From an uncultured Planctomycetota bacterium (lineage in GTDB: Bacteria; Planctomycetota; Brocadiia; CAIUPP01), in assembly GCA_903901045.1 (NCBI GenBank), contig CAIUPP010000023.1, positions 1 through 64,000 of the forward strand: 64,000 bases of DNA. Reading direction: 5' to 3'. The notes beneath the pieces were generated by a model. The model had not been told where the DNA came from, made no database searches, and was given only the letters and a program-made list of their open reading frames with translations. This document shows positions 1-64,000 of the stretch, piece after piece (position 1 is the first letter of the stretch; each line of letters opens with the position of its first letter). The position numbers and the translations under genes are program-made.

Positions 1-210
1 TCTCCTTTCGTGGCCTGGCCGGGCCTTCGATTGTGAGAGCCTAATTCTTTTACGGCCTCGCTGGAACGGCAAAGCCTTCCAGCGTCGCACGGCCAGAGGC
101 CGTGGTTTCAACAATTAATGACGAAGGACGAAGGCGTAACTTACACGCCGGGCGCTTCGTCGTTGATGTTTCCTTAGTCATTGGTGCTTCGTCATTCGCC
201 CATGTCCCGT
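1..210. repeat. Repeat-rich intergenic stretch
   Basis: No gene is visible. There are two stem-loops: CGCTGGAA/TTCCAGCG (59-66 with 77-84) and CACGGCC/GGCCGTG (88-94 with 98-104). After them come copies of a short word related to CTTCGTCATT on both strands (about 109-135 and 152-199). The same word recurs near 25450 and 55930, so this looks like dispersed short repeats rather than a regulatory leader. Confidence 0.6.
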
Positions 211-250
211 ATTGCACAATTCTTTCCGCAAACAACATGGAGCGCTGTTG

Positions 251-1429
251 ATGGAACTCGAAACACTCATCGGCCATTGGATCGAGAAACGCCGGCCGCT
301 GCTGGTCGAACTGCTCTCGGACCTGATCCGCGCGCGCACGGAGAACCCGCCTGGCAACGAGGCGGAGGCGGCGAAGGTCCTGGCGGCATTCTTCGACCGA
401 TTCGAGATTCCTCACGAGAGCTTCGCGGCCGCGCCAGGGCGGACGAATCTCATCGGCCGCGTCGGCTCGGGCGGCAAGACCCTGCTGCTGCCGGGGCATC
501 TGGACACGGTGCCCGCCGGCGACGGCTGGAGCTATCCCCCCTTCGAGCCGACGATCGTCGACGGCCGGATGTACGGACGCGGCGCCATCGACGACAAAGG
601 CCCCATGGCCGCCATCGCGCTGGCGGGGGCCTGTCTCAGGGAATGCGCCGACCTGACCGGCACGGTGCTGCTGGCGGGAGTGGCCGACGAGGAAACCGGC
701 TCGGCGCTCGGGCTGGAGTGGCTGATGCAGCAAAAGCTGATCCGCCCCGATTACGCCATCGTTCCGGATATCGGCGGCGAGATGGAGGAAATTGACGTCG
801 CGGAAAAGGGGCTCCTGCACGTGAAGGTCATTTCGCACGGACGCCAGGCGCACGGTTCCACGCCGCATCGCGGGGTGAATGCCATCTGGAACTTGATTGC
901 CCTGCTGGAGCGCGTGCGCGCCGCCGGGCTGCCCGCCGTGCCGCATGACCTGCTCAGCCCCCCCACCTGCAACCTGGGGATGATCAACGGCGGCCACGCG
1001 CCAAACGTGGTCCCCGGCATCGCCTCCGCCGTTCTGGATTTCCGCTTCCTGCCCGGCCAGACGGCGGAGCAGTACCTTGCATGCCTTCGCGAACTGGCCG
1101 ATGCCACCGCGCGCGACCTGCCCGAAGCGCGCTTCGAGATGGAAACGCTCTCCGCGCTGCCCGCCACCGAAGTGGCGCGCGATAACCCGCTGGTGCGCAT
1201 CATTCAGGAAACGACCCTCGCGGCAACGGGACGGCCCGCGAGCCTGATGGGGATGAGCGGCGCGACCGTAACGAAACAATTGGTCAGCCGCGGCGTGGTC
1301 GCGGTCGGTTTCAGCGCCGGCGACGTCAAACTAGCGCACATGACGGACGAATACGTCGAGTTGGAAGAACTGGTGCAGTTCGCGCGAGTCATCACCCTGG
1401 TGGCTGTGCGCCTGCTTGGAACGAAATGA
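251..1429 (+). CDS. M20-family metallopeptidase / ArgE-DapE-like deacylase
   Basis: Predicted zinc-dependent amidohydrolase of 392 residues, a normal length for M20 enzymes. Visible hallmarks are HLDTVPAG (H83, D85), GAIDDKG (D114) and the catalytic pair DEETGS (E147-E148). The insertion after these fits the usual dimerisation domain, and a second metal-site segment near the C-terminus follows. The start at 251 is preferred over an ATG at 212 because TGGAG sits 8 bases upstream and homology begins there. The substrate (acetylornithine, succinyl-diaminopimelate or a dipeptide) cannot be told from sequence. The next gene starts almost immediately downstream, suggesting co-transcription. Confidence 0.9.
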   Translation: MELETLIGHWIEKRRPLLVELLSDLIRARTENPPGNEAEAAKVLAAFFDRFEIPHESFAAAPGRTNLIGRVGSGGKTLLLPGHLDTVPAGDGWSYPPFEPTIVDGRMYGRGAIDDKGPMAAIALAGACLRECADLTGTVLLAGVADEETGSALGLEWLMQQKLIRPDYAIVPDIGGEMEEIDVAEKGLLHVKVISHGRQAHGSTPHRGVNAIWNLIALLERVRAAGLPAVPHDLLSPPTCNLGMINGGHAPNVVPGIASAVLDFRFLPGQTAEQYLACLRELADATARDLPEARFEMETLSALPATEVARDNPLVRIIQETTLAATGRPASLMGMSGATVTKQLVSRGVVAVGFSAGDVKLAHMTDEYVELEELVQFARVITLVAVRLLGTK

Positions 1430-1436
1430 GGACATG

Positions 1437-2639
1437 ATGGACGCCGCAAAAACACCGACGGTCTTCCTCAAGCCGCGCCGCGCAAAGCCGTTCTTCATGC
1501 GGCATCCCTGGGTCTTCTCCGGCGCCATCGGCCGCATCGACGGCAGCCCGGCGAAAGGGAACGTGGTGACTGTCGCCGACGACCGCGGCACGTTCATCGG
1601 CAAGGGGCTGTTCAATCCGGATTCGCAGATCATCGTCCGCCTGCTCACCTGGGAGCGCGATGAGGCCGTCGACGACACATTCTGGCGTCGCCGCATCGAG
1701 CGCGCCATCCGCCTCCGCCGCGACGTGCTCGACCTCTCCGCCACGCAGGCGTATCGCGTCATCTTCTCCGAATCGGACGGCCTCTCCGGTCTGGTGGTGG
1801 ACAAGTACGGCGATTACCTCGTCGCGCAGTTCCTTTCCGCGGGGATGACGGCGCACCGCGAGGCCATTCTGAACTGCCTGATGGAACTCCTCCAGCCGCG
1901 CGGCATCCTTCACCATGGCGACGATGAGACCGCCGAGAAGGAAGCCATGGCTATGCCGCGCGGGATTCTTCGCGGCGAGGCCCCCGCCGGCCCGCTGGAA
2001 GTCACCGTGGACGGAATTCGCTTCATGGTGGATCTGGCCGGCGGACAGAAGACCGGCTTCTTCCTGGATCAGCGCGAGAACCGGCTCGCCTCGGCGCGTT
2101 ACCTCAAGGGACGGACCGTGCTGGATGCCTTTTGCTACACCGGCGCGTTTGGAATCACGGCGATCAAGGCCGGCGGCGCGACCGAACTCCTAGCCGTTGA
2201 CCGCAGCGCCCCCGCACTCGAACTGGCGCAGCGCAATTTCGAACTGAACGGCATCACCAACGCCCAGGTGCGCGCGGCGAACATCGCCGACGAACTGCGC
2301 TCGCTGAAGAAGGCGGGGCGGACGTTCGGCGGGATCATCCTCGACCCGCCCAAGTTCTCGCGCAGCGCGGCGGGCATGGAGCGCGCCTTGCGCGCCTACC
2401 GGGATTTGAATCTGCTGGCAATGCAGTTGCTCCAGGATGACGGCATCCTAGTCACCTGCTCCTGTTCCGGCCACGTCAGCCCGGAGATGTTCCTGATGAT
2501 GCTCAACGACGCGGCGACCGAGGTGGGCGCGACGCTGCAGATTCTGGAGCGGCGCGGCCAATCGGCCGACCATCCGGTGATCGCCTCCTGCCCGGAGACC
2601 GGCTACCTGAAGTGCTTCATCGGCCGCGTGGCCAAGTAA
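1437..2639 (+). CDS. Class I SAM-dependent rRNA methyltransferase (RlmI-like, PUA + MTase)
   Basis: About 400 residues with an N-terminal PUA-like domain (FLKPRRAKPFFMRHPWVFSG) and a C-terminal Rossmann methyltransferase containing DAFCYTGAFGI (SAM loop), DPPKFS (catalytic NPPY-equivalent) and TCSCSGH. This matches the family that makes m5C in 23S rRNA (RlmI/YwbD group). By family knowledge the product is cytosolic and acts on ribosomal RNA. Start choice is uncertain: ATGs at 1434 and 1437 follow GAGGA at 1428-1432, and a TTG at 1416 overlaps the previous gene. It lies 7 bases after the M20 peptidase stop, so the two are probably one operon. Confidence 0.88.
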   Translation: MDAAKTPTVFLKPRRAKPFFMRHPWVFSGAIGRIDGSPAKGNVVTVADDRGTFIGKGLFNPDSQIIVRLLTWERDEAVDDTFWRRRIERAIRLRRDVLDLSATQAYRVIFSESDGLSGLVVDKYGDYLVAQFLSAGMTAHREAILNCLMELLQPRGILHHGDDETAEKEAMAMPRGILRGEAPAGPLEVTVDGIRFMVDLAGGQKTGFFLDQRENRLASARYLKGRTVLDAFCYTGAFGITAIKAGGATELLAVDRSAPALELAQRNFELNGITNAQVRAANIADELRSLKKAGRTFGGIILDPPKFSRSAAGMERALRAYRDLNLLAMQLLQDDGILVTCSCSGHVSPEMFLMMLNDAATEVGATLQILERRGQSADHPVIASCPETGYLKCFIGRVAK

Positions 2640-2683
2640 GCAGGGCGCTCTTCCCGCTCGATCCGTCGGATTCGCACCATCCG

Positions 2684-3889
2684 TCAGATCCCTCGCGCGC
2701 TCAGGTTCCGCAGGCGCGGATGCTCCGGCAGCCCCTCCCCTGCCAGGGGGCGGGCATAATCCAGGAACGCCTTGCGCGGCAGCATCGACAGCCGGTCGAA
2801 CCAGGCCGCGGGCAGACGCTTTTCGGAGTTCGCGATCTTGGCGAGCGGCACGGTATCGTACGAGATGCGATAGCCGCGCCCCGGCGCGCGCCGCATGACC
2901 ACCATGCAATCGCTGCGCCCCCGCAGCGCCCAGCGGACGGCCCACGCCCCGCAGGCGCGCGCTTCGCGCAGGTCGCTCTCCGACACGTAAGCGGAGGCCA
3001 TCCTCTGGATCGTCCCCGGCTTGTCCCAGCGCGCCCGCACCGCCACCTTGTCCTTCACCAACTCGCACAGATACTCCGCTGCGCCCACGAGCCGGGGATG
3101 GCCGAACGCGTCCCGTTCGGCGGCGCGCCCCTTGTCGGCTACGGCGCGTCCTTTCGCGTCGCGGATCGTCTCGCTCACGACCACCACGCAGTAGCCGATC
3201 CGCCCGAGCCAGCCGCGCACGAGCCGCAGGAACTTCGCCTCGTCGAAGGGGATCTCCGGCGGCCAGATGAACTGCGGCGCGTCAAACTCGCTGCGCTTCG
3301 CCAGCGCCGCCGCCGCGGGCAGCCAGCCGGCGTTGCGCCCCATCACTTCGATGATCTTCACCGGCTCTACGCTGCGCATCGACTCCGTCTCGGCCCCCGT
3401 GTCCGCGACCACGGAGGCGATGAAGCGCGCCGTACTCCCGTAGCCCGGACAATGGTCGGTCAGCGGGAGGTCGTTGTCGATCGTCTTGGGGACGGAGACC
3501 ACGTGCAGGCCGCCGCCGCTCTCCGCCGCCGCGCGGGACAAGCGATGCGCGCTGTCGGCGGAATCGTTTCCGCCGATGTAGATGAAGTGGCTCACCCCCC
3601 ACCGCCGGAGCCGCTCCAGCACCCCGCGCACCTCCGCATCGGACAATCGATGCCGGCAGGAGCCCAGCGCCGCGGCCGGGGTGCGAGCGATCGTCTGCAG
3701 CGTGCGGGCATTCTCGCGCGAGAGATCGACAATCTCCCCCTTGAGCATCCCCTCCACCCCGTGGCGCGCCCCCCAGATGCCGCTGATCGACGAGGACTTC
3801 GCCGCCTGTTCGATCACCCCCACGAGGCTTGCGTTGATGACCTGCGTGCATCCGCCCGACTGCCCGACCAGGAGCTTCCCGCGCCGCAT
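2684..3889 (-). CDS. pfkA: 6-phosphofructokinase, probably pyrophosphate-dependent
   Basis: 401-residue phosphofructokinase phosphorylating fructose 6-phosphate in glycolysis. Motifs: GQSGGCTQVINA at the N-terminus, GGNDS at 106-110, PKTIDND at 134-140 (catalytic Asp), and MGRNAGW. At the donor-specificity position after GG(N/D), ATP enzymes carry Gly while PPi enzymes carry Asp; Asp is present here (GGND), and the Lys of PKTIDND also fits the PPi type. That assignment is inference from known specificity residues. The frame extends to 4012 but homology and a GGAG 12 bases upstream support the start at 3889. It converges with the preceding plus-strand operon. Confidence 0.88.
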   Translation of the reverse strand: MRRGKLLVGQSGGCTQVINASLVGVIEQAAKSSSISGIWGARHGVEGMLKGEIVDLSRENARTLQTIARTPAAALGSCRHRLSDAEVRGVLERLRRWGVSHFIYIGGNDSADSAHRLSRAAAESGGGLHVVSVPKTIDNDLPLTDHCPGYGSTARFIASVVADTGAETESMRSVEPVKIIEVMGRNAGWLPAAAALAKRSEFDAPQFIWPPEIPFDEAKFLRLVRGWLGRIGYCVVVVSETIRDAKGRAVADKGRAAERDAFGHPRLVGAAEYLCELVKDKVAVRARWDKPGTIQRMASAYVSESDLREARACGAWAVRWALRGRSDCMVVMRRAPGRGYRISYDTVPLAKIANSEKRLPAAWFDRLSMLPRKAFLDYARPLAGEGLPEHPRLRNLSARGI

Positions 3890-4063
3890 TTCCAAAGCCG
3901 TCTCCTTGCACAAGCGAATGCGCGATGCCGCCGGGCGGACGCCTGCGCAACCCGCCCGTCGCATTCTAATCGCACGGCGCGGTCGGCGGCAAGCTATCCT
4001 CCCTATTGACATCCGGAGCGGAATTTAGGAAGGTGGTACGGCATGGTTCATTGAGGAGAAGAA

Positions 4064-5149
4064 ATGGAGACGCCACAATTGCCCCCCGCAGGGCCGCAGC
4101 ATCCCTCGCCGGTACAGGTGATGCCCCCGCTGACGCAGGCCTGGGACCACATGAAGGGGATGCTCTTTCCCTTCAACTTCTCCCGATGGTTCACGCTCGG
4201 CTTCGTGGCGTGGCTCGCCATGCTTGCGCCGCAAGGCTGTAATTTCGCGTTCCCGCCGACGCCGGGTCAGTTCCGAGCCTCCCCCACGTCCGGGGATTTC
4301 TATTCCAAGGTGGACACCGGGCTCCATTTCGCCGACGCGCACATGACGCTGGTCATCTGGTGCGCCGCCGCCGCGCTCCTTCTGCTGCTCTGCCTGTTCG
4401 TCGTCACCACGTACCTCCGGAGCCGCGGCCTCTTCATGTATATCGACTGCATCGTGCGGCGGCAGTACATGGTGGCGGAACCCTGGCGGCGAACGCGCGA
4501 GCAGGCCAGGCAACTCTTCCTGCTGCGGCTCGTGGTCGGGCTCATTTTCTGGGGTGCGGTGCTGGCGACCGGAGCCATGCTCTTGAAAGCATTGCTTCCC
4601 TCACTCCGCGACCATTCCCTCGGCCTGGCGGAAGTGCCCCCCATCGCCCTGGCGGTACTGGCGATGACGCCGGTCTTTCTGGGGTGGGCGCTGGTGCAGT
4701 ATGTCGCTTCGGAGTTGCTTGCGCCGATTATGTATCTGCGCGGCATGAGTCTTCCGCAGGCATGGCAGGAACTGCGCCGCATCTCGCGCGGGAACCTGTG
4801 GATCATCACGCTCTTCGGGTTGATGCAGGTGCTCGTCGGCATGGCCTGCGGCATGCTCATGCTGCCGGTGATCTGCTGCACCTGCTTCATCGGCGCGCTG
4901 CCGGTGATCAATCAGACGATCATGCAGCCGATGTTCCTCTGGATCCGCGCCTACCCGCTCTACTTCCTCGCGCAATTCGGGCCGGAGTACGCCGCCCCCC
5001 TGCGGCCCGCGCCTGAACGCGTCGAGCCCGGCCCCCTGGGAATGACCGTCGCCCCCTGCACGCACTGCGGTCAGGAACACCAGATTGCCGGCGGCGCGAA
5101 GGGGAGCTATCTCTGCACGCGGTGCGGAAAGCAGTTTGACGTGGTCTGA
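4064..5149 (+). CDS. Polytopic membrane protein with C-terminal zinc ribbon, function unknown
   Basis: 361 residues. A short proline-rich N-terminus is followed by about five or six hydrophobic segments (roughly 42-57, 94-118, 151-174, 190-214, 245-281), and the protein ends in a soluble CTHC...CTRC zinc-ribbon-like motif. A strong GGAG Shine-Dalgarno sits 7 bases before the ATG. No enzyme motif is recognisable; the topology resembles uncharacterised membrane proteins with repeated helical hairpins. It stands alone between a convergent/divergent pfkA and the first pilin-like gene, with no sign of translational coupling. I do not assign a function. Confidence 0.75.
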   Translation: METPQLPPAGPQHPSPVQVMPPLTQAWDHMKGMLFPFNFSRWFTLGFVAWLAMLAPQGCNFAFPPTPGQFRASPTSGDFYSKVDTGLHFADAHMTLVIWCAAAALLLLLCLFVVTTYLRSRGLFMYIDCIVRRQYMVAEPWRRTREQARQLFLLRLVVGLIFWGAVLATGAMLLKALLPSLRDHSLGLAEVPPIALAVLAMTPVFLGWALVQYVASELLAPIMYLRGMSLPQAWQELRRISRGNLWIITLFGLMQVLVGMACGMLMLPVICCTCFIGALPVINQTIMQPMFLWIRAYPLYFLAQFGPEYAAPLRPAPERVEPGPLGMTVAPCTHCGQEHQIAGGAKGSYLCTRCGKQFDVV

Positions 5150-5190
5150 GCAACTGTTGCGCGCTGGAACGCGTGACAGCGAATCTTGTT

Positions 5191-5204
5191 CCATATCGCA
5201 ACAG
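5191..5204 (+). promoter_or_regulatory. Putative enhancer (UAS) copy 1, CCATATCGCAACAG
   Basis: This 14-base block matches 13 of 14 positions with 6707-6720. It sits 79 bases upstream of the -24 GG of the sigma-54 promoter, against 80 bases in the second copy. Equal placement upstream of two sigma-54 promoters suggests an activator-binding site. The activator is not identified in this window. Confidence 0.4.
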
Positions 5205-5267
5205 GCACGGACTTGGCGCCGGAAAGAAGACTCGGCCAGGAAAGGACTTGCTTAGTTCCTTCCCGTT

Positions 5268-5284
5268 ACGGCATAGGAATTGCT
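5268..5284 (+). promoter_or_regulatory. Sigma-54 (RpoN) promoter of pilin-like gene 1
   Basis: Contains the invariant GG (5270-5271) and GC (5282-5283) at the exact -24/-12 spacing of 10 intervening bases, with TTGCT at the -12 element. The -24 half is less perfect (ACGGCAT) than in the second copy. It precedes the ATG by about 50 bases. Confidence 0.65.
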
Positions 5285-5334
5285 ACAAAGAGTAGCGCTT
5301 TCTATGCAATCTTTGCGCGGAGGCGCCGAAACAG

Positions 5335-6528
5335 ATGAAGAATCGAATACAAAGGTCCATCGGTGAGCGCATTCTCGGCCTGACGATGATCGAGATGTTC
5401 GTCGTCATGGGCGTCTGCGGCATCCTGGCCCTGATTCTGATTCCTTTCATGCTGAAGGCGCGCTCCAACGCCCGAATGGTCGTCTGCGTGGATAACTTGA
5501 AAGGGCTGGGGCAGGCTTACTCCGTCTGCCTGTTCAATTCCAGCGGCGCCCTCCCGGACGTGTACTATACCTACTCCGGCTCCGGAAATTCGTACCAGAT
5601 CAACATGCGCGCCCCCAATACGGCTGATACGGGGATGATGACCCGGGAGGTCAGTTCCGCCATGGTATGCCCGAACGACCAGACCCCCCGCGAAGTAGCC
5701 TCCCAAACCATTGGGGGCGCGACGGGAACGACGTTGACGAGTTACGGGTACAACGTCAGCCTTCCCGTGGCTTTCAGGAACTGGTCCCGAATCCCCTTCC
5801 CGGTCAACACCGTCACATTCTTTGACGGCGACGCAGCCTCCGTCGAAGGGCAATGGCAGCGAATCCCGGGCTGGCAGGGGCGCGCAATCCGCCTGCGTCA
5901 CATGAACGATACCGCCAATTACCTCTACCTTGACGGGCACGTGGAGCGCCTGGAAGCGTTCTCCGATGAGTCATTCAACGGCACCGTCGCATTGTATTCA
6001 CACCTCCCCAGCAGCACCAACCCGGTCACTACAACGACGACGCCGGTGTATGCCTCAACCACTACGCTGCCCCCGAACGTGACGACCACGACGGTTCCAT
6101 TGCCTCCTCCCCCTCCGACGACCTTCGCCGTCGGCGGAATGATCAACATTAACCCAAGCAACAACTCCGGCCTGGAGTTCAACCTGACACTGCCCGACGG
6201 GTTCACCGTCACGCGCGACAATCTCCACGGCGACACCGTGCTCGCCCCCCACGCGGGATTCTACCCCGTGGGCCTTGAGTACTACGGCCCCGCCGCCCTG
6301 GTTCACGTGAAGCCCAAAGGAAACGGCGACATGAACGGCCTGACGGTGAACGGGCTGGCATATACGCTGAAGAACGGCAACATCTACGATTTCACCTCCA
6401 ACAGCATGACCGTGCACCTGTTTAACGACAAGCGGAACAGCAACGGCAAGGCGATGGGCAAATGGTGGGTTGAAATCACCGGCTCAAATGTAACCATCAA
6501 GGTCACGAAACCTGGCGACGACAAGTAG
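5335..6528 (+). CDS. Pilin-like secreted protein 1 (prepilin N-terminus, H-X-DG motif)
   Basis: 397 residues. N-terminal type IV prepilin-like segment with G before LTMIEMF (Glu at +5) and a long hydrophobic helix, then a globular domain ending in RHMNDTANYLYLDGH, a one-residue-longer version of the H-X9-DG motif common in PVC pseudopilins. A Thr/Pro-rich linker (about 226-263) leads to a C-terminal domain of about 130 residues shared with the next gene (VGGMININPSN...GKAMGKWW). Expected to be processed by a prepilin peptidase and assembled at the envelope; this is inference from family. GGAGG lies 11 bases before the ATG, and a sigma-54-type promoter precedes it. Confidence 0.85.
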   Translation: MKNRIQRSIGERILGLTMIEMFVVMGVCGILALILIPFMLKARSNARMVVCVDNLKGLGQAYSVCLFNSSGALPDVYYTYSGSGNSYQINMRAPNTADTGMMTREVSSAMVCPNDQTPREVASQTIGGATGTTLTSYGYNVSLPVAFRNWSRIPFPVNTVTFFDGDAASVEGQWQRIPGWQGRAIRLRHMNDTANYLYLDGHVERLEAFSDESFNGTVALYSHLPSSTNPVTTTTTPVYASTTTLPPNVTTTTVPLPPPPPTTFAVGGMININPSNNSGLEFNLTLPDGFTVTRDNLHGDTVLAPHAGFYPVGLEYYGPAALVHVKPKGNGDMNGLTVNGLAYTLKNGNIYDFTSNSMTVHLFNDKRNSNGKAMGKWWVEITGSNVTIKVTKPGDDK

Positions 6529-6546
6529 TCTGGTCGCCGACGGGTT

Positions 6547-6598
6547 GACGGCTGGAAGCGACAGGGCGAACCTGTTGGGCTTCCAGCCGTCTTTTTTT
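6547..6598 (+). terminator. Rho-independent terminator with structured loop
   Basis: Perfect 12-bp stem GACGGCTGGAAG (6547-6558) / CTTCCAGCCGTC (6580-6591) followed by seven T. The loop contains a second small hairpin ACAGG-GCGAA-CCTGT. The loop sequence is repeated almost exactly in the terminator of the next gene. Confidence 0.9.
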
Positions 6599-6706
6599 GT
6601 CCTGGCGATGACTCGAAGGGCCCTCGACTCCGAACCCGCAGCGGACGGCGGTTTGACGTAACCCATATCGCTGTAGCAGGCTGAAGCGTATTGCACACAA
6701 TCCGCT

Positions 6707-6720
6707 CCATATTGCAACAG
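6707..6720 (+). promoter_or_regulatory. Putative enhancer (UAS) copy 2, CCATATTGCAACAG
   Basis: Second copy of the block seen at 5191-5204, one mismatch, 80 bases upstream of the -24 GG of the sigma-54 promoter of the second pilin-like gene. Confidence 0.4.
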
Positions 6721-6784
6721 CCAAGAGACCACGCCTAAAGAGCTAAACGCGGTTAAGCTAATACTGGCGCGGGTTTCCTTCATC

Positions 6785-6801
6785 TTGGCACGCAAATTGC
6801 T
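6785..6801 (+). promoter_or_regulatory. Sigma-54 (RpoN) promoter of pilin-like gene 2
   Basis: TTGGCACGCAAATTGCT is a full match to the RpoN consensus (TTGGCACG-N4-TTGCW), with GG at 6787-6788 and GC at 6799-6800. The expected transcription start is near 6812, about 40 bases before the ATG at 6852. Confidence 0.85.
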
Positions 6802-6851
6802 CTATCCGTAACTGCGTTCTGTCCAGAGTTTTCGCTGAGGAGCAAGCTGTC

Positions 6852-8837
6852 ATGAGTCTTACACTGCATAAACACGCAAAAACGTCACTGTTTGGCCTGA
6901 CGATGGTGGAGATGCTCGTCGTCATGGGCATCTGCGGCATCCTGGCGCTGATACTGATCCCCTTCGCGCTCAGAGCGCGCGCCAGCGCCCGAACGGCCGT
7001 GTGCGCCAACAATCTCAAAGGGATCGGCCAGGCCTACGCCGTCTGCCTGATCAATTCCAATGGGGTCCTGCCGGATGTGTACTACAAGTATCAGGGGTCT
7101 GGCAATACTTACCAGATCGATCTGCGCACGCCCAATGCAGCGGACACGACGGTGTTGTCCGGCGAGGTCAGCACCTCCCTGGTCTGCCCGACGGACCTGA
7201 CTCCCCGAAAAGTGGCCCTCCAGAAGTCGACGGGGGTGCTTGGCGAAGGTTATTCCAGCTACGGCTATAACATCATGCTCCCGGTCGCCTATCGCAATGC
7301 GTCGCGTGTGCCATTCCCGGTCAACACCGTAACCTTCTTCGACGGCGACGTGGATGCCGTGCAGGGGGAATGGCAGCGCGCGCCGGGATGGCAGGCGCAG
7401 GCAATCCGCGCTCGGCATGCCAATGCGGCCAACTATCTGTATCTTGACGGGCATGTCGAGAAGTTGCAGGCTTTCTCCGATGAGTCGTTCAACGGCACGC
7501 TGGCGGTCGCCACACTCCCGGTCAGCGACGTCACCCCCTATATTCCGACTACAACCCTGCCTCCGCCCACGACCACAACGACCCTGCCGCCGCCGACTAC
7601 GACGACTCTCGCGCCGACGACAACGACCTCCAGCACGTCCACGACCACTCTGCGGCCCACGACGACGACCTCATCCACGACGACGACCACGCTGCCGCCG
7701 ACGACGACGCTGCCGCCCACCACGACCACATCGACCACAACGACCTTGCGGCCGACGACCACGACGACGACCACCGTGACGACAAGCACCACGACGGTGA
7801 CCACTCCGACGACCACAACCACCACGACGCTGCCGCCCGTTCCGTTCATCATTACCGGCGGCGACGTGATCCCGAGCGAAACGTGCCTGGCCACCATCCT
7901 CTGCATCGGCTCGGAGATTCAGTACGGCGCGGGCGGCCCGCGCATCCCCGTTGAGGCCCTGTACAGCCTTAACGATGGCGCCAAGACCGTCATTACCACC
8001 GATGTCCGCGGCGGCGAGTCTGTGACCCTCGACAACGTCGCTTCCGGGACGCGGATCAGCGTGGGCGGGAAGTGCATGCAGTACATCACCAATCAGTACT
8101 GGTCGGACGACAGGTCAGGCCATGTCTGGGTCCTCCGCAACGGCGACACCGTGCCCAGCTTCGACGGCTACTCCGGCCAGCGGTCGGTCAAGAGTTACCT
8201 CCAGAACTACATTGACGCGAACAGCAAGGTCACGCTGACCCAGAACCAGAGCATTCTGCTCTTCGAGCTCAGCAGCGACACCGACTACACGAAGTACGCA
8301 TGGGCGGACTTCCAGGACCTCGTCGTAGTGATCACGTTCCAGAAGAAGTCCGGATCGCCCACGACCACTACAACGACTACGAGTACGACCACAACGACAA
8401 CCACGACCACGACTACTACGACGACGACAACGACCACGCTCCCGCCGGGGCACTCCGTCGGCGGCAGCATCAACATCAATCCCAGTAATTCGCAGACCGT
8501 GTACGAATTCGATCTGACGCTGCCGAACGGCACGCATATCACGCGGGACGACCTGGCGGCTGACACGCCGCACACCGGGGCCGGGTTCGCTTCCAACTGG
8601 CTTGAGTACACTGGTTCCGCCACGGTCGTCTACGTGAAGCCGAAGGGCAACGCCAACCAGAACGTGATGACGGTTGATGGGCAGAATTACCCGCTGAACA
8701 ACGGCACTGTGTACACCATCACCTCCAGCCAGATGACCGTCCACCTCTACAATGACAAACGGAACGGCAATGGCAAGGCGATGGGCAAGTGGTGGATAAC
8801 GATTGACGCGCAGCATGCGACGATCGTCGTGCAGTAG
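6852..8837 (+). CDS. Pilin-like secreted protein 2 with two Thr-rich linkers
   Basis: 661 residues, paralogue of the preceding gene. Order: prepilin-like N-terminus (G before LTMVEML, Glu at +5), pseudopilin domain ending in RHANAANYLYLDGH (exact H-X9-DG), Thr/Pro/Ser linker about 232-331, a middle domain of about 170 residues with two Cys near its start (SETCLATILCIG) that the first paralogue lacks, a second almost pure Thr linker about 503-532, and the shared C-terminal domain (SVGGSININPSN...GKAMGKWW). Strong GAGGAG 9 bases before the ATG. Long Thr tracts are typical flexible, possibly glycosylated, surface spacers. Start, stop and terminator are intact, so this looks like a functional duplication with domain gain. 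Confidence 0.85.
   Translation: MSLTLHKHAKTSLFGLTMVEMLVVMGICGILALILIPFALRARASARTAVCANNLKGIGQAYAVCLINSNGVLPDVYYKYQGSGNTYQIDLRTPNAADTTVLSGEVSTSLVCPTDLTPRKVALQKSTGVLGEGYSSYGYNIMLPVAYRNASRVPFPVNTVTFFDGDVDAVQGEWQRAPGWQAQAIRARHANAANYLYLDGHVEKLQAFSDESFNGTLAVATLPVSDVTPYIPTTTLPPPTTTTTLPPPTTTTLAPTTTTSSTSTTTLRPTTTTSSTTTTTLPPTTTLPPTTTTSTTTTLRPTTTTTTTVTTSTTTVTTPTTTTTTTLPPVPFIITGGDVIPSETCLATILCIGSEIQYGAGGPRIPVEALYSLNDGAKTVITTDVRGGESVTLDNVASGTRISVGGKCMQYITNQYWSDDRSGHVWVLRNGDTVPSFDGYSGQRSVKSYLQNYIDANSKVTLTQNQSILLFELSSDTDYTKYAWADFQDLVVVITFQKKSGSPTTTTTTTSTTTTTTTTTTTTTTTTTTLPPGHSVGGSININPSNSQTVYEFDLTLPNGTHITRDDLAADTPHTGAGFASNWLEYTGSATVVYVKPKGNANQNVMTVDGQNYPLNNGTVYTITSSQMTVHLYNDKRNGNGKAMGKWWITIDAQHATIVVQ
7545..7844 (+). 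repeat. Low-complexity ACN (threonine) codon tract 1
   Basis: About 100 codons dominated by ACG/ACC/ACA with CCG and CTG, encoding a Thr/Pro/Ser linker. The near-repetitive DNA could change length by slippage or recombination. Confidence 0.85.
8359..8446 (+). repeat. Low-complexity threonine codon tract 2
   Basis: About 29 codons, nearly all ACN, encoding an almost pure Thr run between the middle and C-terminal domains of pilin-like protein 2. Confidence 0.85.
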
Positions 8838-8862
8838 GCGCGGCGATGGAACTGCGGAGCGT

Positions 8863-8918
8863 ACGACGGCCGGAGGAGACAGGGCGAACCTGTTGGGCTT
8901 CCGGTCGTCGTTCGTTTT
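8863..8918 (+). terminator. Terminator of pilin-like gene 2, same loop as copy 1
   Basis: Stem ACGACGGCCGGAG with CTTCCGGTCGTCGT (one G-U pair and one bulge) followed by TCGTTTT. The loop repeats GACAGGGCGAACCTGTTGGG seen at 6559-6579, so stem bases have diverged with compensating changes while the loop is kept. Confidence 0.75.
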
Positions 8919-8947
8919 AACGCCCTGCCGCCGGATGACCAGGCGGC

Positions 8948-9907
8948 TCAGAGCCCGACAGCGGCGCGCGCGGCCTTGAGCGTCGGTGCCGCGCTCGCGC
9001 GCGCCTTGGCGGCCCCTTCGGCCAGAACGCGCTCCACGCGGGCGGGGTCATTCTCCAACTCCTGCCGGCGCAGCCGCGCTTCCTTGAAGTATTCCAGGAA
9101 CATCCCCAGCAGGCGCTTCTTCACCTCCCCGTAACCGATCCCCCCTTGCCGATAGCGTTGCTCGATCTCCGCGCGCTCCGCATCCGAGGCGAGCAGCTTG
9201 ACGAGGGCAAAGAGGTTGTCCTTCTCCGGGTCCTTCGGCGATTCCACGGGAGTGGAATCAGTCTGAATCCCCATGATCTTCTTCTTCAGCGTATTCTCCG
9301 GCTCGAACATCCGCAGGGTGTTCCCGTAGCTCTTGGACATCTTGCGCCCGTCGGTGCCCGGCACGATCGCCACATCGCTCAGGATGTACGGCTCCGGCAG
9401 CTTGAACGTCTCGCCGAAGAGGGAGTTGAAGCGCTCGCCGATGTCCCGGCAGACCTCGACATGCTGCTTCTGGTCCTGCCCCACCGGCACGAGGCCGGTC
9501 TGGTGAATCAGGATATCCGCGGCCATCAGCACCGGGTAGGCGAACAGCCCGTGGTCGGAGGGAATTCCCTGGGCCACCTTGTCCTTGTACGCGTGGCAGC
9601 GCTGGAGCAGCCCCATGGGGGTGACGGTGGAGAGAATCCAGGCCAGTTCGCAAACCTCCGGCAGGTCGGATTGGAGGAAAATGCCGACGCGCTCGGGCTT
9701 CAGTCCCAGCGCGAGGTAATCCATCGCCACGTCCACGCTCAACCGGCGCAGGCGCGGCGCATCGCGCAGGCTGGTCAGCGCGTGGTAATTGGCGACGAAG
9801 AACAAGCAGTCATGCTCCTCCTGCATCTTCAGGTACTGCCGGATCGCGCCGAAATAGTTGCCCAGGTGCAATTCACCCGAGGGTTGAATGCCGGAAATGA
9901 CCTTCAT
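8948..9907 (-). CDS. trpS: Tryptophanyl-tRNA synthetase
   Basis: 319 residues, a normal length for bacterial class Ic TrpRS, which charges tRNA-Trp with tryptophan. Signature motifs: SGELHLGNYFG (HIGH-type, 14-17) and GRKMSKSYGN (KMSKS loop, about 188-193). The conserved N-terminus MKVISGIQPSG starts at 9907, with GGGAG 11 bases upstream; an ATG at 9925 is in frame but has no ribosome site. It is a single gene convergent with the pilin-like pair. Confidence 0.96.
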   Translation of the reverse strand: MKVISGIQPSGELHLGNYFGAIRQYLKMQEEHDCLFFVANYHALTSLRDAPRLRRLSVDVAMDYLALGLKPERVGIFLQSDLPEVCELAWILSTVTPMGLLQRCHAYKDKVAQGIPSDHGLFAYPVLMAADILIHQTGLVPVGQDQKQHVEVCRDIGERFNSLFGETFKLPEPYILSDVAIVPGTDGRKMSKSYGNTLRMFEPENTLKKKIMGIQTDSTPVESPKDPEKDNLFALVKLLASDAERAEIEQRYRQGGIGYGEVKKRLLGMFLEYFKEARLRRQELENDPARVERVLAEGAAKARASAAPTLKAARAAVGL

Positions 9908-9952
9908 GGTAAAGCGTTCTCCCATCCATAGCGTGTGAACAGAGAAACGGAC

Positions 9953-10043
9953 TCAACGTTCAACGTCCGACTTTCAACGTCCAACGTTCAATGTACGACA
10001 ACGACGACAACAGCAACGACACACGGCGGCACGCAACGACCGC
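9953..10043. repeat. Short tandem words CAACGT / CAACGAC
   Basis: Variations of TTCAACGTCC and ACAACGACG repeated with a 6-10 base period between trpS and the metallo-hydrolase gene. No gene or stable stem is evident. Confidence 0.6.
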
Positions 10044-10050
10044 TCCGCTT

Positions 10051-10695
10051 CTAGAGGAATGAGTTGTTCTCCTTTTCCGCGCCGATGGTCGTGGCTTCGC
10101 CGTGGCCGGGGTAGACCAGGGTTTCGGGCGGGAGGATGAGGAGTTTCTGGCGGATGGCATTGACGAGGGCGCGCTGAGAGCCGCCGGGGAAATCGCAGCG
10201 GCCGATGCCGCTCTGGAAGAGGGCGTCGCCGGAGAAAAGCACCGGCTTTTCCCCCACCGCCGGCACCGCCTCGGCATAGAAGCAGATGCCGCCCGGGGTA
10301 TGGCCGGGGATGTGGATGACGCGGAAGCTGATGCGCCCCACCTCGACCGTCGCCCCCTCCTCCAGCAGCAGTTCCGCCGGGGGACTGGTTGCCGGGAAGC
10401 AGACCATGGCGCTGAGGTTCAGTTGCGCATCCGTCAGGAACGGCGCGTCCGCCGGGTGGCAGGCGATGCGCGCTTCGGGATAGGCGAACTTGACAGCCTC
10501 GTTGCCCATGATGTGGTCGGCATGCCCGTGCGTGATCAGAATCCAGCGCACGTCGAGCTCCAGGTCGCGGCAGCGCTCGACAAGGGTCAGACCCTCATCC
10601 CCGGGGTCTATCACGGCCGCCTGCCGGGTCTCCGCGCAGGCGGCCAGATAGCAGTTCGTCTCAACCGGACCGACGATGAAACGTTCCAGAATCAC
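10051..10695 (-). CDS. MBL-fold metallo-hydrolase (glyoxalase II-like)
   Basis: 214 residues with the metallo-beta-lactamase signature THGHADH (H56, H58, D60, H61), a further metal-site IPGHTPGGICF and FSGDALF, and a C-terminal GHGEATT. Members of this short group act as hydroxyacylglutathione hydrolase-like thioesterases; the true substrate is unknown. It starts at a GTG (10695) overlapping the stop of the NDK-like gene by four bases (GTGA), so translation is coupled and it is the last gene of the dnaE operon. Confidence 0.88.
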   Translation of the reverse strand: MILERFIVGPVETNCYLAACAETRQAAVIDPGDEGLTLVERCRDLELDVRWILITHGHADHIMGNEAVKFAYPEARIACHPADAPFLTDAQLNLSAMVCFPATSPPAELLLEEGATVEVGRISFRVIHIPGHTPGGICFYAEAVPAVGEKPVLFSGDALFQSGIGRCDFPGGSQRALVNAIRQKLLILPPETLVYPGHGEATTIGAEKENNSFL

Positions 10696-11876
10696 GAGCG
10701 TTTTCCCTCATCCGCCAGGAATTTGTCGATCAAGTCCTTCGATTCGCAACTGGCCCCCTCCTGCCAGAGGCCGACGATCTTGCGCTCGCGCTCGGCGTTC
10801 TCCGCGCTGTCGGAGGCGTGCGCGCCGTTCTTCATCAGGTCGTACCCGTAGAGGCTGCGGATCGTCCCCTCCTCGGCCTCCTTCGGATTGGTCGAGCCGA
10901 GGCGCTGGCGGATCTTGGCAATGGCGTTCTCCCCCTGGTATAGCATCGCCACGCACTTGCCCCGCTCCTGCAACGGCAGCGTCGCGCCGCTCTCATCCTG
11001 CCCGGTCATGTAGCTGACGATCTTGCGGAATTCGAAATCGGCGTTCGGCTCCTTGAGCACGTCCGCGAGTTTGCCCTTCATTTCCTCGGTGATCTCGAAG
11101 TTGAACGTCTGTCCCAGCGCCTTGGCGGCGCGGTCGGCGGCCTGCCCGGAGAGCTTGCGGACGAAGATGGAGCGGAGCGGGCCGTAGAACTCCTCGGCCT
11201 GTTCGCGGCTGAAGCGCAGCAGCTTGGCCGAGACGATGTACAGGCCGGTCCGGCTGAAGACGTCGATGATGTTGCCGGGACGGCTGGAGCGCTTGGCGAA
11301 GTTGTCCGGCTTGATGATGACCAGCGTCGTCTCGACCGGCGCGCCCGCCGGATACTGCACGATGTTCGTGAGAATGCCGCCGTCGGTCATGGCGAAGTCG
11401 CTGAGGACTTTAAGCTGGCGGCGGTTGGCCTCGGTGGTGGTGGGCATGAGCACCGCCGGCTCGAAGAAGACGGTCTTGTCGCGGCTGAGGACGTAGTCGC
11501 CGTAGGTGCCGCGAATCGTGTCGCCGCGCATGTTGGTGGAGAGCATGCCGACCACATCCTCGCGCAGCGAGCGCACGGCGTCGGGGCCTTCGAACAGGAG
11601 CATCATCATGCGGTTGGTGATGCCGAACGGGTTCTCGCGCCGGCAGTTGGTGTCGACGTACCGCGCGAGCGCTTCGCGGATTTCCGGGGGGAAATTGTCG
11701 TACTGCAGGGTTTCCAGGTACTTGTCGATCATCTCGTCCGAGGGGGCGAACATGCGCGCGCCGACGAACTGGACGTTCCGGCTGAGCGCCAGGATGCGCC
11801 CGATGATGCCTCCCGTGCGGCTCTTGAACAGCGTGTACGGCGTGATGAGCACATAAGTCAGTTGTTTGGCAGCCAC
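10692..11876 (-). CDS. Tandem nucleoside diphosphate kinase-like protein, second domain intact
   Basis: 394 residues, more than twice the 140-150 of ordinary NDK. An N-terminal domain (TYVLITPYTLFKSRTGG...MLLFEGPDAVRSLRE...IRGTYGDYV) resembles NDK but has no catalytic-His motif after the GTYGDY segment. The second domain (TLVIIKPDNFAKR from about 182) carries NGAHASDSAENAERE, equivalent to the NxxHGSDS catalytic site, with His at about 353. So one half looks degenerate and one possibly active in NTP/NDP phosphotransfer. The start is the GTG at 11876, preceded by AGGGAGA; the open frame runs to 11942. It lies 37 bases after dnaE. Confidence 0.8.
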   Translation of the reverse strand: MAAKQLTYVLITPYTLFKSRTGGIIGRILALSRNVQFVGARMFAPSDEMIDKYLETLQYDNFPPEIREALARYVDTNCRRENPFGITNRMMMLLFEGPDAVRSLREDVVGMLSTNMRGDTIRGTYGDYVLSRDKTVFFEPAVLMPTTTEANRRQLKVLSDFAMTDGGILTNIVQYPAGAPVETTLVIIKPDNFAKRSSRPGNIIDVFSRTGLYIVSAKLLRFSREQAEEFYGPLRSIFVRKLSGQAADRAAKALGQTFNFEITEEMKGKLADVLKEPNADFEFRKIVSYMTGQDESGATLPLQERGKCVAMLYQGENAIAKIRQRLGSTNPKEAEEGTIRSLYGYDLMKNGAHASDSAENAERERKIVGLWQEGASCESKDLIDKFLADEGKRS

Positions 11877-11913
11877 TGCGTTCTCCCTGTAAACTTGATC
11901 CGAACCGTCCGTC

Positions 11914-14900
11914 CTATGGCTGGTACCTTCGCCCATTGCCATACGCGGCCGCTTTGATCGTCCGGGGAATCAGGCGCACGCGCCCCTCCCCCATCAGAGC
12001 GGCCACCTCCGCCACGAACTGCTCCGTCGGACGCACCGCGCTATCGCGCCCAGCCTGCACGATCACGCGCTGGCCATCCTGTTGCGTAATCTCCAGGAAG
12101 ACCAATTTCTCCCCGGAGTGGCGCTGCAACAACTCCTGAAGCTTCCCGAGTTTTTCCGCCCCCACCGCCTCCGCGTCGAGCGATATTCTAACTTTATCGA
12201 CGAGCCGAACAAACTCCGCTATCGGCAGCGCTTCCTTGATCTGCAGACCGGGGCGGTCGCTGGAGCGGTCTGCCACGCCCACGAGCAGGAGGATGGCATC
12301 CTCCTTGAGCATCGCGGCGTACTTCTCATAGGTCTCCGGGAAGGCCACGCAGCGCACGCTGCCGGTGAGGTCCTCGATCTGCACCTGCGCCATCGCCTTG
12401 CCGTGCTTGGTGAGCAACTGCCGCATTTCTATGACTTCGCCCGCCATGATGATGCAGGCGTCGTTGGCGGGCGCTTCGCGCAGTTCGGCGGCTGAGGTGG
12501 CGATCTGCGCGATGATCCGCTGGTAACGGTCCAACGGGTTGAAGCTGAGGCGCATGCCGATCGCCTCCTTCTCGAAACGCCCCACCTCCCCCGCGGGCCA
12601 GTCCTTGACATCGGGCAGCGGCGGGTCCGCGGGCAGGCCGGAGGACTCGGTGGAGCCGAAGAGGCTCTTCTGCCCCTTGCGCCGGTCGCGCTGCGCCCGC
12701 ACGCCGATGCGCATCGCGTCCTCCAGCGCCGCCAGCTTCTGGGCGCGGCTGCCGGGCATGGTGTCGAAAGCCCCCGCCTTGATCAGCGTTTCCAGCGCCT
12801 GGCGGTTGATCGCCGCGCTCGGGACGCGTTCGCAGAAATTGAAGAGGCTGCTGAACGGCCCCTCTTTCCCGCGCGCCTCCAGAATCGCCTCCACCGCCTT
12901 GTCCCCCACGTTCTTCACGCCGGCCATGCCGAAGCGGATCGCCTTGTCCTTCACCACCGTGAAGTGCGCTTCCCCCTCGTTGACATCCGGCGGCAGGATG
13001 TGGATGCCCATCTGCACGCAGTCGCGCACGTGCTCCTTGAGCTTGTCGCTGTGGCTCATCTCGCAGGTGAGGTCGGCGGCGGCGAACTCCATCGGGTAGT
13101 TCGCCTTCAGGTACGCGGTGCGATAGGCCAGGAAGGCGTACGGGGTGGTATGCGAGCGGTTGAAGCCGTACTGCGCGAAATTGCGGATCAAATCGAACAG
13201 CGCCGTGGCGTTCTGCTTGGAGATCTTGCGCTCCTGCGCCCCCCGAATGAACGCCTCCCCCTTCGCGTCAATCTCCGCCTGGCGCTTCTTGCCGATCGCC
13301 TTGATCGTGCTGAGCGCGTCCCCCAGCGAGAGCCCGCCAAGCTGGTTCAGGATGCGCATGATCTGCTCCTGGTAGACCAGCACGCCGCAGGTGTCTTTCA
13401 GGATCGGTTCGAGGCGCGGATCGACGTAGGTGACCGGCTTCTCGCCGTGGCGCCGCGCGACGAAGTCGTCGATCATCCCGCTCTGAAGCGGGCCGGGGCG
13501 GTAGAGCGCCACAATGGCGATGACATCCTCGATGTTCTGCGGCTTCAGCTTGCGCAGCAACTCCTGGATGCCCGACGAGCCAAGCTGGAAGACCGCCTTC
13601 GTATCGCCGTGCGCCATCAGGTCGTAGGTCGGCTTGTCGTCGAACGGTATCTGCTCCAGATCGAGGCGCTTGCCCGTGCGCCGTTCGATCAGGTCGAGCG
13701 CCTTGTCCACGATGGTCAGCGTGCGCAGGCCGAGCAGGTCCATCTTGAGCATCCCGGCCTTTTCGAGATCGTTCATGGCGAATTGCGTCATGACGATGTC
13801 GTTGACCTTGCAGATTGGAATCTGCTCGGTGAGCGGCTTGTCGGCGATGCAGACCCCCGCGGCGTGTGTGCTGGCGTGGCGGGCGAGCCCTTCGAGCTTT
13901 TCGCCGTAGCCGAGCAGTTCGCCGATGCGCGCGTTGCTCTTCTTGTCGCGCCGAAGCGTCTCATCCTGTTCGAGGGCGCTGGCCAGCGTGGTACCGAGCG
14001 TGGCGGGGATGCGCTTGGCCAGGTCGTTCGCCTCGGCCACGCTCCAACCGAGCGCGCGCGCTACGTCCTTCACCACGGCCTTCGCCTTCATCGTTCCGAA
14101 AGTGATGATCTGCGCGGTATTGTCATGGCCATACTTCTCGCGCATGTACTTGATCAGTTCCTCGCGGCGCACCTCGCAGATGTCGATATCCAGGTCGGGC
14201 GGCTCGCGGCGCTCCAGGTCGAGGAAGCGCTCGAAAATCAGGGAGTACTTCAGCGGGTCCACGTCGCTGATCCCCAGGACGTAGCAGACGATGGCGCTGT
14301 TGCCGGACCCCCTGAGCCCCACGGGGATGCGCTGCTTGCGCGCGAAGTTGATGATGTCCCAGACGATGAGGAAGTAACTGCTGTACCCCATCTTGTCGAC
14401 GACGTCCAACTCGTAGTTGAGCCGCTGCGTCACCTCGGCGGAAGGCTTGCCATACCGCCAGCCGATTCCCTTCTCGCAGAGATGGCGCAGGTACTGCGTG
14501 TCGGTCAGCCCCTTGGGCGGATCGAAATGCGGGAAATGGCGCGCCTTGAAGTCCAGATGCAGGTTGCAGCGCTCCGCGATGGTCGCCGTATTCTCGGCCG
14601 CGCCCGGCAAGTGCGCAAAGCGCTCGATCATCTCCTGCCCGGACTTGAAATAGAACTCCTGCGAGCCGAAGCTCATCCTGTCGGCCGACTGCATGGTCTT
14701 GCCGGTGTTGATGCACAGGAGCACCTCCTGCGCTTTCGCGTCTTCCTTCTCGCCGTAGTGGATATCGTTGGTCGCCACCATCCCCAGCCCCTGCTGGCCG
14801 GCGATCTTCGCCAGCGCCTCCATGCAGACGCGCTGGTCATCGAGGCCGTTGTCCTGCACCTCGATGAAGTAATTCTCCTTGCCGAGCATCTCCGCGTAGC

Positions 14901-15390
14901 GCGCCGCGACCGAGGCGGCCTCCGCCGCGCGGCCCGAGAGGATGTTCTGGCACAGCTCGGAGCTCGGGCAGCCGCTCAGAACGATCAGCCCTTTGCGATG
15001 GCGCTCCAGCAGATCGAAGTCGATGCGCGGCTTGTAGTAGAACCCTTCCAGGTAGGCGATGGAGGAGAGCTTGATGAGGTTCTTGTACCCCGCGGCGTCG
15101 GTCGCGAGCAGGGTGAGGTGGTAATTGTCCCTGCCGTTGGAGGCGGACTGCCGCTCCTTGTGGTCCCGCGGGGCGACGTAGGTTTCGAGCCCGATGATCG
15201 GCTTGACGCCGGTGGAGTCCATCTCTTTGCAGAACTGGACGACGCCGAAGAGGTTGCCGTGGTCGGTCAGCGCCAGCGCCTTCTGGCCGTGCTTCTTCGC
15301 CAGCTTGCCCAGCGCTTTGATGCTGCACGCGCCGTCGAGCAAACTGAAATGACTGTGGACGTGCAAATGAACGAAATCTTCGGGCTTCAT
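11914..15390 (-). CDS. dnaE: DNA polymerase III subunit alpha
   Basis: 1158 residues, full length. It starts with the PHP domain (VHLHVHSHFSLLDG), then the palm with PDLDID (catalytic aspartates about 396-398) and KMDLLGLRTL (third Asp about 549), fingers, the helix-hairpin-helix region, and an OB-fold (GEVIEMRQLLTKHGKAMAQV). Replicative polymerase subunit acting with the clamp and clamp loader; holA is also in this window (62068). It is the first gene of an operon with the double-NDK and MBL genes. The ribosome site before ATG 15390 is weak. Confidence 0.97.
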   Translation of the reverse strand: MKPEDFVHLHVHSHFSLLDGACSIKALGKLAKKHGQKALALTDHGNLFGVVQFCKEMDSTGVKPIIGLETYVAPRDHKERQSASNGRDNYHLTLLATDAAGYKNLIKLSSIAYLEGFYYKPRIDFDLLERHRKGLIVLSGCPSSELCQNILSGRAAEAASVAARYAEMLGKENYFIEVQDNGLDDQRVCMEALAKIAGQQGLGMVATNDIHYGEKEDAKAQEVLLCINTGKTMQSADRMSFGSQEFYFKSGQEMIERFAHLPGAAENTATIAERCNLHLDFKARHFPHFDPPKGLTDTQYLRHLCEKGIGWRYGKPSAEVTQRLNYELDVVDKMGYSSYFLIVWDIINFARKQRIPVGLRGSGNSAIVCYVLGISDVDPLKYSLIFERFLDLERREPPDLDIDICEVRREELIKYMREKYGHDNTAQIITFGTMKAKAVVKDVARALGWSVAEANDLAKRIPATLGTTLASALEQDETLRRDKKSNARIGELLGYGEKLEGLARHASTHAAGVCIADKPLTEQIPICKVNDIVMTQFAMNDLEKAGMLKMDLLGLRTLTIVDKALDLIERRTGKRLDLEQIPFDDKPTYDLMAHGDTKAVFQLGSSGIQELLRKLKPQNIEDVIAIVALYRPGPLQSGMIDDFVARRHGEKPVTYVDPRLEPILKDTCGVLVYQEQIMRILNQLGGLSLGDALSTIKAIGKKRQAEIDAKGEAFIRGAQERKISKQNATALFDLIRNFAQYGFNRSHTTPYAFLAYRTAYLKANYPMEFAAADLTCEMSHSDKLKEHVRDCVQMGIHILPPDVNEGEAHFTVVKDKAIRFGMAGVKNVGDKAVEAILEARGKEGPFSSLFNFCERVPSAAINRQALETLIKAGAFDTMPGSRAQKLAALEDAMRIGVRAQRDRRKGQKSLFGSTESSGLPADPPLPDVKDWPAGEVGRFEKEAIGMRLSFNPLDRYQRIIAQIATSAAELREAPANDACIIMAGEVIEMRQLLTKHGKAMAQVQIEDLTGSVRCVAFPETYEKYAAMLKEDAILLLVGVADRSSDRPGLQIKEALPIAEFVRLVDKVRISLDAEAVGAEKLGKLQELLQRHSGEKLVFLEITQQDGQRVIVQAGRDSAVRPTEQFVAEVAALMGEGRVRLIPRTIKAAAYGNGRRYQP

Positions 15391-15514
15391 CGGCTATGTT
15401 CAGCGAAGACAATGGGTTGCAAAAGCGAGCGACGGCGGCTGCGCCGGGCTGCGTCTGCTGCCATTATCCCCGATTGGGACAGGATGTCAAGCGAAGGGAA
15501 AAAGCGTCGGGAGA

Positions 15515-15571
15515 GGAAAAGGGGTCGGGCTGCTTTTCGATCGTTCGAAAAGTTGCCTGACCCCCTTTTCC
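15515..15571. repeat. 57-base inverted element, copy 1
   Basis: Near-palindrome GGAAAAGGGGTC...GACCCCCTTTTCC with inner arms CTTTTCGA/TCGAAAAG. The reverse complement of the copy at 25373-25429 matches at 53 of 57 positions. It lies between dnaE and the DUF1844 gene and could fold into one long hairpin in RNA. Confidence 0.85.
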
Positions 15572-15575
15572 GTAT

Positions 15576-15884
15576 CTACCGGCATGCCTCGACGTACCGC
15601 GTCCGTAGGTCGTAGAGCATCACGTTCATCAACTTCTCCTCTTCCTCCGTGAGGTTCCCCTTCATCTTATCATGGAGGATTTGGAGCAGGTCGATGGAGT
15701 ACTTGGCGGCTTCGAGGTTCATTTCCTTCCTGCCGGTGGCGGGGTTATCGAAGAGGCCCAGGTTGATGAGCACCTGGCCGGCCAGGCCGGAAATGAAGGT
15801 CTTGAGGCTCGCCGCCGGCAGCGGCGGGCGGCCGGCAGGCTCTTCTGCGTTCTCGACTTCCGGCGTATCGTGCTGGTCGGCCAT
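15576..15884 (-). CDS. DUF1844 domain protein
   Basis: 102 residues matching the small DUF1844 family: an acidic/proline N-terminus, then FISGLAGQVLINLGLFDNP, a central AAKYSIDLLQILHDKMKGN and LTEEEEKLMNVMLYDLR. No catalytic motif is known. Good AGGAAG ribosome site before ATG 15884. It follows pyrG by 83 bases filled with short repeats, and is probably the tail of the GT4-kdsB-pyrG operon. Confidence 0.85.
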   Translation of the reverse strand: MADQHDTPEVENAEEPAGRPPLPAASLKTFISGLAGQVLINLGLFDNPATGRKEMNLEAAKYSIDLLQILHDKMKGNLTEEEEKLMNVMLYDLRTRYVEACR

Positions 15885-15899
15885 GTCAACTTCCTAGCA

Positions 15900-15958
15900 A
15901 ATCAGGGAACAGGGACAAAAAGGACTGCGGGTACGGCAAGGACAACGGCAACTCCGCG
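15900..15958. repeat. Short tandem words GGGACA / AAGGACGGCAA
   Basis: Runs such as AGGGAACAGGGACAAAAAGG and CGGCAAGGACAACGGCAAC between pyrG and DUF1844. The same word family appears at 43062-43113. Confidence 0.55.
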
Positions 15959-15967
15959 GCAGTCGCT

Positions 15968-17590
15968 TCACTCCGCCCGGTGTCCGCGCTTGTACGCCAG
16001 CGAGGCGCCCACGAACCCTTTGAACAGCGGGTGCGCTTCAATGGGACGCGACTTCAGCTCCGGGTGGAACTGCACGGCCACGAACCAGGGGTGGTGCGCG
16101 AGTTCGATGATCTCCACCAGCTTGCCGTCGGGCGAGAGGCCGCTGAACTGCACCCCCGCTTTCTCGAACTGCTCGCGGTAGGCGTTGTTGAACTCGTAGC
16201 GGTGGCGGTGGCGCTCCATGACCTTGTCCGCGCCGTACGCCGCGCGCGCGTGGCTCTTGTGCGCGACCATGCAGGGCTGCGCGCCCAGCCGCATGCTCCC
16301 CCCCTTGTTCACCACGCGCCGCTGCTCGTCCATGAGGCAGACGACGGGATGCGGGGTGTTCTCGTCGAACTCCGAACTGTTCGCATTTTCCAGCCCGCAC
16401 ATGTTCCGGGCGATGTCGATCGTGGCGCACTGCATCCCGAGGCAGATGCCGAAATAGGGAATCTTCTTTTCGCGCGCGTACTGGACGGCGCGCACTTTCC
16501 CCTCGATGCCCCGCATCCCGAACCCGCCGGGCACCAGGATGCCCTGCACTCCGGCGAACAGCTTCTCCGGGTCGCCCCCTTCCAGTTCCTCCGCCTCAAT
16601 CTTGCGCTTGATGACCCGCGCGTTGTTCGCGATGCCGCCGTGCGTCAGCGCCTCGTAGATGGATTCGTACGCGCTGTTCAGGTGGATGTACTTGCCCACG
16701 ACGGCGATGGTCACCTCATGCTCCGGGTTCTGCAGGACGTGAAGCATCCCCTTCCACCGGTCCAGGCCCGGACCGTTGCTGGGGAGTTGCAGCTTCTCGA
16801 CCAGCAGGTTGTCCAGCCCTTCGCGCACCAGGACGAGCGGCAGTTCGTAGATGGTGCTCTTTTCCGCCAGGTCGATCTCCTCGATCACGGCGCGGCGCTC
16901 GACGCTGCAGAAGAGCGCGATCTTCTCGCGCACGTCATCGCCCAGTTCCTTCTCGGTGCGGCAGATCAGGATGTCCGGGAGGATGCCCAGCTCGCGCAGC
17001 TTGCCGACGGAGTGCTGGGTGGGCTTGGTCTTGATCTCCTGGTTGAAGCGAAGGTACGGGATGAGCGTGAGGTGGACGAAGACGGCATTGTTGCGGCCCA
17101 CTTCCTGGCCGAATTGCCGGACCGCTTCGAGGAACGGCAGCCCCTCGATGTCCCCCACCGTGCCGCCCAGTTCGGTGATGACCACGTCGATCCCCGGCTT
17201 GGCGATGCGGCGGACGGCGTCCTTGATTTCGTTGGTGATGTGCGGCACCACCTGGATCGTGCGGCCGAGGTACTCTCCGCGCCGCTCGCGCGTGATGACG
17301 TTGAAGTAAATCTGCCCCGCGGTGTAGTTGCTGTCGCGGCTCATGCGCACGCTGGTGAACCGCTCATAATGCCCCAGGTCCAGATCGGTCTCGGCGCCGT
17401 CGTCGGTGACGAACACCTCCCCGTGCTGGTAGGGACTCATGGTGCCGGGGTCCACGTTGATGTACGGGTCGAACTTCTGCATCGCGACGCGCAGCCCGCG
17501 GCTTTCCAGGAGCATCCCTATTGCCGCGCTGGTCAGCCCCTTCCCGAGTGAACTGACCACCCCGCCGGTTACAAATATGTGTTTGGCCAT
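15968..17590 (-). CDS. pyrG: CTP synthase
   Basis: 540 residues, standard length. N-terminal synthetase domain begins [18 protein letters not shown]; the C-terminal class I glutamine amidotransferase has GGFGMRG, the nucleophile GICLGMQCA and the terminal HPE of FHPELKS. Converts UTP to CTP using glutamine. Its ATG (17590) directly follows the TAA of kdsB with no gap, so the two are translationally linked; this fits KdsB needing CTP. CTP synthase is usually cytosolic and filament-forming. Confidence 0.97.
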
Positions 17591-18358
17591 TTATGTCTCT
17601 CTCTCATTGGTGCGCTCGGACCGCAGGGTCGCGCAAAATGCGGCGAAATCCTCCTGCGTATCCACTTTCATGGTCCGGTGCGCCGTCAGACCGACTGCAA
17701 TCTTATATCCGTTCGCCAGAGCGCGCAACTGTTCCAGCTTCTCCGCCTCCTCCAGCGGGTGCGGAGCGAGCTGATTATACGCCAGAAGGAAGTCGCGCCG
17801 ATAGCCGTAAATGCCGTAATGGCGCAGGTGCGGCGCGGGGCTGTCGCGCAGCGGGGTTTCGGAGCCGCGCACGTGCGGGATGATCGAACGGGAAAAATAC
17901 AGCGCTCGCCCGCGCGTGTCCACCACCACTTTGACGACGCCGGGGTCTCGCAACTCCTCCTCGGAATCGATCCGCCCCGCGAGCGTGGAGATGACGCATT
18001 CCCTGTCCTGTTCGAGAAGCTGGATCGTCTGCGCGATCATATCAGGCTTGATCGTCGGCTCATCCCCCTGAAGGTTGACCACGACGTCATGGTCCAGGGT
18101 GCGCGCCACCTCGGCGCAGCGGTCGCTGCCGGAGTGGTGCGCGGCGGAGGTCATGTGCACCTTCCCCCCGAACCCGCGGACGGCGTTCGCGATGCGCTCG
18201 TCGTCGGTGGCCACCAGCACGCGCTCGACCCCCTCCGCCTGAACCGCCGCCTCCCAGACGTACTGGATCAGCGGCTTGCCCCAGGGGTCCTTGACCAGGG
18301 GCTTGCCCGGGAAACGCGTCGAGGCGAACCTCGCCGGAATGATGACGGCAGCCTTCAC
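17591..18358 (-). CDS. kdsB: 3-deoxy-manno-octulosonate cytidylyltransferase (CMP-KDO synthetase)
   Basis: 255 residues, family-typical. N-terminal nucleotide-binding PARFASTRFPGKPL, then NLQGDEPTIKPDMI and the C-terminal GIYGYRRDFL. Activates KDO with CTP for lipid A-core synthesis, which is direct evidence for a lipopolysaccharide-bearing outer membrane. It begins at GTG 18358, overlapping the GT4 stop by four bases, and is followed at once by pyrG, the supplier of its substrate. Confidence 0.95.
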   Translation of the reverse strand: MKAAVIIPARFASTRFPGKPLVKDPWGKPLIQYVWEAAVQAEGVERVLVATDDERIANAVRGFGGKVHMTSAAHHSGSDRCAEVARTLDHDVVVNLQGDEPTIKPDMIAQTIQLLEQDRECVISTLAGRIDSEEELRDPGVVKVVVDTRGRALYFSRSIIPHVRGSETPLRDSPAPHLRHYGIYGYRRDFLLAYNQLAPHPLEEAEKLEQLRALANGYKIAVGLTAHRTMKVDTQEDFAAFCATLRSERTNERET

Positions 18359-19455
18359 AGGGGAACCTCCTCCTTGCGGGAATAAGCATCCTTCGCCTCG
18401 TCGTACATCTCCACCGTGCGTTGAACGAGGTTGTCCATGCTGAACTCCTTCGCCACGCTCTGGCGCGCGCCCGCGCCCAGGCGGCGGGAAAGCTCCGGCC
18501 GGTCCAGCAGGCGGATCATCGCCTCCCCCAGCGCGCGCGAATCCCCCTTCGAGACCATCAGCCCGGAGCGCCCTTCATCGATCATCTCGGGAACGTCGTC
18601 GGTGGCCGTGGCCAGGACGGCCTTCCCCATCGCCATGGCCTCCAGGATCGTGTACCCCATGCCGCCGCGCACGGCCGGGCGGACGAAGATATCCAAGACC
18701 GCAATCGTGCTGCGGTAATTGGTGAGGCCCGTGACGAAGGTGACGCGTTTCGCGATCCCCAGCGCAGCGGCCAGGCGGCGCAGCGCGCTCTCCTCGCGCC
18801 CGTCTCCGGCCACGACGAATTCCGCCTCCCGCCCGGACTTGATCACCTGGGCGGCGGCTTCGATGAAATGGTTCTGCCCGCGCCCCGACTCAAACGGCGC
18901 CACCGTGCCGATCACCGGCGCGTGGCCGTTGGTCTGCGGCAGCCGCTCTTCATAGTGCGCCAGCTCCACCCCCGGCGGAATGACGCGAACGCTCTCGCGC
19001 GGCAGCCGGAAGTAGTTGACCAGCATTTCCCGGCGATATTCGCTCAGGGCGACCGCGCGCTGGGAAAGTTGCGCCAGCGTCCGCACGGCCCGGCGGTCGG
19101 AACTTTCGGAATGCGGGGTGAACGCCACCGGCAGCGCGGCGTGATGGATGGCGCGCCGGACGGTTGGGCCCAGCCCGACGCCGTGGATGTGGATCAGCCG
19201 GATCTTCTGGGCGGCGCAGAAATTCCCCAGGTCGTGCGGGTTGGCGACCGGCCAGTGGCCGACGACGTCATGCCAGTAGAACACCTGGAAGGGAAGATGC
19301 CTGCCGGCCAGTTCCGGCGCGATGGAGCCGCACAGCAGCGTCACCTCGGCCCCCCGGTCGGCCAGGCCGCTCAGCAGGTCGAGCATGTGGAGGTAGCCGC
19401 TGCGCATGCGCACGCAGCCCGCCGCCGCCAATACGTTCTCCGCCTGGGCGTTCAC
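18355..19455 (-). CDS. GT-B glycosyltransferase (family 4-like)
   Basis: 366 residues. The C-terminal donor domain shows IGTVAPFESGRGQNHFIEAA, FVVAGDGREE and GGMGYTILEAMAMGKAVLAT (E-x7-E-like segment); the N-terminus has LLCGSIAPELAGRH and LIHIHGVGLG. Typical retaining glycosyltransferase of family 4, likely acting on cell-surface glycans. First gene of the operon with kdsB and pyrG, which supports a role in lipopolysaccharide core assembly (inference). GTG start at 19455 with GGAG about 9 bases upstream; other starts are possible. Confidence 0.88.
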   Translation of the reverse strand: MNAQAENVLAAAGCVRMRSGYLHMLDLLSGLADRGAEVTLLCGSIAPELAGRHLPFQVFYWHDVVGHWPVANPHDLGNFCAAQKIRLIHIHGVGLGPTVRRAIHHAALPVAFTPHSESSDRRAVRTLAQLSQRAVALSEYRREMLVNYFRLPRESVRVIPPGVELAHYEERLPQTNGHAPVIGTVAPFESGRGQNHFIEAAAQVIKSGREAEFVVAGDGREESALRRLAAALGIAKRVTFVTGLTNYRSTIAVLDIFVRPAVRGGMGYTILEAMAMGKAVLATATDDVPEMIDEGRSGLMVSKGDSRALGEAMIRLLDRPELSRRLGAGARQSVAKEFSMDNLVQRTVEMYDEAKDAYSRKEEVPL

Positions 19456-19506
19456 CGGGAAGGGACTCCGCGCTCGAGTGAATGGATCGCTGGGAACGTC
19501 CGCGCG

Positions 19507-20154
19507 TCAGTGGGTGCGATACTTCTCCACGCACTTTTCCAGCCGGGGGCAAAGCTGCGCCGGCGAGAGCGGCTTGACGAGAAACGATTCCGCGCCGATG
19601 GATATGGCATATTGCTTGTCGCGCCCGCTCAACCGATTGGCGGTCACCAGAACGGGCATGCTCCAGTCTTCCTTGTTCGCGGTGTTGCTCAAGTTCCGCA
19701 ACTGCTGAAGCAACTGGAACCCGCTGATGCCGCTGAGCCTCACGTCCACGATGGCGGCGTCCGGATGATGGGTGCGGATCATGTCGAGCCCATGCACGCC
19801 GTCGGTCGCTTCCAGAACAGCATACCCGTGAACGCGCAGAATATCCACCGTCTTATCCCGGTCAACGGGGTCGCCATCCACGACGAGCACGAGCCCCTTG
19901 GAACTGCTGGGGGGACGCGACAGGGTCCTGGGAACCGCGCTTTCGACCGGGGTTGGAGACGAAACAGCGTCGGCGGGACCGTGCGGCACGACAATCGCCT
20001 CGGTGTCCTGGGCTTCCACCGCCGTGGTGGTGTAGTCGTCACTTTGCGGAATGACCAGACGACGCTGACAGCCCGGGCAACGCGCCTTTTTGCCCGCCGT
20101 GCCGTCAACCGTCTTGATCTTCTGCCCGCATGGACACGTAAAGCGCAGTGGCAA
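19507..20154 (-). CDS. Receiver-domain protein with N-terminal zinc ribbon
   Basis: 215 residues. Residues 1-40 form a CPCGQ...CPGC zinc-ribbon-like motif (FTCPCGQKIKTVDG), then a low-complexity linker, then a CheY-like receiver from about 88: VLVVDGDPVDRD, phospho-acceptor Asp in DAAIVDVRLSG, the Thr of VLVTANRLSG and the Lys of FLVKPLS. There is no output domain, so the zinc ribbon or a partner must provide the output. No histidine kinase is adjacent. It is expressed away from the IPT gene on the other strand. Confidence 0.85.
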   Translation of the reverse strand: MPLRFTCPCGQKIKTVDGTAGKKARCPGCQRRLVIPQSDDYTTTAVEAQDTEAIVVPHGPADAVSSPTPVESAVPRTLSRPPSSSKGLVLVVDGDPVDRDKTVDILRVHGYAVLEATDGVHGLDMIRTHHPDAAIVDVRLSGISGFQLLQQLRNLSNTANKEDWSMPVLVTANRLSGRDKQYAISIGAESFLVKPLSPAQLCPRLEKCVEKYRTH

Positions 20155-20484
20155 CGCACTTCCCCCGCAACGGTGTAACTCATGAACGCCACTGAATTGT
20201 TAAGGGAATGATAGCAACGCAAGCGCTCAGTTTCAATAGGGTTGCGCAGCATTTCCGGTCAAATTGTATGGTTATAGGCCCGCTGTATGCCGGTGGGACG
20301 CACCGGGGAGGGGGCGCTCTATCGCGCCCCAGCCTTCCGTAGGCCGGCCGCCGGGCGGCAAACGGCCGCTTTGGGCAGTACTTTCGTTTGCTTCTGCCAT
20401 TCCGGAAGGTATCATATGGGCGCACAACTTCCCGCCGGCCATAAGGTTCGGCGGGGTCAATACAGGCTCGACAAGGAGGCGTCC
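20155..20484. other. Divergent intergenic region with hairpins
   Basis: No gene seen. A hairpin GGGGCGC/GCGCCCC lies at 20311-20317 with 20324-20330. A possible promoter for the downstream secreted protein is TTGCTT (20388-20393), a 16-base spacer and TATCAT (20410-20415). Confidence 0.4.
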
Positions 20485-21606
20485 GTGAAGAAGTCCGAAA
20501 AGCGGTCTGCTGTGCAAATTATCTCCAGCGCCCTGGCGGCGGCATTCCTTCTGTGCGCCGGCGCGTTCGCGCAGGATGTCGTCTACCAGCAGAACTACGA
20601 CGGCAAGACGTTCAGTTTGTCCAGGCAACCCTCCGGCGCTGGAGTAGACGCAGGTCGATCGACAACTACGACCAACCCCGCGGGAGTTGCGCCGTACTCC
20701 AAGCCCTACCTCCTGCGATTTACCGTGGCAAACAGCACCGGGTACGTCCGTGCCTTTCAGTCGGCGATTGACACCCGTGGCTATAGCTCCCTCTCCGTCA
20801 GTTTCATGATGTATCGGGAGAGCGCGTTCCCCTCCGCCAACGACACTTTGACCGTTCAAGTGAGCACGACCAACGCCAGCACTTTCGTTGACGCCTCCGC
20901 CCCCATACGCCGTTACGCCGCCACGGCGGGCTGGACCGAACACGTCGTGGACCTGTCGGGGTACGTAGGATATTCCAACCTTTACGTCGCCTTTCTTGCC
21001 CAGGGGGACAACGGCAACGATATCCACATTGACAATGCCCGGATCACAGGCGTGGTCACCACCCCCGTCGTCGCCGCATCGGAAGGCACCGCCGGAAGCA
21101 ACATCACTATCACAGGTTTCCATTTCGGCGAGACGCCGGGCTCCGTGACATTCACGCCGGGCGGGGTCAAGCCCAAGCCCGTGTCGCTCAAAGTCACCAG
21201 TTGGACTCCGACTGAGATTGTGGGCGTTATATCGAAGGACTCCGTTGGCGGCCTGCATGACCTCCGGGTCTTGCGCAAGGAGCCCAAAGGCGCACCGGTG
21301 ATTCTGGCGGATGGCGCGTTCACCTTCGCCGCGCCGGAGATCGCGAGCCTTTCCCCCGACAGCGGCGTCCCTGGGGACACTATCGCCATTTACGGCAGCT
21401 ACTTTGGAACGAAGAAGCCGCTGGTCTCCCTCATCAATGACACATTCGTGGCCAAGTGCAAGGTGGTTTCCTCCAGCATGGACCCCGATAGCGGCGACGG
21501 CATCATCGAATTCACCGTTCCGGCGAACCTGCCCGCCGCCACGTATGACGTGCGCGTCGAGAACGCGGAGGGACCGGCCTTGAGCGCGGGGGCGTTCAGC
21601 CGATAG
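20485..21606 (+). CDS. Secreted protein with two IPT/TIG domains
   Basis: 373 residues from a GTG start that has a perfect AAGGAGG five bases upstream; the frame is open back to 20287 but homology and the signal peptide start here. Signal peptide: KKSEKRS, a hydrophobic stretch and a likely cut after AGAFAQ. A beta-rich N-terminal domain (about 30-190) resembles carbohydrate-binding jelly rolls (SAIDTRGYSSLSVSF, DIHIDNARITG). Two immunoglobulin-like IPT/TIG repeats follow (SEGTAGSNITITGFHFG and SPDSGVPGDTIAIYGSYFG). Probably an exported or surface protein; no enzyme motif. Confidence 0.8.
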   Translation: MKKSEKRSAVQIISSALAAAFLLCAGAFAQDVVYQQNYDGKTFSLSRQPSGAGVDAGRSTTTTNPAGVAPYSKPYLLRFTVANSTGYVRAFQSAIDTRGYSSLSVSFMMYRESAFPSANDTLTVQVSTTNASTFVDASAPIRRYAATAGWTEHVVDLSGYVGYSNLYVAFLAQGDNGNDIHIDNARITGVVTTPVVAASEGTAGSNITITGFHFGETPGSVTFTPGGVKPKPVSLKVTSWTPTEIVGVISKDSVGGLHDLRVLRKEPKGAPVILADGAFTFAAPEIASLSPDSGVPGDTIAIYGSYFGTKKPLVSLINDTFVAKCKVVSSSMDPDSGDGIIEFTVPANLPAATYDVRVENAEGPALSAGAFSR

Positions 21607-21721
21607 AGCCGAGGGCGTTGTTATAGCCCCATAATCAGCCTGACGTGGACTTGTTCCCCCTGTTTTGGAACGTCCGTCCGGCAGGAGCCGGTTGCTCATT
21701 TGCGCAAACAAGTCCGCGCCA

Positions 21722-21753
21722 GACCAAAGCGCCGTCGTTGCCGCCGCAGTCCA
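21722..21753. repeat. Solitary copy of a 32-base repeat arm
   Basis: GACCAAAGCGCCGTCGTTGCC and the following bases match the right arm of the element at 31754-31785 at about 29 of 32 positions. No convincing partner arm is visible nearby. Confidence 0.65.
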
Positions 21754-21878
21754 CAAAACGCAGGAGCCCGTCGGAAGTGGATCAGCAAGGACGACCACAG
21801 CAAGCCAGTCCGACCGTTGTGCGAGATTCCCACCCGTCATCCAAGCACCGCGACCTCTCCCTTACTCACCTGCAATAC

Positions 21879-22394
21879 ATGCTGTTCATACTGGCGTTTC
21901 TTGGTTATGTTACGGGATTCTTGGCCGCGCCGTACGCCCCGCACAGTCTTTCAGCGCCCTTCAGCGAGGGACGCGTGGACGCCAGCACAATCCGTACTGC
22001 ACTGAAGTACTATGCGCGCGATCACCAGGGAGCGTATCCCGATCTTACGGTTGCGCGCGGCAATGATCTTCAGTCCATCGGTATCGGACCGGCCGACTTG
22101 GAAGGGATGTACTTTAGGGCCACGGATTACTCCGTAACGTCCACCAAGAATACGTTTACGGTCACAACAACCGCGACTTTCGCGGGTGGCGGCATCTACA
22201 TCATTGACGAAATCGGGCGCGAAAGCGGCAATTTCGAGGAGGTGGCTGCACGGTATCATTGGTGGCGTGAGCGGCGTGAAGAAGCGCCGTATGCGCTCCC
22301 ATTTTGGGGAGCGGCTCTTCTGCTGACCGCCGCCGGCACCTGGGTCAGCGTGGTTAACGCCAGAAGAAGAACGTCCGCGAAATCTTTGCGTTGA
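21879..22394 (+). CDS. Small membrane protein with pilin-like middle, unknown
   Basis: About 171 residues from the ATG at 21879; the frame is open back to 21645 but that part crosses a dispersed repeat and is probably not translated. Hydrophobic N-terminus MLFILAFLGYVTGFLA, a soluble part with IRTALKYYARDHQGAYPDL (reminiscent of the helix and loop of type II pseudopilins) and a C-terminal membrane segment (ALPFWGAALLLTAAGTWVSV). No clear ribosome site. The pilin resemblance is weak; the function is unknown. Confidence 0.5.
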   Translation: MLFILAFLGYVTGFLAAPYAPHSLSAPFSEGRVDASTIRTALKYYARDHQGAYPDLTVARGNDLQSIGIGPADLEGMYFRATDYSVTSTKNTFTVTTTATFAGGGIYIIDEIGRESGNFEEVAARYHWWRERREEAPYALPFWGAALLLTAAGTWVSVVNARRRTSAKSLR

Positions 22395-22504
22395 GCGTCG
22401 CACCACGGCGTCCCGATGGGATGCATGGCTTCCCCCCTGCTTGCGCGACTCCGCCCAGCCCGCTACAATGCCATTTCACTCGCAAGCATCCTTGGGAGAA
22501 CGGA

Positions 22505-23770
22505 ATGAAAATCCTCATCGTCGGCGGCGGCGGGCGCGAGCACGCGCTGGCTTGGAAACTCGCGCAATCCCCCCTGCTCACCAAACTCTATTGCGCGCCG
22601 GGCAATCCGGGCATCGCGCGCCACGCCGAGTGCGTCCAGATCGGCGTGCAGGACAACATGGGGATTGTTCGCTTCGTGCGGGAAAAACAGATTGACCTGA
22701 CGGTGATCGGCCCCGAGGACCCCCTCGCCATGGGCCTGGCGGATGAACTGACTTCCAAGGGCTTCAAAGTCTTCGGCCCCAGCCAGGCCGCCGCCGAGCT
22801 CGAGAGCAGCAAGATCTTCTGCAAGAAGCTGCTGCACAAGCATGATATCCCCACCGCGGCGTTCAAGGTCTTCGACGACGCGCACAGCGCGCATGAATCC
22901 CTGGAGAAGTCCCTCGCTCCGGTGGTGGTGAAAGCGGACGGGCTGGCCAAGGGCAAAGGGGTGATCGTCTGCTCCACCCTCGCCGAGGCGCACAACGCCG
23001 TCAACGAAATCATGAAGGGGCGCATCTTCGGCAAATCGGGGGACCGGATCATCATCGAGGAGTGCCTGCGCGGAGAGGAAGTTTCGCTCCTGGCTCTGAC
23101 CGACGGCAAGGCGCTGCTGCTGCTCGATCCGGCGCAGGACCACAAGCGCGCGCTGGACGGGGATGAAGGCCCGAACACGGGCGGCATGGGGGCCTACTCC
23201 CCCGTCGCCTCAATCACCCCGGAACTGCGCGCGGAGGTCGAACGGCGCGTGTTCGTCCCGACGATCCACGCCATGCGCCGCGAAGGACGCCGCTACCAGG
23301 GGGTCCTCTATGCCGGCCTGATGCTCACCTCCAACGGCCCGCAGGTGCTGGAATACAACGTGCGCTGGGGAGACCCGGAGACGCAACCGCTGATGATGCG
23401 CATCAAGAGCGACCTCGCCCCGCTGTTCATGTCCGTGGCCGAGGGGAAGCTCAGCGACACCCCCATCGAGTGGGACCCGCGCCCCTCCATCTGCGTGGTG
23501 ATGGCCTCCGGCGGCTACCCCGGCGAATACCAGACCGGCAAGCCGATCGAGGGGCTGGAGAAAGCCGCCAAGCTGAAGGATGTGATGGTCTTCCACGCCG
23601 GGACCGCGATGAGCCAGGGATGCGTGGTGACCGCGGGGGGCCGCGTGCTGGGAGTGACCGCGATTGGCGACACCATCGCCGACGCCCGCGCCCGCGCCTA
23701 CGAAGCCGTCAGCATGATCCATTTCGATGGCGCGCATTACCGCAGGGATATCGGCTACCGGGCGCTGTAG
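22505..23770 (+). CDS. purD: Phosphoribosylamine-glycine ligase (GAR synthetase)
   Basis: 421 residues, normal for PurD. ATP-grasp enzyme joining phosphoribosylamine and glycine in purine synthesis. Motifs: ILIVGGGGREHALAWKL at the N-terminus, VVVKADGLAKGKGVIVC, EECLRGEEVSLLALTDG, DEGPNTGGMGAYSP and EYNVRWGDPETQP. ATG 22505 has GGGAG six bases upstream; the longer open frame from 22391 lacks homology. It appears as a single gene, not in a pur operon here. Confidence 0.97.
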   Translation: MKILIVGGGGREHALAWKLAQSPLLTKLYCAPGNPGIARHAECVQIGVQDNMGIVRFVREKQIDLTVIGPEDPLAMGLADELTSKGFKVFGPSQAAAELESSKIFCKKLLHKHDIPTAAFKVFDDAHSAHESLEKSLAPVVVKADGLAKGKGVIVCSTLAEAHNAVNEIMKGRIFGKSGDRIIIEECLRGEEVSLLALTDGKALLLLDPAQDHKRALDGDEGPNTGGMGAYSPVASITPELRAEVERRVFVPTIHAMRREGRRYQGVLYAGLMLTSNGPQVLEYNVRWGDPETQPLMMRIKSDLAPLFMSVAEGKLSDTPIEWDPRPSICVVMASGGYPGEYQTGKPIEGLEKAAKLKDVMVFHAGTAMSQGCVVTAGGRVLGVTAIGDTIADARARAYEAVSMIHFDGAHYRRDIGYRAL

Positions 23771-23815
23771 ACGGGGCAACGTGAAGAGAACCGGCAGGCC
23801 GCTCCGACATTGTAG

Positions 23816-23835
23816 GGGCGCAGCATGCTGCGCCC
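23816..23835. repeat. GCATGC palindrome, type A copy 1
   Basis: Perfect 20-base palindrome GGGCGCAGCATGCTGCGCCC preceded by TGTAG, 45 bases after the purD stop. Identical cores occur at 32996 and 58004. Looks like a REP-type element. Confidence 0.85.
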
Positions 23836-23899
23836 TCCGCCTTCACAAACTAGCGCCGGTTAGGGCAACGACGCCTGCAGCCGGAGCTAAGTATGGTGT

Positions 23900-23941
23900 C
23901 CACAGAACTCAACAGAACGCCATAGAACTCCCAGAACTCCG
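23900..23941. repeat. Tandem word CAGAACTC
   Basis: Four imperfect copies of (A)CAGAACTC with 9-12 base spacing; no coding potential. Confidence 0.6.
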
Positions 23942-24001
23942 GGGCAATGACGAATCACACGCATGAAACGGCAAGGCTTAGCGGGCCGGCAATAAGGTGG
24001 G

Positions 24002-24020
24002 GAAAATTGGTCGTGTCCCC
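24002..24020. repeat. Left inverted repeat of the AT-richer cassette
   Basis: GGAAAATTGGTCGTGTCCCC-type arm whose reverse complement occurs at 24933-24951 (exact over GGTCGTGTCCCC). The two arms enclose the hypothetical gene at 24078-24863. Confidence 0.6.
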
Positions 24021-24070
24021 GGATTTCCCCCGGATTTCCCCGGATTTCTGCCCGGATTTCCCCCGAATTC
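24017..24070. repeat. Tandem repeat CCCCGGATTT
   Basis: Four copies of a 10-13 base unit CCCC(C)GGATTT in a row, continuing inward from the left inverted repeat. A degenerate form (GATATCTGGGCATATCTGGG) continues inward from the right arm. Confidence 0.8.
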
Positions 24071-24077
24071 GTGGAGT

Positions 24078-24863
24078 TTACGGGATGGGCAATTCCCCCT
24101 TGTCCTCTAATTCCTTTAGTACTTCCTTTGGAAGCACATAAAAGTTGTCGAACCGCCCTATTTCTAGAGGGATGAAGTTGCTGCGCCTACCCTCCATGTC
24201 TTCAACTGCAACGGCAATTCTTACCTCAGCGCCTTCAGGTATCACAAAAACGTTCTTGGCGGGAACAGGGTCGGACAGTTTAATAATGGATCTGCGATAA
24301 GGAAATGGCGGCTCTAACACGGACTCGCTTGTCTTCCACAAATCTTCAAATGGGACTTCTTTAAATAGCACGCGGACGTCAACGAATGCGCTAACGCCGC
24401 GGTAGTTTACAGGCCATCTTTCAGATATCTCTAACGCTTTATCTCCCTGACAAGCCAGTAGAACCAGTGTATCCACGGTTCTGTCAGGATCAAGCCAAAC
24501 GATGGGACCACTAAGCTGTGTATCAGGCCAAAGGAAGGCGCCCGCGCGTATTATCAAGGGATCCCGCTTTTCCAAGTTATCATCGCACTGAATCATTGTG
24601 AATGCCGCCAAATCTGCTCCAATAGCCCAAGGGGGAACACTCGGCGGTTTAAGAAGGTGGTATTCCCGATACCTTGCTATACTTTCGTCACGAATTTGCT
24701 CTACGGTGCGACTATTCCAAACCCCCGTTGCCCTGACGTGTTCTCGCCTCTGTGTTGAAATGTTCTGACTAGAAGATATTTTCCACGCGACAACGACAAC
24801 AACTGTTAACACAAAGACGATAAGCACAAACGATTTGTAGGAATACTTCAGGGGCATGGACAT
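24078..24863 (-). CDS. Membrane-anchored protein of unknown function, AT-richer than neighbours
   Basis: 261 residues. One N-terminal membrane anchor (FVLIVFVLTVVVVVAWKI), then a soluble domain with WAIGADLAAFTMIQCDDN, GPIVWLDPDRTVDTLVLLACQ and a C-terminal VFVIPEGAEVRIAVAVEDMEGR. No family recognised. Codons use noticeably more A and T than the rest of the window, and the gene sits between inverted repeats (24002-24020, 24933-24951), which together suggest recent acquisition. ATGs at 24863 and 24857 are both possible; GGGAAA precedes them. Confidence 0.65.
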   Translation of the reverse strand: MSMPLKYSYKSFVLIVFVLTVVVVVAWKISSSQNISTQRREHVRATGVWNSRTVEQIRDESIARYREYHLLKPPSVPPWAIGADLAAFTMIQCDDNLEKRDPLIIRAGAFLWPDTQLSGPIVWLDPDRTVDTLVLLACQGDKALEISERWPVNYRGVSAFVDVRVLFKEVPFEDLWKTSESVLEPPFPYRRSIIKLSDPVPAKNVFVIPEGAEVRIAVAVEDMEGRRSNFIPLEIGRFDNFYVLPKEVLKELEDKGELPIP

Positions 24864-24932
24864 GGGTATTTTCCCACCTCATAAGCGATTGCCTGTGCGC
24901 AATAGTCGGCCACCTGATATCTGGGCATATCT

Positions 24933-24951
24933 GGGGACACGACCTATTTCC
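24933..24951. repeat. Right inverted repeat of the AT-richer cassette
   Basis: GGGGACACGACC (24933-24944) plus TATTTCC is the inverted counterpart of the arm at 24002-24020. Confidence 0.6.
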
Positions 24952-24970
24952 TGAGTTCCGAACACCATAC

Positions 24971-25315
24971 TCAACTCCCCTTCGCGCCCCGCTTCTTCCC
25001 GCCCTTACCCGGATGTCTCGCCAACGTCTGGCGCAGAAATTCCTTCTTGTCCAGAGCGATCCAGTGGGCGTCGAGGGGACGGGCATCCGTTGTGGTCAGT
25101 TCCATCATCCGCGCCAGCGACTCGACGTCGCGGCGGAGCAGGTTCTGGATGCACTCCGGGAGGTGGCGCTTGTGCGTCAGGTGGTTTTGGACGCAGAGCA
25201 CGCAGTTGCCGCGGATGGGGCAATGCGGCTGCCGGCAGGGGCAGGAGATGTTGATGGAGAGTCCGTGGTCCTTCATCCGCTTCCTGCCCGCACCCTTGGG
25301 CGACCCCTTCTTCAT
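24971..25315 (-). CDS. Small Cys-rich, probably metal-binding protein
   Basis: 114 residues. Basic N- and C-termini flank a compact cluster CPCRQPHCPIRGNCVLCVQNH, HKRHLPEC, that is C-x-C-x4-C-x5-C-x2-C-x3-H with a further His and Cys, matching small uncharacterised proteins with this spacing. The likely ligand is zinc or an iron-sulfur cluster; the role is unknown. The start may instead be the internal Met 14 (MKDHGL). It lies between two repeats with no clear operon partner. Confidence 0.65.
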   Translation of the reverse strand: MKKGSPKGAGRKRMKDHGLSINISCPCRQPHCPIRGNCVLCVQNHLTHKRHLPECIQNLLRRDVESLARMMELTTTDARPLDAHWIALDKKEFLRQTLARHPGKGGKKRGAKGS

Positions 25316-25372
25316 AACGTCACGCGCTTTCTCATTTTGATCGAAAGGCGATTGTCGGCCGGGAAGTCCGGA

Positions 25373-25429
25373 GGAAAAGGGGGTCAGGCAACTTTTCAGA
25401 CGACCGAAAAGCAGCCTGACCCCTTTTCC
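25373..25429. repeat. 57-base inverted element, copy 2
   Basis: Same length as the copy at 15515-15571 and in opposite orientation, 53 of 57 bases identical after reverse-complementing. Arms GGAAAAGGGGGTCAGGC and GCCTGACCCCTTTTCC. Confidence 0.85.
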
Positions 25430-25433
25430 GGCC

Positions 25434-25467
25434 CATTCGTCATTCAGACTTCGTCATTCGTCATTAT
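25434..25467. repeat. Tandem word CATTCGT
   Basis: Repeats of the 7-base word CATTCGT and the related CAGACTTCGT immediately beside the 57-base element; related words occur at 109-199 and 55916-55948. Confidence 0.65.
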
Positions 25468-25472
25468 CCCCG

Positions 25473-25925
25473 TCACTCCCCCTCCTTCCTCGACGAACCG
25501 GGGAAGACGTGCGTGCCGAGTTCATTGCGGGTGGCTTCGCGCCAGGTCAGCAGCGTCGCTCCGATAATGGCCAGCACGTCGGCCACGCCGGCGACCAGGA
25601 AGATGTTCTTCGCGGGAAGCAGCGCCAGCGCGAAGATGGAGAAGACAAGCGCGCGAAGGAACAGCGTCGGCAAGGGGAGTTTCGGCCAGCCGCTGGCTTT
25701 GCGAAGTATCCAGACGGCCGCCGTTCCGCCCAGGCAGGCGATCAGCGGCATCGCGGCGGCAAGCCACAGTTCCATGGACTGCGCCGCCTGGTTGGGTGCT
25801 GTCGGCTCTTTTCGCAGGAGGGCGAAGAGGACGCCCAGGGAGACCAGTTGCAGGCAGACGCTTCCGACTACCCAGACGATCGCGACGGCCACACACGACG
25901 AGACTTTCTTTCCCAGCGTGATCAT
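25473..25925 (-). CDS. Small four-helix membrane protein, unknown
   Basis: 150 residues from ATG 25925, which has AGGAG eight bases upstream (the frame extends to 25970). Four predicted membrane helices: VAVAIVWVVGSVCLQLVSLG, LWLAAAMPLIACLGGTAAV, ALVFSIFALALLPAKN and FLVAGVADVLAIIGATLL. No recognisable family motif. Isolated gene between repeat clusters. Confidence 0.65.
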   Translation of the reverse strand: MITLGKKVSSCVAVAIVWVVGSVCLQLVSLGVLFALLRKEPTAPNQAAQSMELWLAAAMPLIACLGGTAAVWILRKASGWPKLPLPTLFLRALVFSIFALALLPAKNIFLVAGVADVLAIIGATLLTWREATRNELGTHVFPGSSRKEGE

Positions 25926-26045
25926 GGTCGCGGCTCCTGTTGCTGTTGTATGGTTCCACGGCGCCATCACTTATAAGGCAAGAGCTTACCATCCGGCGGG
26001 GAGAGGAAACAAGAAGAATCAGGCAAGGGGAGGAACGGATCAATA

Positions 26046-26156
26046 GCGAATAGGGAACAGCGAATTGTGAATTGGCAATGAAACTGCTGGCGTACCGTCA
26101 GAGCACCGCGCGGGTAAGCCAAGCGGCTCATTCGCAATTGGCTATTCCCTATTCGC
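26046..26156. mobile_element. MITE-like element with 22-base inverted repeats
   Basis: Left arm GCGAATAGGGAACAGCGAATTG (26046-26067) and the inverted right arm at 26135-26156 match at 20 of 22 positions. The 67-base interior has no gene. No target duplication could be defined. Confidence 0.55.
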
Positions 26157-26174
26157 CATTCATCCGTTTGCCGT

Positions 26175-27221
26175 TTACACCGCCGCGTCCCACCGCACGC
26201 GCGATTCGGCGTCCTCCGGCAGCGTCTCCGCCGAACTCATCTGCCAGAGCGCGCGATGGACCGCTTCCGCGTTGGCCAGGAAGGTTGAGCGCCCGCAGAG
26301 CAGGCGGTTCAGCAGGAGCGAGGCGATCCACAGAACAAGCGCTTTCGCGCGGGAAACGCAGCGGAAGAGGAGCGCGTACGCCGCCCCCCTGCTCTCCGCA
26401 ACCACCCGCTGCCGCGAACGTTCAATCGCCAGCCGCGTCGCGGGGGAGAGTACTCCATGAAGCTGCGGCGCGAGACAATGCGCGCGCGCCTCCGAAACTT
26501 CCCAGCGCTCCACACCAAGCTGCGCGGCGCGCCAGGACCATTCGACATCCTCGAACCCGAACCGGTACCCGGAGCGAAACGGCCCCACGGCGCGGAATGT
26601 CTGCGTCCGGCCCGCAAGGAAGCGGACGCGCAACGCCTCCGCCGGCCGGGGCGGAGCGCTCAGCGGCGGGCGCTTGCCCGGCCGGAGCAGGCGCGCCACG
26701 CGCGGGAGCGGGCTGATCGCGCGCAGGAGGGAAGGAAATGGGTAGCTCGTCCGGCGACGCATCCCGTTCTCGTACAGAATCTGCGCCGAGGCCACGGCGG
26801 GGGCGCTGCGGCCGTCTGTAGGGGCAAGGCATGCCTTGCCCCTGCAACAACTTGCGCTTTCCGCTCCACAGTCCGCATTCCTCGGCGGCGATGCCTCCTT
26901 CCCGCGCAGGAAGTCCAGCAGGGTTCCAACCGCGCCGTCGCTTGCAACGAAATCGGATGAGACGATCAGCAGGAGTTCCCCGCGCGCCGCCTCCACCGTC
27001 CTGTTCTTCGCAGCGGCGCGATCTTCCGAGGGAATGGGCAGCACGCGCAGTCCGGGCGCGACCTCGCCGCACCCCTTCACGCCATCGAGGTCATCCGTCA
27101 GCAGGAGAAACTCCGTTCCCTCCGGCGCTTGGGGGGCGAGGCTGCGCAGGCAGCGTTCCGGATAGCCGCGCATGAGGCGATGGATGACGGCGATTGTGAG
27201 CGGCGGCGACAGCTCGGTCAT
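26175..27221 (-). CDS. Family 2-like glycosyltransferase carrying an internal palindrome
   Basis: 348 residues. N-terminal GT-A features: LTIAVIHRLMRGYPERCLRS, DRAAAKNRTVEAARGELLLI and VSSDFVASD; a later FRSGYRFGFEDVEWSWRA is the typical acceptor/ED motif of GT2 enzymes. A hydrophobic patch near 300 may touch the membrane. Residues about 127-134 (RGKACLAP) are encoded by a perfect repeat palindrome at 26821-26842, in a loop with no visible conserved motif. ATG 27221 overlaps the stop of the upstream pyrophosphorylase gene (ATGA), so the two are coupled and may build the same glycan. Confidence 0.82.
   Translation of the reverse strand: MTELSPPLTIAVIHRLMRGYPERCLRSLAPQAPEGTEFLLLTDDLDGVKGCGEVAPGLRVLPIPSEDRAAAKNRTVEAARGELLLIVSSDFVASDGAVGTLLDFLRGKEASPPRNADCGAESASCCRGKACLAPTDGRSAPAVASAQILYENGMRRRTSYPFPSLLRAISPLPRVARLLRPGKRPPLSAPPRPAEALRVRFLAGRTQTFRAVGPFRSGYRFGFEDVEWSWRAAQLGVERWEVSEARAHCLAPQLHGVLSPATRLAIERSRQRVVAESRGAAYALLFRCVSRAKALVLWIASLLLNRLLCGRSTFLANAEAVHRALWQMSSAETLPEDAESRVRWDAAV
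26821..26842. repeat. GCATGC palindrome, type B, inside GT2 gene
   Basis: Perfect 22-base palindrome GGGGCAAGGCATGCCTTGCCCC, preceded by TGTA, translated in frame within the glycosyltransferase. The identical sequence is inside queE at 40637. Confidence 0.9.
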
Positions 27222-28618
27222 CGCGCCTCCGGGCACAGATAGAGGGGGCCGTCCAGCTTCAATTTCCGGGGCTTGCGGGCCAGCAATTCCTCCGCATCCA
27301 GCGCGTAGAGGGGGCTGATCTCGATGGGATGGAGCGGCTGCCCCTTCTCGTCGCGCGGAACGCGAACCCCGGCGGCTTCCAGCCAGGCGGCGTACAGAAG
27401 CGTCATTCCGCAGCGGCAGGTCGCCGGGGAGTCCTTCCCATCGGCGTTCTTCACCGGCGCGAACTCCTCCTCCCGGCGCACTTCGAGAATCACCGAGCTG
27501 CGCGTATCCGCGAGGGCATCGAAGATGAACGTCTCGAATTTGTAGACATTCTTCCCCTGCGGCGCAACGAGCTGCCCCTGCTCGTCGAGGCAGGCGGCGC
27601 TCTTCTCGGCCAGGTGGAACGGGAGTTTGCAGCCGCCGGCGGTCTCCTCGCGGACGAAATCCACGCGGAGGGCATGGATCGCAATGCTGCCGAGGCCGAA
27701 GAGAAGCTTGCCGTCGGGCGTGCGCCGATTCATCTCCTCGGGGGTGAGGTCGCTGTACTCTTTGACGACCAGCCGCCCTTCTGCCAGGATGAATGCGCCC
27801 AGCGGCTCCTCCGGCTCACGCTTCCAGAGCGCCTTGCTGGACATCTGCGCGCCGGCGCGATGGTGGCAGCCGAGGAAGACGGGGTCGGCGGCCGGCACGA
27901 CGGGGTTATCCACCTGGAAGTAGCTGATCTCCTCCACGCCGCGCCGCTCCATGTCGTCGAGCATGCCGGATTGCGCGAGGGCCGGCAGCGTGCCGCCGTG
28001 CCCGTTGGGGCTGAGGAGAATCTGATCCTTGCCCGTCAGCGCGAGCTTGAAACGGCGGTCCAGCGCGGGCATCATCCCCTGCTTGAAGAAGAGGACATCT
28101 TCCTTTGGCAGGCCGAAGTACTTGACTTGGCGGAAGTAGTCGCGCGTGGGGCCGTCGGTCGCGTCGCTGGTCATGATGTACCACGGCATCGGGACGCCAT
28201 AGCGCCTGCGGCAGGCCAGGAGTCGTTCCGCGTGAATGTGGAAGAGCGTCTTGCCCGAGATCGCGCCGATGGGGAACGCCCCCTTGGGGCCGGGGAAGCC
28301 CAGGCGCGTCCCCTGTCCGCCGGCGACCACGAGGGCGGCCACTTTGCCCGCGCGGATGAGCGCTTCACCCGCCGCGCGGGCATCGGCGCGGGCGGGATCG
28401 GCGGCGGCAACGTACGGCGGACGCTCGACGCGCCCTGTCACACTCTGGCGGAAGCCGTCCGAGCGGATGCGCGCGGCCAGTTCCTCGAGTTGGCGCAAGT
28501 CCACCTGCCGAAGCTGCTCAAGCAGCCGCGCGCGCCCCCCCTCATCCAAATCATCCCACCAGCGCAAGACGTGTCCCTGCCCGGCACGGCGAAACGCTTC
28601 CGCGAGGTCGCTCTGCAA
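27218..28618 (-). CDS. UDPGP-family UTP-sugar-1-phosphate uridylyltransferase (UAP1-like)
   Basis: 466 residues, matching the eukaryote-like UDPGP family that includes UDP-GlcNAc pyrophosphorylase. Motifs: VVAGGQGTRLGFPGPKG (nucleotide loop), LLSPNGHGG, YFQVDNPVVP and the central Lys-containing KNVYKFETFIFD. Makes a UDP-sugar from UTP and a sugar 1-phosphate; GlcNAc-1-P is the best guess. TTG start with AAGGAG about nine bases upstream. Coupled to the downstream GT2. A second, unrelated uridylyltransferase (galU) is 3.4 kb away. Confidence 0.87.
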   Translation of the reverse strand: MQSDLAEAFRRAGQGHVLRWWDDLDEGGRARLLEQLRQVDLRQLEELAARIRSDGFRQSVTGRVERPPYVAAADPARADARAAGEALIRAGKVAALVVAGGQGTRLGFPGPKGAFPIGAISGKTLFHIHAERLLACRRRYGVPMPWYIMTSDATDGPTRDYFRQVKYFGLPKEDVLFFKQGMMPALDRRFKLALTGKDQILLSPNGHGGTLPALAQSGMLDDMERRGVEEISYFQVDNPVVPAADPVFLGCHHRAGAQMSSKALWKREPEEPLGAFILAEGRLVVKEYSDLTPEEMNRRTPDGKLLFGLGSIAIHALRVDFVREETAGGCKLPFHLAEKSAACLDEQGQLVAPQGKNVYKFETFIFDALADTRSSVILEVRREEEFAPVKNADGKDSPATCRCGMTLLYAAWLEAAGVRVPRDEKGQPLHPIEISPLYALDAEELLARKPRKLKLDGPLYLCPEAR

Positions 28619-28703
28619 GAAGATGCTCCTTTATGGTGGGAAGGCCCGGCGCCCTGTTCATGAATGACAACCAGGACAGCAAGAACCGTGACAAGAAGAA
28701 CGG

Positions 28704-29756
28704 CTATGGCGTCGCCGGAGCCTGCTTCGCAAGCGCTTCCTGCGCCTGCTTCATCAGCGACTGCACGCTGGCGTCCTCCATGACCGCCTGCGCCTTCTCC
28801 AGCCAGGCCAGCGCGCTCTTCGGGTCATTCTTTTCCTTCAAGTAGATGCGCCCGACATCCCTGAGCGCCGCCATGCGCGCCATGGGTTCCAGGTTCAGCG
28901 AGAGATAATAGTCGTACGCTTTCAGCGCCTCGTCCGCCGTCCCGGCGACGCTGAAGAACTTCGCCATAATGAACTGAGTCGCCAGGTCGCGGGCGATCTC
29001 CGTATCCTTGGGGGACAACTCCAGCGCGCGGCGGTATTCGCCGATGCACTTCCAGAAGGTTTCCGGGAGGGTCCAGCCGTAGAGGTCCATCGCCTCCTGA
29101 CGGTGCGTGCTGTAATTCACGGCGAGGTTGACGTGAAAATCGGGGTCGTTCTCTTTCAACTCGATCGCCTTGCGATAGAGCTGGATCGCCTCCCCATCGC
29201 GTCCCATATGATTGAAGAGAGTGCCGAGGTTGTTGTAGGCGTAGGGGAATCGGGGCTCCAACTGGATCACCTTCTCCCACTGCTCCGCCGCCTCGAATCG
29301 CAGCCCTTCATCGCTGAGGAACCAGGCGTACCGATGGTGCGCGTACCAGTTCTCGGGGTAGGTCCGCAGGAAAGTGTCGTAGGTCTCGCGGCACTTCGCA
29401 ATCGCCTCATTATAGGTCGCCGCAGCCGCGCGGCGCTGTTCAATCGCCTTTTCTATCGCGGCGCGTTCCGCCCCCTCGGGCGGCATTGCAACGGACTCGA
29501 ACGTCTCCATCGCCTCGTCGATCCGTTTGCGCGCATCGGCATCGGCCACTTCCAGAGCCGCCTCCGCCAGCGCCTCGGCGGAAGTTTGCGGAACGTACAA
29601 CTCCACCGCCTTGCCGGAGCCCGGGGGCGTCTGGGGCAAGACCAGCGCATGGGGTCGCGCCGGCGACTTCGGATGGGAATGAGCCGCACAGCCGGACAGG
29701 GCGACGCCGCCGATCAGCAACGGCGCTGCGATGAGATAGGCCGCGATTCGCGCCAT
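28704..29756 (-). CDS. TPR-repeat lipoprotein
   Basis: 350 residues from ATG 29756 (GGAGA eight bases upstream). Signal peptide with lipobox ALSGC, lipidated Cys at 23. A Pro/Ala-rich spacer and a helical stretch are followed by tetratricopeptide repeats (FEAAEQWEKVIQLEPRFPYA, NNLGTLFNHMGRDGEAIQLY, further helices with EALKAYDYYLSLNLEP). TPRs scaffold protein complexes, here at the membrane face of the periplasm. It lies 85 bases upstream of the pyrophosphorylase gene in the same direction, so it may belong to that transcript. Confidence 0.85.
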   Translation of the reverse strand: MARIAAYLIAAPLLIGGVALSGCAAHSHPKSPARPHALVLPQTPPGSGKAVELYVPQTSAEALAEAALEVADADARKRIDEAMETFESVAMPPEGAERAAIEKAIEQRRAAAATYNEAIAKCRETYDTFLRTYPENWYAHHRYAWFLSDEGLRFEAAEQWEKVIQLEPRFPYAYNNLGTLFNHMGRDGEAIQLYRKAIELKENDPDFHVNLAVNYSTHRQEAMDLYGWTLPETFWKCIGEYRRALELSPKDTEIARDLATQFIMAKFFSVAGTADEALKAYDYYLSLNLEPMARMAALRDVGRIYLKEKNDPKSALAWLEKAQAVMEDASVQSLMKQAQEALAKQAPATP

Positions 29757-29992
29757 GTGTGATTCTCCAGAAGAAAGCGCGTTCTCCACGCGCCCTCCAT
29801 GATAGGAACGGAATGGAAGCTTTGCAAGAGGGCGCGGACGCGGCAGACGCCCGGCGTGGCCCAACCGGGGGCGGGAGCGCCGCACCGCCCGGGGGCGAAC
29901 CGCGGCCCCCTTTCCCCCCCCTCCTTGAAAATGGCCCCCGTTCACGCTATCATCCCTGATGATCCGAGGGGCATGTTTACAGGAGCGAACCA

Positions 29993-31660
29993 ATGCCGAT
30001 GATCATAGGTCTGGAAGGCCCGATGCAAGGGCAGCGTTTCCAGCTTACCGGGGTGATGACCGTCGGACGCGCCGTGGATGCGGAGATTCGCCTCGACGAT
30101 CTCTCGATCAGCCGGCGCCATGCGCAGTTGAATTCCGGGAAACAGGGCACTCTGCTGGAGGACCTGAAGAGCGGCAACGGCAGCTTCGTCAACGATGAGC
30201 GCATCAGCGGCCCCACCCTTTTGAAGACCGGCGATACGGTGCGCTTCGCCGACACCTTCGTCTTCCGCTTCTTCGGCGATGAGTCGCAACTGGGGTCGAA
30301 GGTGGACCTGGTGGACCAGCCCTCCAGCCAACAGCCCTCGGTGATGGAGACCATCAGCGTCAAGAACACCATGATGGCCCCCGCCGGCATGGCCAAGGCG
30401 AAGCCCGAGGAACTGCTGCGCGCGCACGAGCGCTTCCGCCTGGTGCTGGAAATCGGCAACGCCGTCCAGACCGTGCTGGACCTGGACCGCCTGCTGGAGG
30501 AGATCATGGACCGCCTCTTCCAGGTCTTCCCGCAGGCCGACCGCGGCTTCATTCTGCTGAAGGGGGATGAGGGAGAGGAACTCGTGTCGCGCGTGGCCCG
30601 GCAGCGCGGGCAGGCGGGCCCCGCCACCATCGCCACGAGCCGCTCCGTCATCGATAAGGCGATCAGCGGCCGCATCGCCATCCTCAGCGCCGACGCCATG
30701 TCGGACACGCGCTTCTCGACCGCGATGAGCGTGGTGAACCTGCGCATCCGCTCCATGATGTGCGTGCCGGTCATCGCCAACGACGACGTGCTGGGGATCA
30801 TCCACCTGGACACGCAGCGGCAGGACAAGCGCTTCTCGCTGGATGACCTGGAATTGCTCACGGGGGTGGCGAACCAGACGGCGTTCGCCATCGCCAACGC
30901 GCGGATGCACCAGCGGCTGCTGCGCCAGCAGCGAATGGAGCGCGACCTGCAACTCGCCCGCCAGGTGCAGCGCTCCTTCCTCCCCGGCAAGCCCCCCGAG
31001 GCTCCAGGCATGCAGTTCAGCGCGACCTACCGCGCCGCGCTGGAGGTGGGGGGCGACTTCTACGACTTCATCCAGACCGGGAAGGGAAAGCTGGGGATCA
31101 TCATCGGCGACGTGGCCGGCAAGGGAATCCCCGCCGCCCTGATGATGGCGCGCACCACCAGCGACGCGCGCTCGCTGGCGATGAACGACACGCCCCCGGC
31201 CACCGTCGTGCGCCTCCTGAACGACCACCTCAACGCCACCGGGTCGGAAGGGTCATTCATCACGCTGATCTACCTGCTGCTCGACACCACGGACTACACC
31301 CTCTCCCTGGTCAACGCCGCCCACCCCCCTCCCGTGCTGCGCGGGGTGGATGGCAAGGTGACGGAGTTGCAGGGATGCACGAACTTCCCCGTTGGCGCCG
31401 TGGAGGACAACGAGTTCGAGGGGGAGAAGTTCGCCCTGAAGCCCGGCGAAGTGCTCTGCCTCCTCACCGACGGAGTGACCGAGGCGATGAACGCGAACAA
31501 GGAATTGTTCGGCACGGCGCGCGTCCTGAAGTCCGTCGCCCGCCCCGCCACCACACCGCAGCAGGTGATGGAGAACGTGCTGCAGGATGTCCAGGCGTTC
31601 GTGGGGGACACGTACCAGAGCGACGATTTGACGCTGGTGTGCTTCGGGGTAACGGGGTGA
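29993..31660 (+). CDS. FHA-GAF-SpoIIE (PP2C-type) phosphatase
   Basis: 555 residues. FHA domain at 1-97 with the phosphothreonine-binding residues G25-R26, S40-x2-H43 and the N62 loop; a GAF domain about 145-300; a SpoIIE-type PP2C serine phosphatase about 320-550 with VGGDFYDF, IGDVAGKGIPAAL, LLTDGVTEAMN and SDDLTLV metal-binding aspartates. Such proteins act in partner-switching and stress regulation, dephosphorylating anti-sigma antagonists. FHA suggests it reads a Thr kinase signal; no kinase or antagonist is adjacent. AGGAG seven bases before ATG. Confidence 0.93.
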   Translation: MPMIIGLEGPMQGQRFQLTGVMTVGRAVDAEIRLDDLSISRRHAQLNSGKQGTLLEDLKSGNGSFVNDERISGPTLLKTGDTVRFADTFVFRFFGDESQLGSKVDLVDQPSSQQPSVMETISVKNTMMAPAGMAKAKPEELLRAHERFRLVLEIGNAVQTVLDLDRLLEEIMDRLFQVFPQADRGFILLKGDEGEELVSRVARQRGQAGPATIATSRSVIDKAISGRIAILSADAMSDTRFSTAMSVVNLRIRSMMCVPVIANDDVLGIIHLDTQRQDKRFSLDDLELLTGVANQTAFAIANARMHQRLLRQQRMERDLQLARQVQRSFLPGKPPEAPGMQFSATYRAALEVGGDFYDFIQTGKGKLGIIIGDVAGKGIPAALMMARTTSDARSLAMNDTPPATVVRLLNDHLNATGSEGSFITLIYLLLDTTDYTLSLVNAAHPPPVLRGVDGKVTELQGCTNFPVGAVEDNEFEGEKFALKPGEVLCLLTDGVTEAMNANKELFGTARVLKSVARPATTPQQVMENVLQDVQAFVGDTYQSDDLTLVCFGVTG

Positions 31661-31663
31661 TTT

Positions 31664-31785
31664 TGGAGTGCGCCGCCGATGGCGGCGCTTTGGCTGCCGT
31701 TGGATGTGGCAATCCCTACCGGCAGACCGCTGGCACAATTATCCCCACCCCCAAGCCAAAGCGGCGTCGTTGCCGCCGCAATCCA
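31664..31785. mobile_element. MITE-like inverted pair, 32-base arms
   Basis: Left arm TGGAGTGCGCCGCCGATGGC... (31664-31695) and inverted right arm (31754-31785) agree at 25 of 32 positions. Each arm is also GC-symmetric. The interior has no gene. A single related arm lies at 21722-21753. Confidence 0.6.
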
Positions 31786-31933
31786 TATAACCGGCCCCTC
31801 AGACGCACTATTCTGAAAGTGCAGGACATACCAGCCCAAGACAACGCCTCGGTTAGCGAACCTTATTCCCTTTCCCAAGGCTTCGTCATGAAGTGGCGTA
31901 GAGCGTACCATCGGCTCTTCGTGAAGAATCCAA

Positions 31934-31960
31934 GAGCCGGTCGCAAATTGCGACCGGCTC
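31934..31960. terminator. 27-base perfect hairpin between convergent genes
   Basis: GAGCCGGTCGCAA / TTGCGACCGGCTC with a single-base centre, lying between the ends of the phosphatase gene (plus) and galU (minus). No long T tract follows on either strand, so it may be a weak bidirectional terminator or a REP-like palindrome. Confidence 0.45.
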
Positions 31961-32004
31961 ATTGCATCTGCTGTCACGGTAGATAGTTCCGACAGCCCCC
32001 GTCG

Positions 32005-32871
32005 TCAACTCTCCTTCGCCAGCCCCTTGATGAACTCCCGCAGTTCCGCGCTCAGTTCATGGTGTTTGAGGCCGAAGAGGACGTTGGTTTTGATGAAATC
32101 GAGCTTGTTGCCGATGTCGTAGCGGCGGCCATTGAAACGCAGTCCGCGCATGGCGCGCGCGGCGGCCATGAGACGCATGGCATCGGTCAACTGGATTTCC
32201 CCGTTCTTCCCCGCGGGGGTGCGGTCGATGTAGTCGAAAATCTCCGCCGTGAAGACGTACCGCCCCGCGATGGCCAGGTTGGACGGGGCCTCCTTCACCG
32301 TGGGCTTCTCGATGAAGTCGGCGATGCGGTAGTGGCCATCCTCCACCTGCTCCCCCTTGATCACGCCGTAGCGGCTCACCTTGCTCCGCTCCACCTCCTC
32401 CAGCGCCACCACCGGCTCGCCGCTGCGGTCGTATGCCTCCATGAGTTGAAGCGTCACGGGGCGGTCGGATTCGATGATCGTGTCCCCCAGCAGGACGGCG
32501 AACGGCTCCGCGCCGACGTGGTCGCGAGCGTGGCGCACGGCGTCGCCGAGGCCCAGCAGTTCCTTCTGCCAGACGAAATGGATGTTGGCCATGCTGGAAA
32601 TGCGGCGCATCGCCTCCAGATCCTTCTTCTTCCCCTTGTCGCGGAGCTCATTCTCAAGTTCGAAATTGCGGTCGAAGTGCTCCTCGATCGCCCGCTTGCT
32701 CTTGCCGATCACCATGAGGATGTCCGTGATGCCGGAGGCGACCGCCTCCTCCACGACGTACTGAATCGTGGGCGTGTCCACCACCGTGAGCATCTCTTTG
32801 GGCTGCGACTTGGTGGCGGGGAGAAACCGCGTGCCGAAACCGGCCGCGGGAATGACGGCTTTGCGGATCAT
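32005..32871 (-). CDS. galU: UTP-glucose-1-phosphate uridylyltransferase
   Basis: 288 residues, normal for GalU. N-terminal IPAAGFGTRFLPATKSQPKEM, then TPTIQYVVEEAVASGI, FAVLLGDTII, and the conserved FIEKP and GRYVFTAEIFDYI. Makes UDP-glucose. ATG 32871 has GAGG eight bases upstream. It reads away from the GHMP-kinase gene with about 160 repeat-rich bases between them; both run on the minus strand. Confidence 0.96.
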   Translation of the reverse strand: MIRKAVIPAAGFGTRFLPATKSQPKEMLTVVDTPTIQYVVEEAVASGITDILMVIGKSKRAIEEHFDRNFELENELRDKGKKKDLEAMRRISSMANIHFVWQKELLGLGDAVRHARDHVGAEPFAVLLGDTIIESDRPVTLQLMEAYDRSGEPVVALEEVERSKVSRYGVIKGEQVEDGHYRIADFIEKPTVKEAPSNLAIAGRYVFTAEIFDYIDRTPAGKNGEIQLTDAMRLMAAARAMRGLRFNGRRYDIGNKLDFIKTNVLFGLKHHELSAELREFIKGLAKES

Positions 32872-32909
32872 TGGCGGACCTCTTCCTGACGAACGGGAAA
32901 ACAAGGTGG

Positions 32910-32929
32910 CGCGGGTTATCCAACCCGCG
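32910..32929. repeat. CGCGGGTT palindrome, type C copy 1
   Basis: CGCGGGTT-ATCC-AACCCGCG. The reverse complement matches the copy at 39741-39760 except for one loop base. Confidence 0.75.
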
Positions 32930-32995
32930 ATCAATTCTCGTTTCTTCCGCTTCCCAAACGGCCCTCATTCCGGCGGTGCGTCCCAGCCCAGGCCA

Positions 32996-33015
32996 GGGCG
33001 CAGCATGCTGCGCCC
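32996..33015. repeat. GCATGC palindrome, type A copy 2
   Basis: GGGCGCAGCATGCTGCGCCC followed by CTACA, 14 bases beyond the GHMP-kinase stop. Confidence 0.85.
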
Positions 33016-33028
33016 CTACACCGCCTGA

Positions 33029-34024
33029 CTACTCCAGAATCGGCTTGATGACCTCAATCCCCATCGAGCCCAGCTTATCCTTAAGCCGGCGGAACATGGC
33101 CTCATCCTCGTACGTTCCGACGATCGCCCCGCCGGAGCCGGAGAATTTTGCGCTGGCGCCGACGGAGCGCGCGGCCTCCACCATCGCGATGTTCCGCGCG
33201 GAGATCTTGTAGATTTCCCGCCGCTTGTCGAAGTTGGCATTGAGCAGCCCCGGCAGGCGCACGCGATCCCCCTTGAACAGGCAATCGCGCACCTGGTCGG
33301 TCAGGCCGGCCCAGAAGGACATCGCCGCCAGAAGGGCCGGCTCCCCGCGCTCGAAACGCTGCCGCAGGTTGTTGTGGAAAATCTCCGAGCCTTCCGACAG
33401 CCGGACGTCGTAGGCGATGTACAGCGGAGGCAGAAGCTTCGGGTCCATCGACTCGTACCGGCCGTACCCCTGCGTCGCCATCAACTCCCGATTGAAGTCC
33501 ATGTAGACCAGACCGCCATAGGTCTGTATCACGCGGTCCTGGAGGCCCGCGCCGATGCTCAGTTCATCCTTCTCGACCGAGAGCACCAGGTTGGCCTGGA
33601 TCGGCTTGGGGATTTCGACGCGGTAGAATTCCTTGAGGGCGTTGACGCAGGCGGTGACGATGGCGCTCGAACCGGCCAGCCCCACGCCGTGGGGGATGTC
33701 GCTGGTGTAGCGCAGTGTGAAATTGCGCTGGTCCAGCGGATGGCGCTGCGACTCGCAGTAGTCGTAGAATCTGCGGATGCTTGCTTTCAGGAGGCGGATG
33801 CCGCCGTAGTAGCCGTAGGTGCGCACGTCCTCGACCAGGTTCTTCATGCTGCCGAAAACGGAGTGGTCCCGCGTGTTGGGGAGGATCTCCAGTTCCGGCG
33901 ATTCCCAGAGCAGCACTTCGGCATGGAAGTTCTTGAAGAGGAAGGAGATCGTCTTGCCGTAATAACCGTCGGAGGGGTTGCCAATCAGGCCGGCACGCGG
34001 ATAAGCGTTGGCGCGTATGATCAT
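33029..34024 (-). CDS. GHMP kinase, glucuronokinase-like
   Basis: 331 residues. The N-terminus AYPRAGLIGNPSDGYYGKT resembles plant glucuronokinase; motif 2 is HGVGLAGSSAIVTA (ATP loop) and motif 3 is AKFSGSGGAIVGT. A small-molecule kinase, most simply making a sugar 1-phosphate. Its closeness to galU suggests a salvage route to a UDP-sugar, possibly UDP-glucuronate; this is inference. The start is uncertain: ATGs at 34024 and 34048 both lack a good ribosome site. Confidence 0.75.
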   Translation of the reverse strand: MIIRANAYPRAGLIGNPSDGYYGKTISFLFKNFHAEVLLWESPELEILPNTRDHSVFGSMKNLVEDVRTYGYYGGIRLLKASIRRFYDYCESQRHPLDQRNFTLRYTSDIPHGVGLAGSSAIVTACVNALKEFYRVEIPKPIQANLVLSVEKDELSIGAGLQDRVIQTYGGLVYMDFNRELMATQGYGRYESMDPKLLPPLYIAYDVRLSEGSEIFHNNLRQRFERGEPALLAAMSFWAGLTDQVRDCLFKGDRVRLPGLLNANFDKRREIYKISARNIAMVEAARSVGASAKFSGSGGAIVGTYEDEAMFRRLKDKLGSMGIEVIKPILE

Positions 34025-34117
34025 CGCATGGGCACTTTCATCAAACACAGCCCGGCGACGCCGCCGGGGCCGGTGCGATGAATATAGGATAAAGAGGGGC
34101 GGCAGCGCAACTCTGCT

Positions 34118-34972
34118 TCAGGGAAACGTGAGTTTAAGTACCCAAGCTTCCCATTCCCGCTGAAAGGCCCCCAGGTCCTCCCTCCCGAGCGCCTTGCGCA
34201 AGGTCGCGACGCCGGTGGGGTCCTTCTTCACCCCGTCGTGAAAGTCGCGGTAAAAGCCCGCCAGCAACCCCTTCTCCTGAAGGTAGTAAAGCAGGTAGCG
34301 CGCCTGCGCGTAGTTGGTCCCTTTGTCCTTGTCGTAGAACTCGGTGGCGCTCATGGCCAGCAGCGTTTCGAACGGGGGGAGCTGCTTCGCGGTGATGGCG
34401 CGCTGCAATCCCGCCAGACGCCAGTTGGTCAGCCCGATGATGTGTCCATCCCTGTTCTGCGACTGCTCGTAAAGCGATCCCAGTCCCTCGTTGAACCAGA
34501 CCGGGCATTCCGGGAAATTGGACTCCATGAAAGCGTGAACCATTTCATGCACCAGGGTGCCTCCGCCGGTGGTGATGTTCATCACCAGCGCCCGGCGCGA
34601 GTTCAGGCAGAACCCGTACGGACTGATCGGCTTCTGGCCGAAGAATTTCTCCGTGTTCCGCTCGTAGCTTTCCGTGCTGCCGAAGAGCCAGATGGTGAAA
34701 ATGCCATTCGGGTCATTGGGGAAGTAATCCCGCCGGAGCCGTTCGACCGCCCAACGCACCGTCCCTTCGGCATGCCCCGCGACTGCGGCGGGCTCCTGAT
34801 CGCCGACGATGACAAAGGGGGGCTCGATGACGACGTGGAATTGCGAGGGGAGGGTGTTGCTCAATTCGGCTGCGCGGCGCTCCAGGTCGGCGCGGGGGAT
34901 TTGGTCTCCGGCCGCCGGCGCGGCGCAGACCGCCATCGCGAGAAAGAGCAGGGTTGCGAGAACTCGTCTCAT
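34118..34972 (-). CDS. Secreted gluzincin-type metallopeptidase (MA-like)
   Basis: 284 residues from ATG 34972 with a strong AAAGGAGGG upstream. Signal peptide MRRVLATLLFLAMAVCAAPAAG. Zinc site HEMVH at 142-146 and the third ligand E162 in WFNEGLGSLYE, a 16-residue spacing typical of gluzincins; the N-terminal part matches the surrounding fold of small peptidase-MA-like proteins. Likely periplasmic or exported peptidase of unknown substrate. Single gene, preceded by the small-lipoprotein unit. Confidence 0.82.
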   Translation of the reverse strand: MRRVLATLLFLAMAVCAAPAAGDQIPRADLERRAAELSNTLPSQFHVVIEPPFVIVGDQEPAAVAGHAEGTVRWAVERLRRDYFPNDPNGIFTIWLFGSTESYERNTEKFFGQKPISPYGFCLNSRRALVMNITTGGGTLVHEMVHAFMESNFPECPVWFNEGLGSLYEQSQNRDGHIIGLTNWRLAGLQRAITAKQLPPFETLLAMSATEFYDKDKGTNYAQARYLLYYLQEKGLLAGFYRDFHDGVKKDPTGVATLRKALGREDLGAFQREWEAWVLKLTFP

Positions 34973-35090
34973 GGCAGCGTCCCTCCTTTCGCAGCTTAGA
35001 CGCGACCGGGTGGGGGCCGATTCCATTTCGGATAAGGAATCAGGCGATCTCTCCAACGAGCGAGAGGCAGCCCGCCCCTCTTCGCCCATG

Positions 35091-35129
35091 AAACAGAACG
35101 GGCCTCGGCCGCCGGAGCGGTCGAGGCCC
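35091..35129 (-). terminator. Terminator of the small lipoprotein gene
   Basis: On the minus strand GGGCCTCG...CGAGGCCC (35129 to 35100) forms an 8-bp core stem with an inner GC hairpin, followed by GTTCTGTTT (35099 to 35091). Confidence 0.7.
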
Positions 35130-35148
35130 ATCTGCATTGCTCGAACGA

Positions 35149-35271
35149 TTACATGGCCGCCTTGGCGGTCGTGGTCGGCGTGGGGGGCGGGGTAGCGGCT
35201 CTGTGGCCGCAACCAACCATCACCACGGTGAGGACAGCCGCGACGGCGACGACGGCGATCAGGGTACGCAT
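35149..35271 (-). CDS. 40-residue lipoprotein (entericidin-like)
   Basis: Very short gene with all expression signals: GGAGGAGA six bases before ATG 35271. The product is a hydrophobic signal (MRTLIAVVAVAAVLTVVM) with lipobox VMVGC and lipidated Cys at 21, leaving about 20 residues ending in a Pro/Thr tail (ATPPPTPTTTAKAAM). It has a consensus promoter (35326-35354) and its own terminator, so it looks like an abundant outer-membrane lipoprotein of the entericidin/Lpp kind. No family match can be claimed. Confidence 0.75.
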   Translation of the reverse strand: MRTLIAVVAVAAVLTVVMVGCGHRAATPPPTPTTTAKAAM

Positions 35272-35325
35272 AACTCTCTCCTCCAGGAACAAGTCTGGGC
35301 AACCCCATGTTGCCGAACGCGCTGC

Positions 35326-35354
35326 ATTGTAGGGATGCTATGGGGGCAAGTCAA
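35326..35354 (-). promoter_or_regulatory. Sigma-70-type promoter of the 40-residue lipoprotein
   Basis: Minus strand TTGACT (35354-35349), exactly 17 bases, TACAAT (35331-35326). The predicted start near 35319 leaves a 48-base leader. Confidence 0.75.
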
Positions 35355-35442
35355 ATGAATTCCGACGAACAACGGCGTTCGTCGCCCCGACTAGCCGTCC
35401 ACTGCGTTCTCCGCCTCTTTGGGGTGAAAGGCCGTCCGGTTC

Positions 35443-37263
35443 TCAATGCGCGGAACGGTTCCCCGCCGCCAGGTGCACCATCAGGACCGAGAGGTCCGCC
35501 GGGCTGACGCCGCTGATCCGCGAGGCCTGCCCCAGAGTGACCGGGCGCACCTGCGAGAGCTTGGTGCGGGCCTCCTTGCTCACCTGCATCAGCCCCTCGT
35601 AGCGCAATTCCGTCGGAATGCGCCACTCCTCCAGTTTCTTCAACCGCTCGATCTGCAGAAGTTGACGCCTGATATACCCTTCGTACTTCACTTCGATCTC
35701 CACCTGCTCGGCCACTTCGGGCGCAGGGGCCAGTGCACACAGTTCCGGGTCGGACGCCAGCAATTCAGCGAGATGAATTTCCGGCCGGCGCAGCAACTGC
35801 GCCATGCTCTGCCCCCCCTGCCGCCTCCGCTCCAATGCGTCCCTGAGCGCGGCGATGCGGGCTTCCTTTTCATCGAGCCGCGCCAATTGCGCATCGCCGA
35901 TCAGCCCCAGCCGATGCCCGTGCCGCATGAGGCGGCGGTCGGCGTTGTCCTGCCGAAGCAGCAGGCGATGTTCGGCGCGGGAGGTGAACATGCGGTACGG
36001 TTCCTGCGTGCCGCGCGTAACCAGGTCGTCGATCAGCACGCCGATGTACGCCTCTTCGCGCCCGAGGACGAACGGCTCCTTCCCCTGGAGTTTCAACGCC
36101 GCATTGATCCCCGCCATCAGCCCCTGCGCCGCCGCCTCTTCATAGCCGGAGGTGCCGTTGATCTGCCCGCCGTGGAACAGGTTCCCGATGCGCTTGTTCT
36201 CCAGGTGCGGCCAAAGCTGGGTGGGCGGGGCGAAGTCATACTCGATGGCGTAACCGTACCGCACGATGTGCGCCTCTTCGCAGCCGCGAATGGAGTGGAC
36301 GATCTGCTCCTGCACGTCCACCGGCAGACTGGTGGGAATGCCGTTGCAGTACATCTCGTACGTGTCGCGCCCTTCCGGTTCGAGGAACACCGTGTGCCCC
36401 TCCTTGTCGGAGAAGCGGACGATTTTGTCCTCGATGGAAGGGCAATAGCGCGGACCGATGGACTTGATCTGGCCGGTGTACAGCGGGGCGCGGTGGAGGT
36501 TATCGCGGATGAACTGGTGCGTGCGCGGGTTGGTCTCGGTCAGATAACAGGGAAGTTGCTCGACGGTCAGCCGCCCGGTGGAGAAGCTGAACGGCTGGGG
36601 GTTCGGGTCGCCATGCTGCGGGGTCAGTTCCGCCAACCGCACCGTGCGCGCATCCACCCGGGGCGGCGTGCCGGTCTTCAGGCGGCCCAGTTCAACCCCG
36701 TGCGAAAGCAGGCTGGCGGAGAGCCCCTCGGCGCTCGGCTCCCCCATGCGCCCGCCGGGCATCTGCGCCGGGCCGACATGGATCAGCCCCCGCAGGAAAG
36801 TGCCGGTGGTCAGCACGACCGCCCGGCCTGATATCTCCAGCCCGCTGCGGCAGCGGATACCGGCGACGCGTCCTTCACGCAGGAGCAGCTCCTCGACGCT
36901 CGCCTGAAGCAGGCGGAGGTTCTGCTGCGCTTCGATGCGCAGGCGCATCGTGCGCCGGTAGGCCGCGCGGTCATTCTGGCTGCGCGGCGAGCGAACCGCC
37001 GGCCCCTTGCCGGTGTTCAGCATGCGGAATTGGATGCCGGTCTCGTCCGCCGCTTTGCCCATCTCCCCGCCGAGCGCGTCGATCTCCCGCACCAGTTGCC
37101 CCTTGGCCAGTCCGCCAATGGCGGGGTTGCAGGACATCTGGGCGATCTGGTCGGCCTGGATGGTCACCAGCAGCGTCCGACAGCCCATGCGCGCGGCCGC
37201 CAGCGCGGCTTCGCAGCCGGCATGGCCCGCGCCAACGACAATGACATCGTACTCCAGCGACAT
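35443..37263 (-). CDS. mnmG: tRNA uridine-5-carboxymethylaminomethyl(34) synthesis protein MnmG
   Basis: 606 residues, slightly shorter than typical (about 620-630). FAD-binding VGAGHAGCEAALAAARMG, the family signature GLAKGQLVREIDALGG, a second signature GTSGYEEAAAQGLMAG, and the C-terminal helical domain with YEGYIRRQ. With MnmE it modifies the wobble uridine of several tRNAs. MSLEYDVIVVG at 37263 is the homology start, although the ribosome site is weak. mnmE is not in this window. Confidence 0.95.
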   Translation of the reverse strand: MSLEYDVIVVGAGHAGCEAALAAARMGCRTLLVTIQADQIAQMSCNPAIGGLAKGQLVREIDALGGEMGKAADETGIQFRMLNTGKGPAVRSPRSQNDRAAYRRTMRLRIEAQQNLRLLQASVEELLLREGRVAGIRCRSGLEISGRAVVLTTGTFLRGLIHVGPAQMPGGRMGEPSAEGLSASLLSHGVELGRLKTGTPPRVDARTVRLAELTPQHGDPNPQPFSFSTGRLTVEQLPCYLTETNPRTHQFIRDNLHRAPLYTGQIKSIGPRYCPSIEDKIVRFSDKEGHTVFLEPEGRDTYEMYCNGIPTSLPVDVQEQIVHSIRGCEEAHIVRYGYAIEYDFAPPTQLWPHLENKRIGNLFHGGQINGTSGYEEAAAQGLMAGINAALKLQGKEPFVLGREEAYIGVLIDDLVTRGTQEPYRMFTSRAEHRLLLRQDNADRRLMRHGHRLGLIGDAQLARLDEKEARIAALRDALERRRQGGQSMAQLLRRPEIHLAELLASDPELCALAPAPEVAEQVEIEVKYEGYIRRQLLQIERLKKLEEWRIPTELRYEGLMQVSKEARTKLSQVRPVTLGQASRISGVSPADLSVLMVHLAAGNRSAH

Positions 37264-37472
37264 CGGGGATCTTTCGAAACAAACGCGGGAAGCAACGGCC
37301 ATTTTACCCATTCCAGCACCCGGCCGCCAACCGGAGGGAACGAAGCGAGGCGCTGTTTGCCGATTTGCAGCGCAGCGCCTATGCCCCGCGCGCCGGGCAA
37401 GGGACACGCTCCGGCGCGCTCTCCATTCCCCATTCCACCTTTTGCGCTCCGCCTCCCGCATTTTATTCCTCA

Positions 37473-37502
37473 TTGACGCGCCTCAATCCATGCTGCTAGA
37501 AT
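37473..37502 (+). promoter_or_regulatory. Sigma-70-type promoter
   Basis: TTGACG (37473-37478), 18-base spacer, TAGAAT (37497-37502). It overlaps the in-frame ATG at 37490, which argues that translation begins later, at 37550. Confidence 0.55.
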
Positions 37503-37549
37503 TCCTTCGTAATGAAGAGGCTGCCTCGTTGGAGACATCGGCGCCTGAG

Positions 37550-38920
37550 ATGGCAAAACGCGACCTGTTCGACGACGTGATGGAGGAGGTGCGCCGCATT
37601 GCGCCCGCGCGCGGCGATGCGACCTCCGCGCCCGACTCCGCCGCTGCGGCGAACGGGGAAAAGCTCCCCCCCCGCCCGCCGCGCGCCCGCGCCCGATTGC
37701 ACGGCACGGAAGAATCCGTCCACCACCGCGGCGCGCGCTTCGCAATCATCGTCGGAATCCTCGCGATTATCGGGGCGGGTTGCCTGGCCGTCCTGTACAT
37801 CCGCAACGGGATCCGCGAGGACGCCGCCGCCAACGTCCTGCGCCAGGTCGAGTTCGAAAAGAGCACCGTCGAACAGCGATTGGCCGACGCCGACAAGGCG
37901 CGCAACGCCAAGCAGTACGCCGCGGCCCTGACCGCTTACCAGCAGGTCGTGACGCAGGCGACCGCGCTGCTCGCCCGATTGCGCGAAGGCGCGACCGAGG
38001 TGGGCGCCGGCACGCTGGCCGTCGCCGTCAGGAACCTCGACACGGAACTGACCGGTTTCCTCCGGCGCGCCAAAGAGGCACTCGATATTCCCGAACTCAA
38101 GTTCGGGGCGAAGGGAATGGTGCAGATTGAGGACGGCACCTGGGTGACCCCGGAGGAGAAGCAGAAGCGCTTTGAGGAACGCATGAAGGCCGAGGGGCGC
38201 ACGCTCTACACGCCGACCGGGGCGTGGCTGACGGCCGATGAAATCTGGGCGGCGAAGGGATACGTTCAGTACATCGGCCCTTCCGGCACGGCGCAATGGG
38301 TGACGAAGGAGGAGTACGAGAAGTTGATGGCCGCCGCGACGCCGGCCCCCATCGCCTCCGTGACCACCACCACGCTGCCCCGCCCGCGGCCGCCGGTCGC
38401 CAGTTCGAAGTTCGACCCGACTTCTCAGCGCTGGACGATTGACGATTTCGAGTCCGAGAACCACGCCTGGTCCAACGCCCCCTGGGGAAACTCAGCCAAT
38501 CCCTGCACCCTCGCGGTGGAGAAGAAAGATGGCTCCTTCAAGCTCGCCGTAACCATGCAGGGCGGGGCGAAGGACAAGTCCGCCATTGTGCGGTCGCTCG
38601 CAGGGGCTGACTTCTCCTCCCGTTCCAAACTGGTCTTCGACCTGACCAACGCGACCGGGGAGCCGCTCAAAGTCGCCATTGCGCTGGACACCGGCGCGCG
38701 CCCCCCCTACTACGAAAGCCGCTGGCAGATGCTGAAGGTCGAGAGCAACGAATCGGTGATGATCGACCTGCGCTCGGCCGACTTCAAGTCGCAGGAAACC
38801 AACTGGACCAACGCCACCGCGGTCAAGGGGCTCGACAACGTGCGGTCGCTCTACATCCTCTTCTACACCGACAAGCCCGGCAAGGTGTACCTGGACAACG
38901 TCTCCGCGCTGGGCCAATAG
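37550..38920 (+). CDS. Membrane-anchored protein with W-(V/L)-T repeats and C-terminal beta domain
   Basis: 456 residues from ATG 37550. A disordered cytosolic N-terminus, one membrane helix (FAIIVGILAIIGAGCLAVLYI, about 64-84), a helical/coiled segment (95-180), then three short repeats around TWVTPEE (198), AWLTADE (226) and QWVTKEE (250), a Thr/Pro linker and a C-terminal domain (IDDFESENHAWSNAPWGN...KVYLDNVSALG) like carbohydrate-binding jelly rolls. Probably an envelope protein with a glycan- or partner-binding outer domain; function unknown. queC starts 11 bases after its stop, so they share a transcript. Confidence 0.75.
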   Translation: MAKRDLFDDVMEEVRRIAPARGDATSAPDSAAAANGEKLPPRPPRARARLHGTEESVHHRGARFAIIVGILAIIGAGCLAVLYIRNGIREDAAANVLRQVEFEKSTVEQRLADADKARNAKQYAAALTAYQQVVTQATALLARLREGATEVGAGTLAVAVRNLDTELTGFLRRAKEALDIPELKFGAKGMVQIEDGTWVTPEEKQKRFEERMKAEGRTLYTPTGAWLTADEIWAAKGYVQYIGPSGTAQWVTKEEYEKLMAAATPAPIASVTTTTLPRPRPPVASSKFDPTSQRWTIDDFESENHAWSNAPWGNSANPCTLAVEKKDGSFKLAVTMQGGAKDKSAIVRSLAGADFSSRSKLVFDLTNATGEPLKVAIALDTGARPPYYESRWQMLKVESNESVMIDLRSADFKSQETNWTNATAVKGLDNVRSLYILFYTDKPGKVYLDNVSALGQ

Positions 38921-38931
38921 GAGCGGAGCGC

Positions 38932-39636
38932 ATGGCGGCCAGTTCAATCGTGCTCCTCTCAGCCGGCCTCGATTCCACCGTCAACCTCCAGTGCGCGCTC
39001 GACCGCGGCGGCGTCGCGGCGGCGATCACTTTCGATTACGGCCAGCGCGCGGCGGCGCGGGAAGTGCGCGCCTCCGCGGCGATCTGCCGCCGGCTCGGCG
39101 TCCGGCATGAGCGCATCCGCCTCCCCTGGTACCGGGCCATCGCGCACACGGCGCTGGTGGACTCCGCCCGCCCCCTGCCGCACCCGCGCGCCGGCAAACT
39201 GGATGACCCCGCCGCCGCGAGCCGAAGCGCCGCGAAAGTCTGGGCGCCCAACCGCAACGGCCTCTTCCTCGCCGTCGCCGCCGCCTTCGCCGAAAGCTGC
39301 GGCGCGGCGCAGGTGGTCGCGGGGTTCAACGCCGAGGAGGCGGCGACCTTCCCGGACAACTCCGCCGAGTTCATGCGCGTGGCAACCGCGGGGATGCGAT
39401 TCTCCACCCGGACTCACGTGCGCGTCGCCAGCTACACCGTGCGCCTCCGCAAACCGGCAATCGTCGCGCTGGGTCTGCGCATCGGCGCGCCGCTCGACCT
39501 GGTCTGGTGCTGCTACGAGGGGGGCGCGCGACTCTGCGGACGTTGCGAGTCCTGCCTGCGGTTCCTGCGCGCGGTGGAGCAGGCGGGGGCGGAGGAGTGG
39601 TTTGCCGCGCATCATCGCCGGATGCCGCGCGTGTAG
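38932..39636 (+). CDS. queC: 7-cyano-7-deazaguanine synthase (preQ0 synthase)
   Basis: 234 residues. PP-loop LLSAGLDSTVNL (S10-x-G-x-D-S15), YGQRAAAREV, FNAEEAATFPDN and the C-terminal zinc-binding CCYEGGARLCGRCESC. Converts carboxy-deazaguanine to preQ0 in queuosine synthesis. A ribosome site GGAG precedes ATG 38932. Start of the que cluster queC / DUF366 / queE, after which the cluster ends. Confidence 0.95.
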   Translation: MAASSIVLLSAGLDSTVNLQCALDRGGVAAAITFDYGQRAAAREVRASAAICRRLGVRHERIRLPWYRAIAHTALVDSARPLPHPRAGKLDDPAAASRSAAKVWAPNRNGLFLAVAAAFAESCGAAQVVAGFNAEEAATFPDNSAEFMRVATAGMRFSTRTHVRVASYTVRLRKPAIVALGLRIGAPLDLVWCCYEGGARLCGRCESCLRFLRAVEQAGAEEWFAAHHRRMPRV

Positions 39637-39650
39637 CGCGGACTATTCCC

Positions 39651-39690
39651 TCGACAGGCTCGGGACCGTGAGCGGAGTCGAACGGCAAGT
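39651..39690. repeat. REP-like element TCGACAGGCTCGGGACCGTG
   Basis: CCCTCGACAGGCTCGGGACC followed by GTGAGCGGAGTCGAACGG, an imperfect inverted repeat (TCGACAGGCTC / GAGCGGAGTCGA). This type of intergenic element is widespread in uncultivated bacteria. Confidence 0.6.
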
Positions 39691-39740
39691 CCGCGTCCCC
39701 CGCCGCAGGCGGGGGAGGGAATTGAAAGAACGAACAACAT

Positions 39741-39760
39741 CGCGGGTTTGATAACCCGCG
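39741..39760. repeat. CGCGGGTT palindrome, type C copy 2
   Basis: CGCGGGTT-TGAT-AACCCGCG followed by CTAC, 22 bases before the DUF366 gene. Confidence 0.75.
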
Positions 39761-39782
39761 CTACACGCCTGAAAGGAAGGCC

Positions 39783-40349
39783 ATGAGCGAAATCACCTGC
39801 CGCTTCATCCCAGAGCCAATCGCCTACACCGGCGAGCAACTGCGCTCGCACTGGGCCTACCGCACCTTTGATCTTCTTGGCGACAGCGCGGTGGCCTTCA
39901 TCGGCCCGTGCGACGTGAAGCCGGAGTTCATGAAGGACGTCGAGGATCTGAAGGCCGGCTCGCGCATTTATTCCGAAGAAATGTTGCACTTCATCATCGA
40001 GGTGTTCGACGTGGACCTGGAGCGCGCCATCCTGCGTCAGCGGCTGCTGATAGCGCTGATGGCGGAGGCGCTGAACGCGCGGTTGGGCCGCCCCGCCGTC
40101 GTGCGCAAAGGTTCAGATCTTTACGAGGGCGACGCGAAGCTGACGGTCTCCATCGCCAGCGTCTCCCCCGTGAGTACGCTCATCCATGCCGGCATCAACA
40201 TCTCCAGCCGCAACACCCCCGTGAAAACGCGGGGCCTTGACGACTACGGCATCGCGCCGCACGCGTTCGCGGAGGAGATTCTGGCAGGGGTTGCCGCCGA
40301 ATGCTGGAGCGCACACAAGGCAAGGTGCAAAGTGAAGGGGTGCGAATGA
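39783..40349 (+). CDS. DUF366 family protein within the queuosine cluster
   Basis: 188 residues matching DUF366: SHWAYRTFDLLGDSAVAFIG, CDVKPEFMKDVEDL, IYSEEMLHFIIEVFD and RQRLLIALMAEAL. No established function. It lies between queC and queE and overlaps queE by four bases (ATGA), so it is almost certainly expressed with them. No queD or folE is in this window; a role in the pterin step or a related step of preQ0 formation is a hypothesis from context only. Confidence 0.8.
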   Translation: MSEITCRFIPEPIAYTGEQLRSHWAYRTFDLLGDSAVAFIGPCDVKPEFMKDVEDLKAGSRIYSEEMLHFIIEVFDVDLERAILRQRLLIALMAEALNARLGRPAVVRKGSDLYEGDAKLTVSIASVSPVSTLIHAGINISSRNTPVKTRGLDDYGIAPHAFAEEILAGVAAECWSAHKARCKVKGCE

Positions 40350-41191
40350 ACGCATCTTCCGGCCTTGTTCGCGGAGACGTGGTCGAGTTGTTTAGCGGCC
40401 TCCAGGGCGAAGGCACGCACGTCGGCCGCCGCCAAATATTCCTTCGTCTCGCCGGATGCAACCTCGCCTGCGACTACTGCGACCAACCGGAGGCGCGGCA
40501 AGCTCCCGCGCAGGCGTTGATTGAAATGTCCCCTGGCGGCAGGCGGTTCTTGAAGGTGAGCAACCCACTGCCCGTCGCGGTCCTCCTCCGCGCGATTCTT
40601 CGACTGAACGTGGCGCGGCAGGGCGAGGCTTTTGCGGGGGCAAGGCATGCCTTGCCCCTACGAGCGGGCGCAGCGCAAGCGACTCGCCTGCACAGCGCGC
40701 TGGCCATCACCGGCGGCGAGCCGCTGATGCAGGCGGACTTCCTGGCCGCGCTGCTCCCCGCCCTCAGGCGGAGCGGTCTGCGCATCTTCCTGGAGACGAA
40801 CGGCACGCGCGCGCGGGAGTTGGCGCGCTTGCGCTCCTGCGTGGACATCGTTAGCATGGACATTAAGCTTCGTTCGGCCACCGGCCGGCCGATGCCGCGC
40901 AAGGCGCATGTGGAGTTTCTGCGCGCGGCGCGCAGGATCGGCGTCGAGTTGTACGCGAAAGCGGTGGTTTCCTCCTCGACGACGGAGCGCGAGATTTCGG
41001 GCGCGGCGCGGATACTCAGGACGCACGGCGGCGACGTGCCGCTGATCCTTCAGCCGGTAACGCGGCTTGGGAAGAACTCCCCGCGTCCGCCGACTTCCGA
41101 AGCGCTGCTGCGCCTGCAGGCAGCGGCGGCGCGGCAAGTCGGGGACGTACGGGTGATTCCGCAGACGCATAAGATGATCGGACAGCGGTAG
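40346..41191 (+). CDS. queE: 7-carboxy-7-deazaguanine synthase (radical SAM), with embedded repeat
   Basis: 281 residues. Radical-SAM cluster ligands C38-x3-C42-x2-C45 in LRLAGCNLACDYC, FSGLQGEG at the N-terminus, ITGGEPLMQ (GGEP 123-126), FLETNGT and DIVSMDIKLR. Catalyses ring contraction to carboxy-deazaguanine. Residues about 98-105 (GARHALPL) are encoded by a repeat palindrome at 40637-40658 sitting between the Cys motif and GGEP, so that segment is longer than usual but the frame is kept. GAAGGGG five bases before ATG; coupled to the DUF366 gene. Confidence 0.9.
   Translation: MNASSGLVRGDVVELFSGLQGEGTHVGRRQIFLRLAGCNLACDYCDQPEARQAPAQALIEMSPGGRRFLKVSNPLPVAVLLRAILRLNVARQGEAFAGARHALPLRAGAAQATRLHSALAITGGEPLMQADFLAALLPALRRSGLRIFLETNGTRARELARLRSCVDIVSMDIKLRSATGRPMPRKAHVEFLRAARRIGVELYAKAVVSSSTTEREISGAARILRTHGGDVPLILQPVTRLGKNSPRPPTSEALLRLQAAAARQVGDVRVIPQTHKMIGQR
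40637..40658. repeat. GCATGC palindrome, type B, inside queE
   Basis: GGGGCAAGGCATGCCTTGCCCC followed by TAC, identical to 26821-26842 and read in frame in queE. Confidence 0.9.
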
Positions 41192-41193
41192 AA

Positions 41194-41340
41194 TTCACCA
41201 CGGAGCGCCGCGGAGAACTGCAGATCAAGGCAACGGCGGGAACCAGGGATGAATATGGATGCACACTGATACGAACGAATGATAACAACGTATTAAATCC
41301 GCGTACATCCTGGTTCATCCGTGGTTTATCGCCTTCGTTT
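41194..41340. repeat. Intergenic repeat words related to CACGGAT / CATCCGTGG
   Basis: CACCACGGAGCGCCGCGGAG, then GGAACCAGGGATGAATATGG and the partly inverted CATCCTGGTTCATCCGTGG. No gene; a loose inverted relation joins the last two blocks. Confidence 0.5.
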
Positions 41341-41373
41341 GTTGTTTTCGTTGTGTGAGGAGCGTGGACTGAA

Positions 41374-41967
41374 TTGTCGAGGAAGTTCAAATTCTGTCTG
41401 CACTGCCGGCGGACGATCACGGAAAGCATGATCGCCCGCGGGGAATTCGTGCGGACGAAGTACGGGATGATCTGCGCGGCCTGCGCGGAGCGCCTCAATG
41501 CCGAGCAGGAGCAGGAGGACCAGGAGGCCGCCCTCGCGGCGCCGCCCCCTGCCCCGACGCCTGAAGCGGAGCCTTCGCCCGAGCCGCCGACCGACCGCGT
41601 GAATCCCGCGGTCGTTGAAGCTCCGCCCCCTCCTCCCCCGCCTCCGCCACCCCCTCCGCCTGAACCTGAGCCGGAGCCCGAAAAGCCCGAGCCATCCGCC
41701 CCCGAGGAGGAGGCCGTCCGGGAGGAAGCGTCCGCCGCCCCCCTGGCCGAGATGCATCGCCACGTCGAGGCAATCCACCGGCTCCTCACCTTCGAGAAGA
41801 GTTCCCCCTGGAACATCCTGGCCACCGTCACGCAGTGCCTGGCGGTCGGCATGCTGCTGATCTCGCTGTTCAATTGGATCGAGAACCCGCAGGGCGTCCT
41901 GAACATCCTGCTGGTTGCGCTGATACTTCAAGTCATGGCTCTGACGTTTTACGTTAAAGGGAAGTAG
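41374..41967 (+). CDS. Zinc-ribbon, Pro-rich membrane protein preceding top6A
   Basis: 197 residues from a TTG start with GAGGAG 12 bases upstream. N-terminal CLHCRR...CAACAERL zinc ribbon, a long acidic/proline linker (PPPPPPPPPPPP and repeated EP), and two membrane helices at the C-terminus (WNILATVTQCLAVGMLLISLF, NILLVALILQVMALTFYV). It does not resemble topoisomerase VI subunit B. The next gene begins two bases after its stop, so the two are tightly co-expressed. Function unknown. Confidence 0.7.
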   Translation: MSRKFKFCLHCRRTITESMIARGEFVRTKYGMICAACAERLNAEQEQEDQEAALAAPPPAPTPEAEPSPEPPTDRVNPAVVEAPPPPPPPPPPPPPEPEPEPEKPEPSAPEEEAVREEASAAPLAEMHRHVEAIHRLLTFEKSSPWNILATVTQCLAVGMLLISLFNWIENPQGVLNILLVALILQVMALTFYVKGK

Positions 41968-41969
41968 GC

Positions 41970-43058
41970 ATGTCTGACGTCGTCAAACAGATCAAAGGGG
42001 TCGCCTCCGAGGTCCGCACCAAGATCATCCAGGGCAAGAAGCCGAACCTGAACGTTCCGGTGCGTTCGCTGGCGAACGTGACGTACAAGATCAAGGATGG
42101 CTTCTTCCGGCTCAAGGGGGCCGAGACGGAGCGCACGCTCACCGTCAACACCGTCAAGACCTTCGCGCAGACGCTGCGCATGATGTCCCTCTCCAAGGAC
42201 CATATCGAGGCGGGCAAGCACTCCTCCAAGCGAGAGGCGTACTACATCAGCAAGAACTGGGGGGATGCGCGCTTCGCCGAGCAGCCGGAATCCGACACGA
42301 TCATGGATGATATCGAGGCGATGCTCGGGGTGAACCGCGAGCAGATCCATTTCCGCGCCGACGAGCACGGCGGCAGCGTGGCCGGGGAACTGGTGGTGGT
42401 GGACCGGGACCGCAAGACGAACAAGCCTCTGGAGATCGACTGCTCGCGCTTCGGCTCCGGCAGCTACACCGTCCCCAGCGTCGTGGAGCACCTCAAATTC
42501 CGGACCCATGCGAAATTCGTTCTCTGCATCGAGACCAACGGCACCTTCGAGCGCCTCGTGGAGGAGGGTTACTTCCAAAGCGCCAACTGCATTCTGGTGG
42601 CGATGGGCGGCGTGCCCAGCCGCGCCTGCCGCCGCTTCGTGCGCCGGCTGGCGGACGAGCACAAGCTCCCGGTCTACGTCTTCACCGACGGCGACCCCTA
42701 CGGCTATTTCAACATCTACCGCACGCTCAAGGTGGGCTCCGGCAACGCCGCGCACCTGAACGAGTACTTCTGCGTGCCGCAGGCGCGGTACCTGGGGGTG
42801 ACCCCGTTCGACATCGAGGATTTCAACCTGCGCGACTGCACGCACCCGCTGCAGCCCGTGGATATCAAACGCGCGCAGGACGCGCTGAAGAACGACCCGT
42901 TCGTGAAGCATCACAAGGAATGGCAGCACGCGATTGCGGTGATGCTCAAGATGGGCAAGCGCGTCGAGCAGCAGGCGTTCGCCAAGCACGGGTTGGAATA
43001 CGTCGTGAAGAAATACCTGCCCGCGAAGCTCAAGGCGCCGGAGAAGTTTTTGCCGTAA
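41970..43058 (+). CDS. top6A: DNA topoisomerase VI subunit A / Spo11-like
   Basis: 362 residues, the size of archaeal Top6A. DNA-cleaving winged-helix segment SSKREAYYISKNWGDARF (Tyr91/92, one of which should be the nucleophile) and a Toprim domain with the metal-binding E188 in VLCIETNG and D240-x-D242 in VFTDGDPYGYFNIY. Both active-site parts look intact, so DNA breakage is chemically plausible. Topo VI needs subunit B (GHKL ATPase), normally adjacent, but none is present in this window. Uncommon in bacteria. Convergent with feoB. Confidence 0.88.
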   Translation: MSDVVKQIKGVASEVRTKIIQGKKPNLNVPVRSLANVTYKIKDGFFRLKGAETERTLTVNTVKTFAQTLRMMSLSKDHIEAGKHSSKREAYYISKNWGDARFAEQPESDTIMDDIEAMLGVNREQIHFRADEHGGSVAGELVVVDRDRKTNKPLEIDCSRFGSGSYTVPSVVEHLKFRTHAKFVLCIETNGTFERLVEEGYFQSANCILVAMGGVPSRACRRFVRRLADEHKLPVYVFTDGDPYGYFNIYRTLKVGSGNAAHLNEYFCVPQARYLGVTPFDIEDFNLRDCTHPLQPVDIKRAQDALKNDPFVKHHKEWQHAIAVMLKMGKRVEQQAFAKHGLEYVVKKYLPAKLKAPEKFLP

Positions 43059-43061
43059 GAA

Positions 43062-43113
43062 GGACCTGGGGGACTGCAAGGACGGCAAGGACGACGACAA
43101 GGACGACGAAGCC
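43062..43113. repeat. Tandem word AAGGACGACG
   Basis: ACTGCAAGGACGGCAAGGAC followed by GACGACAAGGACGACGAAG, between top6A and feoB. Same family as 15900-15958. Confidence 0.6.
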
Positions 43114-43124
43114 GGATGGCCCGG

Positions 43125-45185
43125 CTATCCGCCGCCCACGCCTATCAACCGCCCCCCCTGGTAGATCAGCAGGCACAGCACCCAGGCCAGCCCGGTGCTG
43201 TAGAGCACCTGGAAGAAGGCCCAGCCCCAGGAGCCGGATTCGCGGCCGATGGCGGCGACTGTCGCCAGGCAGGGGACGTACACCAGGACGAAGACCATCA
43301 TCACGAGGGCGGTGAGCGGGGTGAAGGCCTCCCGCGTGCGCAGGGCGGCGCCGAGCGCCGCGGGGTCGTTGTCCTCCGCGCGCATGCTGTAGAAGGTGCT
43401 CATGGAACTGACCACCAGTTCCTTGGCACCCATGCCGACGACCAGCGAAGTAGCCACCTTCCAGTCCCCCAGGCCGATCGGACGCAGCAGCGGCGCAATC
43501 GCCTTTCCCACATCAGCGGCATAACTCCCCTCCAGCGTCGAGGTGTCGCGCTCGGCGCGGCTCATCTGCGCGGCCCCCGGCGGCGTGGGGAAGCTGCACA
43601 GCAGCCAGATGACCAGCGACGCGGCGAGCACGACGGTGCCGATTTTGCGCAGGAAGAGCCATCCGCGCGCCCAGGTGTGGATGAGCAGCCCCTTGACCGT
43701 GGGGACGCGGTACGGTGGGAGCTCCATGACGAAGGGGACGGTGGGCCCCGGGACGACCCAGCGGCGGAAGAGCTTGGCCAGCCCGACCGCCAGGAGCGCG
43801 CCCAGCACGTACACGGCGAAGATCACGCGCCCGCGCATGGCAGGGGCGAAGAACGCGCCGGCCAGCAGGGTGTACACCGGAAGCCGCGCGCTGCAACTCA
43901 TCAGCGGAACCACGAGCATGGTGGCGATGCGGTCGCGCCGGTCCTCGAGGACGCGCGTGGCCATGATCCCCGGCACGGAGCAGCCCAGCCCCAGGAGCAT
44001 GGGGATGAAGCTCTTGCCGTGCAGCCCGATGCGGTGCATGACGTGGTCCATGACGAAGGCGGCGCGCGCCATGCAGCCGCTGTCCTCCAGCGCGGCGATG
44101 AAGAGGAAGAGCAGGAGGATGTTCGGCAGGAAGGTCAGCACTCCACCCACCCCCGCGATGACGCCATCCACCAGCACGGAGTGCAGCATCCCCGGCAGCA
44201 CCGCGGGGCTGAGAAGGGCCTGAAGCCGGCTGATAAGCCACGCGACCAGGTCGGCGGCGGGGCCGCCCACGCCGAAGGTGAACTGGAAGACCAGATACAT
44301 GACCAGCAGGAAGAGCGGTATCCCCAGAAGCGGGTGCGTGACCACCGAGTCGACCCGGTCGGAGACGGTGTGGCGGAACTCGACGGTGTTGCTGACGCAC
44401 TCCTGGCAAGCGCCGCTGATGAAGCCGTAGCGCTGCTCGGCGATCACCATCTCCGGCTGTTCGCCGAAGATTTTCTCCAAGTGCGCGCGGCTCGCGTCCG
44501 CCGCGGCCAGCACTTCAGCGGATTGGCGTTCGCGCAGCTCCGGGTCGTTCTCGATGAGCTTCAGCGCGGTCCAGCGCGCGCTGACGCGAATCCCCGCCTC
44601 GCGCGTGGTTTCCAGCCCTGAGGCCAGGCGCGCGATCTCCTCTTCGACTTCGTTGCCGTAATGCATGGAGACCGGCCTGCGCTTCTCGCGCGCGGCGGCC
44701 AGCACGGCGTCCAGAAGCTCCGCCACCCCCTCGCCGCGGCTGCCGACGGTCTCGACGATCGGAATGCCCAGCAGTCGCGACAGCCGGGGCAAGTCCACCT
44801 TCTCGCCGCGCGCGCGGACGATGTCGCTCATGTTGAAGGCCAGCACGATCGGCAGGCCCAGTTCCATGAGCTGTGTGGTCAGGTAGAGGTTCCGCTCGAG
44901 GCTGGAGGCGTCGAGGATGTTCACCACGAGGTCGGGGGCTTCGTCGATCAGCGCGGCGCGCGCGATCCGCTCTTCGAGCGACCAGGAGGTGAGGCTGTAG
45001 GTCCCGGGCAGGTCGACGACGCGCAGCGCCACCCCCCGGTGCAGGCAATCGCCGCTCTTCTTTTCGACGGTGACGCCGGGATAGTTGCCGACGTGCTGGT
45101 GGGCGCCGGTGAGGGCGTTGAACAGCGTGCTTTTCCCGCAGTTGGGGTTGCCGGCGAGGGCGATGGTGAAACGTTCCTGAGGCAT
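43125..45185 (-). CDS. feoB: Ferrous iron transport protein B
   Basis: 686 residues. N-terminal G-domain with AGNPNCGKST (G1), DLPGTYSLTS (G3) and AFNMSD (G4), then a membrane domain with repeated helices and Gate motifs (GLGCSVPGIMATRVLEDRRD, SCSARLPVYTLLAGAFF). Inner-membrane Fe(II) importer. ATG 45185 shares one base with the feoA stop (TGATG). It is the last gene of the dtxR-feoA-feoB operon. Confidence 0.96.
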   Translation of the reverse strand: MPQERFTIALAGNPNCGKSTLFNALTGAHQHVGNYPGVTVEKKSGDCLHRGVALRVVDLPGTYSLTSWSLEERIARAALIDEAPDLVVNILDASSLERNLYLTTQLMELGLPIVLAFNMSDIVRARGEKVDLPRLSRLLGIPIVETVGSRGEGVAELLDAVLAAAREKRRPVSMHYGNEVEEEIARLASGLETTREAGIRVSARWTALKLIENDPELRERQSAEVLAAADASRAHLEKIFGEQPEMVIAEQRYGFISGACQECVSNTVEFRHTVSDRVDSVVTHPLLGIPLFLLVMYLVFQFTFGVGGPAADLVAWLISRLQALLSPAVLPGMLHSVLVDGVIAGVGGVLTFLPNILLLFLFIAALEDSGCMARAAFVMDHVMHRIGLHGKSFIPMLLGLGCSVPGIMATRVLEDRRDRIATMLVVPLMSCSARLPVYTLLAGAFFAPAMRGRVIFAVYVLGALLAVGLAKLFRRWVVPGPTVPFVMELPPYRVPTVKGLLIHTWARGWLFLRKIGTVVLAASLVIWLLCSFPTPPGAAQMSRAERDTSTLEGSYAADVGKAIAPLLRPIGLGDWKVATSLVVGMGAKELVVSSMSTFYSMRAEDNDPAALGAALRTREAFTPLTALVMMVFVLVYVPCLATVAAIGRESGSWGWAFFQVLYSTGLAWVLCLLIYQGGRLIGVGGG

Positions 45186-45481
45186 CAGGATTTGGCCGCC
45201 TGCCGGGGCGCGAGATGCTGGCAGACGCGGATTGCTCGCGCGACGACGCGCCCGACGGCGATGCGGCTCTGGCGCACCGCCAGCAGCGCGGGGCCGCCGC
45301 CGCCATTTTGCAGGATGCCGATGGAGACGCCCGGCGAAAGGCCCATTGCCGCAAGCCGGAGGCGCAGGGCATGCCCCCCTTCAACGCGCAGGAGGCGCAC
45401 GCGCGCCCCCTGCGGGGCGTCGGACAGCGAGATGCCCCCCTCCCCGCTCAGGTCGACTTCAGGGCGCGATTCCTTATTCAT
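45185..45481 (-). CDS. feoA: Ferrous iron transport protein A
   Basis: 98 residues from ATG 45481 (the frame is open further but homology starts here). SH3-like FeoA fold: SLSDAPQGARVRLLRVEGG, RLRLAAMGLSPGVSIGIL and GGPALLAVRQSRIAVG. Acts with FeoB in Fe(II) uptake. GGAAGGAATAG lies upstream, and the repressor gene ends seven bases before the ATG. Confidence 0.92.
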   Translation of the reverse strand: MNKESRPEVDLSGEGGISLSDAPQGARVRLLRVEGGHALRLRLAAMGLSPGVSIGILQNGGGGPALLAVRQSRIAVGRVVARAIRVCQHLAPRQAAKS

Positions 45482-45488
45482 GACGGCT

Positions 45489-45872
45489 CTATTCCTTCCG
45501 CGATTCCAGAAATTCCACCAGCCGGTTGAGCACTTGCGGTTCGATCGCGTGCTCGACGTGGCAGGCGTTCCGGTCCGCGGTCTTCGGGTCCAGTCCCAGC
45601 ACTCGGGTGAAGAACTCGGTGAGGGTTTCATGCCTGCGCACGAGGTCGCGCGCCACGCGATGGCCGCGCTCGGTGAGCGTGATCAGGCTGTAGGGATTGT
45701 AGTTGACCAGTTTGCGCTCGCTGAGGACCTTGAGCGCGCCGTTGACGGAGGGCATCTGAACATTCATCCGGTCGGCGATCTGCTTGACCCGCGCCACGCG
45801 CTGCTGCTCGACGAGATGGTAGATCACCTCCAGGTAATCCCCCAGGCTCTCGGACAGGACGGTCGATTCCAT
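45489..45872 (-). CDS. DtxR/MntR-family metal-dependent repressor
   Basis: 127 residues: N-terminal winged helix (LEVIYHLVEQQRVARVKQIA...VNGALKVLSERKLVNY) and the dimerisation/metal domain (RGHRVARDLVRRHETLTEFF, NACHVEHAIEP). It lacks the third SH3-like domain, as in MntR-type members. First gene of the operon; an intact DtxR-type operator overlaps its promoter, implying autorepression with feoA and feoB when metal is plentiful. Whether it senses iron or manganese is not certain, but the feo linkage favours iron. AAGGAG before ATG. Confidence 0.92.
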   Translation of the reverse strand: MESTVLSESLGDYLEVIYHLVEQQRVARVKQIADRMNVQMPSVNGALKVLSERKLVNYNPYSLITLTERGHRVARDLVRRHETLTEFFTRVLGLDPKTADRNACHVEHAIEPQVLNRLVEFLESRKE

Positions 45873-45886
45873 GGCGTCTCCTTTTG

Positions 45887-45900
45887 TTAGGCTAGCCTAA
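45887..45900. promoter_or_regulatory. DtxR-type operator TTAGGCTAGCCTAA
   Basis: Perfect 14-base palindrome matching the core of the DtxR/IdeR/MntR box. It begins at the downstream edge of the -10 and covers the transcription start. A further half-site GTTAGGCGACCC lies in the promoter spacer, so two repressor dimers may bind. Confidence 0.85.
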
Positions 45901-45928
45901 TTATAAAAGGGTCGCCTAACTCTGTCAA
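45900..45928 (-). promoter_or_regulatory. Consensus sigma-70 promoter of dtxR-feoAB
   Basis: Minus strand TTGACA (45928-45923), exactly 17 bases, TATAAT (45905-45900): a full consensus promoter directly joined to the operator. Confidence 0.9.
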
Positions 45929-46048
45929 ATCACCCCTCACCCCCGAGAGGCGCTGCGCATCCAAGCTTAAGCCGCGCATACCCAGCGTCCGAAAGGAGTT
46001 GCGGCTTGAGGCCCTCAGAAAATTCCTGCAGTAATTTTCAGCCGCTCC

Positions 46049-46078
46049 TTGACACGGCTGGCAAAGCGGGACTATGAT
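46049..46078 (+). promoter_or_regulatory. Sigma-70-type promoter of the tat genes
   Basis: TTGACA (46049-46054), 18 bases, TATGAT (46073-46078), 52 bases before the first tatA ATG. A small stem GAAAATT/AATTTTC (46018-46039) lies just upstream. Confidence 0.6.
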
Positions 46079-46129
46079 CGAAGTTAGAGAGATCAGACGT
46101 TTCACCCGGATTTGTTTGGGGAGAGAAAC

Positions 46130-46336
46130 ATGGGTTCTTTGGGCTTGCCTGAGCTGATAGTAATCTTCGTCGTCCTCTTGCTCCTCTTCGGCGCGAATCG
46201 AATCCCGCAGCTTGCCCGGTCGCTCGGCAAGAGCGTGGGAGAGTTCAAGCGCGGCCTGGCGGACCAGCCGGACGCCGATGCCAAGAAGGCCGAGGAAGCG
46301 AAGAAGGGCGAAGAAGCCGGCGAAAAGAAATCCTAG
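46130..46336 (+). CDS. tatA: TatA-type twin-arginine translocase subunit 1
   Basis: 68 residues from ATG 46130 with GGGAGAG upstream (an in-frame TTG at 46112 is less likely). Membrane helix LGLPELIVIFVVLLLLFGANRIP, the hinge and amphipathic helix with LARSLGKSVGEFKRG, and a Lys/Glu tail. Forms the pore-like assembly of the Tat pathway. A second tatA-like gene follows; no tatC is present here. Confidence 0.9.
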   Translation: MGSLGLPELIVIFVVLLLLFGANRIPQLARSLGKSVGEFKRGLADQPDADAKKAEEAKKGEEAGEKKS

Positions 46337-46386
46337 AAGAGCTGATGCCGCAGCGAAGTCGCCCGAATCCTTGACGGAGTGGCCGC

Positions 46387-46701
46387 ATGAATCTGGGTTT
46401 GCCTGAAATACTCGTCATCCTCCTGGTCATCATGCTTCTCTTTGGCCCCAAGAAACTGCCGGAGCTGAGCCGGGCGGTGGGCCGGAGCATGGGGGAATTC
46501 AAGCGGGCGATGAGCGATATGCAGGAGCAGATCGAGACGGCGTCGAACGCGGCGCAGGAGGAGAAGCCGGCCGACGCGCAGACGAAAGAGGAGAGCCCCG
46601 CTGTGGAGGAAACGGCCGCCGCTCCGGCTCAAGCGGAGGAACCGGCTCAGGCGGAGCAGCCCGCCGGGCCTGAAGAGCCGCCCCCCACTCAACCCACGTA
46701 G
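46387..46701 (+). CDS. TatA/TatB-type twin-arginine translocase subunit 2
   Basis: 104 residues. Same architecture as its neighbour: MNLGLPEILVILLVIMLLFG, FGPKKLPELSRAVGRSMGEF and a long Glu/Ala/Pro-rich acidic tail. The longer tail could suit a TatB-like role, but family motifs alone do not separate TatA from TatB. It follows the first gene by 50 bases and is likely co-transcribed. Confidence 0.88.
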   Translation: MNLGLPEILVILLVIMLLFGPKKLPELSRAVGRSMGEFKRAMSDMQEQIETASNAAQEEKPADAQTKEESPAVEETAAAPAQAEEPAQAEQPAGPEEPPPTQPT

Positions 46702-46758
46702 GACGGCGCAGGGAACGATTTCATCCGGGCGTCGCAGAGTCCCCTCTGCGGCGCTCGT

Positions 46759-47442
46759 TCATTTTGTGGCATCGGCAGAGGGCGCAGTCGCCGCCGGAGC
46801 GGTCGGCGCAACGCCGTTGCTGCGTCCCTGCACCTCAGCCGATTCGATGCCCGTGGGACGATAATCGGCATCCTGCGTCAGCAGAATCTGATCCACCCCC
46901 GAGCCGTCCTCGCGGTTGCCCAGCACCAGCAGATGGTCCCCCGCCGTCAGTTTCCGCAGCGGCTTCTGCAACTTCACCCAGTGCCAGGTCTTGAAGACGG
47001 AATCTTCCACCGTGCCCAGCGCTTCGCCATCGAGGGACAGATTCATCGAGTTCCCGCAGCCGCAGCACCAGTTGGCGCGCAGCCAGAGGGAGTAATCGCC
47101 GGGTTCCGTGACGTGGAGCTTGTACGTCACATCGCCGCCGATGCTGATCTCCTCATGGTTCGGCCCCTCCGGCGCGATCACGTACTTGCCTCCCGAGGCG
47201 TCCTTGTCCTCCTTCAGCACGACGGGCGCGTGGATCGCTCCGCTTTCGGCTTCGATGAGGATGCTCGGGCGGATGTCGCGCGCGATGCTGATGAGCCCCC
47301 CCTTCTTCGGGGTGGCCGTTGCGGCGTCCGAAGCGGCGGTCAGGGTGGTGGTGGGCGTGGCGGGAGCGGCGGGGCCGCCGGACGGCCCGCAACCGGCCAG
47401 CGCCAGCGCGCCCGCTGCGGCGAAAAGGATGAGCTTGTTCAC
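46759..47442 (-). CDS. Lipoprotein with CBM6/malectin-like beta domain
   Basis: 227 residues from GTG 47442 (GGAGG seven bases upstream). Lipobox LALAGC with Cys 18, a Thr/Ala-rich spacer, then a beta domain from about 66 (ILIEAESGAIHAP, DVTYKLHVTEPGDYSLWLRANW, TWHWVKLQKPLRKLTAGDH, ending GVDQILLTQDADYRPTG) typical of carbohydrate-binding family 6-like folds. An unusual CCGCG stretch (NWCCGCGNS) sits in the domain. Surface or periplasmic glycan binding is a plausible role. Confidence 0.75.
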   Translation of the reverse strand: MNKLILFAAAGALALAGCGPSGGPAAPATPTTTLTAASDAATATPKKGGLISIARDIRPSILIEAESGAIHAPVVLKEDKDASGGKYVIAPEGPNHEEISIGGDVTYKLHVTEPGDYSLWLRANWCCGCGNSMNLSLDGEALGTVEDSVFKTWHWVKLQKPLRKLTAGDHLLVLGNREDGSGVDQILLTQDADYRPTGIESAEVQGRSNGVAPTAPAATAPSADATK

Positions 47443-47545
47443 TGCAAGACCTCCATAGAAACGGCGTATCACTTCATCTTATCGTTTGACGCATGGGAGG
47501 TCAAAACGGTTCCAGGGGGACGGGGAGAACCGGGCGAGACGTTGT

Positions 47546-49021
47546 TCATCCGCGGCCGAGCCGCGCCATCACAACCTGCTCCATCACCGCGCGCGGCGCG
47601 GGGCGGCCGGTCCACATTTCGCATTGCAGCGCCGCCTGGCGGACGAACCATTCGACGCCGCTGATGCACTGGCAGCCGGCGGCTTTGGCTTCGCGGAGCA
47701 GGCGCGTCTCGGGGGGATTATACACGGCGTCGAATACGATCATTCCCTTGCGCAGGACGGCCGCCGGGACGGGGCTCTCTTCCACATTCGGCCACATCCC
47801 CACGGAGGTGGTGTTGATGAGTATCTGCGGCCGGAGCGATCCGACGCGCTCCATCGGCGCCGCCTGCGCAGAGATTTCGCGCGCCAGGGCAACGGCCCGC
47901 TCCTGGGTGCGATTGGCGATCAGAACGTACGCGCCGCGCGCCATGAGCCCGCACGCGACCGCGCGCGCCGCGCCCCCCGCGCCGATGATGAGCGTCTCCC
48001 GGTCCTTCAGCGCCCGCGAAGGGGCGCTTCCCTCCACGCCCAGGGCGGCTTCGATGGCCCCCAGGGCGGCGGGGATGTCGGTGTTGGCGCCGCACAACCG
48101 CCCGCCGCGATTGACGACGGTGTTCATCGCTCCCGCCTGGCGCACGGTGTCGTCCACTTCATCCATCGCGGCAATGACCTCCTGCTTGTGCGGAAGGGTC
48201 ACGGAGTACCCCTGCGCGTCGAGTTCGCGGAATGCGCGCACGAACTCCGCCGGGTCCCCTTCCACCTTGAACGGCAGATAGACGGCGTTCAGTCCGAGCG
48301 CCTCGAAGGCGGCGTTCTGAATGGCGGGGCTCATGCTGTGGGCGACGGGATTGGCGATTACGCCATAGAGGGCGGTGTCCGGGCCGATCTTCTTGTAACG
48401 GTAGAGGCCGCGAAGTTCCCCGGCGGTGAGTTGCCCCGGAGCCGACTCGCGCCCCGCGGCGAGCGAGGCGAAGGTGAGGAAGTTGCCGTATTTGCGCCCA
48501 AGGATGCGGCTGGCCACCCCCAACTCCCCCATGCACAGCGCGATGGTGGGGTGCTTCGTGTGGCGCAACACGCGCAGCACGCGCAGGTTGTCCAGAATGT
48601 CGTTGGCCTTGACGGCGAACTTGGCGATATCCGCCCCGGCCTGAACGAGATGCCGGTGCACCTCCTCGACGTGGTCGGGGGTGCGGGCGAAATCATGGTG
48701 CGAGATGATCAGCCGCGTGCGGGGGCCGCGGCGGATGCGCGCAGCGGAGTCCAGTTCGACATCCACGAACTCCGCGCCGAGGTCCACCCCCTGCTGGAGC
48801 AGCGCAATGCGCGCCGATTCCTCCCCCGCGTACTCCCCTCCCTCCCGCACCGGCCGGTTGGTGACGATGACCGGGCAAGGCCGGTTGCGCAGCAGCGGTT
48901 CGAGCGGCACGCCGGGGGCGAGGTCCATGCGCAACTCAAGGATGTCCGCCAACGCCGCCGCCTGCGCCATCATGGCGGCCATGCCGGACTCAGTGCGCGC
49001 GGTAATGGGGATGCAAATCAT
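47546..49021 (-). CDS. Bifunctional 3-dehydroquinate dehydratase / shikimate dehydrogenase
   Basis: 491 residues, a fusion of type I DHQ dehydratase (1 to about 215) and shikimate dehydrogenase (about 225-491). Dehydratase residues: E29-L-R31, H109 in IISHHDF and Schiff-base Lys 134 in AKFAVK. Dehydrogenase: GVIANPVAHSMSPAIQNAAF, VTLPHKQ, GANTDIPA and dinucleotide loop GAGGAARA. Catalyses steps 3 and 4 of the shikimate pathway; the same fusion occurs in plants and some bacteria. Equivalent to aroD plus aroE. Single gene here. Confidence 0.95.
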   Translation of the reverse strand: MICIPITARTESGMAAMMAQAAALADILELRMDLAPGVPLEPLLRNRPCPVIVTNRPVREGGEYAGEESARIALLQQGVDLGAEFVDVELDSAARIRRGPRTRLIISHHDFARTPDHVEEVHRHLVQAGADIAKFAVKANDILDNLRVLRVLRHTKHPTIALCMGELGVASRILGRKYGNFLTFASLAAGRESAPGQLTAGELRGLYRYKKIGPDTALYGVIANPVAHSMSPAIQNAAFEALGLNAVYLPFKVEGDPAEFVRAFRELDAQGYSVTLPHKQEVIAAMDEVDDTVRQAGAMNTVVNRGGRLCGANTDIPAALGAIEAALGVEGSAPSRALKDRETLIIGAGGAARAVACGLMARGAYVLIANRTQERAVALAREISAQAAPMERVGSLRPQILINTTSVGMWPNVEESPVPAAVLRKGMIVFDAVYNPPETRLLREAKAAGCQCISGVEWFVRQAALQCEMWTGRPAPRAVMEQVVMARLGRG

Positions 49022-49180
49022 GGATCACCGTTGGTTTCGTGTTTTCCCGGCCGCCAAGGATCATATCCCATCCGCTTCGCCGGTACAACCCGCGGCGGGT
49101 GGCGCGGCGCAAGCGCGCGTCGTATAATGCCGTCGCCTCATTGAAACGGCTTCTCCTTCGCTCTTCTTCGTGGGAGTCCG

Positions 49181-51133
49181 GTGCGAATGACGCGGCCCGC
49201 AAGAGTCCTGGGGCGACTCATGGCATCCGCCGCAATCTGCTGCCTTCTGGCGGCCGCGGTCCGCGCGGCCGTTGACCGCGACGAGGCCGTCCGCATTGCC
49301 AGGGAGATACCCGCCGTAAACGAAGCCTTGAACGGGCTCCGGGCGACGCCCCGCGCGACGCCGCCGGCGAATAGGCGCCGCGACTGGGAAATCTCATTCT
49401 TCCTCCCCGGCGACGATCAACCGGCCATCGGCCTCTCCGTGAACGCCGACACGAAGGAGACGCACGGGTTATGGTGGAATCCGGAGACTTTCCGGCTGAA
49501 CCATCGGAAGAGCGCCTCCCCATGGGATCAACTTGACTTCGCCTCGCTGCGGACGGAAGACCCGCTGGTTGTCGTGCGCGAAGTCGGGAATCAACTGCGC
49601 CTGCGACCGTACCTCGCGCGGTTCCCCGATGCGCGCCTTCACGCCGAATACGCGCCGGAAGCGAACTGCTGGGTGGTCACGGTGCATCGGCGGGGAGAGA
49701 CTCTCGGCTACGTCCTGTACGCAGAGGGACAAATCCGCAAGATCGTGCTCGAAGATTACACGCTGCCTCCGAGTCCCCCCGAGCCGACGCGCGGCGAAGA
49801 AGCAGGCCGCGCAGCCTTGCCCAGCTGCACACTGGGGCTGCTCGCGCTTCTCGTCGGCATCCTGCTGTTTGCGAATCCGCGCAAACTCCGAGGCGCCCCC
49901 GCGTGGCAATTGGCGGCGCTCCTGGCGCCTTTCATTCTCCTGCCCCCGCTCGCAGTCGACTGGATGTTCGCCGCTGCGATCTGCCTGGCCGTGGTCATCA
50001 TGGTCACCGTCGTGCGCGCCGCGAAAGAAGGCCCCTCCGTTGAAGTTGACGCCGGACTGGTGAACACGCGCGGCATGGCGCTGATTGCCGTGACGCTTTG
50101 CGTTCTGAGCTTTGCGTCCCTCGCCACCAAGCAGATTGGCGACGCGTCGAGTTGTGCGGCGATTGGCGCCCGCTACCTCCTTCAGGAGCATCATCTTCCG
50201 TACGGGTCGGATATCTCCTCGACGGGGTACATCGCCAACGACCGAAACACGTACGGGCCCCTGATCTATCTGGCGCATGTCCCGATGGAGGCCGCCCTGC
50301 CGACCACATACCAGGCGCAGGGGGTGCGGAGCGTCGTCGGCTCGCATGGATGGTCGGTCTATTTTGTCCGCATGACGCTGAGCGACGCTTCCCCGCGCTG
50401 CACCGCCTTGGCATTATGGGCGCTGCTGCTGCCGGCCGTCTTCCTTATCGGACGGCGCGCGGGTGGCATCCGCACCGCATGGGGATGCGTTTCCCTGAGC
50501 GCATTCATCCCCCTCATGGCCAACGGCACCTCGGGGCACATCGTCACATCGGCCGCGTTGCTCTGGGCCGTGGTGTTCCTGGATCGCCCGTTCCTTTGCG
50601 GCTCACTGCTGACGCTGGCCGCATTCGGGTCATTCTATCCGGCCTTTGCCGTTCCCTTGTGGATGGGGTGGCAGAGGCGGTCCGGCAAGTTCTGGCCGTT
50701 TGTCGCCGGAGTGGCGGTGACCGGCGTTGTGATGACCGGCCTCATGTTCCTTCTGAGTCCGCAGCAGGACGTTGCGGGCGCGCTGAACGCATTCGTGCGC
50801 GATACCGTCCTCGTTCAGGAAGGCGCCTCGGGATTTGCGGCGTCGAAGGTAACCTTCTGGGGACAGCATCCGGCGTTGCGCCTCTGGATCCAACACCCGC
50901 TGATCGTTCTCTACCTTCTGGGATGCGTTGCAGCAGCTTTCCTTCCGCGCATTCGCGACCCCAGGGGATTGCTCGCGTTGACCGTCATCCTCTTCGCAGG
51001 CACCGCATTCTGGAAATCCATGGGCCCCCTTTACGTCGATTGGTATTTCTTCCTGGCCCTGTTCGTCTTCTGCTGGCCGCGGGGCGCAACGGCCGGGCCG
51101 AATGAAAGGCTCGCGTCCGCTGCCCCGTTATGA
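49181..51133 (+). CDS. Large polytopic membrane protein with N-terminal extracytoplasmic domain
   Basis: About 650 residues. N-terminal signal/anchor (GRLMASAAICCLLAAAVRAA), a roughly 190-residue soluble part, then about ten membrane helices with GT-C-like loops (YGPLIYLAHVPMEAALP and GQHPALRLWIQHPL). It resembles GT-C mannosyltransferases or DUF2029-like proteins but the catalytic motif is not clear. Start uncertain: GTG at 49181 or ATG at 49187, both after GGGAG. It reads divergently from aroDE and is followed closely by the next unknown gene. Confidence 0.7.
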   Translation: MRMTRPARVLGRLMASAAICCLLAAAVRAAVDRDEAVRIAREIPAVNEALNGLRATPRATPPANRRRDWEISFFLPGDDQPAIGLSVNADTKETHGLWWNPETFRLNHRKSASPWDQLDFASLRTEDPLVVVREVGNQLRLRPYLARFPDARLHAEYAPEANCWVVTVHRRGETLGYVLYAEGQIRKIVLEDYTLPPSPPEPTRGEEAGRAALPSCTLGLLALLVGILLFANPRKLRGAPAWQLAALLAPFILLPPLAVDWMFAAAICLAVVIMVTVVRAAKEGPSVEVDAGLVNTRGMALIAVTLCVLSFASLATKQIGDASSCAAIGARYLLQEHHLPYGSDISSTGYIANDRNTYGPLIYLAHVPMEAALPTTYQAQGVRSVVGSHGWSVYFVRMTLSDASPRCTALALWALLLPAVFLIGRRAGGIRTAWGCVSLSAFIPLMANGTSGHIVTSAALLWAVVFLDRPFLCGSLLTLAAFGSFYPAFAVPLWMGWQRRSGKFWPFVAGVAVTGVVMTGLMFLLSPQQDVAGALNAFVRDTVLVQEGASGFAASKVTFWGQHPALRLWIQHPLIVLYLLGCVAAAFLPRIRDPRGLLALTVILFAGTAFWKSMGPLYVDWYFFLALFVFCWPRGATAGPNERLASAAPL

Positions 51134-51160
51134 CCTGTTCGATTGGGAGGAGCCGAGACC

Positions 51161-52030
51161 GTGCTGATTCCGCGCTATTGGGCCAGACAGACCGCTACAA
51201 CCCCCGGGCCCCGAGGAAAGGATATCACCGTGACCTGCTTCGGTTGGTCCGCCGTCAGCGAGGCCGAGGCGCAGCAGCAGGGATTGGAGCGCGCCACGCG
51301 CCATGCGGAGCGCCTGGCCGCGGGCGAGGCGCTTGAGGGCGGCTACTCCTATTCTTCCAACCCCTTGCGCGAAGAAACGCTGAAGGAATTCCCCTCGGTG
51401 GATGGGACCCCCTTTGCCGTCGTCACGCGCAACGGCTACGGCTGCCTCGTGCTGAACACGGCGCGGGTGATGTTCGTGGACGTGGACCTTCCCCCGAAGA
51501 CCGCCAGCGAGGCGCTCGGCAGATTCTTCAAGAGCCTTCTCGGCAAGCACGACCCCTACCCGCGCGGGAAGGGCGAGGCATCGCGCCTGGCCCTGGTGCA
51601 GAAGGCGCTTCGCGCGGACGCCTCACTGGGGATCCGCGTCTATCAAACCGCCTCCGGTCTGCGCTACCTCATCACAAGCCATCTTGCCGACCCGGAGTCG
51701 GACGCCGCGCAGAAGGAAATGATTGCGCTGGCGGTCGATCCCGCCTACCTCAAGCTCTGCAAGGTGCAGAAGAGTTTTCGCGCGCGGCTGTCTCCCAAGC
51801 CATGGCGCGTCGGCGTGCCCCGTCCGCCTCACCGCTGGCCATTTGCCAACGCAGGCGAGGAGCAGGCGTTTCAGAATTGGCAGGCGAAGTACCTGAAGGG
51901 ATGCGAGGGGAAAGCGGTCTGCCTATTGCTCAAGGAATACGGCACTCCCGTGCCGGCGCCGGAAATCGCGCAGGTGATCTCGTTTCACGACAAGATGACT
52001 GGGGCGCTGGGACTATTGCCTCTGGCGTGA
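51161..52030 (+). CDS. Conserved protein of unknown function (FVDVDLP / TASGLRYL)
   Basis: 289 residues from GTG 51161 with GGGAGGAG eight bases upstream. Conserved-looking blocks: LIPRYWARQT, CFGWSAVSEAEAQQQG, TRNGYGCLVLNTARVMFVD, VDLPPKT, RVYQTASGLRYLITSHL and the C-terminal FRARLSPKPWRVG. This belongs to an uncharacterised family. The DxD (FVDVD) followed by a T-x-x-G-x-R block superficially recalls archaeo-eukaryotic primase-type active sites; that is speculation. It is 27 bases after the membrane protein gene and may share its transcript. Confidence 0.7.
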   Translation: MLIPRYWARQTATTPGPRGKDITVTCFGWSAVSEAEAQQQGLERATRHAERLAAGEALEGGYSYSSNPLREETLKEFPSVDGTPFAVVTRNGYGCLVLNTARVMFVDVDLPPKTASEALGRFFKSLLGKHDPYPRGKGEASRLALVQKALRADASLGIRVYQTASGLRYLITSHLADPESDAAQKEMIALAVDPAYLKLCKVQKSFRARLSPKPWRVGVPRPPHRWPFANAGEEQAFQNWQAKYLKGCEGKAVCLLLKEYGTPVPAPEIAQVISFHDKMTGALGLLPLA

Positions 52031-52044
52031 GGCGAAGGGAAAGC

Positions 52045-52079
52045 AAAAGGGCCGGAGAAGCGCATTGCTCCCCCGGCCC
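52045..52079 (-). terminator. Terminator of leuA (minus strand)
   Basis: Stem GGGCCGG(GGGAG)/(CTC)CGGCCC at 52079-52049 followed on the minus strand by TTTTGCTTT. It also sits just after the stop of the plus-strand gene, but that side has no T run. Confidence 0.75.
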
Positions 52080-52096
52080 GTGATCAACCAACTAGC

Positions 52097-53650
52097 CTAC
52101 AAGCTCGCCGCGCGTGCCTTGCTCCCCTTAACGACCGGCTTCCTCCCCCGCGACAGGGAGGAGTTGATCGCCTTGAGGTACGCCAAAGCGCTGGCCTGAA
52201 TTATGTCCGTGCTGACGCCGCGAGCCAGGATGCTCCGGCCATCCACTTCCACCTCGACGCTCACCTCTCCCTGGGCGTCCTTGCCCACGGTGACGGCCCG
52301 AATGCGGTAGTCCTTCAACCGCGCTTTGACCCCCGTGAGCCGCTCAATCGCCTTGTACAGGGCATCCACCGGGCCATCCCCGGTTGAGGCATCCTGCAAG
52401 CTCTCCCCCTTGAGGTTCAGAAGCCGCACGGTGGCCGTCGGGATGGAGTGCGTGCCGCTGCTGATTTGGACGCTCTCCAGCCGGTACGTCTCCTCCACCT
52501 GGGCGAACTCATCCTCGAGGATCGCCTGCACGTCCTCATCGTAAACCACTTTCTTCTTATCGGCCAGGATTTTGAAGCGGTCGTACGCGACGATCAACTG
52601 CTCGTCGGTGAGTTTGAATCCGAGGTCCTCCGCGCGCACGCGCAAGGCGTGGCGGCCGGAGTGCTTGCCGAGCACCAGGCTGCTGCGCGGGACGCCGACG
52701 TCCTCGGGGAGCATGATTTCGTACGTGCGGCGTTCCTTGAGCATCCCATCCTGGTGGATGCCCGACTCATGGGCGAAGGCGTTCTCCCCCACGATGGCCT
52801 TGTTGCGCTGCACTTGCATGCCGGTGAGGGTGCTGACCATCCGGCTGGTGGCGAACAACTTGGGGGTGGCGATGCCGGTGTCGCATTGGAAATAGTCGCG
52901 GCGCGTCTTGATCGCCATGACAATTTCCTCCAGCGAGGCGTTCCCCGCGCGCTCACCCAACCCGTTGATGGTGCACTCCACCTGGTCCGCCCCGGCCATG
53001 ACGGCGGCGAGGCTGTTGGCCACGCCCAAGCCGAGGTCGTTGTGGCAATGCACGCTGATGACCGCTTTGCCGATGTTGGAAACGGTCTCCCGGAGGCTGC
53101 GGATCGTCGCGGCGTACTGTTCGGGCATGGCGTAGCCGACGGTGTCGGGAATGTTCACCGTCGTCGCGCCCGCGTCGATGACCGCCTCCACCACTTCGGC
53201 CAGGAAATCCGGCTCGGTGCGCGAGGCGTCCTCGGGCGAGAACTCGATGTCCCGGGTGTACTTCCCGGCGTGGCGCACGCTGTCCACGGCGATGCGGACG
53301 ATTTCGGACTTCGCCTTGCGGAGCTTGAATTTCCGGTGGATCTCGCTGGTGGCGCAGAAGACGTGGATGCGCGGCTTGCGCGCTTTGGCCAACGCCTCGC
53401 CGGCGCGGTCGATATCCTTCTCGACCGAACGCGCCAAAGCGCAGATCGTCGGGCCTTTGACCGCCTGCGCAATGGCCTGCACCGCCTCGAAGTCGCCGGG
53501 GGAAGTGATCGGGAAACCGGCTTCGATCACGTCCACCTTCAATTGCGCCAACTGGCGGGCGATCTGGATTTTTTCCGGGAGGTTCAGGCTGGCGCCGGGG
53601 GATTGCTCGCCATCCCGCAGCGTGGTGTCGAAGATGATGATGTGTCGCAT
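52097..53650 (-). CDS. leuA: 2-isopropylmalate synthase
   Basis: 517 residues, normal for the long LeuA type. Catalytic N-terminal TIM barrel starts IIIFDTTLRDGEQSPGASL with HCHNDLGLGVANS, GLGERAGNASLEE and HESGIHQDGMLK; the C-terminal allosteric domain (from about 390) ends in the STDIIQASALAYLKAINSS region. First committed step of leucine synthesis, feedback-controlled by leucine by family knowledge. ATG 53650 has GGAGA seven bases upstream. Lies 0.6 kb from ilvC with a HicB-like remnant between. Confidence 0.96.
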   Translation of the reverse strand: MRHIIIFDTTLRDGEQSPGASLNLPEKIQIARQLAQLKVDVIEAGFPITSPGDFEAVQAIAQAVKGPTICALARSVEKDIDRAGEALAKARKPRIHVFCATSEIHRKFKLRKAKSEIVRIAVDSVRHAGKYTRDIEFSPEDASRTEPDFLAEVVEAVIDAGATTVNIPDTVGYAMPEQYAATIRSLRETVSNIGKAVISVHCHNDLGLGVANSLAAVMAGADQVECTINGLGERAGNASLEEIVMAIKTRRDYFQCDTGIATPKLFATSRMVSTLTGMQVQRNKAIVGENAFAHESGIHQDGMLKERRTYEIMLPEDVGVPRSSLVLGKHSGRHALRVRAEDLGFKLTDEQLIVAYDRFKILADKKKVVYDEDVQAILEDEFAQVEETYRLESVQISSGTHSIPTATVRLLNLKGESLQDASTGDGPVDALYKAIERLTGVKARLKDYRIRAVTVGKDAQGEVSVEVEVDGRSILARGVSTDIIQASALAYLKAINSSLSRGRKPVVKGSKARAASL

Positions 53651-53743
53651 GGTTTTCTCCGTAACAGGGGCCGACTGCATGACCGGCGGCCTTCGCAGCG
53701 AAGACCGCTCTGGAACGTCCTTCAGGCAGAGGGCGCCAGCACA

Positions 53744-53789
53744 CCGCGGCGGATGGAGCCGGTCGCAGGAGACCGGCAAACCGCCGCGG
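53744..53789 (-). promoter_or_regulatory. Nested hairpin upstream of leuA
   Basis: Outer arms CCGCGGCGG (53744-53752) / CCGCCGCGG (53781-53789), inner hairpin GCCGGTC-GCAGGA-GACCGGC (53758-53777). It lies about 100 bases before the leuA start in the untranslated region. No T run follows, so it is either a leader structure or a repeat palindrome. Confidence 0.4.
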
Positions 53790-53859
53790 CAAACACCTCG
53801 TGACTATTTTGGCGAGCCAAGCATGAGCACATCAAGTGGTCCTTGCCGAGTGTTCAGGA

Positions 53860-54071
53860 TCATACGCCGTCAAACGCTTTGAGAAGGTCACCGCGCAAAA
53901 CATCCTGGGCTATTGCCCAAACGTCTCAATGTGGAACTGGAGCGCGGACTTGAGGTCCGCCACCGCCGCCTCGTACGTGTCACCCTCCCCGACAATCACG
54001 CCCTTGACTCCAAGCGGATAGGCGACGTACCCGTCGGGGTGCTTTTCAACCACAATCTTGAGCATTCTCAT
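53860..54071 (-). pseudogene. HicB-like antitoxin, probably frameshifted
   Basis: From ATG 54071 (GGAGG ten bases upstream; ATG 54065 also possible) a 53-residue HicB-like protein reads MRMLKIVVEKHPDGYVAYPL, GVKGVIVGEGDTYEAAVADL, KSALQFHIETFGQ and stops at 53910. Directly after, the other frame continues AQDVLRGDLLKAFDGV to 53860, resembling the missing C-terminal tail. This suggests one frameshift. No HicA-type toxin gene is adjacent, so the pair may be decayed or this is an orphan short HicB protein. Confidence 0.55.
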
Positions 54072-54218
54072 GGATCACCAACCTCCTCACTCAGGTACCC
54101 CATCATATCATGGGCTACCTGCAAGGCCAACGTCTTTCATCTCCTCAGACGCGAACGCCGAAGCTTGCTTGGGCTCCGGCGTTCGCGGCACGGCCTGTGG
54201 TGTCCCTCGCGGGGGACG

Positions 54219-55298
54219 TTACTTCTTCGCCTTCTTGCCGGACGCCTTGCCCCAGTTCTCCGGGCGCAGGGAGCGGACGGCTTCGCCCGCCCGCCACATT
54301 TCGGAGTCGTGGATGACCTTGAGCTCTTTGCCCAGTTTCTGGCGATAGTCCGGAGCGCTGTTGATCTTGAGCGTGCGCGCGCACTCCTTGCCGGTCTTGA
54401 CGGAGTTGTACAGATTCTTGAAGACGGGCTCGACGGCCTTCCTGAAGATCGGGGACCAGTCGAGCGCGCCGCGCTGCGCCGTGGTGGAGCAGTTGGCGAA
54501 CATCCAGTCCATCCCGTTCTCCCCCACCAGCCGGATGAGGCTCTGGGTCAGTTCCTCGACGGTCTCGTTGAACGCTTCGCTGGGGGTGTGGCCGTGCTTG
54601 CGAAGCTCGTTGTACTGGGCTTCCATCACGCCATCCAGGCAGCCCATGAGCACGCCGCGCTCGCCGACGAGATCGCTGGTGACTTCATGATCGAACGTGG
54701 TCGGGAAGAGGAATCCGCTGCCGATGGCCACGCCGAGGGCCAGGGTGCGCTCGAGCGCGCGGCCGGTGGCGTCCTGGAAGACGGCGAACGAGCTGTTGAT
54801 GCCGCTGCCGGAGAGGAAGTTGCGGCGCACGCTCGTGCCGGAGCCCTTCGGCGCAACCAGGATGACGTCAATGTTCTTGGGCGGAATCACCTTGGTCTGC
54901 TTCTTGTACACGATCGAGAAGCCGTGGCTGAAGTAGAGCGCCTTGCCCGCGGTCAAGTGCTTCTTGACGCGCGGCCAGAGGATTTTCTGTGCGGCGTCGC
55001 TGACGAGGTATTGGATGATGGTGGCGCGCTGGACGGCCTCTTCGATGTCGAAGAGGGTCTTGCCCGGCTTCCAGCCATCCTTGACGGCCTTGTCCCAGTA
55101 GAACTTATCGCTCTTGGACTGGCCGATGATGACCGGCACGCCGTTGTCGCGCATATTGAGCGCCTGGGCGGGGCCCTGGACGCCGTATCCGAGGACGGCG
55201 ATCACTTCATCCTTGAGCACTTTGCGGGCGCGAGCGAGGGGGAATTCATCGCGCGTCACCACGGTTTCCCACACGCCGCCGAAATTCATCTTGGCCAT
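54219..55298 (-). CDS. ilvC: Ketol-acid reductoisomerase
   Basis: 359 residues. N-terminal Rossmann domain with VIAVLGYGVQGPAQALNMRD and the cofactor-selecting loop IGQSKSDKFYWD; then APKGSGTSVR and the knotted C-terminal domain with LGVAIGSGF, DLVGERGVLMG and ANCSTTAQRGALDW. Uses NAD(P)H to make dihydroxyisovalerate or dihydroxymethylvalerate. AGGAG seven bases before ATG 55298. Downstream of ilvB and ilvH in one cluster; a 124-base gap separates it from ilvH. Confidence 0.95.
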   Translation of the reverse strand: MAKMNFGGVWETVVTRDEFPLARARKVLKDEVIAVLGYGVQGPAQALNMRDNGVPVIIGQSKSDKFYWDKAVKDGWKPGKTLFDIEEAVQRATIIQYLVSDAAQKILWPRVKKHLTAGKALYFSHGFSIVYKKQTKVIPPKNIDVILVAPKGSGTSVRRNFLSGSGINSSFAVFQDATGRALERTLALGVAIGSGFLFPTTFDHEVTSDLVGERGVLMGCLDGVMEAQYNELRKHGHTPSEAFNETVEELTQSLIRLVGENGMDWMFANCSTTAQRGALDWSPIFRKAVEPVFKNLYNSVKTGKECARTLKINSAPDYRQKLGKELKVIHDSEMWRAGEAVRSLRPENWGKASGKKAKK

Positions 55299-55422
55299 CT
55301 CAATCTCCTGTCCTGTGAATGTCCGCTGCCGGGCGCGCCCTGCGGCGGCGCCGCCCCAACAGCCATAATCCGTTGTAGAGCTTCAGAATGCTAACAAACC
55401 GGCGAATACGAATCAAGCAACG

Positions 55423-55899
55423 CTATCCGCCGCGCGCCATCGCAACCAGTCCCGTGCGCACCATTTCCCGGATGCCGTACGGGCGCATCATCTCGACGAA
55501 CGCGTCCACCTTGGCCTCCGGCCCGGAAAGCTCGACCATCATGTCTCCCGGGGAGATGTCCACCACCTTCCCTTCGAAGACTTCGACCAGGGCGACCACC
55601 TGCTGGCGGTTCTCGTTGTTGCAGCCGACTTTGATGAGCGCCTGCTCGCGCTGGACGATATCCTTCCCGGCGAAGTCGCTGACCTTGATGACGTCAATGA
55701 CCTTGCCGAGCTGCTTGCGCACCTGCTCCAGAATCGCGTCGTCGCCGGCGACCACGATGGTCATGCGCGACAGCGCCGGGTTCTCCGTCCGCCCGACCGT
55801 GAGAGAGTCAATGTTGAACCCACGGCTGCTGAACAGCCCGGCGATGTGCGACAGGACGCCGGATTTGTTTTCGACGATGGCGCTGATCACATGTCTCAT
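55423..55899 (-). CDS. ilvH: Acetolactate synthase small (regulatory) subunit
   Basis: 158 residues. N-terminal ACT domain RHVISAIVENKSGVLSHIAGL with SRGFNIDSLTVG, then ALIKVGCNNENRQQV and a C-terminal domain with PYGIREMVRTGLVAMARGG. Provides valine feedback to IlvB. ATG 55899 has AGGAG-like sequence (CAAAGGAGCGG) upstream. It lies 52 bases after ilvB, the gap holding short tandem words. Confidence 0.95.
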   Translation of the reverse strand: MRHVISAIVENKSGVLSHIAGLFSSRGFNIDSLTVGRTENPALSRMTIVVAGDDAILEQVRKQLGKVIDVIKVSDFAGKDIVQREQALIKVGCNNENRQQVVALVEVFEGKVVDISPGDMMVELSGPEAKVDAFVEMMRPYGIREMVRTGLVAMARGG

Positions 55900-55915
55900 T
55901 GGCCGCTCCTTTGTG

Positions 55916-55948
55916 TTTCGTCATTCATCCTTCGTGCTTCGTCATTTC
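55916..55948. repeat. Tandem word TTCGTCATTC / CTTCGTG
   Basis: TTTCGTCATTCATCCTTCGTG and CTTCGTCATTTCC, in the ilvB-ilvH gap. Same word family as 109-199 and 25434-25467. Confidence 0.6.
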
Positions 55949-55951
55949 CAA

Positions 55952-57625
55952 TCATGCCATTCCGCCGATCATCCGGTTGATCGCCTGCCCGGCAGGGACC
56001 ATCGGGAAGACGTTCTCTTCCTGCTCGACGTGGACGTCGAGAATCACCGGCCCCGGCGTGCGCAAGGTCTTCTGGAGCGCGTCGCCGACTTCGCCCGGGT
56101 CGGTGATACGGTAGCCGGTGGCCCCGTACGCGTCGGCCAGCTTCACGAAATCCGGCGTCGCGCACAGAATGGTCTGGCTGTAGCGATGCTTGTAGAACAA
56201 TTCCTGCCACTGGCGCACCATGCCCAGGCAGCCGTTGTTCAAGATGACGATCTTGACCGGCAGCTTGTACTGGACCGCCGTGCCGAGTTCCTGGATGTTC
56301 ATCTGGATCGAGCCATCCCCGGCGATATCCACAACGCAGCGGTCCGGCCAGGCGACCTGCGCGCCCAGCGCCGCCGGGAAGCCGAAGCCCATCGTCCCCA
56401 GGCCGCCGCTGGAGATCAGCGTGCGCGGCCTGCGGAAGGTGTACCAGAGCGCCGTCCACATCTGGTTCTGGCCGACTTCCGTGGCGATGATGGCGTCCTG
56501 CGGCGCCATCTTGCAGAGCTGCTGAATCACCGACTGCGGCTTGATGCGCCCGCCGTTGCCGTTGTAATTGAGCGGGTGCTTGCGTTTCCAGTCTTCAATC
56601 TGCGTGTGCCAGGCCTCGCGCGCGGAGTGCGTGACCAGCGGCAGCATCTCCGTAAGGATGGATTTGGCATCGCCGACCACGGGGATGTGGGCGCGGACGT
56701 TCTTGCTGATCGACGTCGGGTCGATGTCAATGTGAATGACCTTCGCCGAGGGGGCGAAGCTGTCCACGCGGCCGGTGACGCGGTCGTCGAAGCGCGCGCC
56801 AACGGCGATGATCAGGTCGGACTCCGTGACGGCGTAATTGGCCGCGGCGGTGCCGTGCATGCCGAGCATTCCCAGGCTGAGGCGGTGGTCGCCGGGGAAG
56901 GCGCCCAGCCCCATCAGCGTCATGGTGACCGGGACGTTCGCCGCCTCGGCCAGCTTGCGCACCTCCTCGTGCGCGCCCGCGGTGATGACTCCCCCGCCGA
57001 CGTAGAGGACCGGGCGCAGCGATTCGTTGATCGCCGCCGCGGCGCTCTTGATCTGGCGCGAGTGGCCCTCCGTGACCGGCTTGTATCCCGGCAGATGCAT
57101 CGTGCGGTCCGGCTCGCCTTCCAACTCCGAGGTCGTGATATCGACGGGAACGTCGACGACCACCGGGCCGGGGCGGCCCGTGCTGGCGATGTGGAACGCC
57201 TCTTTGATGACGCGCGCGAGGTCGCGGATGTCCTTGACCAGGTAGTTGTGCTTGGTGATCGGGCGCGTGATGCCGGTGACATCCGCCTCCTGGAAGGCGT
57301 CGTTGCCGATGAGGTTGGTCTTGACCTGCCCGGTGATGGCGACCATCGGGACGCTGTCCATGTTGGCGGTGGCGATGCCGGTGGTGAGATTGGTTGCGCC
57401 GGGGCCGCTGGTGGCGATGCAGACGCCGACGCGGCCGCTGCTGCGCGCGTAACCGTCCGCCGCATGCGCGGCGCCCTGCTCGTGCCGGGTGAGGTAGAAC
57501 TTCACCGGCGCGTCATAAAGGACGTCGAACAGCGGCAGGACCGACCCGCCCGGATAGCCGAAGATGTGCTCGACTCCCTCGTTGATGAGCGAGTCCACCA
57601 GTATCTGCGCGCCCTTGGTTGCCAT
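55952..57625 (-). CDS. ilvB: Acetolactate synthase large (catalytic) subunit
   Basis: 557 residues. ThDP enzyme: HIFGYPGGSVLPLFD, the catalytic E49 of LTRHEQGAAHAADGYAR, GPGATNLTTGIA, and the ThDP/Mg motif AGDGSIQMNIQELGT...ILNN. First common step of valine, leucine and isoleucine synthesis. ATG 57625 has AAAGG seven bases upstream (an ATG at 57664 is in frame but unlikely). Its mRNA begins about 300 bases earlier with a leader peptide and attenuator. Confidence 0.97.
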   Translation of the reverse strand: MATKGAQILVDSLINEGVEHIFGYPGGSVLPLFDVLYDAPVKFYLTRHEQGAAHAADGYARSSGRVGVCIATSGPGATNLTTGIATANMDSVPMVAITGQVKTNLIGNDAFQEADVTGITRPITKHNYLVKDIRDLARVIKEAFHIASTGRPGPVVVDVPVDITTSELEGEPDRTMHLPGYKPVTEGHSRQIKSAAAAINESLRPVLYVGGGVITAGAHEEVRKLAEAANVPVTMTLMGLGAFPGDHRLSLGMLGMHGTAAANYAVTESDLIIAVGARFDDRVTGRVDSFAPSAKVIHIDIDPTSISKNVRAHIPVVGDAKSILTEMLPLVTHSAREAWHTQIEDWKRKHPLNYNGNGGRIKPQSVIQQLCKMAPQDAIIATEVGQNQMWTALWYTFRRPRTLISSGGLGTMGFGFPAALGAQVAWPDRCVVDIAGDGSIQMNIQELGTAVQYKLPVKIVILNNGCLGMVRQWQELFYKHRYSQTILCATPDFVKLADAYGATGYRITDPGEVGDALQKTLRTPGPVILDVHVEQEENVFPMVPAGQAINRMIGGMA

Positions 57626-57679
57626 ATCTGACCTTTCTATAAGAACGGCGATTTCTTGTAACATTCCTGCGAGTTAACG

Positions 57680-57740
57680 TCAACACGGACGGAGACACGG
57701 ACGACGGCACGGACAAAAACACGAACGGAAAACGACAAAC
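57680..57740. repeat. Tandem words CACGGACGGA / ACGAACGG
   Basis: AACACGGACGGAGACACGGA and following GACGGCACGGAC repeats between the attenuator and ilvB. Same family as 61620-61656. Confidence 0.6.
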
Positions 57741-57773
57741 AAAAAAACCCGCCGCCGGGTTCCCGGCGACGGG
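57741..57773 (-). terminator. ilvB attenuator terminator
   Basis: Minus strand CCCGTCGCCGGG (57773-57762), AA, CCCGGCGGCGGG (57759-57748): a 12-bp stem with one G-U, then seven T (57747-57741). The 5' arm plus one base can instead pair over 12 positions (two G-U) with 57819-57808, the last codons of the leader peptide gene, giving a mutually exclusive antiterminator. Confidence 0.9.
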
Positions 57774-57805
57774 TCTGTGATTTCCAGGTCGGCTTTCCCT
57801 GTCCC

Positions 57806-57904
57806 TCACCCGCCACCGGCGGCGCGTACAAGTACCAGTCCTACCGTCACAGGGGTGACGGCGGCGGTAATCGGCGCCAGAGCCAGCAGCAGATTGCGAG
57901 ACAT
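57806..57904 (-). CDS. ilvB leader peptide (branched-chain amino acid attenuator)
   Basis: 32-residue frame from ATG 57904 (AAGGA upstream) reading MSRNLLLALAPITAAVTPVT then VGLVLVRAAGGG. About a third of residues are Leu, Val or Ile, including LLLAL and VGLVLV, exactly what a ribosome-sensing attenuator of BCAA genes needs. It ends 33 bases before the terminator stem, and its final codons hold the antiterminator strand. A ribosome stalled at early Leu codons would leave that strand free; one reaching the stop would cover it. Mechanism is inferred from layout. Confidence 0.85.
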   Translation of the reverse strand: MSRNLLLALAPITAAVTPVTVGLVLVRAAGGG

Positions 57905-57937
57905 GGTTGTCCTTCTTAACTAACCTTTACTTAGCAC

Positions 57938-57966
57938 AATGTACGCCAACGTACGGTTGTTGTCAA
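57938..57966 (-). promoter_or_regulatory. Sigma-70-type promoter of the ilv leader
   Basis: Minus strand TTGACA (57966-57961), 17 bases, TACATT (57943-57938). Predicted start near 57931, 27 bases before the leader ATG. The spacer holds an imperfect palindrome CAACCGTACGTTG. Confidence 0.8.
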
Positions 57967-58003
57967 GGGGCTGTGCCTCACACGGAAGCAACTCGCCGTC
58001 CGA

Positions 58004-58023
58004 GGGCGCAGCATGCTGCGCCC
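58004..58023. repeat. GCATGC palindrome, type A copy 3
   Basis: GGGCGCAGCATGCTGCGCCC followed by CTACATA, 27 bases beyond the RNase Y stop. Confidence 0.85.
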
Positions 58024-58049
58024 CTACATACCGAAAAGAAGTCTCTCGT

Positions 58050-59621
58050 TCAGTGCGCCACTTCCACGAACCGGCTTTCCCGGATGAGCGTCACCTTCAC
58101 CTCGCCGGGGTAGGTCATCTCGGTTTCGATTTCCTTGGCGATATCGCGGCACATCTTGGCGGCGATCTTGTCGTCCACGCGCTCGGCCCCGACGATCACG
58201 CGCACTTCGCGACCGGCGCGGATGGCGTAAGCCACTTCGACGCCGGGGAACGCGCCGGCGATCTCTTCCAGGCGCTCCAGGCGCTTGACGTACTTCTCCA
58301 GCGTCTCGCGGCGCGCGCCGGGACGGGCCGCGCTGATGGCGTCGGCCGCGCTGACCAGCACGCAGTAGATATTGGCCGCTTCCTGATCGTCGTGGTGGCC
58401 GGCGATGGCCTCGACCACTTCGGGCGACTCGCCGCACTTGCGGGCCATGTCGGCGCCGATCTGCGGATGCGAGCCTTCGATCTCCTGGTCCACCGACTTG
58501 CCGATGTCGTGGAGCAACCCGCAGCGCTTGGCCAACTGGATGTCCAGCCCCAGCTCCGCCGCCATCGTGCCGGCCAGGTGGGCCACTTCGATGGAGTGCT
58601 GCAACTGGTTCTGCCCGTAGCTGGTGCGATACTTGAGGCGGCCCAGGCACTCGATCTCCATCGGATGCAGATTGTGAAGCCCGACGTCGAACGCGGCCTG
58701 CTTGCCGGTTTCCAGAATGACCTGCTCCATTTCCTTCTTGGTCTGCTCGACGACCTCTTCGATGCGGGCAGGGTGGATGCGGCCGTCGCGGACGAGTTTC
58801 TCCATCGCGCGGCGGGCCATCTCGCGGCGCACGCCGTCGAAACCGCTGATGACCACCACGCCGGGGGTGTCGTCCACGACCACGTCGAGGCCGGTGGCCT
58901 TTTCGAAGGCGCGGATGTTGCGCCCTTCGCGGCCGATGATGCGCCCCTTCATGTCGTCGCTGGGAAGTTCGACCGCGGCCACGACGCTTTCGGTGCAGTG
59001 GTCGGCGGCATAGCGCTGGATGGCGATGCCGAGAATCTTGCGCGCCTGACGCTCGGCGTTCTCCTTGGCCTCGTTGACGTAGCGCGAGACCATCTCCGCG
59101 CTTTCCTTCTGGAGTTCCGTTTCCAGCTTGCGCAGGAGCATCTGCTGCGCTTCATCGCGGGAGAGGCCGGCGACCTTCTGCAGCGTCGCCTTCTCCTGCT
59201 CCATCAACACTTCCAACTGGGCTTGTTCTTCGCTGATCTCCTTGCGCTTGAGCGCCAGGTTGCGCTCCAGAGTCTCAATGTAATTCTCTTTCTTGGTGAG
59301 CAGATCCACCTTGTGCTCGAGTCCGTCCTCGCGCTTGGCGACGCGCTTCTCTAGCTCGCGCAGTTCGGTGCGCTGCGCATTCGCTTCGGTCTCGAATTCA
59401 TCCCGCCGCTTGAGGAACTCCTCCTTGGAGGAGATGTCGGCGGCTCTCCGGGTGCGATCCGCTTCCTCTTTGGCATCCGCGATAATACGCTTGGCCTGAC
59501 TCAGTGCGGTGGTGGCGCGCAGCTTGCTGCCGATCAGGAGCGCGGCGGCGCCGATCAGAGCGCCCGCGCCCACGGCCAACGCGATCCACAATCCATTTGA
59601 TGCTTCAGCGAGGTAAACCAT
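58050..59621 (-). CDS. rny: Ribonuclease Y
   Basis: 523 residues, typical. N-terminal membrane helix ([21 protein letters not shown]), a long coiled coil with [22 protein letters not shown] domain ([21 protein letters not shown]) and HD phosphohydrolase domain ([25 protein letters not shown]). Membrane-bound endoribonuclease starting mRNA decay. A promoter and about 500 bases of untranslated sequence precede it (see 59622-60160). Confidence 0.97.
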
Positions 59622-60249
59622 GACGCCCTACCCTTTCCCAAAAACGTCAAGCGGACGACATGCTGGGCGCGAGGAAAAGGGTTGGGAAGCGGGGGGACAG
59701 GCAGGCGCGTCTGGACGAAGGAGTCCTACCGGCGTCGCCACAAGGGCAGCGTATCAACCTGGCTCTGCGCGCGACGGCGCAGCGGCGGCTCACCGGTGTG
59801 ACGGCGGAGAGCCACGCGAACAGGGATCAACGATGCCGATGCGACGCGAACCGAACAGGGATCCTCCGCAAGGATAGGCTCAACAATCCAGTGGAGCACC
59901 CGACAGAGCAACATAAGCAGAAACGCAAGCAGACGCGGTTGTTCCGCGTCCCGCAAGCGCTCATGCCGGCGCTCAAACTCAAGGTGCTCAAACATGTCTC
60001 GTTTGCCCGATCTTCCAGAACCGCAGGTCTTAACGACGCTTGTCTGTTGTCTTTCCCGCTTCCGCGGCCTTATCCGCACGCAGCTTCTCAAGCGTGCTAC
60101 GGCATACTTTGTCGCCGCGTAAGCAAGCGCATTATAACGGTTTCGGGATGGTTCCGTCAATGCAAATTTTCACACGCTAATCATTGCAGGCCGCACGTGT
60201 TACGTCTGGCCATGCAATCGTCAGCCTGATTGGGATGGTCCGCGCCCCG
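59622..60249. other. Long non-coding region upstream of rny
   Basis: No convincing protein gene. On the minus strand a strong promoter (60131-60160) points into this region. Stem-loops include ACGCGG-AACAA-CCGCGT near 59935-59955 and a repeated block with GTTGATCCCTGTTCG. It could be the rny leader, a separate small RNA or both. 6S RNA and zapA often lie beside rny, but neither can be recognised here. Confidence 0.5.
60131..60160 (-). promoter_or_regulatory. Sigma-70-type promoter upstream of rny
   Basis: Minus strand TTGACG (60160-60155), 18 bases, TATAAT (60136-60131). Predicted start about 500 bases before the rny ATG. Confidence 0.75.
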
Positions 60250-61281
60250 CTATTCGCTTGTGAGACCCCCTTGCAGCATCTCCAGGAACGCTTCCAACCG
60301 CGTTTCGGCGCTCATCTCGATGGGGCCGGGGCGGTCGCATTCCAGGGTGAGGATCGGCAGGTCGATATTCTTGCGAAGTATGGCGTCCTGCACCTGGCGG
60401 AAGCAGAAACTCTGGACGTAATGGATCACGCCATCGACGTGCCGCAGCTTCAACTGAGCTCGGATGTCGTCGAGGCGGTGGAAGATGTCGTACGGATAGG
60501 TGTAGCGGCTGTACTGCTCGATGAGCGAGCGGGTGGGATCGGGCATGGCGAACTGGCGCGGTATCTCGTTATAGACGATGCGCGCGCCGCGTTTCTCCAG
60601 AAAATCGAAGAGCCCCTCCACGATCGGGGGGATGCCGACCAGCGCCAGCCGGATCATCTGCGGCATCGGCGCGCGGGAGCGGGTCTGCGCGATCAGCGCC
60701 TCGGCGCGCCGCCCATACTCCTGCGCGTCGCCGAAGAAGTCGCTGCACGAGATGAGGAAGAGGTGCTGCTCGGCCCCGGAGACCCGCCCGTCGCGCCAGC
60801 AGAGTTCATCGATCCGGTGCGCCAGCGCGCGCACGGCGTCCAGACGGCGCTTCCACTCCCCGGCTTCTTCGAGCGTCGTCCCCAGCGCCTCCGCGAACCT
60901 GCGGAAGGAGAGGGATAGCAGTTCCGCATCCTCGGGCTGATAGGGGAAGGCAAAGGGAATGATTCGCAGTCCGGCGGCCTGAAGCATCTCCATCGTGGCG
61001 TGCGTGTTCGAGCAGTCGCCCTGCGTCACCCCCACCATGCGCGTCAGCCCCAGCCCCCGCGCGGCGGCGTAAACCCCCTTGTTCCACGCGCAGGAATTGC
61101 GCGGGAAGCCCTCCCGCTCGGCTTGCTCCACGAGGTCGGCGGTGATGCCGGAAGTGATGAAGATGTTGTTCAGATCCAGAGGGCGCAGGCCGGCGGCGAA
61201 GATCACCTCGACCGGAATGGTGGTGCTGAGGCCCACGGTGCGCGCGGCTTCGATGGGGGATAACGGGGCGATGCCGCTCAT
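60250..61281 (-). CDS. 2-hydroxyacyl-CoA dehydratase / benzoyl-CoA reductase-like (HgdB family D-component)
   Basis: 343 residues of the HGD-D family. Cys residues placed as in iron-sulfur binding members: NSCAWNKGVYAA, TQGDCSNTHATME and VIHYVQSFCFRQ; the N-terminus VGLSTTIPVEVIFAAGLRPL is the family start. Related enzymes are dimers of two such subunits activated by an ATPase; neither partner nor activator is here, so this orphan may have another substrate. ATG 61281 overlaps the cutA stop (ATGA). Confidence 0.8.
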   Translation of the reverse strand: MSGIAPLSPIEAARTVGLSTTIPVEVIFAAGLRPLDLNNIFITSGITADLVEQAEREGFPRNSCAWNKGVYAAARGLGLTRMVGVTQGDCSNTHATMEMLQAAGLRIIPFAFPYQPEDAELLSLSFRRFAEALGTTLEEAGEWKRRLDAVRALAHRIDELCWRDGRVSGAEQHLFLISCSDFFGDAQEYGRRAEALIAQTRSRAPMPQMIRLALVGIPPIVEGLFDFLEKRGARIVYNEIPRQFAMPDPTRSLIEQYSRYTYPYDIFHRLDDIRAQLKLRHVDGVIHYVQSFCFRQVQDAILRKNIDLPILTLECDRPGPIEMSAETRLEAFLEMLQGGLTSE

Positions 61282-61598
61282 GTGGTCTCGTCCCGAATCC
61301 AGTCCAGATAGGGAGCGTGCCCCGCAACGATGGGCAGCGCGATGATCTCCGGAACCGAGTAGCTGTGGAGTTCAGCGATGCGCGCGCGCATCTTCTCGAA
61401 CAGCGAGCGCCGGGTCTTGATGATCATGAGGGTCTCCTCGCCCCGGCAGAGTTCCCCTTCCCAGCGGTAGATGGATTGCACCGGCCGGACCAGGTTGCAG
61501 CAGGCGGCGAGCCGCTCCCCTACCAGCGTCTCGGCGAGCCGGGCCGCTTCGTCGGCCTTGCCGACGGTGACAAACGCCACACAGAACTCTTCAGGCAT
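61278..61598 (-). CDS. cutA: Divalent-cation tolerance protein CutA
   Basis: 106 residues from ATG 61598, a typical length (the open frame reaches 61640). Trimeric CutA fold: CVAFVTVGKADEAARLAETL, ERLAACCNLVRPVQSIYRWE, ETLMIIKTRRSLFEKM and the terminal YLDWIRDE. Role in metal tolerance is only loosely known. Coupled to the following dehydratase-like gene. Confidence 0.93.
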   Translation of the reverse strand: MPEEFCVAFVTVGKADEAARLAETLVGERLAACCNLVRPVQSIYRWEGELCRGEETLMIIKTRRSLFEKMRARIAELHSYSVPEIIALPIVAGHAPYLDWIRDETT

Positions 61599-61619
61599 GG
61601 GCGGGTCCCGTGGCGGAAA

Positions 61620-61656
61620 TGGACGGACGCGGATCAACACGGACGGACATGGACGG
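61620..61656. repeat. Tandem word GGACGGAC / AACACGGACGGAC
   Basis: GGACGGACGCGGATCAACAC and GGACGGACATGGACGG, same family as 57680-57740. Confidence 0.6.
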
Positions 61657-61658
61657 CC

Positions 61659-61922
61659 CTACTTCTCGCCCAGGTCAATATGCTCGGCGATGTCGTGAAA
61701 TTCCTCGGGGGAGATTTCCTCGAGACGCTTCTTGCGCTTGTCCAACTGCTCGTTGAACTTGATCGCCTTCTCCTGCATCATCTCATGCGTGGGCTTGGAG
61801 CCGCCGGCCAGGAGAAAGTTCTTCCCCACCGTCACGCGCTTCTCCCCATCCTGGTCGTCCAACCCCAGGCCGAGGAGCAGCGCCTTCTTCTTCGACTCCA
61901 TTTTGTTTGGCAAGCGGTCCAT
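61659..61922 (-). CDS. Small conserved helical protein, unknown
   Basis: 87 residues (80 if the internal Met 8 is used). LLLGLGLDDQDGEKRVTVGK, FLLAGGSKPTHEMMQEKAI and KRLEEISPEEFHDIAEHIDL; the second half is a charged helix. Similar short proteins are known from PVC-type genomes but have no function. GAGGG lies just before ATG 61922. It reads divergently from holA. Confidence 0.65.
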   Translation of the reverse strand: MDRLPNKMESKKKALLLGLGLDDQDGEKRVTVGKNFLLAGGSKPTHEMMQEKAIKFNEQLDKRKKRLEEISPEEFHDIAEHIDLGEK

Positions 61923-62067
61923 ACCCTCATTTTATGAATTTGCCGAAAGAGAAGCAACCGTAAGTCGTTCGCCCCCGCCGGACAGCTTGCGGCCAATCGG
62001 CGGCCCCGCTAAGATGCAGCAGGCTCCGGTCGCGGCAGGCCGGCCCCCGTTTCCAATGGATAGCGCC

Positions 62068-63099
62068 ATGAGAGCCCCTGAACTTGCAGCGCATCTGAAA
62101 GCCGGCATGAAGCCGGTCTACCTGATCTTCGGCCCGGAGGAGTATTTCCGGACGCAGGCGCTGCGCCTCCTGAGGGAGAAGGCGGAGGGGGCGAAGTACG
62201 ACGTCTCCGAGCTGGATGGCGCGGAACTGGACCCGCGGAAATTCTTCGACGATCTCCGCACTCCCTCGCTGTTCGCCCCCGACCGGCTGGTGATTGTGGA
62301 ACATGCCGAAATGCTCTTCGGCGCGCCGCTGCAGGGGCTGATCCACTACGCCACCAAGCCCTCCCAGCGCACGGTGCTCGCGCTGGCAGCCGAGGAGCTC
62401 AAGGCGAAGGGGCCCAAACGCGGTCCGCGCAAGAAGAAGGAGAAGGAGGAGTCCCCCGCCGACCTGCCCACGCTGCTGCACAAAGTGACGCCGGTGGATT
62501 GCCCCGTGCTGAACCGGCGCGAGTTGCCGCTCTGGTGCATGGCGCGCGCGAAGGAGTTGGGGAAGAGGATGGACCCGGCGGCGGCGGGGATGCTGATCGA
62601 ACTGGCCGGCACCAACCCGGGAGCGCTGAGCGGGCAGATCGATTCACTGGTCTCCTTCTGCAAGGAACGCCCCTCCATCAGCAGCGACGATGTCTCGCGC
62701 CTCGTGGGCGGCGACCACATGCGGACGATCTGGGAGCTGCTCGGCGCGGTGAGCGAGCGCAAGCCGGCGGCCGCGCTGCGCGCGCTGGACCGCCTGACGC
62801 GCGACGGGGAGTACACGGCGAGCGGCATGATCGGCTACCTCTCGCAGGAGGTGCGGCGGACGTTGATCGTGAAGCGCCTGCACGATTCGGGCGCCCCCGC
62901 CGCGAAGATCGAGCAGGCAACGCACGCGCAGGGCTGGCTGATCGAGAAGATTCTGCGCACCAGCCGAGGCGTGAGCGTCGAGGAGTTGAAGAAGCATCTT
63001 CACCTGCTCGTCCAAGCGGATTACGATATCAAGACGGGGGCCGGAGGGGACGGCTGGGTGATGGAGCGGCTGGTGATGCAGCTTTGCGGAGGAAAGTGA
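62068..63099 (+). CDS. holA: DNA polymerase III subunit delta
   Basis: 343 residues. Clamp-loader delta: AHLKAGMKPVYLIFGPEEYF (degenerate P-loop region), RLVIVEHAEML, domain II with AAAGMLIELAGTNPGALSGQ and C-terminal LRTSRGVSVEELKKHLHLLV. A basic Lys/Arg stretch (GPRKKKEKEE) sits inside. Opens the sliding clamp for DnaE. The start is chosen at 62068 for its GGA and homology; ATGs at 62014 and 62056 are in frame. Confidence 0.88.
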   Translation: MRAPELAAHLKAGMKPVYLIFGPEEYFRTQALRLLREKAEGAKYDVSELDGAELDPRKFFDDLRTPSLFAPDRLVIVEHAEMLFGAPLQGLIHYATKPSQRTVLALAAEELKAKGPKRGPRKKKEKEESPADLPTLLHKVTPVDCPVLNRRELPLWCMARAKELGKRMDPAAAGMLIELAGTNPGALSGQIDSLVSFCKERPSISSDDVSRLVGGDHMRTIWELLGAVSERKPAAALRALDRLTRDGEYTASGMIGYLSQEVRRTLIVKRLHDSGAPAAKIEQATHAQGWLIEKILRTSRGVSVEELKKHLHLLVQADYDIKTGAGGDGWVMERLVMQLCGGK

Positions 63100-63201
63100 T
63101 TGCTCACTCATGATGCTGAAGTCTTGGGGACGAGGCATAGTATTTGTTATCACCATCCGCAATCATCTTGCAGTGGCCGTCTTTATTCCGCACGAACTTT
63201 C

Positions 63202-64000
63202 GTGGCGCCATTCATTCGCGCAGATCGCCGCGGATGTGCAGGAAGCACCCGCGCCACAGTATTGCTCTTCCTGTTGTCCCTCCTGATTGGAGCGCTGTGT
63301 CTTACAGGGTTCCTTGTTCTCCCGGCTTGGCACGTTCTAGTCGCACGGAACTGGGTACAAACCCCCTGCACAATCGTCTCCAGCAAAGTGGTCCGGGAAT
63401 CCGGCTACAGGGTGGACATTCAGTTCACCTATGTTGTTGCCGATGCAAATTACCGTTCCAATCGGTACGACGTCTGCACGCCGGGGCACTCATCGAGCGG
63501 CATCGGCCACCCGCAGGCGGAAGAGGAGATCGTTCGGCGATACCCATTCGGAAGCGCCACCTTCTGTTACGTTAACCCCCTTCTGCCGAACGAGGCGCTG
63601 CTGCAAAGGGGCTGGCCATCGGGTCTGGGCTTTCCTATCGGCATATCCCTTTTCTTCATTCTCGTTGGCGCAGGGGGAATGTGCTTTGCAGTCCGCTCGG
63701 GCAGGATCATGAAAAAGACTGCCCGGGCTCGACAGCTTTACCCCGACAAACCCTGGATGTGGCGGGACGACTGGGCAATCGGGCAAGTCAAGTCCACAAC
63801 GCGCTCCCTCCTGCTGATCCTGTGGGAAATCGCAGTCTTTTCAAACCTACTCAGTCTGCCAGTCCTGACATTGGTGCCGGGCGAGATCGCGCGCAAGGGC
63901 GACAAGATGCTCTATATTGCGTTTGTCTTCCCGCTCATCGGATTCGGGCTTCTTGCTGGAGCGATCTGGGCGACGGTGCGTCGGCTGAAGTTCGGCAACT
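63202..64000 (+). CDS. DUF3592 membrane protein, cut by the window end
   Basis: At least 266 residues, no stop before the edge. A membrane helix (TVLLFLLSLLIGALCLTGF), then the DUF3592 beta segment (CTIVSSKVVRESGYRVDIQF, VVADANYRSNRY, VRRYPFGSATFCYVNP), then helices GFPIGISLFFILVGAGG, LLLILWEIAVFSNLLSL and a last one at the edge. GTG 63202 is the likely start but has no good ribosome site; the frame is open further upstream. Role unknown. Confidence 0.65.
   Translation, partial: MAPFIRADRRGCAGSTRATVLLFLLSLLIGALCLTGFLVLPAWHVLVARNWVQTPCTIVSSKVVRESGYRVDIQFTYVVADANYRSNRYDVCTPGHSSSGIGHPQAEEEIVRRYPFGSATFCYVNPLLPNEALLQRGWPSGLGFPIGISLFFILVGAGGMCFAVRSGRIMKKTARARQLYPDKPWMWRDDWAIGQVKSTTRSLLLILWEIAVFSNLLSLPVLTLVPGEIARKGDKMLYIAFVFPLIGFGLLAGAIWATVRRLKFGN

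Follow-up and report, generated by a model that had tools for sequence, protein, structure and literature searches.

Upstream of ilvB in an uncultured planctomycete of the class Brocadiia, a short reading frame rich in Leu, Val and Ile codons is followed by a hairpin with a T run. This arrangement raises the question of whether the gene is governed by transcription attenuation, a kind of switch known to turn on the valine/leucine/isoleucine pathway when these amino acids run short. The first-pass annotation of the window (the whole stretch of 64,000 nucleotides that was analysed) had proposed such an attenuator, and conservation in relatives had been set beforehand as the test. Judging from sequence comparison and structure prediction, we conclude that the region is very probably a classical ribosome-mediated transcription attenuator of ilvB.

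Elements upstream and downstream of ilvB

On the minus strand, a promoter (P1), the leader frame, an intrinsic terminator, ilvB (from position 57625), ilvN and ilvC follow one another in this order (Table 1). The gene upstream, rny, is encoded on the same strand and ends at 58050, with P1 situated between rny and the leader. The terminator stem (57776-57745) consists of 14 pairs closed by a 4-nt loop, and is followed by the T run. The consensus promoter, the 32-codon frame with its own ribosome site, the terminator before ilvB and an alternative pairing over 12 positions had all been described in the first-pass annotation. We could confirm each of them, and the coordinates given there were correct within 1-2 bases.

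The P1 score was reached by 0.2% of shuffled sequences. When the 427-nt region between rny and ilvB was dinucleotide-shuffled 500 times, no terminator of equal strength arose, and the combination of an ILV-rich leader with a good terminator was likewise obtained in 0/500.

Downstream of ilvC, leuA is a candidate member of the same transcript; in G001, a genome of the same family, leuA is also found about 3 kb from ilvB, on one contig. Between ilvC and leuA we noticed a frame of about 53 residues (53911-54071, minus strand, MRMLKIVVEKHPDGYVAYPLGVKG...), which appears HicB-like by eye and gave no NCBIfam match.

Table 1. Positions of the features at the ilvB locus, in window coordinates
Feature	Positions	Strand	Basis
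Promoter P1, TTGACA-N17-TACATT, 10/12 consensus, sigma-70-like, 5' of leader	57938..57966	-	Sequence match
Ribosome-binding site of leader, GAAGGA, 6-11 nt 5' of ATG	57910..57915	-	Sequence
Leader ORF MSRNLLLALAPITAAVTPVTVGLVLVRAAGGG, 32 codons + TGA; Leu/Val/Ile 12/32 codons	57806..57904	-	ORF; homologue in G001
Region 1, leader 5' half, predicted partner of leader end, sequestering the antiterminator strand (limits approximate)	57870..57894	-	Fold prediction
Proposed control codons GTA GGA CTG GTA CTT GTA (V21-V26)	57827..57844	-	Codon usage, geometry model
Region 2, antiterminator 5' strand CCGGTGGCGGGT, over Gly-Gly-Gly-stop codons	57808..57819	-	Duplex and geometry
Region 3, terminator 5' arm, common to terminator and antiterminator	57763..57774	-	Pairing
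Intrinsic terminator (3:4 hairpin + T run)	57741..57776	-	Hairpin; kept in G001 with altered stem bases
Candidate promoter P2, TTGACG-N17-TACAAG, between terminator and ilvB	57655..57683	-	Counterpart in G001
ilvB, acetolactate synthase large subunit	55952..57625	-	TIGR00118, 870 bits
ilvN/ilvH, acetolactate synthase small subunit	55423..55899	-	TIGR00119, 212 bits
ilvC, ketol-acid reductoisomerase	54219..55298	-	TIGR00465, 306 bits
leuA, 2-isopropylmalate synthase, candidate member of transcript	52097..53650	-	TIGR00973, 740 bits

Retention of the layout in a sister genus

The ilvB of the window is closest to that of G001 (87% over 142 residues). G001 belongs to a different genus; it was the sole other genome of the family compared, and carries the only homologous leader. 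A search with the leader peptide recovered the one known copy each in the window's genome (G000) and G001, and nothing further. The region upstream of ilvB in G001 displays the same layout, with a promoter (TTGACA-N17-TAGAAT) whose score was reached by none of the shuffles, a leader (MSRILLGTLGLTTATTGIVVVVALVRSPGGG) preceded by a ribosome site, and a terminator. The distance from the stop codon to the terminator is 29 nt in the window and 30 nt in G001.

About half of the residues differ between the two leader peptides. The start ATGTCTCG, the Leu/Val codons and the Gly-Gly-Gly-stop end are kept in both, as are the antiterminator strand at the leader end, the outer stem of the terminator and the T run. 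Bases within the terminator stem have changed with the pairing retained. This pattern suggests conservation of a switch, and not of a protein. The test set beforehand thus came out in favour of the proposal, as promoter, ribosome site, Leu/Val-rich leader, antiterminator strand and terminator are all present in the relative.

Codon choice within the leader was also examined. The leader of the window uses GTA for 3 of its 5 Val codons, in contrast to none of 190 in rny, ilvB, ilvN, ilvC and leuA. The values for G001 are 2 of 5 in the leader against 0 of 50 in ilvB. Rare control codons occur in other attenuators, as for example in leuL of E. coli.

Competing RNA structures and the position of the ribosome

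Region 2, at the end of the leader, can pair over 12 positions with region 3, and this antiterminator excludes the terminator. The duplex of the window has a predicted energy of -24.9 kcal/mol (z = -3.9 when the upstream strand is shuffled), and that of G001 is weaker (-15.1, z = -0.95). In the window, a pairing between the two halves of the leader (1:2) was predicted from energy, not from covariation, when the leader RNA was folded with and without the terminator. For the ribosome-free RNA, energy prediction gave -94.6 for the 1:2 pairing plus terminator versus -83.9 for the antiterminator fold. As the former is the better fold, termination would be favoured without translation.

The influence of a translating ribosome was modelled by assuming that a ribosome at each codon hides the RNA to 11 nt past the A-site codon, at a stage when the 3' arm of the terminator is still unmade. 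In the window model, 12 antiterminator pairs can form with stalls at positions up to codon 24, 11 with a stall at Leu25 and 7 at Val26. With stalls from Arg27 through the stop codon, the number is 0. In this model the last Val codon sits at the boundary between freeing and hiding the antiterminator strand, as an attenuator needs. The modelled energy in G001 falls likewise, from -27 with the ribosome on the GTA codons to -10 with it on the stop codon, and some weak pairing of the arm persists in this last position too. In the Planctomycetota leaders described below, and in those of four contigs labelled Deltaproteobacteria, Proteobacteria, Syntrophaceae and Desulfobacteraceae, the last codons or stop of the leader usually form part of the best antiterminator strand, with several instances not individually significant.

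The mechanism that we propose is as follows. Transcription from P1 would produce a leader mRNA that is translated by a ribosome. When charged Val- and Leu-tRNA are ample, the ribosome would arrive at the stop codon and cover region 2, region 3 would pair with the 3' arm of the terminator, and RNA polymerase would terminate near 57741. Scarcity of valine or leucine would stall the ribosome at Leu/Val codons no later than codon 26; the leader end would then pair with the 5' arm of the terminator, and transcription would run into ilvB-ilvN-ilvC. With no translation, the leader halves are predicted to pair, so that the terminator would form. The case is built on the elements, which are conserved in G001, on two pairings that exclude each other, and on the modelled geometry. 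From these we infer that in the cell the leader is translated, ribosomes stall and transcription terminates, which amino acids are sensed, and that ilvN and ilvC respond together with ilvB.

Leader peptides in other Planctomycetota

Regions upstream of ilvB were collected from members of the class and from a 294-genome sample of the phylum, giving 166 distinct regions. A strict test, demanding a ribosome site, at least 6/10 Ile/Leu/Val codons and a terminator, was passed by 9 of them. None of 1,660 shuffled regions (ten shuffled sets) passed, nor did any on the reverse strand. Besides the window and G001, convincing cases were the second ilvB of G012, from the same class, and, outside the class, members of family f41, namely G297 (MTSFKSNVVVLVTVHTVVSGVVLVGL), G164 (MNKFLMNLSVVVLVVLVVVVTT), G305, G258 and G343. 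A good promoter was located directly 5' of the leader in most cases. In G003, of the same class, the leader (MDRTATPLSAIVLVA) is shorter and has a consensus promoter; at this locus (L022) the -10 hexamer and the leader ATG are just 10 nt apart, so that the peptide may be translated from a leaderless mRNA. Regions of G314 and G246 look similar and fell below the strict cut. L175 passes the strict test with an AT-rich frame and is doubtful, and L192, L048 and L076 were judged to be chance. The ilvB genes of Brocadiaceae and most other Brocadiia displayed no such leader. Taking into account that the leaders are unlike between families, repeated origin or fast turnover of these sequences is likely.

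Two further observations were made on ilvB leaders. Those of L199, L202, L220 and L225 in family f41 have in common the palindrome CGATTGCGATCG, which codes for Ile-Ala-Ile and might fold into a small hairpin inside the leader frame. Clear ilvB attenuators with Val/Ile/Leu-rich leaders were also present at L131, L136, L142 and L150, on contigs labelled Proteobacteria, Desulfobacteraceae, Syntrophaceae and Deltaproteobacteria; these four gave no Rfam matches.

Other amino acid operons were found with similar arrangements. In G012 (L285) leuA is preceded by a leader with LLLL and in G305 (L286) by one with LLLGLLLII, and a trpE-family gene in G164 (L263) is preceded by a leader with two Trp codons (TWRFWYY); a terminator follows all three leaders. 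The amino acid fits the gene each time, Leu before leuA and Trp before trpE, and these leaders are likely to control leuA and trpE by attenuation in these Planctomycetota. Neither in G001 nor in the genome of the window was a leader with terminator found before trpE, ilvD or leuA. Along with G001, the independent, amino-acid-matched leaders in other Planctomycetota support the earlier suggestion that attenuation may operate in this lineage.

A candidate second promoter and other explanations

A second promoter-like element, P2, is present between the terminator and ilvB, and G001 has TTGACG-N17-TAGAAG in the corresponding interval. The shared pattern TTGACG-N17-TA[C/G]AAG, defined after seeing the sequences, appeared in 0 of 20,000 shuffles of the window stretch and in 0.005% for the G001 stretch. 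The whole of the window's own genome (4.77 Mb) contains 4 matches. P2 may act as a further promoter beyond the reach of the attenuator, in which case part of ilvB transcription may bypass it. Because the pattern was written with the sequences in view and the -10 is imperfect, we regard P2 as a lead and not as a result.

Carried further, P1 and P2 could act as tandem promoters, with the P1 transcript attenuated, most ilvB mRNA originating from P2, and the switch only topping up a constitutive supply. The occurrence of the pattern in both G000 and G001, unexpected by chance in shuffles, and the usable ribosome site and ilvB ATG directly after P2 are consistent with this. However, the -10 of P2 is without the usual final T, its overall match of 9/12 is reached by 2-5% of shuffles, no such element was noticed in G003, and the conserved leader would be left unexplained. 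We consider dominance of P2 possible, if somewhat improbable.

The 32-residue frame might instead encode a functional hydrophobic small protein, the terminator merely ending its own transcript. The peptide is indeed hydrophobic, and G001 retains both of its ends, MSR and GGG. Yet the Leu/Val codons, the rare GTA and the antiterminator strand persist there in spite of the divergence of the peptide, the conserved GGG-stop coincides with the antiterminator strand, and unrelated ILV-rich leaders occupy the equivalent site in other families, which makes a function of the peptide as such very unlikely. Control of the terminator by a metabolite or tRNA sensor (a ppGpp riboswitch, T-box or other known RNA family), with the ORF incidental, would have a precedent, as the ilvB genes of some bacteria are under ppGpp riboswitches (PMC10272879). 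Against such a sensor, which we hold to be extremely improbable, no Rfam family reached the gathering score in the window and 13 related loci, and a relaxed E-value produced only unrelated sub-threshold matches at these loci. That the terminator belongs to rny, whose transcript could end there, and coincides with an accidental hydrophobic frame is scarcely credible in view of the promoter between rny and the leader, the layout kept in G001, and the failure of shuffles to reproduce that layout.

Implications and relation to known attenuators

An attenuator of ilvB in the window would place a textbook switch in Planctomycetota, and would require coupled transcription and translation in these planctomycete cells. 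The patchy distribution and the unrelated leaders within one phylum offer a case for testing how frequently switches of this type originate de novo. We tentatively raise the broader idea that leader-peptide attenuation is general for the amino acid operons of Planctomycetota (ilvB, leuA, trpE), having arisen repeatedly with unrelated leaders, and that in this family it is combined with a second, unattenuated promoter after the terminator.

The mechanism is classical, and this is apparently the first case described in Planctomycetota; no report of attenuation or leader peptides in Planctomycetes was found in the literature searched, a search that most subscription journals lay outside. A survey from 2010 stated that leader peptides were then known only from Proteobacteria and Actinobacteria, and added Firmicutes (PMC2965389). 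A 2023 paper argues that uORF attenuation of ilvB is common, with motifs in several phyla (PMC10272879). A result that counts against an attenuator reading comes from Streptomyces coelicolor, where mutating candidate regulatory codons of the ilvB leader had no effect (PMC1262725).

Actinobacterial ilvB operons, like that of the window, are preceded by a short ORF containing runs of Ile, Val and Leu and by a terminator (PMC1262725). In those leaders ORF and terminator overlap, whereas in the window the two are separate and an antiterminator is predicted. The ilvB-II motif of Corynebacterium (PMC10272879) also has a conserved upstream frame rich in branched-chain residues, then a U-tailed stem before ilvB; the window differs in giving no Rfam match and in that its frame ends 29 nt before the terminator, not forming one compact motif. 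The ilvB-OMG motif, re-read as uORF attenuators in the same paper and compared here by description, likewise involves variable, branched-chain-rich uORFs before ilvB in several phyla. The ilvB(NC) attenuators of E. coli and C. glutamicum, and trp-type attenuators generally, share with the window a Val/Leu-rich leader, a terminator before ilvB and an antiterminator strand at the leader end. The likeness is one of layout, and the window is distinguished by its different phylum and by a possible second promoter beyond the terminator.
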